From a virus, in IMG/VR virus record IMGVR_UViG_3300005095_000034, positions 1-32,775 of that record: a DNA stretch of 32,775 bases, one strand, 5' to 3'. Shown in pieces: positions 1 to 32,775 of this stretch. How positions within the stretch are numbered: the stretch's first letter is position 1; every line of letters starts with the position of its first letter. The translations under genes and the position numbers were made by a program. Under the pieces are notes generated by a model. That model did not search any database and was not told the DNA's origin. It was given only the letters and a program-made list of their open reading frames with translations.

Positions 1-261
1 GTTGGGAAAATAAATATTTTTTCCGAAAAAGTGTTTAACCTTAAATTTGATACTTTTGAACTATCATATATGAGTGTAATAACTTCAAGTGAATATATAG
101 ATGGTGAAAACTATAGATTTGTTTCCCTGTCTTGCAACATGAACATGCCAATTGATCTGGAGGATTTTATATCCAAATCTGGTATAATGCCATATATTAA
201 GCAGATACTTGAAGACTCAGTATATGAGCCGCAATATCTGGAATGCATAATCAAGGAATAG
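1..261 (+). CDS. 3' end of an unrecognised tail-region protein (5' truncated by window edge)
   Basis: The reading frame is open from base 1 to the TAG at 259-261, so the visible 86 residues are the C-terminal part of a longer protein. The GTG at 31 could serve as a start, but no clear ribosome binding site precedes it and the frame continues upstream, so I treat the gene as partial. The visible part carries YIDGENYRF followed by DLEDFI and ends in a short acidic stretch. A very similar arrangement, YIDGEIYQF followed by DLDEFI, occurs near the C-terminus of the protein at 988-2895, so the two probably share a repeated domain. The gene is one base upstream of the next gene on the same strand. 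By position it is probably a tail fibre or baseplate-periphery protein; function unknown. Confidence 0.6.
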   Translation, partial: VGKINIFSEKVFNLKFDTFELSYMSVITSSEYIDGENYRFVSLSCNMNMPIDLEDFISKSGIMPYIKQILEDSVYEPQYLECIIKE

Positions 262-262
262 C

Positions 263-979
263 ATGGGCATTCAGTATAGTGATGTTAAATATTATAGGTC
301 TGTGGATGTTGATTTTTCTGATCCAACTCTAAATGGAGGCGGAATTGGAGAGGAGATTATAAACGATACACTTCATAGCATTTTCCCGGAAATTAGCGCT
401 ACACAAAGAGAAAATGGTGTTGTTCTAAGGGCAAAAATGTTTGTCGCAAATGAATCTGCAGATAGGAAGATGCAGGATACTATTTTCTACATAAAACAGG
501 AAGTTCAGCCTGAAGATTATCTTACTCTTTATTCCTCAGACGGAGAAGATACACATGAATCTGATGAGGATTTTGATTCAAAGAAAAAATACAAAAATAG
601 TGTTATAAAAAGTACAGTAATTGAGGGGATAACAACTGTAGATATTCCAATAGTTGATAAAGAGTTTTACGATACTGGAGATAATGTGATCATTCTTGAT
701 GAATATTTTAGGGCAACATATCGTGGAACAATAGAATCTGTTGAAGATAGCGCATCTGATTCAGAGAGTGCAACCATAACGTTATCAACAGCATACACAA
801 GCACAAGTACAATTCCAGCAATGGCTGGGTACTTGGCTAACGGATTTATGGCTACTTTAGCACCAGGAGAAAATTCCCCAATGTGGATTGAGCTTACGGT
901 TGTTCCAACCAACGCAATTGATGCAGAAATAGTAAATCAATTCCAGATCGGTGTACATTTTGATGATGTCGCTAACTAG
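263..979 (+). CDS. putative virion tail-region protein, 238 aa
   Basis: ATG at 263 follows AAGGA (253-257), one base after the previous stop. The N-terminal half contains GGGIGEEIINDTLHSIFPEI, then RENGVVLRAKMFVAN and DTIFYIKQEVQPEDYLTLY. This layout (a gly-rich strand, 'LF/IFP.I...', then 'R.KMFV.N' and a hydrophobic strand) recalls a family I know from tail modules of prophages and Mu-like phages, where members lie next to tail fibre genes; this is a memory-based resemblance, not a search result. The centre (residues about 90-110) is acidic and Lys-rich and the C-terminal half is Thr/Ser-rich with beta character. No signal peptide or membrane segment is visible. A tail fibre or baseplate accessory role fits the position. 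Confidence 0.6.
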   Translation: MGIQYSDVKYYRSVDVDFSDPTLNGGGIGEEIINDTLHSIFPEISATQRENGVVLRAKMFVANESADRKMQDTIFYIKQEVQPEDYLTLYSSDGEDTHESDEDFDSKKKYKNSVIKSTVIEGITTVDIPIVDKEFYDTGDNVIILDEYFRATYRGTIESVEDSASDSESATITLSTAYTSTSTIPAMAGYLANGFMATLAPGENSPMWIELTVVPTNAIDAEIVNQFQIGVHFDDVAN

Positions 980-987
980 GAAGTGTA

Positions 988-2895
988 ATGCTTCTATCAG
1001 CATGGCTTCGCTCTTCGGTAGTATCTAGGATATTTGTAGACTTTGGAATAGAGTCAAGCTTTGAAGAGCGTAGCTATGTAGATTTATCATTATCATCAAG
1101 CGTTTCACTTAATCCTGCTAGGGATTTTAGACTAAGATCGCAATTTCTTGATCTTAGCGGGGATTTCTCTTTATCATTAGTTGTTTTTAAAGAGTCTGCT
1201 GGAGACTTCTCACTAATAAGTTCATACTCAAGTAGCGACAATAAAGTTGACGCTTCTTTATTGTCATATTCAGAGTTCAAAATATTCTCAGAAGCATCTC
1301 TATATGCGAGGCTATATAAAAGCTCAAAAAAAGATTTTAGTGTTTATTCTAGTTTTACAGAAAATATAAGAATAGAAAATTCAATAAAATCTTTTGTTGA
1401 ACTAAGAAGATTTTGTGACCTATCAATATCATCGTATATTGTTGAAAGATATGGTTTTTTTGGTGTTTCATATTCTATAGAGTCTTCTTTTATTGAAAGG
1501 CCAAAAAATTTTCTAGGGTATATAGATACAATTGATGGTGAAACATACACATTTTCAACGATAGAAATTTTTACATCATTTCTCTATGGGGTATCTATCA
1601 AGGTCGGGGATCTATCTGTTTCTGTATCAAATAGCGTAGATGGGTATATTGGAGATGGGATATTGTTAACTGTCGTCTCAACTTCAGATGTCCCTGATTC
1701 ATATTATCCAATTGCTAGTGCAGTTAGCAATGGCGAATTCATGGAGCTTGAAGGTGTCATTTTTGATGCAATATCATTGTCATATATTGCAAATCCGTTG
1801 CTCGATTTCAATTCAAACACTTTTACCTTGTCGATAGTTCGTGATATAGAGGATGCCGTATATAATGAATTTTCATCGTATACAATACCAATTGAAGTTA
1901 CAAGCTATTCTGCTGAAAGGCGTGGTGTATCTATATCTCTTGAACATATTGATGTAAATTTTCCTTTAAAAAACAGCTATTACTACTCAATAATTTCCAT
2001 TCCAAGAATAAATAGTAGCGTTGAATTATATTTGATTGATAATGCTGCGGTTTCTTTTAAAATAATTGATAAACCAAACAAGTTCAAAGTAGATGGATTT
2101 ATTTTAGATAGTGCTGTAAATGGGTATTCAATGTCATCGTCTTTTACCGCAATGTTGTCAGGATTTTATTTTGACGATTTCTATCTTGGAAGTTCTGAAT
2201 GGACAAGGGGTGTTACTGCAGAGTGCAAGATTACAAATATAATTTCGGTATTCCTGCTTTCATCTGATGATACTGCACTTCTATCAATATATGGTAGTTC
2301 AGCAACAACATTTAAGTATATTAGAGTAATAGAAGACGACTCGTTCTTTGTATCAGATTCAATAATTATAGGAATAGATTTTTTATATGATTCTCTTTAT
2401 ATGGAAAATAAAATAATAGAAGAATACAGATATGAAAGAATCATTTCAATGTACGATGAAGTTCCATTGATATATGGAGAAGATGAAGGTCTTTTTGACA
2501 TAAATATAGAATATTTTTCTGATGAGTCATTTGCGCTAGGATTTAAGATAAAAGAAGACATAACAGATATTGATGGATATGCATACGATGCATTCACTAT
2601 CTCTGTTCCAGATATTTACTATTCAGATTATATTGATGGTGAAATATATCAATTCTCTGAATTTATATATACTGATATGGACTATATGCTTTATGATCTA
2701 GATGAGTTCATAAAGGAGTTATCATTCGTGCCTCTTGTAAGTCTAGATGATATACTTTCAAGTGAGTCTGAATTAACATATATAGATAAAATATCTCTTT
2801 CTGAATTTTATAGTGGGTATATTAAGTTTGGTGTAAATAACTTCTATAAATTTGAAGATGATATTTTCAATATCGCTGAATGTGAGGTTGTATAG
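988..2895 (+). CDS. large Ser/Ile/Tyr-rich repetitive protein, probable fibre or adhesin, 635 aa
   Basis: ATG at 988 follows AGGAAG with normal spacing. The protein is unusually rich in Ser, Ile, Tyr, Phe and Asp, with alternating hydrophobic and polar residues typical of beta-structured fibres. Short motifs recur in the N-terminal quarter: RDFRLRS (about 45-51), GDFSLSL (58-64), GDFSLIS (72-78) and KDFSVYS (115-121). A second motif occurs twice, IDGETYTFSTIEIF (182-195) and YIDGEIYQFSEFIY (548-561), and also in the truncated protein at 1-261. I recognise no catalytic motif, signal peptide or membrane helix. Its stop overlaps the GTG of the next gene by one base, so the two are likely co-translated. 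A tail fibre or receptor-contacting role is inferred only from composition and context. Confidence 0.6.
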   Translation: MLLSAWLRSSVVSRIFVDFGIESSFEERSYVDLSLSSSVSLNPARDFRLRSQFLDLSGDFSLSLVVFKESAGDFSLISSYSSSDNKVDASLLSYSEFKIFSEASLYARLYKSSKKDFSVYSSFTENIRIENSIKSFVELRRFCDLSISSYIVERYGFFGVSYSIESSFIERPKNFLGYIDTIDGETYTFSTIEIFTSFLYGVSIKVGDLSVSVSNSVDGYIGDGILLTVVSTSDVPDSYYPIASAVSNGEFMELEGVIFDAISLSYIANPLLDFNSNTFTLSIVRDIEDAVYNEFSSYTIPIEVTSYSAERRGVSISLEHIDVNFPLKNSYYYSIISIPRINSSVELYLIDNAAVSFKIIDKPNKFKVDGFILDSAVNGYSMSSSFTAMLSGFYFDDFYLGSSEWTRGVTAECKITNIISVFLLSSDDTALLSIYGSSATTFKYIRVIEDDSFFVSDSIIIGIDFLYDSLYMENKIIEEYRYERIISMYDEVPLIYGEDEGLFDINIEYFSDESFALGFKIKEDITDIDGYAYDAFTISVPDIYYSDYIDGEIYQFSEFIYTDMDYMLYDLDEFIKELSFVPLVSLDDILSSESELTYIDKISLSEFYSGYIKFGVNNFYKFEDDIFNIAECEVV

Positions 2896-5800
2896 TGGCT
2901 GCAAGTTTTAATGACATATTGTCTCAAGAACAAACAATATTGTTCTACGATGAGAATATTGATTTTGAATTATGTCATTGTGTAAATGTTGAGTTCATTG
3001 GACTTGAAAGCCTTGATTATATTGTGTCAAGCGAAATAGAGCTGTCTACAGTTATCGATGTGTTATCTATAGGAACAATAAGTGATTTCGATAATGGTGA
3101 ATATAGCCTTATTGAAATAGAGATTGTTGATTTTATTTCTGACGTTTCATTTGGTTGTGTCTTGAATGGACCTCACATTATAAACTATAGGGAAACGGTA
3201 AGATATGAAATCTTTTCCAATATGGTATTTGAAGGCATTTCAATAGGTGATGAGATAACAAGACTTGGAAGCAGGTATATTTCCAACTCTACATTCATCA
3301 TATTAGATACAAGCGGGTCAGTTCACAAGAGACTTTATGATTCTGTATATGATTCAATACTAAAGGACGCAGTAAGAGCTCTTAACCCCTGGCTAATTCA
3401 AAAATTTTATGTACAAACTTCAAATAACGATACGTATGCAATAAGAGAAGGATCTGGTGGAATTTTTATAGAGTTTGATTCTTTTAACCATAAATATATA
3501 TTGGATAGCAAATACATTGATTATATATACTCTCCACAAGCAGTACCAGTATATTCAACAGAGATGTATAAATATGATCCTCATGTTATATATAGGGATT
3601 TTTCACAAATACCTGAAGATGTTGATCATCATGATTCTGGCATAGAGCCAATGCTTGTTGATGGAAACCTGGTACTTGCAGATGGGGAGGATGCAAAATA
3701 CGATGGAGGAGAGCAGTCATCAAAATATGATATCGACTCATCAATTTATCATTTTGTAGGTTTTATAAGATACATAATAGACGATGTGTACTCGCCTCCA
3801 AATCGGCTTTTTGTTGGCTCTGAAGACCTTGATGATTCAATATACTCAATGTCAAAAGGGTTGTATTCAGAAAGTTTTAACGATTTTATATCTGGTGAAA
3901 TAGAGATAATAAGAGCTATTGCCCCTGATGGTGAATACACAATAATGTCACTAAAAGACTATTACAGTAATCCAATAGAGCCTTCAGTAGCGATATACAC
4001 CGATGGAAATTTATCTTCAATAGACGACTCTATTTATTCACTGGCAATGTATACAGGCCTTAGCAGTCTATACCCATTTGTTGGTGAAAGCCAAAAGATA
4101 ATAATTCCTGAATATTATATTTCTACACTCGATGGAATATTGTCACAAGAATTCAATTTTGTGATGAATATTTTAGATGAAATAGAGTTATCACTTGACG
4201 GATTTTCGCAAAGAGCTATTGATGTATATATCGGAGAAAGCAATATAGAGCTTGCCAGAAACGGTCTATATAAAGATTTCATAATGGATGACTTTGGGCT
4301 TGTTACTACATATATAACAGCATGGTATAAGCCTGGAAGCACTATAGCAAAATTAAGCAATACTGTATTTTATGGAATAGGGTTTGATATTGATATGTCA
4401 GACCTGAAGCTAATAAGTGATAGCAGGCTTGTTTTTATATATGCAGACTGGGATGGTGCACCAGTAGAAAATACGATAAAGTATATTCCAGATATAAAAT
4501 CTGAAAACTATTATATAGTGAAGAATGATGAAGGAGATTTTGTCGTAATATCCTTATCGTCATTTGGTGGGTCAATAGTGCATATGCACAAAACAGATGA
4601 AAAGGATAGGTATTCCGATTATGCGTTCTTGAGGCCATCTGAAGAAGCAATTATCCTTGCGTCTGAAAATTACAGGATATTGGCGGACGGCTACTATGCT
4701 GAGCATGCAGCAAGGGTCGTGTCTTCAAATCAATACATGCGTCATGCCAAAATATTAAAAGAGACAATTGATGGCATATCATGGCCAGACTATATGGTTG
4801 AATATGCGGTTGAGTTTATGTCAAATCTGCAAAATGAGGCCGAGTTTTTCATATCGAACAGATATAATCCATATCAGATTTTTGAACTAATATACAACAA
4901 GAATGAACATGTTATAGGAAGTGATTTTTTTGATTTCAATTCAGTGCACGAGTTTAATGGTGTATATTTTGTATATGATGATTACCCCAAAGAAAAAAGT
5001 GATTGGTCAGACTATATAGAATATGTTTTCAATTCGTATTTTTCAAACATAAATGAAAGCAGATATTATATAAACACCACTGATTCAGCGAAACTTATAT
5101 CTGGAAGTATTTTCGTAAAAATAATAGATGGGTGTTCAGATGGCACGCCATGTTCATATGCTCTTGTGTCAGATAATTATGTATCTGCTATAGTTGAAAC
5201 ACCTGAATCAATAGTGTTTATACCAAGTGAGCCTGATTATAGTAGAAAGCTTGTTCACTATGAGTTTGACACGGGCATTGTTGATGTTCCTGGGGCAGTA
5301 TATCTATGCTGCGAAATAGCAAGGCTATCAAATATATCCGGGATAACATCTACATTGCAAAGTTTTAGAATGAGTATTGGTGTTGAATATGATCCTGTGT
5401 ATTATAGCGGAGAGCTGATAGTTGGGCTAACATCTATCGGTGGAATAATATCAGAAGAAAACAATATAGTAGTCAGCACTCCATCATACGTAACAAGTGA
5501 TGTTATAAGTGATTTTTATATTAAGCTTCATTTTGACTTAAAGACAGATTTTCTTTCAGATGTATATAGCTGTGAAGGGAATTTCTCTATAGACAAAAAT
5601 AGGGAAGATCTTGATTGCGTTAAAGACAATCATGAATCAATATGGCTTAAAATGTTTTTCCCGGCAGACTCAGGAAGAAGCTATATAGAAAAAACGATAA
5701 TGGACATGATTGTTCAAGATGCTGAATTCTCAAAAGGATTTACAATACCATACAGATATGTTGATGAGTATATAGAGAGTAGTGATATCCAGGCTAAAGC

Positions 5801-6404
5801 AGGAGACGATGATATAAAAGAAACAAAATATAAAGACATAGAGGATCTTGGAGGAGAGGATGTTACTACTCCTACAGATATTGTCTGTGGGGATGAGAGG
5901 AGAATGACATATCTTCAGTACCTTGGTTTTAACCATATAGTAAATTACAATGACAGCAACATTATCTTTGGAAATTATTCGACTGGGTTCAAGGAGATAA
6001 TACACAGTCCATATATTAAAATACTCGAAAGAAAAGTAACCTTGCCAGGAACAACCCTTAGCGACTCTGAAGCATTATCAAGAAGCATATCTGAAGCAAT
6101 TTTAGCTAGAATAGACAATCTTGATCAGGTATATGACTGGAAAGTGGAGGAGTTTTCTCTTGAAAAAGAGGACCTTATGGCTTACTCATATGATGCAATG
6201 GAGTATGAATCAATAGATAGTTCCTTTAGGAGTTCACTGAAATTTGTACTTACAACAATGGGAGAGGACGCTCTTGCAATAGAGCAGGAAGAGGCAAAGG
6301 TCAATATGTTCCCGTCGTTCCCTGATAGGCCAGCTCCAAATGATTTCTTGCAGACACATAAAGTTCAGCAGTTTATAAAGATATCAAGGTGGAATGATGT
6401 TTAG
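2895..6404 (+). CDS. giant virion-associated protein with MIDAS-like motif, 1169 aa
   Basis: Translation begins at GTG 2895, overlapping the previous stop by one base; the second codon is GCT (Ala). The sequence is acidic and beta-rich like its upstream neighbour. At residues 134-142 it reads FIILDTSGS: a hydrophobic strand followed by D-T-S-G-S, the D-x-S-x-S signature of the metal-ion-dependent adhesion site of von Willebrand factor A domains, and a predicted helix follows (LYDSVYDSILKDAVRAL). VAIYTDGN at 365-372 resembles the later 'TDG' element of such domains but lies farther away than usual. The C-terminus (about 1040-1169) is more helical. No transmembrane segment or signal peptide is evident. 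The gene lies among fibre-like genes, so a host-contact or tail-tip protein is plausible; the VWA assignment is tentative. Confidence 0.6.
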   Translation: MAASFNDILSQEQTILFYDENIDFELCHCVNVEFIGLESLDYIVSSEIELSTVIDVLSIGTISDFDNGEYSLIEIEIVDFISDVSFGCVLNGPHIINYRETVRYEIFSNMVFEGISIGDEITRLGSRYISNSTFIILDTSGSVHKRLYDSVYDSILKDAVRALNPWLIQKFYVQTSNNDTYAIREGSGGIFIEFDSFNHKYILDSKYIDYIYSPQAVPVYSTEMYKYDPHVIYRDFSQIPEDVDHHDSGIEPMLVDGNLVLADGEDAKYDGGEQSSKYDIDSSIYHFVGFIRYIIDDVYSPPNRLFVGSEDLDDSIYSMSKGLYSESFNDFISGEIEIIRAIAPDGEYTIMSLKDYYSNPIEPSVAIYTDGNLSSIDDSIYSLAMYTGLSSLYPFVGESQKIIIPEYYISTLDGILSQEFNFVMNILDEIELSLDGFSQRAIDVYIGESNIELARNGLYKDFIMDDFGLVTTYITAWYKPGSTIAKLSNTVFYGIGFDIDMSDLKLISDSRLVFIYADWDGAPVENTIKYIPDIKSENYYIVKNDEGDFVVISLSSFGGSIVHMHKTDEKDRYSDYAFLRPSEEAIILASENYRILADGYYAEHAARVVSSNQYMRHAKILKETIDGISWPDYMVEYAVEFMSNLQNEAEFFISNRYNPYQIFELIYNKNEHVIGSDFFDFNSVHEFNGVYFVYDDYPKEKSDWSDYIEYVFNSYFSNINESRYYINTTDSAKLISGSIFVKIIDGCSDGTPCSYALVSDNYVSAIVETPESIVFIPSEPDYSRKLVHYEFDTGIVDVPGAVYLCCEIARLSNISGITSTLQSFRMSIGVEYDPVYYSGELIVGLTSIGGIISEENNIVVSTPSYVTSDVISDFYIKLHFDLKTDFLSDVYSCEGNFSIDKNREDLDCVKDNHESIWLKMFFPADSGRSYIEKTIMDMIVQDAEFSKGFTIPYRYVDEYIESSDIQAKAGDDDIKETKYKDIEDLGGEDVTTPTDIVCGDERRMTYLQYLGFNHIVNYNDSNIIFGNYSTGFKEIIHSPYIKILERKVTLPGTTLSDSEALSRSISEAILARIDNLDQVYDWKVEEFSLEKEDLMAYSYDAMEYESIDSSFRSSLKFVLTTMGEDALAIEQEEAKVNMFPSFPDRPAPNDFLQTHKVQQFIKISRWNDV

Positions 6405-7167
6405 AGTTGCTGATGGAAAAATAAATGTGTTTGGGAGGTGGGTTGCGGCAGTACCTGGATCTCATGAGATAAGGATAAACAAGGATACAGGCACGATAAC
6501 TACAGATGGTGATGGAGATGCGGTATGCGAATATACGCTGGAGGACAATGGGGCAATAAAAATAAATTCACTGCTTCCCAAAACTGGAGCTGAGGGGTCA
6601 AGGCCAGTAAATGCATTATCATGGAAATTTGAGAGCATAGTTGCAAGGTGCAAACTGTATGAAGACCCACTCGGAGTTGGGGATACAGTGACAACATATG
6701 TTGAAGGATTCGTTTTTTCTTTTAACTATTATGCTGTTGTTAATTTTGCAATGGCAATAAAGCCATATACATGGACCGGAGGCAGGGTGTGCTTTGATTC
6801 TATGTACACACCATCTTTAGAAACTGAAACATATACAGCAATCCCGGCATCTGGGTCTTGCGGGACTGCAGGTTGGGATTATTATTCAACAACCTCATCT
6901 GTTACTCCGCCATCTATGGGGAATTACTCATTTTTAAATTCAGCGTCTATGGATGCTTTGGAATTTTACGGAAATAGCACTAGCATATCTTTTTCATATA
7001 GGTCATATAGAAAATATATGTTTTTTGCTAGTAATGTATATGGAATGTTTGAATCAACAATAGGCCCAATAGGTGGAAGTGCTCCAGGGTTCCCTCCTGA
7101 TGGTGGGGGAGTACCTGATCCAGGAGATGCTAGTTTTTCTTTTTCGATGCACAGTTTAAGGCAATAA
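6394..7167 (+). CDS. putative tail-tip or receptor-binding protein with Gly/Pro-rich tail, 257 aa
   Basis: The start at ATG 6394 lies inside the end of the preceding gene (11-base overlap); a second ATG immediately follows at 6397, and AAGGTGG just upstream can act as ribosome binding site. The protein has an N-terminal beta-rich section (GTITTDGDGDAVCEYTLEDN), a Ser/Thr/Tyr-rich middle with several cysteines, a run of aromatic residues (YRSYRKYMFFASNVYGMF), and a C-terminal Gly/Pro-rich linker of the form GGSAPGFPPDGGGVPDPGD. Such flexible Gly/Pro ends are common in phage tip proteins but are not diagnostic. The overlap ties its translation to the giant protein upstream, which suggests that they act together. 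No family recognised. Confidence 0.6.
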   Translation: MMFRVADGKINVFGRWVAAVPGSHEIRINKDTGTITTDGDGDAVCEYTLEDNGAIKINSLLPKTGAEGSRPVNALSWKFESIVARCKLYEDPLGVGDTVTTYVEGFVFSFNYYAVVNFAMAIKPYTWTGGRVCFDSMYTPSLETETYTAIPASGSCGTAGWDYYSTTSSVTPPSMGNYSFLNSASMDALEFYGNSTSISFSYRSYRKYMFFASNVYGMFESTIGPIGGSAPGFPPDGGGVPDPGDASFSFSMHSLRQ

Positions 7168-7168
7168 T

Positions 7169-8404
7169 ATGGGAATAGAACAAGTAAATCACGACCTTCG
7201 GCCAATGGATGATGCAAATGGGTATAACGCTGAAGTATACGATAGGGCGCAAATGATATTACATCATGAGTACAACCCCTCTGAGAACTACTGCACACTG
7301 GAATTAAAAATTCCGGCAATAAGCAAACAGATACCGTCAGCGCAATATGAGAATATACTTGAGTCACTAAGAATGTCATCTCTGCATGGGATTATGTATA
7401 ACAAATGCACAAACAATGAGTTCTATGATATGCTGGATATAGAAGGCGAACTAAATATAGATAAGGTTAGAAGAATAGATAAAGACGTTGTGTATACATA
7501 TTATTTTTCTTCGAATAGATTACTGCATCTATACATTCATGATTATTATATGACTTTACCAATTTATCTTGGATATCCCAAACGTGATTATGTAAGGAGA
7601 ACGCCATGCAAAGAAATAGATCCCAAGTGTGCTGCTGCATGTATTGACACAATAAAAAGCCCAGTAAGAAGCTATCTTGATGAGGCTCTGGATGAGTATG
7701 AGGCACATTTCTATGATTATTTCTTTGAGCAAATAGGGAATAATCATAGACTATTGATGGGGTTTACAATTGAAAAAATAAGAAAACCTGGAGAGTGCTT
7801 TACCGGAAATGAACCAGAATACTATATTGTCGATTATGAATCGAAATATTTTGTAGAAAATGGGTATGTAGACAAAGACGAATTTGAACTATCTGTTATT
7901 TTGGATCGCAGAGGCTGCAAAGACACACTGTATATGCTCGAAGTTTCAGATGGTGAAAATAGTGTAATGTATAAAGACTATTGCGAGCCAACAAGACTTA
8001 TTAAGTACAATTCATCAAGTAGAGATGCCCCAAGTGAACTATTGTCCATATTGGACAATAATAAATTTGAAGACTTATGGAGAATGGATTTTGAATCATT
8101 TAATACGAGAAACACTATACACAAGTACCAATACAACTCATGGGCAGTAGAATGCACAAGGGCAGACGATGGGCTATGGTGTGCATGGGATGCAACTGAA
8201 ACCATAGACAGTGCGTTAGAAGCAGCACCAGGATCAGAAGCAGATAAGGCAGAAGTCGAAAGCCAACTTATACAGGTATCTACATTGTTTGGATGGGGTC
8301 CTACAGATGACACAAGTTCTACAGATACAATATACACATTTATATCAATAAAGGAAGATGATATAAACTACGAAGATGTTATAGAACCTCTTCCAAATAG
8401 ATAA
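7169..8404 (+). CDS. unrecognised 411-aa protein
   Basis: ATG at 7169 follows AAGG and is separated from the upstream stop by one base. The protein is acidic, rich in Tyr and Asp, and has a cluster of cysteines at about residues 147, 154 and 158 (PCKEIDPKCAAACID) plus scattered others at 42, 80, 207 and 255; the first cluster could bind a metal but the fourth ligand is not obvious. The C-terminal 60 residues are low-complexity Ala/Glu/Ser/Thr. There is no signal peptide, membrane helix or nucleotide-binding motif. It ends a tightly packed run of five genes; a promoter-like box follows in the next gap. It might be a portal-sized head protein by length alone, but I see no portal signature, so function stays unknown. 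Confidence 0.55.
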   Translation: MGIEQVNHDLRPMDDANGYNAEVYDRAQMILHHEYNPSENYCTLELKIPAISKQIPSAQYENILESLRMSSLHGIMYNKCTNNEFYDMLDIEGELNIDKVRRIDKDVVYTYYFSSNRLLHLYIHDYYMTLPIYLGYPKRDYVRRTPCKEIDPKCAAACIDTIKSPVRSYLDEALDEYEAHFYDYFFEQIGNNHRLLMGFTIEKIRKPGECFTGNEPEYYIVDYESKYFVENGYVDKDEFELSVILDRRGCKDTLYMLEVSDGENSVMYKDYCEPTRLIKYNSSSRDAPSELLSILDNNKFEDLWRMDFESFNTRNTIHKYQYNSWAVECTRADDGLWCAWDATETIDSALEAAPGSEADKAEVESQLIQVSTLFGWGPTDDTSSTDTIYTFISIKEDDINYEDVIEPLPNR

Positions 8405-8415
8405 ATGCCATTTTT

Positions 8416-8424
8416 TGATATAAT
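8416..8424 (+). promoter_or_regulatory. extended -10 box TGATATAAT upstream of 8452 gene
   Basis: In the 47-base gap between genes lies TGATATAAT: TG, one base, then a perfect TATAAT (8419-8424). It is 27 bases before the GTG start. No convincing -35 hexamer is visible at 16-18 bases. The same nine bases occur in two other gaps (16275-16283 and 21342-21350). Confidence 0.5.
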
Positions 8425-8451
8425 TGATTTAAAAATGCCAAGGAACAACAA

Positions 8452-9474
8452 GTGATTGATATTCAGAATGATGAAAATTTAGAAATTCTTGCAGATAGAC
8501 TTTCTGACCCTGAGAATTCGATGGCAGTAGAATTACTAAAGACAGCATCGATATCAGATAGTTTTGAAGATTTGATAGATGAGGCATTTGCCGATAGGGA
8601 AAATAGAAAATTTCCCATATATTCTCCTGATATGGCAGTAATGAGCGCACTGTATATTCAGGCTCAAGATGATGTGCCGGAACTAGTGAAGGAAGCATGC
8701 CAAAAAGCTCTTGATGATTGGGGCATAGAAGGCATTTCTGTTGACATAAAAAAAGAAGCAAGTTCTCCAGATATTGAAATAGAATATCTACTTCCAAGTA
8801 GAGAAAAGCTTCCTGTCGTAGACAAAGAAACACTTGAGAAATCCGCAAGCGCTCTGAATGGAGTAATTGGTTCATTGCCTATTGTAGAGAGAATTGAAGC
8901 TGCAAACAAATTATACAAAATAGCCACAGAGACGTATGGGTATAAAAAAGATGACCTATCAGAAGAGGTTCTTAGGTACTCAATGAGTGTTCCATGCGAT
9001 TTAAACAAGCTTGCATCATCTGTGTCTGATAGATATGCAGAAACGCATAATGACGAGTATAGAAATTTTATTAAAAAAATAGCAATGCTTAAAGATGAAA
9101 TAGGCGGGTCTGTAAGTTATGATAAGGAATTGAATAACGGCATTGGGTATGAGTTGTTTTCTCTTGATAAGGAGGCAGGCGTAGAAAACATTTTTGATGC
9201 CATATACGATACATTCAATTCTCCTTATCTTGAGAATGAAGAACTCGGAAAAACTGCTGCACCTGTAACTCCCACAATCAATATAGGTGGTTATGATATT
9301 TCTGAAGACAAAATTTTATCAATGTCTGCACCAGAAATCGACAGTATTGCACCAGGGTTATCATCTGAAATTTTTGAAGATGGTGAGCCGTCACTGGATA
9401 AGCTCGCATCTGTAGCTGAGGATTTGAGCTATGAGGCAAGAATAAATCTTGGAAGAATACTTAGTGAAGCATGA
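8452..9474 (+). CDS. unrecognised helical phage protein, possibly head-related, 340 aa
   Basis: The likely start is GTG at 8452, seven bases after AAGGA (8440-8444). The protein is mostly helical and acidic. Residues about 45-65 read AFADRENRKFPIYSPDMAVM, which resembles a short element (F-A-D-x-x-x-x-K-[FY]-P-I-x-[ST]-x) that I know from many phage head and structural proteins, where the Pro-Ile is followed by a helix; the function of the element is not established. LGKTAAPVTPTIN near residue 265 looks like a linker to a C-terminal helical domain. Its stop overlaps the next start (ATGA). It is the first gene after a promoter-like box and leads an operon running into the terminase gene, so a packaging or head-assembly role is a reasonable guess only. 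Confidence 0.55.
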   Translation: MIDIQNDENLEILADRLSDPENSMAVELLKTASISDSFEDLIDEAFADRENRKFPIYSPDMAVMSALYIQAQDDVPELVKEACQKALDDWGIEGISVDIKKEASSPDIEIEYLLPSREKLPVVDKETLEKSASALNGVIGSLPIVERIEAANKLYKIATETYGYKKDDLSEEVLRYSMSVPCDLNKLASSVSDRYAETHNDEYRNFIKKIAMLKDEIGGSVSYDKELNNGIGYELFSLDKEAGVENIFDAIYDTFNSPYLENEELGKTAAPVTPTINIGGYDISEDKILSMSAPEIDSIAPGLSSEIFEDGEPSLDKLASVAEDLSYEARINLGRILSEA

Positions 9475-10478
9475 TTGAGAATGCGCTATATAGCGTTAAT
9501 GATGAGTATGTCGGAAGCGCAAAAGAATCGCCAATAATATTTACCATTGATGAAATACATAAAAGCGTCGGGCTTCCAGATATATACGGCCCAGACGAAA
9601 TAGTTATTGGCTTTTCAGAGCTTCCAACTTTTTATAGATATTCATCCGATGTACCTGTTGTAAAAGTTGGGGCAACATTAGAAACTGATGGTGGAAACAT
9701 TGAAGTAAGTAAAGATTTGTATGCTTATGCCGATATAGTTAACCCAACTCTTTCTAGACCGCTAAATATACATTCATCTAATATTCTTGACAAAATATTG
9801 TTATTGAAAAAATATATAAACTCCCCAGAAGATGGAGTGCTTGAATATGCGTATAGTGTTTCTTCTGAGTCATATAGCTTTATAACTGGGGCGTATGCAT
9901 CGCTTGTCATTTCGTATCATGAGGGGAAGTCAGAGTATGATTCAGCGTTATCTGTTCCAATACTGAGAAGTGAAAACAGAGACGCTATTGTAGATGTTGT
10001 CACAAATAGTGAACATGCTGTAGATGATAGTTACTATTTTGAAAAAGTGTTTTCATCAATAGAAGACTCATATCTCAGGAAACCAGAATATGATAATGTC
10101 TTTAGGTCGATATCAACAATATCAATTTTCAACAAGAAGAATGATACTTATGTGAAAAGAAGAGGGTACGGACAGTATATTGATGAGTACGTTGAGCATA
10201 TTCCGCCTATATTTTTTATGTTTGATGTGATTGCAAAACATTCATTCAATAGCCGTCTAATAAACTTTTCTGTATACTCTAATTATAAAAAAAATAGTGA
10301 AGATATATTGCATGATATAGATATCGCTATAAATGAGCTATCAAAAGATGGCGTATATATAACATCAGATGAAATGATAGATGCTGTAGAAAGAATGATT
10401 TCCGCAGAATACACAATAAATTGGGAACTTGATACAGCAATAAGAGAAATAATGATGATAAGGGGAGAATATGATTAG
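9471..10478 (+). CDS. unrecognised 335-aa protein
   Basis: ATG at 9471 overlaps the previous stop in an ATGA arrangement, indicating translational coupling. The N-terminal two thirds look alpha/beta with many Tyr, Ser and Asp residues (SPIIFTIDEIHKSVGLPD), and the C-terminal third is helical with charged repeats (DILHDIDIAINELSKDG). No nucleotide-binding loop, zinc site, signal peptide or membrane helix is visible. The end overlaps the next gene by eight bases. It sits two genes before the terminase; a head-assembly role is possible but the sequence alone gives no support for a specific function. Confidence 0.55.
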   Translation: MIENALYSVNDEYVGSAKESPIIFTIDEIHKSVGLPDIYGPDEIVIGFSELPTFYRYSSDVPVVKVGATLETDGGNIEVSKDLYAYADIVNPTLSRPLNIHSSNILDKILLLKKYINSPEDGVLEYAYSVSSESYSFITGAYASLVISYHEGKSEYDSALSVPILRSENRDAIVDVVTNSEHAVDDSYYFEKVFSSIEDSYLRKPEYDNVFRSISTISIFNKKNDTYVKRRGYGQYIDEYVEHIPPIFFMFDVIAKHSFNSRLINFSVYSNYKKNSEDILHDIDIAINELSKDGVYITSDEMIDAVERMISAEYTINWELDTAIREIMMIRGEYD

Positions 10479-11190
10479 AGCTTCTGAAGATGTGGTGAAA
10501 ATGGCATACAGGCTAGATAATCTTAAGAAATTTGCTAGAAACATAAGCGATAATGCAGAAAAGATAGCATTCCCAGATGAGTCTTTTTCTTTGTTCCCGC
10601 TATATATGACATTTGCAAAGCATGTAAATTTTGATGTACTGGAATACGAGCCTGAAGCTGTAAGAAAAATTGTTGGGAATGATCTAAATGCCGATAGGAT
10701 AAATACTGTAATATCCACTACGGCAAGAGGTGACGCATGGGTCAACCCTACAGCATTTGACATGTTTACAGATGCTGCAAACGGAAGAGAGATAAACCCA
10801 GAGGTTCTTAGCCCAGATTACCCAGGAGAAATAGTTTTTTCATTGATAAACCTCGCAGGAATAGATGGCTCTGTTGCTCTTCCGGTTAAGACGAATGTTA
10901 TAAAATTTATAAAGGCATGCCTTGATAATGATGGGTGGGATGTTCCTCCTCCACATCTATTTTTTAAGAACCTTTTAGACTATTATGACCAAGATCATGT
11001 AGAAGAGATTATCAAGAGATTTGGAGGACTCTCTATTGAAAGACTTAGATACATAGATTACGATGAGGCAAAAAAGAATCTATCAGAGAGCGAAATAAAT
11101 TATATTGCAAGGTCTCAGGAAGTGTCTGAGTATATTCATATTAAATACGACAAGCTTATGTATGACTGGACTATGGTAATCAATGGGTAA
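10471..11190 (+). CDS. unrecognised 239-aa protein directly upstream of terminase
   Basis: ATG at 10471 has a strong GGGGAG site just upstream and overlaps the previous gene by eight bases. The protein is helical: a basic N-terminal section (MAYRLDNLKKFARNI), then short conserved-looking segments such as VNPTAFDMFTDAANGREINP and a C-terminal charged helix. Two bases separate its stop from the terminase start. In many phages the small terminase subunit lies here, but I do not see a clear helix-turn-helix at the N-terminus, and the family is not one I recognise. Small terminase is therefore a position-based possibility only; another head-assembly factor is equally possible. Confidence 0.5.
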   Translation: MIRASEDVVKMAYRLDNLKKFARNISDNAEKIAFPDESFSLFPLYMTFAKHVNFDVLEYEPEAVRKIVGNDLNADRINTVISTTARGDAWVNPTAFDMFTDAANGREINPEVLSPDYPGEIVFSLINLAGIDGSVALPVKTNVIKFIKACLDNDGWDVPPPHLFFKNLLDYYDQDHVEEIIKRFGGLSIERLRYIDYDEAKKNLSESEINYIARSQEVSEYIHIKYDKLMYDWTMVING

Positions 11191-11192
11191 AT

Positions 11193-12782
11193 ATGGCCGG
11201 AATTATCACAAAAGACAAAAAGATAATCACTCAGTCAGAATTTGCAATGGCAACCCTTATGCTGAAAGGGGAGCCATTTCATTTTCGATTGCACGGCCCA
11301 TTTCGTGATATTTATGATTGGCCAAAGAAAAGAATTCTTCTTAAGACAGCAAGGCAGGTAGGAAAATCAACATTCCTTTCCGCTTTTGCCCTCACGTATT
11401 CTGCAAGAAATAAACATAAGAGAACATTCTACGCTTCGACGTCAGAGAAACAGGCCAGAGAGTTTGCTCGTGTTAAACTAAATGAATTTCTACATAGGAG
11501 TCCGAATATCAGGGCATTCCTCCTAAATAGGAAGATGGGCGAAGTAAACGATTCAGTATTCGAGAAGCAGTTTTCAAATGGGTCTGGAATCACAATCTCG
11601 TACATGAAGGATGATGCAGACAGGACTCGTGGATATTCTGCTGATCTATTGATGCTTGATGAGGTTCAGGACATGGATCATACACAAATGCCTGTTGTGG
11701 AAGAGATTCTCTCTGCCTCTATGACTCCAATGAGGTTTTACACGGGAACTCCAAAGACAATGGACAACCATATTGAACACAAATGGAACATGTCAACAAA
11801 ACATGAAGTGTTCTTTAGGTGCAAATCATGCAGTAAGTTTAATAGTATAGGATATAGGAACATAGGAAAAAAGGGGCCAATATGTTCTTCGTGTGGAGGA
11901 TATCTTGATATAACAAGGCACATATGGGTTCCAACATATGATAAAACAGGGCCTGAGCCATATTATCTTGGAGCCAGAATCCCGCAGCCAGCACTATTAC
12001 TTCATACTGCAACGCAGGAAAAATGGGATGACCTTCTTCACAAGTATGAAACATATGATGAGGGGAAATTTGTAAACGAAGTTCTTGGCATATCTCACAG
12101 TACAGGGAAAAGAATAATCACTCTTGACGATATCATAAATCAATGTACAGGTGAGCCAACCATAAAAGGGATGCCAAACGAAAGAATATTCAGAATGTTT
12201 GATATGTTTGTAATGGGGATAGACTGGTCTGGTGACGGTGTATCAAACGTTTCAAAGAACGCTGTAGTGGTATATGGAAGAAGAGCGGGAGACCCGTCAT
12301 TCAAGGCGCAGGTTGTATACTCAAGGATTTTCCCAAGGCAAGATATTTTAAAAACAGTAGACGAAATAGTTTCCGTGGCCAGGATGTTCAAGGTTAGGCT
12401 TGTTGGAGCAGACGCAGGAGAGGGGGCGCTAAATAATGCATATCTCTCTGAGGCACTAGGCGCAAACAGGGTGCAGCCTTTTAGATATGGAGCATTCGAT
12501 GTCCCGGCAAAATTATCTGCAGACAAAAGGACTGTGTACCTAGATAAAACACAAGCAATTGATGATTTTTTCATGAACTTCAAAAAAGGACAATTTATAT
12601 TGCCGCCGTATGAAGATTTTAAAGAAGAGGCTGAGCATATATTGGCTGAGTATGAAGTTGTGTCGAAAAGTGGTAGAAAGATATACACACACAGTCCAAG
12701 TGTACCTGATGACTTCCTTCATGCTATGGTTTTCGGTTACAACGCATACAAGATGGCTATGGGGTCTCTGAAATTTTATTGA
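11193..12782 (+). CDS. terL: terminase large subunit (DNA packaging ATPase/nuclease)
   Basis: Motor that cuts concatemeric phage DNA and drives it into the empty prohead through the portal. Visible motifs in the 529 residues: Walker A TARQVGKST (52-60, K58), Walker B DLLMLDEV (151-158, D156 and E157), a SAT-like coupling segment TGTP (184-187), a zinc ribbon with C210, C213, C231 and C234, and an RNase-H-type nuclease domain with acidic residues in MGIDWSGDG (D344), VGADAGEG (D407) and PSVPDDFLHA (D506/D507). Length is normal for the family. The zinc ribbon between ATPase and nuclease is the type known from GpA-like terminases. The gene follows an unknown protein with a two-base gap and weak ribosome binding site, so it is probably translationally coupled. 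All catalytic residues look intact. Confidence 0.95.
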   Translation: MAGIITKDKKIITQSEFAMATLMLKGEPFHFRLHGPFRDIYDWPKKRILLKTARQVGKSTFLSAFALTYSARNKHKRTFYASTSEKQAREFARVKLNEFLHRSPNIRAFLLNRKMGEVNDSVFEKQFSNGSGITISYMKDDADRTRGYSADLLMLDEVQDMDHTQMPVVEEILSASMTPMRFYTGTPKTMDNHIEHKWNMSTKHEVFFRCKSCSKFNSIGYRNIGKKGPICSSCGGYLDITRHIWVPTYDKTGPEPYYLGARIPQPALLLHTATQEKWDDLLHKYETYDEGKFVNEVLGISHSTGKRIITLDDIINQCTGEPTIKGMPNERIFRMFDMFVMGIDWSGDGVSNVSKNAVVVYGRRAGDPSFKAQVVYSRIFPRQDILKTVDEIVSVARMFKVRLVGADAGEGALNNAYLSEALGANRVQPFRYGAFDVPAKLSADKRTVYLDKTQAIDDFFMNFKKGQFILPPYEDFKEEAEHILAEYEVVSKSGRKIYTHSPSVPDDFLHAMVFGYNAYKMAMGSLKFY

Positions 12783-12789
12783 GTATATA

Positions 12790-12807
12790 GATTGCATTTC
12801 CGCAATC
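12790..12807 (+). other. small hairpin after terL
   Basis: GATTGC (12790-12795) and GCAATC (12802-12807) form a six-base-pair stem with loop ATTTCC just after the terL stop. No U-run follows, so it is a weak terminator candidate at best; it may merely protect the 3' end of the transcript. Confidence 0.3.
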
Positions 12808-12883
12808 CTAAACTCTATCAAATCCATTGTCTAGCATGTTTTCATACGTGGAGGCATCAATGAGTATTTGCTTTTTCAAAATA

Positions 12884-12892
12884 TGATAAAAT
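12884..12892 (+). promoter_or_regulatory. extended -10 box TGATAAAAT upstream of 12928 gene
   Basis: In the 145-base gap after terL, TGATAAAAT differs by one base from the TGATATAAT box found in other gaps. It lies 35 bases before the start codon. No good -35 element is seen at standard spacing. The rest of the gap holds a weak hairpin and a tiny open frame at 12860-12886, and nothing else I recognise. Confidence 0.4.
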
Positions 12893-12927
12893 GTTGAAAG
12901 TAAAATTACAAACAGCAAGGAAACAAT

Positions 12928-13179
12928 ATGGCAGTTGAGCTTGAAAAGATAGCTAGTCTACTTGATGGAGCGCACGAGCAGATTGAGGCTCTTGAATCTG
13001 AAAGGGATCAGCTCTTAGCAAAGGTTAGTGAAATGGAAGAGGCAATGTCTCTACTAAAGCAGGCCGAGGAAAATGTCACTTCTTGGGATAGTAGCGCATC
13101 GATTGGCGGCGAATCCGTAAATATTCCATCAAGCTATGAAAGCGCAGAATCAAGACTCGATAGCTTCCTCTTTGATTAA
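12928..13179 (+). CDS. small coiled-coil protein, scaffold or head-assembly candidate, 83 aa
   Basis: ATG at 12928 follows AAGGA. Residues about 2-50 form a heptad-like amphipathic helix (KIASLLDGAHEQIEALES, then ERDQLLAKVSEMEEAMSLL), consistent with a coiled coil; the last 30 residues are Ser/Glu-rich and end in DSFLFD. It has its own promoter-like box and is followed by a hairpin, so it may be a single-gene transcript. Placement between terminase and the decoration and capsid genes is where scaffold, portal and protease genes usually lie, and small acidic coiled-coil proteins with a structured tail are typical of scaffolds. At 83 residues it is short for a scaffold. Function is inferred from shape and position only. 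Confidence 0.6.
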   Translation: MAVELEKIASLLDGAHEQIEALESERDQLLAKVSEMEEAMSLLKQAEENVTSWDSSASIGGESVNIPSSYESAESRLDSFLFD

Positions 13180-13182
13180 TTC

Positions 13183-13200
13183 TTGGGGTTTTTGCCCCAA
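13183..13200 (+). terminator. GC-rich hairpin between coiled-coil gene and capsid operon
   Basis: TTGGGG (13183-13188) pairs with CCCCAA (13195-13200) across the loop TTTTTG, four bases after the stop of the coiled-coil gene. In this AT-rich DNA it is the only GC block nearby. The downstream tract is A-rich rather than T-rich, so an intrinsic terminator is not certain. Confidence 0.4.
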
Positions 13201-13256
13201 AAAATACTTCAGCTTCTATTTAATATTTAGAAAAATCTTCGATTAAACGATACTTT

Positions 13257-13285
13257 TTGTAAAAAAAATAAAAACTATGTACAAT
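13257..13285 (+). promoter_or_regulatory. promoter of the capsid operon
   Basis: TTGTAA (13257-13262) and TACAAT (13280-13285) are separated by 17 bases, giving four and five matches to the bacterial sigma-70 -35 and -10 consensus. TG lies directly before the -10. The site is 48 bases before the decoration protein start. It is the best two-element promoter in the window and would drive the two most highly expressed structural genes. Confidence 0.55.
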
Positions 13286-13295
13286 AATGGTGTTG

Positions 13296-13317
13296 CTAAA
13301 CAAAAACTAAACAAAAA
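13296..13317 (+). repeat. tandem 11-base repeat in capsid-operon leader
   Basis: CTAAACAAAAA occurs twice back to back (13296-13306 and 13307-13317), in the predicted untranslated leader between the promoter and the AAAGG ribosome binding site. The leader is almost free of G and should be unstructured, which would favour strong translation. The repeat could also have arisen by slippage. Confidence 0.7.
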
Positions 13318-13333
13318 ATAGAAAGGTTTCAGC

Positions 13334-13729
13334 ATGAAGAATATCGAAATTGTTCGTGGATATCGTAGCTTCGGCCATGAAGATGTCTACGTAAGCGATC
13401 CCTCTGTTCCTGTTGTAGAAGGTGATATTATCGCACCTGACGGTTCTCTTGCCACACTGAAAGGTGACACTACACACAAAGAGTGTGGAATTGTAATCGA
13501 GAGAAATACTATCAATGGTGTTCCTAAAGATAGCGGAAAAACTCCCGTATATGTATCTAACTTTGTAGTTAGAACTAGCCGATATGAGCCCGGAACTTAT
13601 TCCGTAAACGATCCCATTACTGTTGATGGTGGCCTGCTGACCAAAGGTGATGCTGCTGCTGATGCCATTTGGGGATATGTTGTCGCAGTTAATTCTGACG
13701 ATACTCTAGACATTCGCTGCAATTACTAA
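13334..13729 (+). CDS. probable capsid decoration/head protein, 131 aa
   Basis: ATG at 13334 follows AAAGG. The protein is small, beta-rich and lacks cysteine clusters: an N-terminal RGYRSFGHEDVYVSDP segment, GDIIAPDGSLATLKGD, then PVYVSNFVVRTSRY, and a C-terminal WGYVVAVNSDDTLDIRCNY. Short beta proteins of this size directly before the major capsid gene are usually head decoration or stabilisation proteins. It shares one transcript with the capsid gene (14-base gap) and, like it, uses only ATT and ATC for Ile and mostly CGT for Arg, a sign of selection for very high expression and therefore of a high-copy virion protein. The family is not identified by a specific motif. Confidence 0.65.
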   Translation: MKNIEIVRGYRSFGHEDVYVSDPSVPVVEGDIIAPDGSLATLKGDTTHKECGIVIERNTINGVPKDSGKTPVYVSNFVVRTSRYEPGTYSVNDPITVDGGLLTKGDAAADAIWGYVVAVNSDDTLDIRCNY

Positions 13730-13743
13730 TAAAGGAGCTATAG

Positions 13744-14679
13744 ATGAATACAGAAACCCCTAGCGTAAAGCAGTCTAACGCAAACTTTGTTCGCAAGATT
13801 TATCAGTCTCCTGAGCTTCTGAAAGAGGCAATGGACAACAGTACTTATTTCATTCGTGATAAAGTACGTGAGCTTGGCTTTGCACGTAAGCTTGTTGAGC
13901 CTATTTTTGTTACCTCAGCCGACCTTGATCGGACTGTAGACAATGATCAGCCCACCATTATCCTTGAGAAGGACATGGAGGCTACCGCCTATACTCTTCC
14001 TTTCCGTGGTCAGGGAGAAAGCAAGTATTGGGAAGGCGAGAAATTCCTGATTACTTTCCAGAAGGTAGAGTCTGATCATTTCAACAAGTCCAAGTTTGAA
14101 ATGATGAACAGCAAAACTGACTACAAGACCCTTCTGCAGAAGCGTATCGTCGAAGAGATGTATCGCACTGAAGACGAGACTATGGTTAGTGCCTTCAATG
14201 ACATTATTGCCAAAGCTGAAGCTGAAAATCCTGGAACCCAGTATCAGGAAGTAACTGGTGGACTGACTAAGACCAACATCAAGATCCTGATGCAGATGAT
14301 GTCCAAGAACAGAATGCTTCCTCCTAAAGGTGGTCCGAAGCCCAAGTTTCTGATGAACATGACTCTGAAGATGGAACTGGTAGAACTGGGAATGATCGAA
14401 ATCGGTGACAGCAATGTCGGAAAATACTGGAATGAAGGAACCGTTGGTGTTGATAACCTGTTCGGAATTCCTGTTATTGACACCATCAAAGATGATCTTG
14501 TTAAAGATGACGAAATGTACATCATCGCTCCTCAAGATTACTTTGGTCGGTTCTTCATTCTTCAGGACCATACCCTTGTCATCAAGACAGAGGCTGATAT
14601 GATTGAGTTCTGGTCATACAGTGCAATGGGAATGGGCTTTGCTAACACAAAAGGTGTAGCTAAAATTAAGTTTGTCTAA
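13744..14679 (+). CDS. major capsid protein, HK97 fold
   Basis: Main shell protein of the head. ATG at 13744 follows a strong AAAGGAG. The 311 residues show features typical of HK97-fold capsid proteins: an N-terminal helical section, ELGFARKLVEPIFVTSADLD (N-arm to E-loop entry), an E-loop-like stretch (KYWEGEKFLITFQKVES), a spine helix region (KTDYKTLLQKRIVEEMYRTE), a P-domain, and the late element VGVDNLFGIPVIDTIKDD followed by a C-terminal beta section ending in KGVAKIKFV. No large cleaved N-terminal delta domain is apparent. Every Ile codon is ATT or ATC, none ATA, and Arg codons are nearly all CGT, CGC or CGG, sharply unlike the neighbouring genes. A hairpin follows the stop. Confidence 0.9.
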   Translation: MNTETPSVKQSNANFVRKIYQSPELLKEAMDNSTYFIRDKVRELGFARKLVEPIFVTSADLDRTVDNDQPTIILEKDMEATAYTLPFRGQGESKYWEGEKFLITFQKVESDHFNKSKFEMMNSKTDYKTLLQKRIVEEMYRTEDETMVSAFNDIIAKAEAENPGTQYQEVTGGLTKTNIKILMQMMSKNRMLPPKGGPKPKFLMNMTLKMELVELGMIEIGDSNVGKYWNEGTVGVDNLFGIPVIDTIKDDLVKDDEMYIIAPQDYFGRFFILQDHTLVIKTEADMIEFWSYSAMGMGFANTKGVAKIKFV

Positions 14680-14680
14680 T

Positions 14681-14723
14681 AGCCTATAGCTACCGCACGG
14701 TAGCTTGGCTATAGATGTTTTTT
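14681..14723 (+). terminator. terminator after the major capsid gene
   Basis: AGCTACC (14688-14694) pairs with GGTAGCT (14699-14705) across the loop GCAC, with an outer AGCC/GGCT stem (14681-14684 and 14707-14710), then a T-run at 14718-14723. The U-tract begins several bases after the stem, so termination may be partial. The hairpin overlaps the last codon of the opposite-strand endonuclease. Confidence 0.55.
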
Positions 14724-16211
14724 GAAGACCAAGTTCCCACAGTCAAATATCCTGCTAAAACCGTTTTCCACCATGTTTTCAGTTTCAGACTTATTCGGAT
14801 CAAATTTTTCCAACTTATCTTTTAATTTATGTTTTTGAAAATCCAGCCTTGAGTATAGTTTGGTAGTATCGCTGGTTTTGAAATATTTATAGTTTGGTCT
14901 GGAGTATCCATCGAACTCAAATCCGTTTTTCATATACACTGTTTCATTTGGATTGTAAGATGAGAATCTTAGGTCGGCATATGTGACAAGCTCTATTCCG
15001 ACTAGCCCTTTTGTTGAGTGTTTTAGTAATCTCGAAAAGGCTCCAGGCACAGATGTGTTAAGAGCATTTGAAAATCTATATAGCTCAAGCGTTGAGTTTT
15101 TTGATATCCACCTGAATGTGATTGCTGATACAAGATTTCTTCCTATATATAGCCCATATGACATATTTGTTGATCCATTTCCTCCCTGTATGTGAGTTTT
15201 ATCAAAAAACTCTTTGGCTGTTTTACTGTCTATTTTTCTTATTTCGCAATCTCTTGCGTAGAATCTAAAGTCATGCATTCCAAGTCGATTCATTATCATT
15301 GAGGAAACTATCCTGTACTTTTTGTCTATTTCGCTATCGTAGAAAAACAGAACATTGATTCCTAGGTTTGCGAAATATTTTTTCTTTTCGAGATGATAGC
15401 TTCTCCCTTTTCCTTTTAGTTCTGAATGCCAGTAGATTCCATCTGCTTCTATGCCTAGATTTTTATCTTTGACATAAATATCCAATTCTAGTCCATTTGG
15501 ATAGTCCTTTCTGTATTTTGATACATATTTAACTCCAAGTTCTTTTAGCAAGAATGATATTTTTCTCTCATGAGAAGATTCTGAGATTACCGGGGCATGT
15601 TCTTTTGTTGAGCATTTGGTGCATATCAGCTCGCCATACTTTTTTGATTTTCTCTGAAGGCTTCCTATAGTTTCTGTTCCGGTATGTCCGCATTCATATT
15701 CTATTGATACCTCCCAGTTACCATTTCCTGTCTTGCGCTTATCGCTTATTTTTATATTGTGTTTGCGTTCTAGAGTTTTAATGTTCGTATCAGAAAAGTC
15801 TCTCGCTTCATTTGTTAGGCATCTTCTGCATTTTGATTTCTTTTTTCGAATTCTTTTCTTTAGGCCGCTTAATGACATTTCAGCATCATGTCCACATGAA
15901 CATGTAAGATTAACTTTATCTCCATTTATTTCAATGTTAGAAAACCCTATCGACTCTGCTCTGTCTATCAATTGCTGATCTGTCATTGGCTTCTGTGAGT
16001 CTCTGCTATTGCATCTTTGGCAAAGAATAATATCCTTCCCTCTTCTCTTAATATCATTGAATTTCATTGCGAATCTGTGCCCGCATGCTCCGTCAACAAT
16101 AATATTGTCTCTTGCTGATATATAAGGAACGACAATCTTTCCCCCTCTTGACTCTATGTATTCTTTAACTTCTTCTCTTTTTTTCTCAACCTTTTCAACA
16201 GGCATGGGCAT
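14709..16211 (-). CDS. homing-endonuclease-like protein (zinc modules plus Vsr/PD-(D/E)XK-type nuclease)
   Basis: The only clear gene on the minus strand. Its ATG (16211 downward) follows AAGGAG. The 500-residue protein has three tandem zinc-module-like units: C43-G-H45 with C64/C67, C104/C106-G-H108 with C128/C131, and C174-G-H176 with C197/C200. Residues about 213-300 look like a very-short-patch-repair-type nuclease: HERKISFLLKELGVKY (E215), LELDIYV (D244), LGIEADGIYWHSE (E255, H262) and INVLFFYDSE. The C-terminal part (FFDKTHIQGG, YIGRNLVSAITFRW, FSNALNTSVPGAFSRLLKH) matches a module I know from free-standing phage endonucleases. Such enzymes spread by cutting genomes lacking them. It lies between the capsid unit and the connector genes and has codon use like the non-capsid genes. 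Target site unknown. Confidence 0.8.
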   Translation of the reverse strand: MPMPVEKVEKKREEVKEYIESRGGKIVVPYISARDNIIVDGACGHRFAMKFNDIKRRGKDIILCQRCNSRDSQKPMTDQQLIDRAESIGFSNIEINGDKVNLTCSCGHDAEMSLSGLKKRIRKKKSKCRRCLTNEARDFSDTNIKTLERKHNIKISDKRKTGNGNWEVSIEYECGHTGTETIGSLQRKSKKYGELICTKCSTKEHAPVISESSHERKISFLLKELGVKYVSKYRKDYPNGLELDIYVKDKNLGIEADGIYWHSELKGKGRSYHLEKKKYFANLGINVLFFYDSEIDKKYRIVSSMIMNRLGMHDFRFYARDCEIRKIDSKTAKEFFDKTHIQGGNGSTNMSYGLYIGRNLVSAITFRWISKNSTLELYRFSNALNTSVPGAFSRLLKHSTKGLVGIELVTYADLRFSSYNPNETVYMKNGFEFDGYSRPNYKYFKTSDTTKLYSRLDFQKHKLKDKLEKFDPNKSETENMVENGFSRIFDCGNLVFKKHL

Positions 16212-16274
16212 ATCTACTCCTTGGCAAAATTAATTTCTCTCTAAATATATATACCATTTAAACATCATCACTTG

Positions 16275-16283
16275 TGATATAAT
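16275..16283 (+). promoter_or_regulatory. extended -10 box TGATATAAT upstream of 16318 gene
   Basis: TGATATAAT, part of the longer TGTGATATAATA also found at 21340-21351, lies 34 bases before the start codon. The -35 region is poor (only a TTTAAA at 15 bases). It would restart rightward transcription after the capsid terminator and the antisense endonuclease. The gap of 106 bases also carries the ribosome binding site of the endonuclease on the other strand. Confidence 0.55.
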
Positions 16284-16317
16284 ACGTGTATTCATATAAA
16301 AAACCAAAGGAATAGAT

Positions 16318-16707
16318 ATGACTTTTAAAAATATTACAGAAAATGCGGTACTGAATGCAGCAGGAAGGCTTGTAGATCCAGGATCAGAGATTTTCATGCC
16401 TGTTGAATATTATGCCAAACATAAAGGCTTCGTGGATAGATATGTTGAGGCAAAAAAAGCAGAAATTGGTGGACTTGATGAGTATAAGAAATTCCTTGAG
16501 GAAGGCGAAGTAGAAGAAAAGAAAGATGAAAAAGTTGACCTAATGGAAGAGGTACTAAAAGAGGAATCAGAAAATAAAGAAGTAAAAGAAGAGCCTAAAG
16601 CGGAAGAAGAGAAAAAAGAGCCTAAAAAAGAAGAAGAAAAGAAAGAGGCTCCCAAAAAGAAGACAACAGCCAGACGAAGAAAGCCTGCAGCTAAAGCCGC
16701 AGAATAA
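16318..16707 (+). CDS. small protein with highly charged Lys/Glu C-terminal tail, 129 aa
   Basis: ATG at 16318 follows AAAGGA. The first 55 residues look folded (NAVLNAAGRLVDPGSEIFMP, then VEYYAKHKGFVDRYVEAKKA). From about residue 58 to the end the protein is nearly all Glu and Lys, ending in a basic, Ala/Pro/Lys/Arg-rich segment of the histone H1 tail type (KKKTTARRRKPAAKAAE). Such tails can bind DNA or act as flexible linkers. It is the first gene of the connector operon, after the capsid genes, so a head-completion or DNA-contacting internal head protein is plausible. I recognise no family. Its antisense strand encodes an artefactual Ser-rich frame. Confidence 0.6.
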   Translation: MTFKNITENAVLNAAGRLVDPGSEIFMPVEYYAKHKGFVDRYVEAKKAEIGGLDEYKKFLEEGEVEEKKDEKVDLMEEVLKEESENKEVKEEPKAEEEKKEPKKEEEKKEAPKKKTTARRRKPAAKAAE

Positions 16708-16725
16708 TAATCATACGGAGCAATC

Positions 16726-17202
16726 ATGCTTGATGCTGAAATTATAAAAGAGTATATAAAAGACAAGCCTGAACTGAATATTCTGTATGACAATATGGAA
16801 CAATTCAGTGAAGATCTGATGGATGTCATTATACCAATGACATATGCGGAAGCATCCGTGATTGCTCCTGCTATAGCCAGAGACCCGTCAAATGTTCCTG
16901 ATGTGATAATGTTGCATGGGGTTATTGCCAGACTGTTGGAGTCTGAGTCGTTTTTGGAGCTCAGAAATCAGCTTCAATATCAAGATAATAACATGTCAAG
17001 TTTGCCATTATCTGCAAAGCAGGGACAATATACTCAGCTATCCCAACTGATGAGAAATATGTTTCATCAGCTGCTTACATCCTATGCAACTGCTTCATTC
17101 TATAATACTGCATGGGGAGGGGTCACTTCGAATTCAATTGATTACGACACAATGTATTCTGGATACTTTGGCGCTCCAATGTATGAAGACCTTTGGATTT
17201 AA
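16726..17202 (+). CDS. putative head-tail connector protein, 158 aa
   Basis: ATG at 16726 follows CGGAG. The protein is largely helical: MEQFSEDLMDVIIPMTYAEA, VIMLHGVIARLLESESFLEL and QYTQLSQLMRNMFHQLLTSY, followed by a Gly/Tyr/Ser-rich C-terminus (NTAWGGVTSNS). Size, helical content and position between the capsid and the tail-completion genes match head-tail adaptor proteins of myoviruses, but no sequence signature proves it. It lies three bases before the next gene. Function inferred by position. Confidence 0.5.
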   Translation: MLDAEIIKEYIKDKPELNILYDNMEQFSEDLMDVIIPMTYAEASVIAPAIARDPSNVPDVIMLHGVIARLLESESFLELRNQLQYQDNNMSSLPLSAKQGQYTQLSQLMRNMFHQLLTSYATASFYNTAWGGVTSNSIDYDTMYSGYFGAPMYEDLWI

Positions 17203-17205
17203 TAT

Positions 17206-17994
17206 ATGAGAGCAAAGATATCAAAGCCAAGTACGAATGAGCTCAGAGTAAGTTTTTCTGAGCCATCAACTATAGATAGCGGAATCATTGAATTGTATGC
17301 ATATCTAAAAAAAGGAAATTCTGAAAAAATAGCAGAGCTCCCATATGACAAAGAGGAGTTGAGCTATGTTTTCAATTTGGAGGATCAGCTTCCAAGGAAT
17401 ATAGGAGATTTAGACTTCCAGATAATTGTGAAAAATGATTCACAGTCAGAAGAATCAAGAAGGCTAAGGTTATACGGAGATGCTCCACATCATTTATCTG
17501 GTGTTTTAAAAAAGGTAAGATATGATTTTGATATTGTATCAAGAAGATACAATGGGAGTATTGCTTATTTCTTCAAAAAGTTGCCTGGGACTAAAAAATG
17601 CAGTGAATGTTGGGATGAAGATTTACAATCATCAAATAATAGCAACTGCAAGGCATGTGGTGGGGATGGATACATAACAACATACTCGAAACCATACAAG
17701 ACAGTATGCGGTCCAATGTTATGGCAAGACGAGGCGTATGTTGTTGACTCACCTGGAAAAACAATAGCTGATCCAACCGTAAAGGTGTCTGCACTTGGTG
17801 ATCTTCCGCTTGTAACAGATGACATAATATACTATGTGAAAACTGGAGACTTTCTTCGTGTTGCCAGAAGAATGGTCAGCGAAACACAATCGTCAATAGT
17901 GTTGCAGAGCTTTTTTGCAAAAATAATTCCATCAGATACCCCAGAAGCTACAATATGCATGAATAGGCTAAAAGATGAGGGGATAATAAAATGA
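17206..17994 (+). CDS. putative neck/head-completion protein with CxxC zinc motif, 262 aa
   Basis: ATG at 17206, three bases after the upstream stop, with no strong ribosome binding site; coupling to the upstream gene is likely. The N-terminal 90 residues look beta-rich (immunoglobulin-like). In the middle lies KKCSECWDED (C132, C135), followed by SNCKACGGDGYI (C148, C151), a four-cysteine zinc knuckle of the CxxC..CxxCGGxG kind seen in a family of phage structural proteins located in the neck region that I recall from large myoviruses. The C-terminal part is alpha/beta and ends one gene before the sheath. The stop overlaps the next start in ATGA. Likely a head-closure or neck protein. Confidence 0.6.
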   Translation: MRAKISKPSTNELRVSFSEPSTIDSGIIELYAYLKKGNSEKIAELPYDKEELSYVFNLEDQLPRNIGDLDFQIIVKNDSQSEESRRLRLYGDAPHHLSGVLKKVRYDFDIVSRRYNGSIAYFFKKLPGTKKCSECWDEDLQSSNNSNCKACGGDGYITTYSKPYKTVCGPMLWQDEAYVVDSPGKTIADPTVKVSALGDLPLVTDDIIYYVKTGDFLRVARRMVSETQSSIVLQSFFAKIIPSDTPEATICMNRLKDEGIIK

Positions 17995-18719
17995 GTGATA
18001 GTGTTAATATTGGTGCTGAAAGTGTATATGATTCTAGCGGATGTCCTATTGGAGGATTAGAAGAGAAAACATTCTGGTCTATAAATATAGAGGAAGCGGA
18101 GTTAAAAAACGCCACAAATATAGTTGGATATTATATGAGGATGATAAGGTCATACCTCTCATCATTTAGTGGTCTGGAAAATATACAAGTGAAGCCTGCA
18201 ATAAATAAAAATTTAGCAGAGGATTATGGTGGCCCGGTTGTTGTAGTTCAAAGGGGCCAGTTGTCTCCTGCGAATGTAGGAATCCTTAACTCAAATAGAT
18301 TGTCTGAGACAGGAATGATAAGTTCAGAAAATTTCGAGGCAATGTATCCAGAGGCAAGCTTTGAAGATTCAAGAGTAACAACAGAACTAATGAATATGAT
18401 GGTTACTGTTACGGTGTTCGGAATGTCACATGCGGAAACAGAGAGAATATCAATGCTTGTTTTTAATTTAATACATGCAACGAGTTATGATATTTTGAAA
18501 AAAACTTTTGGATTTATAGTTTCTGTAAATCCTCCAATTGTTTCTCAAGTTGGTGTCGAAGAAAAACACTCAGAAATTTATAGCTGCCAATTGGCATGGT
18601 CAGTTGACTACAAAGACGACTCTGTACTCCTGATTCGTAAAAACCTTATAAAATATGCTACAATTATGGTACGAGAGCAGGACGAGAATAGAACAAAAAT
18701 CGTCTCGTCTCAAACGTAA
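17991..18719 (+). CDS. putative tail terminator/completion protein, 242 aa
   Basis: ATG at 17991 overlaps the previous gene (ATGA). The protein has an N-terminal acidic extension, a helix with NIVGYYMRMIRSYLSSF, strands such as GPVVVVQRGQ, MMVTVTVFG and EIYSCQLAWSVDY, and a central helix (ETERISMLVFNLIHATSYDI). This alpha/beta pattern, with a strand carrying 'VVVQRG' and a final 'W.V.Y', and the position directly before the sheath gene, suit a tail-terminator or tail-completion protein that caps the tube and sheath before head joining. Assignment is from pattern and context, not a firm family match. Confidence 0.55.
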   Translation: MSDSVNIGAESVYDSSGCPIGGLEEKTFWSINIEEAELKNATNIVGYYMRMIRSYLSSFSGLENIQVKPAINKNLAEDYGGPVVVVQRGQLSPANVGILNSNRLSETGMISSENFEAMYPEASFEDSRVTTELMNMMVTVTVFGMSHAETERISMLVFNLIHATSYDILKKTFGFIVSVNPPIVSQVGVEEKHSEIYSCQLAWSVDYKDDSVLLIRKNLIKYATIMVREQDENRTKIVSSQT

Positions 18720-18750
18720 CTAAAACCAAAAATATAAAAAGGAAAAAGAT

Positions 18751-21006
18751 ATGGGTATAAGACCTTATGTGGCAATTCGCCAAGATTTGTCTGACAGTGC
18801 TCCTAATATTCTTGAAAGCCAGATGAAAGGCATCCTTGTCGGCCCGTCTGTACAGGAAGAGGATACATTTGACGAAAGGGTTAACGTCAGTAGTATCTAT
18901 GGAAGCATTTCTCAAATCATGGAAAGAGCCTCGACAGATCCTGTTTTTGTTGCTGTTGTAGGGCTAAACTCCGGGGCAAATGTAGATTTTGATACACTGG
19001 AATTTGGCGCAAAAGATGCTGTTGTGAGAATTGATCCTCAAGGCGAATATTCTGCAACTATAAAAAGTACAGATGAGAGATACATTCTAAAGGTTGATTT
19101 GTCAGCAGATGATGGAGCCGATGGTAAAGTTACGATTGATTCTCTGCTCAGAAAAGGTGCTGAAGAAGGAGACCTGATTTCGGTAACTTACAATAATGGA
19201 ACCGAAGATGTTACTGTAGATACAAAGATAAGATCTTTTGAAATTGTCACAAACGAGGATGGAACGAAAGAGCTATATATCACACTATGGACTGAGATTG
19301 CAGATACAGCAGTGGACGAAACCACCGTATTGTCTTTGGTTGAAAGCAAGGTTGTAAGCGAGGCCAGAATAAGAGCCCTTGAGCCACTTGAGATCAGGCC
19401 TGATGAAAACACCGGGACCTCTTATGTTATAGATAATACTGTGAACCCTGATGATGGCACATTTGTTCTTGATCTGTATGTGTATATGCCGTTAACTGCT
19501 CCTAATGGTCCAGATTTTACAAATAGGATTATTTCTACAGACAGAATAACAACTCTCTCAAATTATGAAGAGGTAGCAAATACTTACAAGGTTACTGATG
19601 GAAGCCTGTACAACTTCTTTGTTGCCAACAGGGTTGATCTTGCAAACAATATTTTTGAAGTAACCACAGAAAACTATGTTGATATTCTTGGAAAACCAAC
19701 AAGAAGAAATAAGCTATCATATGCCATGAAGCTGATTGCAGCAGAGGTTCCTGGCGCAACAATGAAAGTGTATGTTACAGAAAGCGATAATCCTGATGAC
19801 TATACTCTATCGCTTGGAAAAATTGCCACATCAGATGTTGTATATAGCGTAACGCCACTAACTGATGATCAGTCAGTGTTGAATTCTCTTGTTGGAATGG
19901 TTCAGGTTGCAGCAACCGATACTATCGCAAAGTGGAAAATGGGAGTTATGTGCCCACGTGTGCCACATTTTGATAAAAAGATCGAGACAGGAAACTACAC
20001 CATAACTAGAATTGGTGATACATATTCTTATTATGTTGAATCTTCTGACGGAGGATTCTTGACTGTCGGTGTTCGTGAAGGTGATGTTATTCTCGGCTCA
20101 GAAAGCCTCGCAACCGCAGAAGCAACATATTACGATGTTCCATCAGAGACATACTCAAGCGCTGCATATGCTAGAGTTGACAGCGTTGTTACTGACAACA
20201 AACTGATTGTTACGGCATACTCACAAGCAGATACGCTTGACAATATTCTTAGCGGTCAAAACCTGATTGTAGGAAAAATCAATAAGTATGATGATATCAG
20301 GCAGCACATCCAAGATTATCTTAGCTCAATCTCCAACCACGGAATTGTAAGCATGTTCCCTGATAAGTATGAGTTTACTACTGACGAAGGAGAAGTCCTG
20401 CTTCCAGGATATTATGCTGCAGCAGTATTGAATGGAATCATGGCACATCTTCCTCCTCAGCAAGGACTGTCAAACCTGTCTTTCAATAGTATCAATAGGG
20501 TCATTGGAAGCAGCTTTGTATATACTGACGGAGAGCTTGATGAGATTGCATCAGCCGGAGCACTTGTAGTTATTCAGGAAAGCTATTCTTCCAGGCCGTA
20601 TATCCTGAGACAGCTTACTACTGATATGCAGTCACTTGAGTCTATGGAGATCAATAAAGTAAGATGTATGGACTATGCAACACTTGGTTTTGCATCTGTG
20701 CTTGATGGATTTGTTGGGAAAAGAAATGTTACTAGCGAAAACGTAAAGGATATCAGCACGCTGCTATTCCAGGCCGGAGAAACAATGATTAGGTCTACAT
20801 ATAATGCTTATCTTGGGTCAGTAATCACATGGTTCAAGATTGTTGATGTCTATGTTCCAGATGGCGAAACAGATGCCATTACGGCAATCATCGAGGTTGA
20901 GACACCTACGTCTCTTAATAAAATTAGATTGTTTGTATCTAGCGGAATGGATCAGCCAACTGATGCCGTTAGCCTTGATACTTTAACAACAACAACTACT
21001 GCATAA
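18751..21006 (+). CDS. contractile tail sheath protein
   Basis: Polymerises around the tail tube and contracts to drive it through the host envelope. ATG at 18751 follows AAAAAGGA. The 751 residues start with MGIRPYVAIRQD and a segment KGILVGPSVQEEDTF typical of sheath N-termini. The C-terminal third has the conserved sheath features: YYAAAVLNGIMAHLPPQQGL, then FNSINRVIG, LDEIASAGALVVIQ, YILRQLTTDMQSLESMEINK, and a final DAITAIIEVETPTSLNKIRL strand. It is longer than many sheaths, with extra beta domains in the middle (about residues 130-500) that would protrude outside. The gene is followed after ten bases by a small tube candidate. It confirms a contractile tail. Confidence 0.9.
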   Translation: MGIRPYVAIRQDLSDSAPNILESQMKGILVGPSVQEEDTFDERVNVSSIYGSISQIMERASTDPVFVAVVGLNSGANVDFDTLEFGAKDAVVRIDPQGEYSATIKSTDERYILKVDLSADDGADGKVTIDSLLRKGAEEGDLISVTYNNGTEDVTVDTKIRSFEIVTNEDGTKELYITLWTEIADTAVDETTVLSLVESKVVSEARIRALEPLEIRPDENTGTSYVIDNTVNPDDGTFVLDLYVYMPLTAPNGPDFTNRIISTDRITTLSNYEEVANTYKVTDGSLYNFFVANRVDLANNIFEVTTENYVDILGKPTRRNKLSYAMKLIAAEVPGATMKVYVTESDNPDDYTLSLGKIATSDVVYSVTPLTDDQSVLNSLVGMVQVAATDTIAKWKMGVMCPRVPHFDKKIETGNYTITRIGDTYSYYVESSDGGFLTVGVREGDVILGSESLATAEATYYDVPSETYSSAAYARVDSVVTDNKLIVTAYSQADTLDNILSGQNLIVGKINKYDDIRQHIQDYLSSISNHGIVSMFPDKYEFTTDEGEVLLPGYYAAAVLNGIMAHLPPQQGLSNLSFNSINRVIGSSFVYTDGELDEIASAGALVVIQESYSSRPYILRQLTTDMQSLESMEINKVRCMDYATLGFASVLDGFVGKRNVTSENVKDISTLLFQAGETMIRSTYNAYLGSVITWFKIVDVYVPDGETDAITAIIEVETPTSLNKIRLFVSSGMDQPTDAVSLDTLTTTTTA

Positions 21007-21016
21007 AGGATTTTAA

Positions 21017-21328
21017 ATGGGTCAGATTTCACTTGAGACTTCTGTATGTGATGTTGTTCTTTCCGCTAGCGGACAGTGTGGACCTGATGCTGTTCCGCTG
21101 TATGAAGCAGGAGAGAACAAGATTAAATGTGTTATTGCAATGGAGGCTATGGGTCAACTTTCAATCTCTAAGGCCTCAAAAGTTCCAGGAGAAAGTGCAC
21201 CAACAACAGCAAGTTATGGCGCTGTAACTATGCTTGACTATGTAATCAAAAAAGGTGTACAGGCTCAGTCTGGGCAGGCATATATCGTTGACTCATATAC
21301 TCTTCTTGGGCGATGTCAGCAGGAATAA
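21017..21328 (+). CDS. small beta-rich tail protein, tube candidate, 103 aa
   Basis: ATG at 21017 follows AAAGGA, ten bases after the sheath stop. The 103 residues contain four cysteines (C11, C21, C38 and C100), and strands such as NKIKCVIAMEAMGQLSISK. The gene directly after the sheath is usually the tail tube in myoviruses, and small tubes (about 110-120 residues in Mu-type phages) exist, so a tube is the most likely role. The N-terminus (MGQISLETS) is like the one at 29377 (MGQITLDNG), which may be coincidence. No tube-specific motif was found, so the identity remains open. Confidence 0.45.
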   Translation: MGQISLETSVCDVVLSASGQCGPDAVPLYEAGENKIKCVIAMEAMGQLSISKASKVPGESAPTTASYGAVTMLDYVIKKGVQAQSGQAYIVDSYTLLGRCQQE

Positions 21329-21341
21329 AATGATGCTCCTG

Positions 21342-21350
21342 TGATATAAT
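21342..21350 (+). promoter_or_regulatory. extended -10 box TGATATAAT within a palindrome, upstream of 21396 gene
   Basis: TGATATAAT sits in the perfect inverted repeat GTGATAT-A-ATATCAC (21341-21355), 45 bases before the start codon. No -35 hexamer is seen. The palindrome covers the whole box, so a regulator could bind it as a dimer and block RNA polymerase. Confidence 0.5.
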
Positions 21351-21361
21351 ATCACCAGTCA

Positions 21362-21381
21362 GCTGGGGCTACTGCCTCAGC
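21362..21381 (+). other. 5' leader hairpin of the spike-like gene
   Basis: GCTGGGGC (21362-21369) pairs with GCCTCAGC (21374-21381), including one G-U pair, across the loop TACT. It would lie near the 5' end of a transcript started from the box at 21342-21350 and ends shortly before the GGAG ribosome binding site. An alternative pairing TGATGCT (21331-21337) with AGCATCA (21379-21385) would compete in read-through transcripts. Confidence 0.5.
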
Positions 21382-21395
21382 ATCATGGAGCATAG

Positions 21396-23357
21396 ATGAG
21401 CAAATTTCTTCTTAAAACAGAACACAAAAGTGTAAACACAACACAGACACTCTTTCCTAATACACATACGCAGGCTCACCAACAAACATCTTTCATAGTA
21501 AATGTAGTTGAGATTTTAAGAGAAGAAGGCATTTGTCGTGTAAAATCAGATAGTCTTCCTGATAATGCAAAGGTATTCTATACTCCAGAATCAGGTGTAA
21601 GAGAAGGTGGTGCTGCTATAGTGCAAGTATCACACGGTGTGCCAATAATTACAAGGGCTCTTGATACTGGAACAAAAAACAAAGCTTTGATAGATCCATT
21701 GTCTGAGTTTTTTAATGGAGAGTTTTATAGACTTAAGGAACCAACAGCATCTGATTCTGGAGACTATCAGAGCTTAGTGCATGAAAGTTCAGGCGTTGTG
21801 CATGATGATAGCGAAAAAGTATTTGCATGTGATTTTTCAGGGTTAAAGGCTGGCTTAATAAGTTCTGTTATGTTCTATGAGGCTAATTCTAAATTTATAA
21901 GCACATATGGTCAGGCGACTGTAGCAGCAGACTCTATATCTCTAGTTTCATATGGAGGACTTCTAGGTTTTACTGAGCCATCTGGAGGAGAGAAGAGCGG
22001 ATATGTAGGTATGTCATCTGTTGATATAGATGAGGAAGATGATCAGGTTGTTATTGAAAATACTGTTGAATACAGAGGGAATGTATCAAAGGCTCTTTCT
22101 GATGCTTCTATTGAGATACAAGGAATTACCGGGAACCCAAAATCATCTATATATGATTCCGTATATGCACTTATTGTTTTTGGTGATGATATAGATGATT
22201 TTAAAGTTGAAACAAAAAGCGCATCACATACATATATACATAGGGAACTAAAAGTGATAGGAGGAGGAGGATCAGATGAGAGGGTTGTTCACAATAGGCT
22301 AGCTGCTGAAGCTGGAATAAATGATGACTCTATGAATTATAGATGCATAGTCGCAAGAGTTGGTGGAGAAGTCACTCCTATAGTGTACATGAAATACATA
22401 ACTAGAAATGGTGATGTTTATGAGTTTAATGCTGGGGAAAAAATCTTATTTTCTGAAGAAGAGAAATCAATAAACGTGAAAGAGAAAACAGTTATAGAGC
22501 TTGGTTTTACGAGAACTCTTTTCCAAACTGATCATTTTTTCAACCAGTATCCGACAAGTGAAAGTACATCATTCTACACAGAAATATATGGAACAAAGAT
22601 AGACGAGCTTAAGGGTGATCATTATGTTCATGAATATAGATATTTGAATAATCTATATATAAATAGTTCTACAATATATGAGATAGATGAATCGTCATCA
22701 ATTAAAACATTTGAATATGTTGATTCACCGATAAAATCCACGGCAAACAGCATTTTGTTTGAAGAATTTACTGGAAATTCAGATATTGGAGTGTCAAAGC
22801 CTGTAAAGTCAGCAATATATTCTGATGATAGTGGAAACACTGCTGAGGAATCTGTTATGGTCGGTTCTGGTACTGAATTTATGTATTCTGCAACAAATGG
22901 GAAGTATACATCTATAGTATATAATGGGTCATCAGGATTTGTTTCCATAAATGACGGATATGACGTAATACAGTCAAAAATACTTACTGTTGATTCAGAT
23001 TTTTCTTATTTTTCTGGAACGACATCAATGAATTCCCTTATAGTAGATGGGGATATATATGTTTCTGCTAAGAATATAGTATTTAGGGCAAAGGAGTCCT
23101 TATATATCGGAGGAAGATTTGTTTCAGGCGAATCAGATATGTTTTCATTTACGTTTAACGATAATTTTGTTGTTTCTTATTCTGGAGTAGATATTGAAAC
23201 AGACAAGCAGAGCCCCATCTTGTTTATGAGCTCTGATACTGCGTATATTGCAGCAGAACAGGCTGTTGTATATGGTGGAGATACAATATATGGTTTTGCT
23301 GACAATTTTGCAGCATTTGGTGCAGATAAATCTATATTTTTTGGAAGCCAGACATGA
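21396..23357 (+). CDS. putative baseplate spike-like protein (OB-like N-terminus, beta-helical C-terminus), 653 aa
   Basis: ATG at 21396 follows GGAG. Residues about 30-110 have the strand pattern of the small OB-fold barrel of phage spike/hub proteins (FIVNVVEILREEGICRVKS, then GGAAIVQVSHGVPIITRAL). The middle is a large insertion with many beta strands, and the last 130 residues show short strand repeats (SLIVDGDIYVSAKNIVFRAK, AYIAAEQAVVYGGDTIYGF) reminiscent of a triple beta-helix as in gp5-like needle proteins. No lysozyme domain or His-rich iron tip was found. A spike or hub-associated protein is my best reading. Position between tube and chaperone genes is unusual for it, so confidence is moderate. 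The stop overlaps the next start (ATGA). Confidence 0.5.
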   Translation: MSKFLLKTEHKSVNTTQTLFPNTHTQAHQQTSFIVNVVEILREEGICRVKSDSLPDNAKVFYTPESGVREGGAAIVQVSHGVPIITRALDTGTKNKALIDPLSEFFNGEFYRLKEPTASDSGDYQSLVHESSGVVHDDSEKVFACDFSGLKAGLISSVMFYEANSKFISTYGQATVAADSISLVSYGGLLGFTEPSGGEKSGYVGMSSVDIDEEDDQVVIENTVEYRGNVSKALSDASIEIQGITGNPKSSIYDSVYALIVFGDDIDDFKVETKSASHTYIHRELKVIGGGGSDERVVHNRLAAEAGINDDSMNYRCIVARVGGEVTPIVYMKYITRNGDVYEFNAGEKILFSEEEKSINVKEKTVIELGFTRTLFQTDHFFNQYPTSESTSFYTEIYGTKIDELKGDHYVHEYRYLNNLYINSSTIYEIDESSSIKTFEYVDSPIKSTANSILFEEFTGNSDIGVSKPVKSAIYSDDSGNTAEESVMVGSGTEFMYSATNGKYTSIVYNGSSGFVSINDGYDVIQSKILTVDSDFSYFSGTTSMNSLIVDGDIYVSAKNIVFRAKESLYIGGRFVSGESDMFSFTFNDNFVVSYSGVDIETDKQSPILFMSSDTAYIAAEQAVVYGGDTIYGFADNFAAFGADKSIFFGSQT

Positions 23358-23854
23358 TAAGTGAAAATTACGAAATAGTAAGAAAGATTGAGCTAAGTAA
23401 TTTTATTGCATATTCTGCTTTGTCTGCGTCGTATGCATGGACAAATGAGAGAATAGTAAAGATAATAGATGAGATGATTTCATCAGGAAGTAGTGCCACC
23501 GACATAATCAACAATCCAGAAGTACTAAATATGATAGGGATGGACATCTTTAATGCCCCATATACTATGGATGAGAATGGGGCGTGGAGCTTTAAAATGC
23601 CAGTTCTTGACGATACTACAAATGATGGAATAGCATCTTTAAAAATAATAGGAACAGTTTATAAATATATAATATCACCAATAGTTCATAATAGAAAAGT
23701 TGGCTTCATGAACAAGACAGTTTTTGTTTTGTATAATGACAATATAGAGGTTGAGTATGAGGATGAAAACTCTAGAACAGATTTAAATATGTCAAATATT
23801 ATAATAAATACTGTTTCAGTATTTTTAACACAGAAATATAAACAAGGAGAGTAG
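23354..23854 (+). CDS. unrecognised 166-aa protein
   Basis: ATG at 23354 overlaps the previous stop (ATGA) and follows GGAAG. An N-terminal helical part (KIELSNFIAYSALSASYAW) precedes a region with DGIASLKIIGTVYKYIISPI and strands in the C-terminal half (TVFVLYNDNIEVEYED). There is no signal peptide; the hydrophobic stretches are too short and too polar for a membrane helix. It lies one base before the tail assembly chaperone. A small tail-assembly or tube-associated protein is plausible from context only. Confidence 0.5.
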   Translation: MISENYEIVRKIELSNFIAYSALSASYAWTNERIVKIIDEMISSGSSATDIINNPEVLNMIGMDIFNAPYTMDENGAWSFKMPVLDDTTNDGIASLKIIGTVYKYIISPIVHNRKVGFMNKTVFVLYNDNIEVEYEDENSRTDLNMSNIIINTVSVFLTQKYKQGE

Positions 23855-23855
23855 T

Positions 23856-24509
23856 ATGAGCAACGTTGATGACAAGATAATTGAAAAGCTTAATAGTGAA
23901 ACAAATGGGGGGCTGAAGCCTTTTAGCACCGTTGATGGTGGATCGGCTAACAAAAAAACTCCATCAGATGAAGGAGCTAAAGAAGGAATCAGCATTTCAA
24001 ATAATGAAGATGCAAGTGCAGAAATTGATATGATCCAAGAAACTGTGCATGTTGGAGAAGATAGGCTTTCTAAAGTTATGGATAAGAAAGAGTCTATAGA
24101 GGATAAACTAAAAGAACTTGGTTTATCAAAAGACGAAGTTATGGATATGATTTTCCAACTAACAGATGATGGATATATAGAAGAAAGGGTATCTCTATAC
24201 GGAGGAAGGCTTACTGCCCTTTTCAGAAGTCCAAAAATGATAGATACAGCAATCTTCATAGACATAATGGATGAGGAGGAGATGAATACTCCTGCAAAAG
24301 TAGAATTTTATGTAAACCTATACTCATTAGCTTCAATCCTTATTAGATATAAAGGCGAAAACCTTGAAGGCATGTCCATAAAAGAACGTGCAAAATGGAT
24401 AGAGGAGAATATTCCAACTGCTCTGTACAAGGTGATACTTAAAAAAGGCCTTGAATTTCTCAGAAAAGTTGAGCTATTGTCATCAGAAGAGGTGGCAAAT
24501 TTTTTCTAA
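23856..24509 (+). CDS. tail assembly chaperone, short form, 217 aa
   Basis: ATG at 23856 follows GGAGAG, one base after the upstream stop. The N-terminal 80 residues are low-complexity and charged. The C-terminal domain (about 80-217) reads LGLSKDEVMDMIFQLTDDGY, IEERVSLYGGRLTALFRSP, FYVNLYSLASILIRYKGENL and ends WIEENIPTALYKVILKKGLE with a final VANFF, the helical layout and 'V.NF' ending typical of tail assembly chaperones that bind the tape measure during tail assembly. The gene stands directly before the tape measure, the expected place. It ends in a slippery AAATTTTTTC and a hairpin, so a longer product is expected (see 23856-24817). Confidence 0.75.
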   Translation: MSNVDDKIIEKLNSETNGGLKPFSTVDGGSANKKTPSDEGAKEGISISNNEDASAEIDMIQETVHVGEDRLSKVMDKKESIEDKLKELGLSKDEVMDMIFQLTDDGYIEERVSLYGGRLTALFRSPKMIDTAIFIDIMDEEEMNTPAKVEFYVNLYSLASILIRYKGENLEGMSIKERAKWIEENIPTALYKVILKKGLEFLRKVELLSSEEVANFF

Positions 24510-24817
24510 TAACCGACCCTCTATTAAGGAGAGTCGGTTTTGTTAAAGACAAATTTATAAACTATAGTAGTAAAAGCCTTATATATCATTTTATAAATTT
24601 GTATTTATTCAAAAAAGAATTAAAAGAAGATTTATATAAAGGCAATTTGGTAAAAGCAATTATAATGTCAAATGCTCCCTACAGGGAGGAGACCTTAAAT
24701 GGTATAATTTCAGTACTTGACGATCTTGAAGTATCCTTGTCTCCAATAAGGAAAGAGATAAGCAGGGATGATGAAATATCAGACGAGGAGCTTGCAGAGC
24801 TTCGAAAAAAGATTTAA
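23856..24817 (+). CDS. tail assembly chaperone, -1 frameshift fusion form, 320 aa
   Basis: Ribosomes that slip back one base on TTTTTTC (24500-24506) continue in a frame open from 24506 to the TAA at 24815-24817, adding 103 residues (beginning LITDPLLRRVGF) to the 217-residue short form. The extension joins the stretch at 24599-24817, which lacks a good start of its own (only TTG at 24599, no ribosome binding site). Its helical end reads DDEISDEELAELRKKI. This mirrors the gpG/gpGT pair of lambda-like phages, where the short and fused proteins at a fixed ratio are needed to load the tape measure. The tape measure gene starts 12 bases later. Inferred from the intact frame and slip site; the slip frequency is unknown. 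Confidence 0.8.
24497..24540 (+). promoter_or_regulatory. programmed -1 frameshift site: slippery AAATTTTTTC plus stem-loop
   Basis: In frame, codons AAT TTT TTC precede TAA. Two overlapping X-XXY-YYZ heptamers are present: A AAT TTT (24497-24503) and T TTT TTC (24500-24506). Four bases later AACCGAC (24511-24517) pairs with GTCGGTT (24533-24539) with an inner CTC/GAG pairing, a typical stimulatory stem. The T-run after it makes it look like a terminator, but the open -1 frame through it argues for recoding. Confidence 0.8.
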
Positions 24818-24829
24818 TGGAGACCGCTT

Positions 24830-27800
24830 ATGGATTTTACTACAGGTAGCTTTGGCCCATTAGGTGGAAATTTCGGGCCTAATGTTTCTATGGGCGGGCT
24901 TAGTGCATTTACCGGAATTGATGGGTATGACTACAAAAGATTTTCTCCTACACTTGGATATCAAGATCCAAGATACTCTCTTCACTCACTAGGGATAAAA
25001 GACACAATACTGCATGATTATCTGCATATCCCAAGGCCTATGGGGACAAATTTTGCTCAGGAACATCTTGCAAAAGAAGAATATCGTGCTCTATCAACAG
25101 CATCAATAGGATTCGATGCCGCAATTTTCGCATCACCAATAATCGGAGCAAAATATGGCGGTATTGTAGGTGGAATTGCTGCACCGTTTATTGCTGGCGC
25201 AATGAAAGATAGATATTTCGATAATTATATGCTCAGTCAGCGAGTAAACGAGTTTACCGGAAATATAAGAGACCAAGAAACCGGAGGAGTTGGTCTCGGT
25301 GGAAAACAGATTACCGCAGTAAGTAAGTTCATAAGGCAAGAGTCGGCAAAAGATCTTCTCCTTGAGACAAAGGATATAGAGGATATACTCAAAACATCGT
25401 TTAACACTGGAATTATGAGCGATGTTGGAGATACGTCGTCCATTAAATCAAAAATGAGAGAGCTTACAAAAGAGGTAAAGAAAATTGCAGATTTATTTGG
25501 GTCAGAGGACTATAAAGGTATTGTAAGGGCGTTGAATGAATTTAAAAGCATAGGTATATCAGATGTCCATTCTATGGCTATGTTTGCAAAAACTGAGAAA
25601 TTTGCAGCAAAGTATGCTGGAATATCAGATGAAGCTATGCATGAGCAAGTACTTAAGGCTGTACAGAATGCGAAAGTAACAGGACTTGATACAAGACTTA
25701 GCGCAAGAGCCATAATGGGTGAAGCTGCAGAGATGGGGCTAATGCAGCAGACAGGGGAAATGAGCGCCGCCATGACCAATAAGAGAAGATACCTTGACGC
25801 TGCAAACAATACAAGGGTAACAATAAGCGAATTCAATAAGGTATTCACTGCTGGCGCATCAGAAGATATGAAAAAGATGTATGCAAAGTATTCCGCTGAA
25901 GAAAATGGAACAACGGCGGAGGAAGAGTACAAGAGGCTCATATCAATGTCAAATGCGCAACAGGCTGTGGAAATACAAAAAATGGCATCAAGAAATAAAG
26001 ATTTTAGATATCTTTACACTGATCCAAACCTAGCTAAAGCGCAAGCTAGAAAAGTTGATGTTGGAAACATAAACCCATTCCCATATGAGTTGGCAAATGC
26101 TGTAGAAAGCGCAAAAAAAATGCTTGGTCCCGATGCAACAGTCACACAAATAGTTTCTGCGGTATCTAGATTTGATTTCAACAGGGCAGAAGTAAATCAA
26201 ATGGCAAGAGAGGCTGGCGTTGATGCGGATGAATATCTGCAACAGAGAATAAAGACATATTTGCAAGGATATCAGCGTGGGGGAAGAAAAGGTGGGCTAA
26301 GAGAGCTTACAAGAGGAGACAGGGCTGCGAATGCCGAGAGAACATTTGATGAACTACTCATAGATAGAAGTAGAGAAAAGGAAAATACTACTCTTTATAA
26401 CAATATCAGAAGGACCTTTTCAGAAACAATGAACTCTATAGCTGATGTTGTTGGGTATGGAGCAGAAAAGGTTCAGGACAATGCAAAGGCGCAGAGGGAA
26501 GCGCTTCTTTCAAGGTCAAATATTTTTGAAAAAGAAGGGCCTGGAAGGTTTGGACTTGTTAGTTCTGCATTATCAGGCGAGAAGTTGAGTGCCATAGATG
26601 CATACAAGATGCTTGCAGACATAAGTCCTGTCCCTAGGGCTAAAAATGACTCAATTTCATCAATAATGGGCCTAAATAAAGAAGTTGAATTAGACCTAAG
26701 ATATGGAGGGGCTGGGAATGCGCTCATGGTGATGGGTGCATCGATGTATGAGAATGGAGAGCAAACAGCTATTGGAAGAATTTTGACAAAAGCTGGAAGA
26801 GCGATAGATAAGTATGGTTTTGAAATTTCAAGTCCGCTTGATTTGCTTGGGTATGGGAACAATATAAAAAGGAGAGGCAAGAAAATAAAATTTAGTAGTC
26901 TCGAAAAAGAACTAATGGATGATTATGAAGATGATTTTGAGTCAGGTACAGCAAATTATTACGCAAATATGGCCACATTGATAAATAAAGAAAGGGGAGG
27001 AGATACGCAGCTCCTTAAGGCATATAGAGCATACAAAATGCAAAAAAACAGGGGAGAAGACACATCATCACAAAAATATTCAGATTATGAAATAAGCCAA
27101 ATACAAAAGAGTATTGAAGAAAATGGATATGTGCCGAAATTTCTTAAAACAGAAGATGGTGGCAGAATAACTCTTAGCAGAGAAGAAAGAGCACGGATTG
27201 AAAAAATGTTTATGGCATCAAAGACTTCTGCAATTAGTAGTCTAAGTGATGAAGATATATTCTCAATTGAAAGCAAGAAGAGTTTTTCTGAAATAGAAAG
27301 GGCTATAGAGAGTGGGAGCATAGGGAAAGTCAGATCAAAATTTGCGGACATGATAAAAAGAGTGAAGTCATCATCTATTTCAGATGATGAAAAAATAGAA
27401 AGAATAAAAAAAATACAAGATGCGCAAAACAAGGTAGTTTCATCTTTGACTTCAGGTTTTGATTCCATAAGAAAGGAACAGGAGCAAAATCTACTCGGAA
27501 TAGATAATGATGACTATAGGAGAAAAGTTTCAGGTGCAATATCTGCCTCAGCAACGACAAGGGATAGGATTTTCAAAAGAGCAATTGATTCTGCAATGAC
27601 AGACTCATCATTGTCTGCGGAAGAGAGAAAGACTTTAATTTCTCAACTTAAGCGCACTAGAGATGAAATGTCAAAGACGGCACGAAACTCAGACAAAATA
27701 ACAAGGGGCGCTGTGGAGGAAGCCAGAGGGATACTTGTTGATAAGTCTGCAGACAAGGCTCAAGAAGAATACAGAAAAAGAAGAGGTGATATTTTTAAAA

Positions 27801-29062
27801 AACTATTATCAGAAATTGGAAGAGGTGATAATATAGCGCTGTCTGATGGAACTATGTTCAAGACAAAAGATATAGTTGGCACCATAGATAAAATTTATGA
27901 TGATGAGGATGATGCCACACGTGCGCTTGGGATAATAGACATGGCAGCAAGCTCAGGCGATAGGGGGATGGTTGAGAAGCTAGCAAGAACAGATGACTTA
28001 TCAAGAGAAGACACCAAAAAGCTAATGCAGGTATATGAAGCGGCAAGGGCGCTCAAGAAAGACAGGGGGGCTACTGCTGATATAGATAAGAGATTGAGAA
28101 AGGAGTCATTTGAGAAATACAAGAAGCTAAAAAGTGATTATGAATTTGGCGTATATGATATGTTCAAATCTGACTACCAAAGTTCCAGGGATGCATTTAA
28201 AGATATGCAATTGTATGAACTTTATTCTCTTGAAGGAAGATTTGCAGAAGGTAGCGAAGAGTATAAAGCCTGGGAGCAGACGAAAACAGAAAAAGAATAT
28301 GCTGGTAAGGCGTATGCTGCAAAAATGATGGCCGACTATAGGAGTCCTCTTGCCGCATTCGGAGATATAAAAGCTGCCACAAAAATATCTTCAAAAGAAA
28401 TAAAAGACTCAATGAGAGCCATCAATCTTTCTCATGATGCAGGAAAGAGCACCAGCGAACTAATATCGTTCATAAGAGACAATATAGACGGAGATGAAGA
28501 TAGCGTTGATATAGAGCGAAGCATAAGTAAGTTTTTTGGAGGGAAAGGTGACATAGAAGGCATGACTAAAACCATGCAAAGTCTTCTTGTGGCATCTGGT
28601 GGTGACAAAGATAAAATGCTTGGTATGCTAAAAGGAAGCGTTGAGACTGCCGAGGAATATAGAAGAAAAGTATCTGAACATATGGCTGATATAGCTGGGA
28701 TAACCGGAGATAGCACGAAAAGAAGAGGCTTCTCCTTTGAAGTAGATAGGCTTCTCAGCGAACAAGAAGAACAGGGATACAGCAGGGATGTTTTAAATAA
28801 GAAACTGCAGGCGATAGGCGCAAAATATGGAGCTGCGCATATGCCAGCAGATATAACAGAGCTTGTAACAAAAGCGCATAGGGACACTATATTAGAGGCT
28901 GGATTAACAGGAGAAAGTTCACCAAAAAATGCAAAAGAACTTTATGATAGAACAGGTGGAGACATAAAGACAACTGTTACGTTAATTGCATCAACAGTAA
29001 AAGAAATGAGTCAATATAGCAATCAGATGGTTGGATACATGAAGAAGCTGGCAGACGAATAA
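24830..29062 (+). CDS. tail tape measure protein, 1410 aa
   Basis: Long protein that sets tail length and is ejected into the host. ATG at 24830 follows GGAG, 12 bases after the end of the chaperone frameshift product. The N-terminus is Gly-rich (TTGSFGPLGGNFGPNVSMGG); residues about 93-125 form a Gly/Ala-rich hydrophobic segment (IIGAKYGGIVGGIAAPFIAG), as often found in tape measures. The rest is long helical, charged sequence rich in Lys, Glu, Ala and Ser, with no enzymatic domain recognised. At about 1.5 angstrom per residue, a rule for helical tape measures, the tail would be roughly 210 nm long. This is the largest gene in the window. Confidence 0.85.
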   Translation: MDFTTGSFGPLGGNFGPNVSMGGLSAFTGIDGYDYKRFSPTLGYQDPRYSLHSLGIKDTILHDYLHIPRPMGTNFAQEHLAKEEYRALSTASIGFDAAIFASPIIGAKYGGIVGGIAAPFIAGAMKDRYFDNYMLSQRVNEFTGNIRDQETGGVGLGGKQITAVSKFIRQESAKDLLLETKDIEDILKTSFNTGIMSDVGDTSSIKSKMRELTKEVKKIADLFGSEDYKGIVRALNEFKSIGISDVHSMAMFAKTEKFAAKYAGISDEAMHEQVLKAVQNAKVTGLDTRLSARAIMGEAAEMGLMQQTGEMSAAMTNKRRYLDAANNTRVTISEFNKVFTAGASEDMKKMYAKYSAEENGTTAEEEYKRLISMSNAQQAVEIQKMASRNKDFRYLYTDPNLAKAQARKVDVGNINPFPYELANAVESAKKMLGPDATVTQIVSAVSRFDFNRAEVNQMAREAGVDADEYLQQRIKTYLQGYQRGGRKGGLRELTRGDRAANAERTFDELLIDRSREKENTTLYNNIRRTFSETMNSIADVVGYGAEKVQDNAKAQREALLSRSNIFEKEGPGRFGLVSSALSGEKLSAIDAYKMLADISPVPRAKNDSISSIMGLNKEVELDLRYGGAGNALMVMGASMYENGEQTAIGRILTKAGRAIDKYGFEISSPLDLLGYGNNIKRRGKKIKFSSLEKELMDDYEDDFESGTANYYANMATLINKERGGDTQLLKAYRAYKMQKNRGEDTSSQKYSDYEISQIQKSIEENGYVPKFLKTEDGGRITLSREERARIEKMFMASKTSAISSLSDEDIFSIESKKSFSEIERAIESGSIGKVRSKFADMIKRVKSSSISDDEKIERIKKIQDAQNKVVSSLTSGFDSIRKEQEQNLLGIDNDDYRRKVSGAISASATTRDRIFKRAIDSAMTDSSLSAEERKTLISQLKRTRDEMSKTARNSDKITRGAVEEARGILVDKSADKAQEEYRKRRGDIFKKLLSEIGRGDNIALSDGTMFKTKDIVGTIDKIYDDEDDATRALGIIDMAASSGDRGMVEKLARTDDLSREDTKKLMQVYEAARALKKDRGATADIDKRLRKESFEKYKKLKSDYEFGVYDMFKSDYQSSRDAFKDMQLYELYSLEGRFAEGSEEYKAWEQTKTEKEYAGKAYAAKMMADYRSPLAAFGDIKAATKISSKEIKDSMRAINLSHDAGKSTSELISFIRDNIDGDEDSVDIERSISKFFGGKGDIEGMTKTMQSLLVASGGDKDKMLGMLKGSVETAEEYRRKVSEHMADIAGITGDSTKRRGFSFEVDRLLSEQEEQGYSRDVLNKKLQAIGAKYGAAHMPADITELVTKAHRDTILEAGLTGESSPKNAKELYDRTGGDIKTTVTLIASTVKEMSQYSNQMVGYMKKLADE

Positions 29063-29071
29063 GTCTTACGA

Positions 29072-29077
29072 TACAAT
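29072..29077 (+). promoter_or_regulatory. -10-like TACAAT upstream of 29105 gene
   Basis: CGATACAAT in the 42-base gap after the tape measure differs in two bases from TGATATAAT. The hexamer TACAAT ends 27 bases before the start codon. No convincing -35 is seen. It would allow the baseplate genes to be transcribed independently of the long tape measure gene. Confidence 0.4.
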
Positions 29078-29104
29078 TACAATAGATATTCAAAGGAGTC
29101 ATCA

Positions 29105-29377
29105 ATGCTACTACATCATACTTGTACAGTTCAGAATGATATGGCAATAAATAATCCTATAAGCGGAAAGGCAACCTTTAGGAAGATAAACAAGGGAACA
29201 TGGACACAGACATTTGTTACAACGTCATCAGAATGTGATGGAAGTAGTAATTGTGGAATGGTATATGGCCCAGGCATCCAAGGTCAAGCAGTTAAGATAA
29301 AAGAGATGGAAGTAATGGAAGGCGGATCAACACATATGCCTAATCAAAAAATTTGTGTATTTACAGGTGGATTCTAA
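29105..29377 (+). CDS. small tail protein with four cysteines, 90 aa
   Basis: ATG at 29105 follows AAAGGAG. The 90 residues hold cysteines at about 7, 44, 50 and 83, with SSECDGSSNCGMVYGPG in the centre. The composition is Thr/Gly/Ser-rich and beta-like (KATFRKINKGTWTQTFVTTS). It overlaps the next gene by one base (TAATG). Lying between tape measure and hub it may be a baseplate-proximal tube or tube-initiator component. No family recognised. Confidence 0.5.
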   Translation: MLLHHTCTVQNDMAINNPISGKATFRKINKGTWTQTFVTTSSECDGSSNCGMVYGPGIQGQAVKIKEMEVMEGGSTHMPNQKICVFTGGF

Positions 29378-29673
29378 TGGGTCAAATAACTCTTGATAAC
29401 GGAAAAATAGATAGTGCTATTTTGATAAGAAGTATGTCTGGACAAACTTTTGATGTCAGGGTCGATAGGCCAGCAAACAGCAAGGCAATTGTTCACTCTG
29501 TTGGGGAAGGTCTAAATCAGGCATCCTATACATTTGCTGGGCAATTTGAGGAGTTCTCAAACTGCTCAGTGTATGGCCAAAAGGGTAGTGGTTCAGGGGG
29601 TCTCACAGGAATGACTCTTACTATGGATAGTGGAACACCTTATGCTGTATCAACAATAACAGTGGTATGGTAG
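29377..29673 (+). CDS. small tail protein, 98 aa
   Basis: I place the start at ATG 29377 (MGQITLDNGK), which overlaps the preceding stop by one base and has AGGTGG upstream; a start at 29353 would run through the end of the previous gene without a ribosome binding site. The protein is beta-rich (AILIRSMSGQTFDVRVDRPA, NQASYTFAGQFEEFSNCSVY) with a Gly/Ser linker and a C-terminal TPYAVSTITVVW strand. Together with its neighbour it forms a pair of small tail-tip proteins before the hub gene. Function unknown. Confidence 0.55.
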   Translation: MGQITLDNGKIDSAILIRSMSGQTFDVRVDRPANSKAIVHSVGEGLNQASYTFAGQFEEFSNCSVYGQKGSGSGGLTGMTLTMDSGTPYAVSTITVVW

Positions 29674-29674
29674 C

Positions 29675-31111
29675 ATGGCCGATAACACTCCTGAGATTTA
29701 CTCGATATCTTTTCAGACAAGAAAGCTAGGGACTCTTGCAACTGGATACACCTTGAAGGTTGCAGGAGAAAAATATGGAATGGGGATTCCTGAAGAGCTT
29801 GCGGATGTCTGCAAAAACCCAATGAAACTAGGAATGGGAGAGGAAATAAACAGGGACTATGAAGCAAAAGTGGAATACTATTGCGACCCGCTATATGCAA
29901 GGCTAGATAGGGTATGTTTTATCACAAATATGGATATAGATGATGTTACAGGAGCAAGGGTTATAAATAGAAATAAGGCAATAGAAATTTTCAGAAATTC
30001 CCTTATAAATCTTGATGTGTCAAGCTTTATGAATGAATTCATGAATACGGATGGAATAACTTTTAATCCTCCTGATATCTCAAAAGAAAAATATCCAAAT
30101 CCAAGTTTCGTTAGAAGCTTTTTGGCAGTGAGCAATGTGTTGCCAATAGGGAATATTGTATCAACTCTTGATATATTGGCATCATATCTTCCGGTATTTG
30201 GGGTTGAGATGTATTGGAATGGCAAAGACCAATATTCTGTAGAAGAGCCAAGAATGCTTCATCCTGAAAACATAGTTCATACAGTTCCAAGCGAAGATAT
30301 ATTATCAATGTCTATTCGTGAAGACCTTTATAATATACCTGATGTCGTAATACCAAAGTTTAATATTCAACAGGTTCTTGGGAAAGGCCATATTGAGGCC
30401 ATAATGGCAAATATGGCAAAAAATGTGTCAAAAGCTATGGAGATTGCAGGAACAGATGAGCATGTAAACTTTAAGGTATCAACCGCTGAGATACCACAAG
30501 TAATAGTTGATGCGTGGATAGTTGGAAAAATGCAAGAGGATGATAATATTGGCTTGACTACAGGCATATTATCAACAAAGTTTGACCACATAAATGAGTC
30601 TCTTGGTGCTCTATATTCAAGAATAGCTGTGTCTTCTGCTATGTATCAAATACAGTCAGGAACGATAAGGATAATTTTTAATCCAAAGGTATCCATCCCG
30701 TCGTCATGGTATAAAATAGGAGAAAAGAATTACTTTGTTTCAGATATTTCACATGAGATAACAAGGTTCAGAAGAGAAACAATTCTTACTGTTGTAATGA
30801 CAGAAGATGGCGCAAAAAAAGTAACAGAGAGGCTTGAGACAATAAGGTCTGTTTTTGGAACACCTGAAGACAATACTGAAGACAAGGTAAGAGAAGGATC
30901 TGAAGACAAGGTAAATTCAAAAGACGAAGAAGCAAAATCAAAAAGAAAAGATGCTAAAAGCGAAAAACACTTCAACCCTTTTATCGGAAGACACTCTGTT
31001 TCTGGATCAGAAAAAGGAAGAAAGAGAAATCTTGGTGCTTTCTTCCCAAGAAAATCAGATAAGACTAAAATAGAAAAATCTGTAGCTTCAAAAAGGATTC
31101 CAAGTGAATGA
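29675..31111 (+). CDS. putative baseplate hub protein (gp27/gpD-like), 478 aa
   Basis: ATG at 29675 is one base after the previous stop, with no strong ribosome binding site; coupled translation is likely. The middle has patterns of hub proteins: IGNIVSTLDILASYLPVFGV, EMYWNGKDQYSVEEPRMLHP, a break, then NFKVSTAEIPQVIVDAWIVG and, late, SWYKIGEKNYFVSDISHEIT followed by ILTVVMTEDG. Such proteins form the ring at the tail tip that carries the spike. From about residue 400 the sequence is a Lys/Glu/Ser-rich low-complexity tail (KVREGSEDKVNSKDEEAKSK), unusual for a hub and possibly disordered. It overlaps the next gene by eight bases. Confidence 0.6.
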   Translation: MADNTPEIYSISFQTRKLGTLATGYTLKVAGEKYGMGIPEELADVCKNPMKLGMGEEINRDYEAKVEYYCDPLYARLDRVCFITNMDIDDVTGARVINRNKAIEIFRNSLINLDVSSFMNEFMNTDGITFNPPDISKEKYPNPSFVRSFLAVSNVLPIGNIVSTLDILASYLPVFGVEMYWNGKDQYSVEEPRMLHPENIVHTVPSEDILSMSIREDLYNIPDVVIPKFNIQQVLGKGHIEAIMANMAKNVSKAMEIAGTDEHVNFKVSTAEIPQVIVDAWIVGKMQEDDNIGLTTGILSTKFDHINESLGALYSRIAVSSAMYQIQSGTIRIIFNPKVSIPSSWYKIGEKNYFVSDISHEITRFRRETILTVVMTEDGAKKVTERLETIRSVFGTPEDNTEDKVREGSEDKVNSKDEEAKSKRKDAKSEKHFNPFIGRHSVSGSEKGRKRNLGAFFPRKSDKTKIEKSVASKRIPSE

Positions 31112-31739
31112 TATATACACCAAATACAAGAATGATATAGACTCACAGGTAGCGTATGCCGCAAGAAAGTATGGCGGGAACCTTCCTTCTTCAGTTGCAA
31201 AGGCTCATGCAAAACTACTTGCACAAAAGGCAATGAAAAACTACTCACCCGATAAAGGAAATGTAAAAACATATTTGTCTAAAAGGCTTCAGAAGTTGAG
31301 CAGAATAGCGTATAAAGCATCAACGCCATTAAATATACCGGAATCAAGGCTTATGTCTAGGGCAAAAATAAGAGATTTTGTTGATGAATACAAGGATTCG
31401 TTCGGAAGACATCCAACAGCGGAAGAGATATCTAGCGCAACTGGCATAAAGCATTCTGATGCAAAAAACTATATTCATGAATCTGCATCTATAACAAATG
31501 AATCTTCATTTGATAATATATCTGACAGATCCGCTAAATATATATCTGAAGAAAGCATAATAGCATCTCTCCCACATGATCTGAGGAATATAGCCGAAGA
31601 TATATACATTAATGGGAAAAAGGAAAAGGATATACTGTCAGATCATAAAATAGGCAGAACTTCCTATTATGCAAAAAAGAAAAAGATAAACTCATTTATA
31701 CAAGAGCATTCAGGGCTTGCAAATATAGAATATAGGTAA
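31104..31739 (+). CDS. sigma-70-like factor inside the baseplate module, 211 aa
   Basis: The start is GTG at 31104, after AAGGA, inside the end of the hub gene; the nearby ATG at 31108 is out of frame. Residues 46-68 (NYSPDKGNVKTYLSKRLQKL) resemble the region 2 core of sigma-70 factors ('Y.P.KG.F.TY'). Residues 76-122 match the start of region 3 (NIPESRLMSRAKIRDFVDEY, then GRHPTAEEISSATGI). Residues 155-200 could be region 4 with helix-turn-helix (LPHDLRNIAEDIYINGKKEK). Proteins like this are known from structural modules of some large phages. It could direct RNA polymerase to late promoters, or have been reused as a virion protein. Region 2 is short, so promoter melting is doubtful. Confidence 0.6.
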   Translation: MNDIYTKYKNDIDSQVAYAARKYGGNLPSSVAKAHAKLLAQKAMKNYSPDKGNVKTYLSKRLQKLSRIAYKASTPLNIPESRLMSRAKIRDFVDEYKDSFGRHPTAEEISSATGIKHSDAKNYIHESASITNESSFDNISDRSAKYISEESIIASLPHDLRNIAEDIYINGKKEKDILSDHKIGRTSYYAKKKKINSFIQEHSGLANIEYR

Positions 31740-31744
31740 CAAAT

Positions 31745-32182
31745 ATGAGCGATATAGAATATGATGGTTCAGAACCTCTAATAACATACAAATACTCGAA
31801 TAAAGACGAGAAGTATTATGCTCTTCCAGCAGAAGATAGGATCGAAATAGATGATATTGTAGCTATGTTTATAAAAGAGCTACTAACGGTCAAAGGTACA
31901 AATATGTTTGACCGTGATTATGGATGTACTTTTATGGATGATATATCAGGACCACTTAATATATATAAAGTTGAATATTTACTTAAAAACAACTACAAAG
32001 ACCTGTATGACAAATATGGTATAGTTAGTGTTGAAGTTATTGGCGCAGAAAAAAATGTACAAACTGGATTTCTGGACGTAAGAATAAAAATATATTTCAA
32101 TGATCTATCAGTTACTCATTACACTCAGTTTATTCATGATGGCGAGTTTACTGACAGGATCATCATAGAATTGGAAAAGTAA
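31745..32182 (+). CDS. gp25-like baseplate wedge protein, 145 aa
   Basis: ATG at 31745, five bases after the upstream stop. Residues 32-63 carry the hallmark of the gp25/GPW family: an amphipathic segment (IDDIVAMFIKELLTVKGTNM) followed by FDRDYGCTFMDDI, i.e. 'LLT..G...F..DYG..'. The C-terminal half has strands (GFLDVRIKIYFND, RIIIELEK). Family members (T4 gp25, P2 gpW) lie in the baseplate wedge and trigger sheath contraction. Length (145) is normal for the family. It precedes another baseplate gene by one base. Confidence 0.8.
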   Translation: MSDIEYDGSEPLITYKYSNKDEKYYALPAEDRIEIDDIVAMFIKELLTVKGTNMFDRDYGCTFMDDISGPLNIYKVEYLLKNNYKDLYDKYGIVSVEVIGAEKNVQTGFLDVRIKIYFNDLSVTHYTQFIHDGEFTDRIIIELEK

Positions 32183-32183
32183 A

Positions 32184-32775
32184 ATGAGTGATTTGATCAA
32201 TGATGTAGTTCTATCAAAATCAATAGTTGATGCACTTTTTAACCTTGATGAAGATGTTGCCTCTGCTTGCGATAAAAAAGCAAAAGATATATGCAGGAGT
32301 ATGTTTCCAGAAATTGATATAGATAGAGAAGAGAATGTTGATCTGGTTGTAAGGCCGATGTCTGCCGTAATAGCATTAAATGAATTGCTTTTGCAGAATA
32401 TATTTTCAATGTCATCAATAGATGGCGTTTATATGTCTACAACAATGCCTGACAGCCTAAAAGTTCTTGTTCTTAAAAATTATGCAGCAATGTCAGGGAT
32501 AGAGATTGTCTCAAGTGATGTTGAATCTATATTTTCTGAAATAAAATTTGGATTAAAATCAAGAAGCATGAACAGGGAAACAACTGTAAGGGAGCTTCTT
32601 GAATCGTCCATATCTGATCTAAGAAGATTGATGTTTATAGACTCATCAGATGTAGAAATGGACAGAAATAAACTATCTTATATACAGATAAATCATATAG
32701 ATAGAATGAATTTTTTGAGAACTGAAACAAATGCAGGCACACTAATTGGCACTGCTTATGATAGAAGAGATTACC
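32184..32775 (+). CDS. 5' part of a baseplate protein (truncated by window edge)
   Basis: ATG at 32184, one base after the gp25-like stop, with GGAA upstream. The frame is open to the last base (197 codons visible). It starts MSDLINDVVLSKSIVDALFN and continues with helical sequence (VRPMSAVIALNELLLQNIFS). In myoviruses the gene after gp25/GPW is usually the wedge protein gpJ/gp6, so this is the most likely identity, but the visible part carries no decisive motif. The C-terminal part lies outside the window. Confidence 0.6.
   Translation, partial: MSDLINDVVLSKSIVDALFNLDEDVASACDKKAKDICRSMFPEIDIDREENVDLVVRPMSAVIALNELLLQNIFSMSSIDGVYMSTTMPDSLKVLVLKNYAAMSGIEIVSSDVESIFSEIKFGLKSRSMNRETTVRELLESSISDLRRLMFIDSSDVEMDRNKLSYIQINHIDRMNFLRTETNAGTLIGTAYDRRDY

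Follow-up and report, generated by a model that had tools for sequence, protein, structure and literature searches.

The chaperone gene and its surroundings

The window analyzed here, that is, the whole stretch of 32,775 nucleotides of the IMG/VR virus record IMGVR_UViG_3300005095_000034, encodes on the plus strand a predicted short (G-like) tail assembly chaperone of 217 aa (positions 23856-24509). The assignment draws on an open reading frame preceded by an AAGGAG Shine-Dalgarno sequence, homology to gp2 of Salmonella phage Arash and to other relatives, and the fold of an AlphaFold2 model. In the zero frame, this gene ends with GCA AAT TTT TTC TAA, and the stop codon (24507-24509) is the first of two tandem stops, TAA TAA (24507-24512). 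Two overlapping -1 slippery heptamers of the X XXY YYZ form precede the stop in the zero frame, namely A AAT TTT (24497-24503), which ends 3 nt before the stop, and T TTT TTC (24500-24506), which abuts the stop and whose position is kept in the relatives. In-frame X XXY YYZ sequences (Y = A/T) are present at 0.5% of the codon positions in the window, and in all 28 other genes the last 18 codons before the stop are free of them. Simple readthrough of the stop is ruled out because the zero frame contains TAA TAA and, soon after, yet another TAA.

The -1 frame is open from 24506 to 24814 and ends with a stop codon at 24815-24817, yielding a predicted extension of 103 aa (24506-24817 including the stop, plus strand; the T-like part of the putative fused chaperone) and a fused product of 320 aa; the chance of a random opening of 102 codons at the composition of the window is p ~3e-4. 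The only start listed for this frame is a TTG at 24599, which would open an ORF of 72 codons and lacks a Shine-Dalgarno sequence. The next gene follows 12 nt after the extension, at 24830, and is preceded by GGAG. Both heptamers, the open -1 frame, the length of the fused product, the 12-nt gap and the TTG start without a ribosome binding site had been described in the first-pass annotation and were confirmed at the same positions.

So was the seven-pair stem with inner pairing that had been placed 4 nt downstream of the heptamers. The hairpin (24511-24539, plus strand) consists of outer arms of 7 pairs (24511-24517/24533-24539) and 4 inner pairs (24519-24522/24528-24531); the minimum free energy of the segment 24507-24546 is -14.7 kcal/mol (z -4.6), and none of 200 shuffled sequences folds as well. 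The hairpin begins 4 nt after heptamer 2 and 7 nt after heptamer 1, against a usual spacing of ~5-9 nt, and it is a possible stimulator of frameshifting. Among the relatives compared, the position of the downstream structure varies, and a hairpin near the site is found only in the window and in contig G001, the stem of which has CCGAC/GTCGG arms in common with the window hairpin. The Arash group has its strong stem ~20 nt downstream of the slip site, and in Vibrio phage D69 and relative L119 the structure is weak. On the 3' side of the first hairpin, the window also contains a perfect 13-bp inverted repeat (24549-24561/24590-24602; ACAAATTTATAAA at 24549-24602, with a loop of 28 nt), the 3' arm of which includes the TTG at 24599. 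The first-pass annotation mentions neither this repeat nor the tandem stops.

Identity of the chaperone, the tape measure candidate and the phage lineage

No usable Pfam or PHROG match was obtained for the chaperone, the extension or the tape measure protein of either the window or Arash; the extension gave a weak PHROG match (phrog_35957, E 0.03). A sequence search of the PDB with a 15-member alignment (A6), the sequences of which are too divergent for scanning the sequence collection, gave no match. The AlphaFold2 model of the short protein has a pLDDT of 73 overall and ~82-96 over residues 81-210, and the only high-probability PDB match of this model in a Foldseek search is the HK97 tail assembly chaperone 2OB9 (probability 0.98, E 0.04). 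In VIA-align, the top two matches are YqbN (3KLU, Z 7.6), which we take to be a member of the prophage tail chaperones, and 2OB9 (Z 7.2), followed by a row with Z 5.0; these scores are moderate, Z ~7 being a range that VIA-align calls common. Matches of the short protein among viral structure models likewise include proteins that bear the name tail assembly chaperone. Together, these predictions support a tail assembly chaperone fold, with moderate scores that agree with the position of the gene. The extension was modeled with low confidence (pLDDT 64), too weakly for a structural search.

The gene after the chaperone (24830-29062, plus strand, 1410 aa) encodes a homolog of Arash gp4 and lies directly downstream of the pair of ORFs in the -1 relation. 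It has no Pfam match and matches PHROGs only at chance level; we consider it a candidate tape measure gene by its position, its length and the abundance of the Arash homolog in virions, where gp4, one of the proteins detected most, is represented by 60 peptides and 1952 spectra (PMC10585845). Arash gp2 and gp3 are missing from the 116 reported virion proteins (PMC10585845), which would fit a chaperone that does not stay in the tail, although absence from such a list is weak evidence. Arash itself belongs to the myoviruses, its tail measuring 140 nm (PMC10585845), and its homolog of the sheath protein matches tail sheath; given the sheath gene in the relatives, the window phage is very probably a myovirus as well.

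Two other genes of the window deserve mention. Immediately after the capsid gene, on the minus strand, there is an ORF of 500 aa (14709-16211) without a Pfam match, containing the motif LGIEADGIYWHS, which presumably resembles those of EDxHD homing endonucleases. The gene at 31104-31739 occupies a position in the tail region like that of Arash gp10, annotated as a sigma factor, and its product, with a weak match to the transcription regulators of phrog_36 (E 0.005), is possibly a virion-borne sigma-like factor.

Relatives and conservation of the slip site

Searches with the large terminase subunit (TerL) and the sheath protein led to Salmonella phage Arash and Vibrio phages D69, D181 and D148. 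Relatives in IMG/VR were gathered with TerL and capsid protein alignments, and the chaperone gene was then located in them with chaperone alignments. Used as DNA, the segment 23700-25100 had no match among phage records, and at the DNA level the window has no near relative in the phage collection; no relatives were found with the chaperone, the tape measure protein or the sheath protein as single queries against IMG/VR, or with the chaperone and the tape measure protein as single queries against phage records. In Arash, D69 and D148, the TerL gene precedes gp2, after which come another ORF, in the -1 frame, and then the gene for a protein of ~1,050-1,100 aa. In the annotations of these three phages, the frameshift was missed and the -1 extension appears as a separate gene with an internal start (OQ632216 2176-2535, OZ195729 2048-2392 and OZ196545 2069-2395, respectively).

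The comparison comprised 18 distinct loci, namely the window and 17 relatives including Arash and D69, with duplicates counted once. Records without a chaperone match (e.g., L011, 24.5 kb) are either fragments or too divergent and were counted neither way. In the test on relatives that the first-pass annotation had set, no locus had a premature stop in the -1 frame, which is open for 99-139 codons past the slip site in all 18, and every locus had an X XXY YYZ heptamer abutting the stop (18/18). The heptamers are A AAT TTC, A AAT TTT, T TTT TTC, T TTT TTT and G GGT TTC, so that the slip rule is retained although the encoded residue differs (Asn, Phe or Gly). At the A-type sites, the codon before the heptamer always ends in A while the amino acid varies (Ala, Ser, Glu, Lys or Leu), and AAT is chosen even in genomes that strongly prefer AAC, where its share among the Asn codons is only 8-18%; multiplied together, these codon choices give ~1e-14, with the proviso that the loci are related by descent and the trials are not independent.

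The two closest relatives of the window end the chaperone gene with GAT TTT TTC TAG (L107, on contig G001) and GAT TTT TTT TAG (L106, on contig G023). Because both lack the first heptamer of the window, T TTT TTC (24500-24506) is the homologous site, and the comparison of sequences points to the second heptamer, directly at the stop, as the conserved slip site. The mean distance from slip site to stop is 26-36 nt in the data sets of PMC10885494, and the constant zero distance observed here is therefore unusual.

Two cases were kept apart from the count of 18. One virus departs from the rule in that its chaperone gene ends with GAT TTT TAA, without the XXX part; T TTT is kept and the homologous -1 frame is open. 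It is represented by contig L098 of a hydrothermal MAG (1990-2040) and by IMG/VR contig L122 (3137-3170), which are identical in this region. The more distant G031, which matches the extension only (E 2e-4), carries A AAA AAT, separated from the stop by 3 nt. As a separate observation, contigs of this phage group (L064, L097 and L098) occur in an Archaeoglobales MAG (isolate name B35_Guay2), which reflects either contamination or a real virus of an Archaeoglobales organism.

Conservation of the extension

The extension has homologs in all relatives, and in their alignment the -1 products align from the slip residue onward, with an invariant Arg at position 10. The Leu just after the shift is fixed by the letters of the stop codon and was therefore excluded as evidence. 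In close pairs of relatives, dN/dS of the extension is 0.06-0.39; the nearest relatives of the window are too distant for reliable dS.

Alternative explanations

Four other readings of the locus were weighed against programmed -1 frameshifting with tandem slippage. The extension might be a separate small gene, translated either from the internal TTG at 24599 or by ribosomes that reinitiate past the stop of the chaperone gene. The 72-codon ORF is present, and the annotators of Arash and D69 called its equivalent as a gene in its own right, but the TTG lacks a Shine-Dalgarno sequence and is located within the inverted repeat, the homology of the extension in the window lineage begins at the slip site, 31 codons upstream of the TTG, and an independent start would have no need of the heptamer rule. 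We regard a separate gene as very unlikely. A similarly low probability is assigned to transcriptional slippage, whereby the polymerase would shift the frame in the mRNA on a run of T. Such a run exists in the window (T6, AAATTTTTTC) and in G023 (T8), whereas most relatives have only A3T3C or G3T3C, which are good sites for tandem slippage and too short for polymerase slippage. Least credible is an intrinsic terminator, formed by the hairpin and the TTTTG after it, with the -1 ORF as a decayed remnant: the stem is strong and a short T run follows it, but termination at this point would stop transcription ahead of the tape measure gene, the stem-plus-T layout is missing from most relatives, and every relative keeps the extension open, with purifying selection on it in close pairs.

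The remaining reading is a variant of -1 frameshifting, in which the stop codon would occupy the A site and, during slow termination, a single tRNA, the tRNA-Phe of the P site, would move back from TTY to TTT. In its favor, all 18 loci have the heptamer directly at the stop, and T TTY followed by a stop is retained even in the GAT TTT TAA virus, which suggests that a P-site Phe next to an A-site stop might be enough. However, the XXX triplet is conserved through changes of the encoded residue and would be needless for a slip confined to the P site, and on balance we find this variant improbable. A lambda G/GT-type programmed -1 frameshift yielding a short and a fused chaperone is by far the most probable interpretation of the sequences and models, because the slip rule and the extension are conserved, the predicted fold is chaperone-like and the gene precedes the tape measure candidate. 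The frameshift in the chaperone gene that had been proposed from the window sequence is supported by the comparison of relatives, the conservation of the extension and the fold.

Proposed mechanism and implications

Under the tandem-slip mechanism, most ribosomes would terminate at the TAA at 24507 and release the 217-aa chaperone. A minority would slip by -1 on T TTT TTC with tRNA-Phe in both the P and A sites; alternatively, the slip might occur on A AAT TTT with tRNA-Asn and tRNA-Phe, giving an identical product. The slipped ribosomes would bypass the tandem stops and translate 103 further codons, producing the 320-aa fused protein. If the analogy to lambda holds, the domain common to both forms would coat the candidate tape measure protein, the product of the next gene (24830-29062). 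Tail tube subunits would be recruited by the extension, and the proportion of short to fused form would be important for assembly. We infer the slip event, its efficiency, the stimulation by the hairpin and the binding partners.

It is conceivable, albeit rather unlikely, that the zero-frame stop is itself part of the signal, with the slip taking place while the stop is in or entering the A site and the speed of termination, through the level of release factor, setting the ratio of the two chaperones. Such a role of the stop would explain both the stop-abutting heptamer in every relative and the T TTT TAA of one virus.

The analysis identifies the chaperone, and along with it the candidate tape measure gene, in a group of phages of ~160-187 kb that are mostly unannotated. 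The gene models of Arash, D69 and D148 need joining. Furthermore, the natural variants of the slip site, all located at a stop codon, form a clean set on whether a neighboring stop aids -1 frameshifting.

Comparison with known systems

Frameshifting of this kind is well known in tailed phages; for gpG/gpGT, the tail assembly chaperone of lambda, a -1 frameshift was reportedly described by Xu, Hendrix and Duda in 2004. As predicted for the window, lambda makes one protein nested within the other through a -1 slip close to the 3' end of the short gene, and the tape measure gene comes immediately afterwards; the window lineage differs in that the heptamer abuts the stop and the tail is contractile. 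Both lambda proteins, gpG and gpGT, bind to the tape measure protein, and the tail tube subunit is brought in through the T part (PMC5009743). The equivalence to lambda gpGT put forward in the first-pass annotation holds at the level of function and does not extend to sequence: the putative fused protein would be a functional equivalent and not a sequence relative, because the phage is very probably a myovirus. More generally, a sequence relation of the window chaperone to any described chaperone family is undetectable. As far as sequence comparison can tell, it is a separate family, unrecognized by Pfam and PHROGs, that would do the well-known job of gpG/gpGT.

The HK97 tail assembly chaperone 2OB9 and YqbN (3KLU) are the closest systems by predicted structure. 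The window fold, at residues ~91-205, aligns with them over 92-103 residues at 9-13% identity, a similarity missed by sequence search, and the window protein has a longer disordered N-terminus than either. The true homologs are Arash gp2/gp3 (OQ632216) and D69 genes 2/3 (OZ195729). Both pairs differ from the window in being annotated as two hypothetical genes and in lacking a hairpin 4 nt from the site; they have the same order of chaperone, extension and tape measure, and A AAT TTC at the stop.
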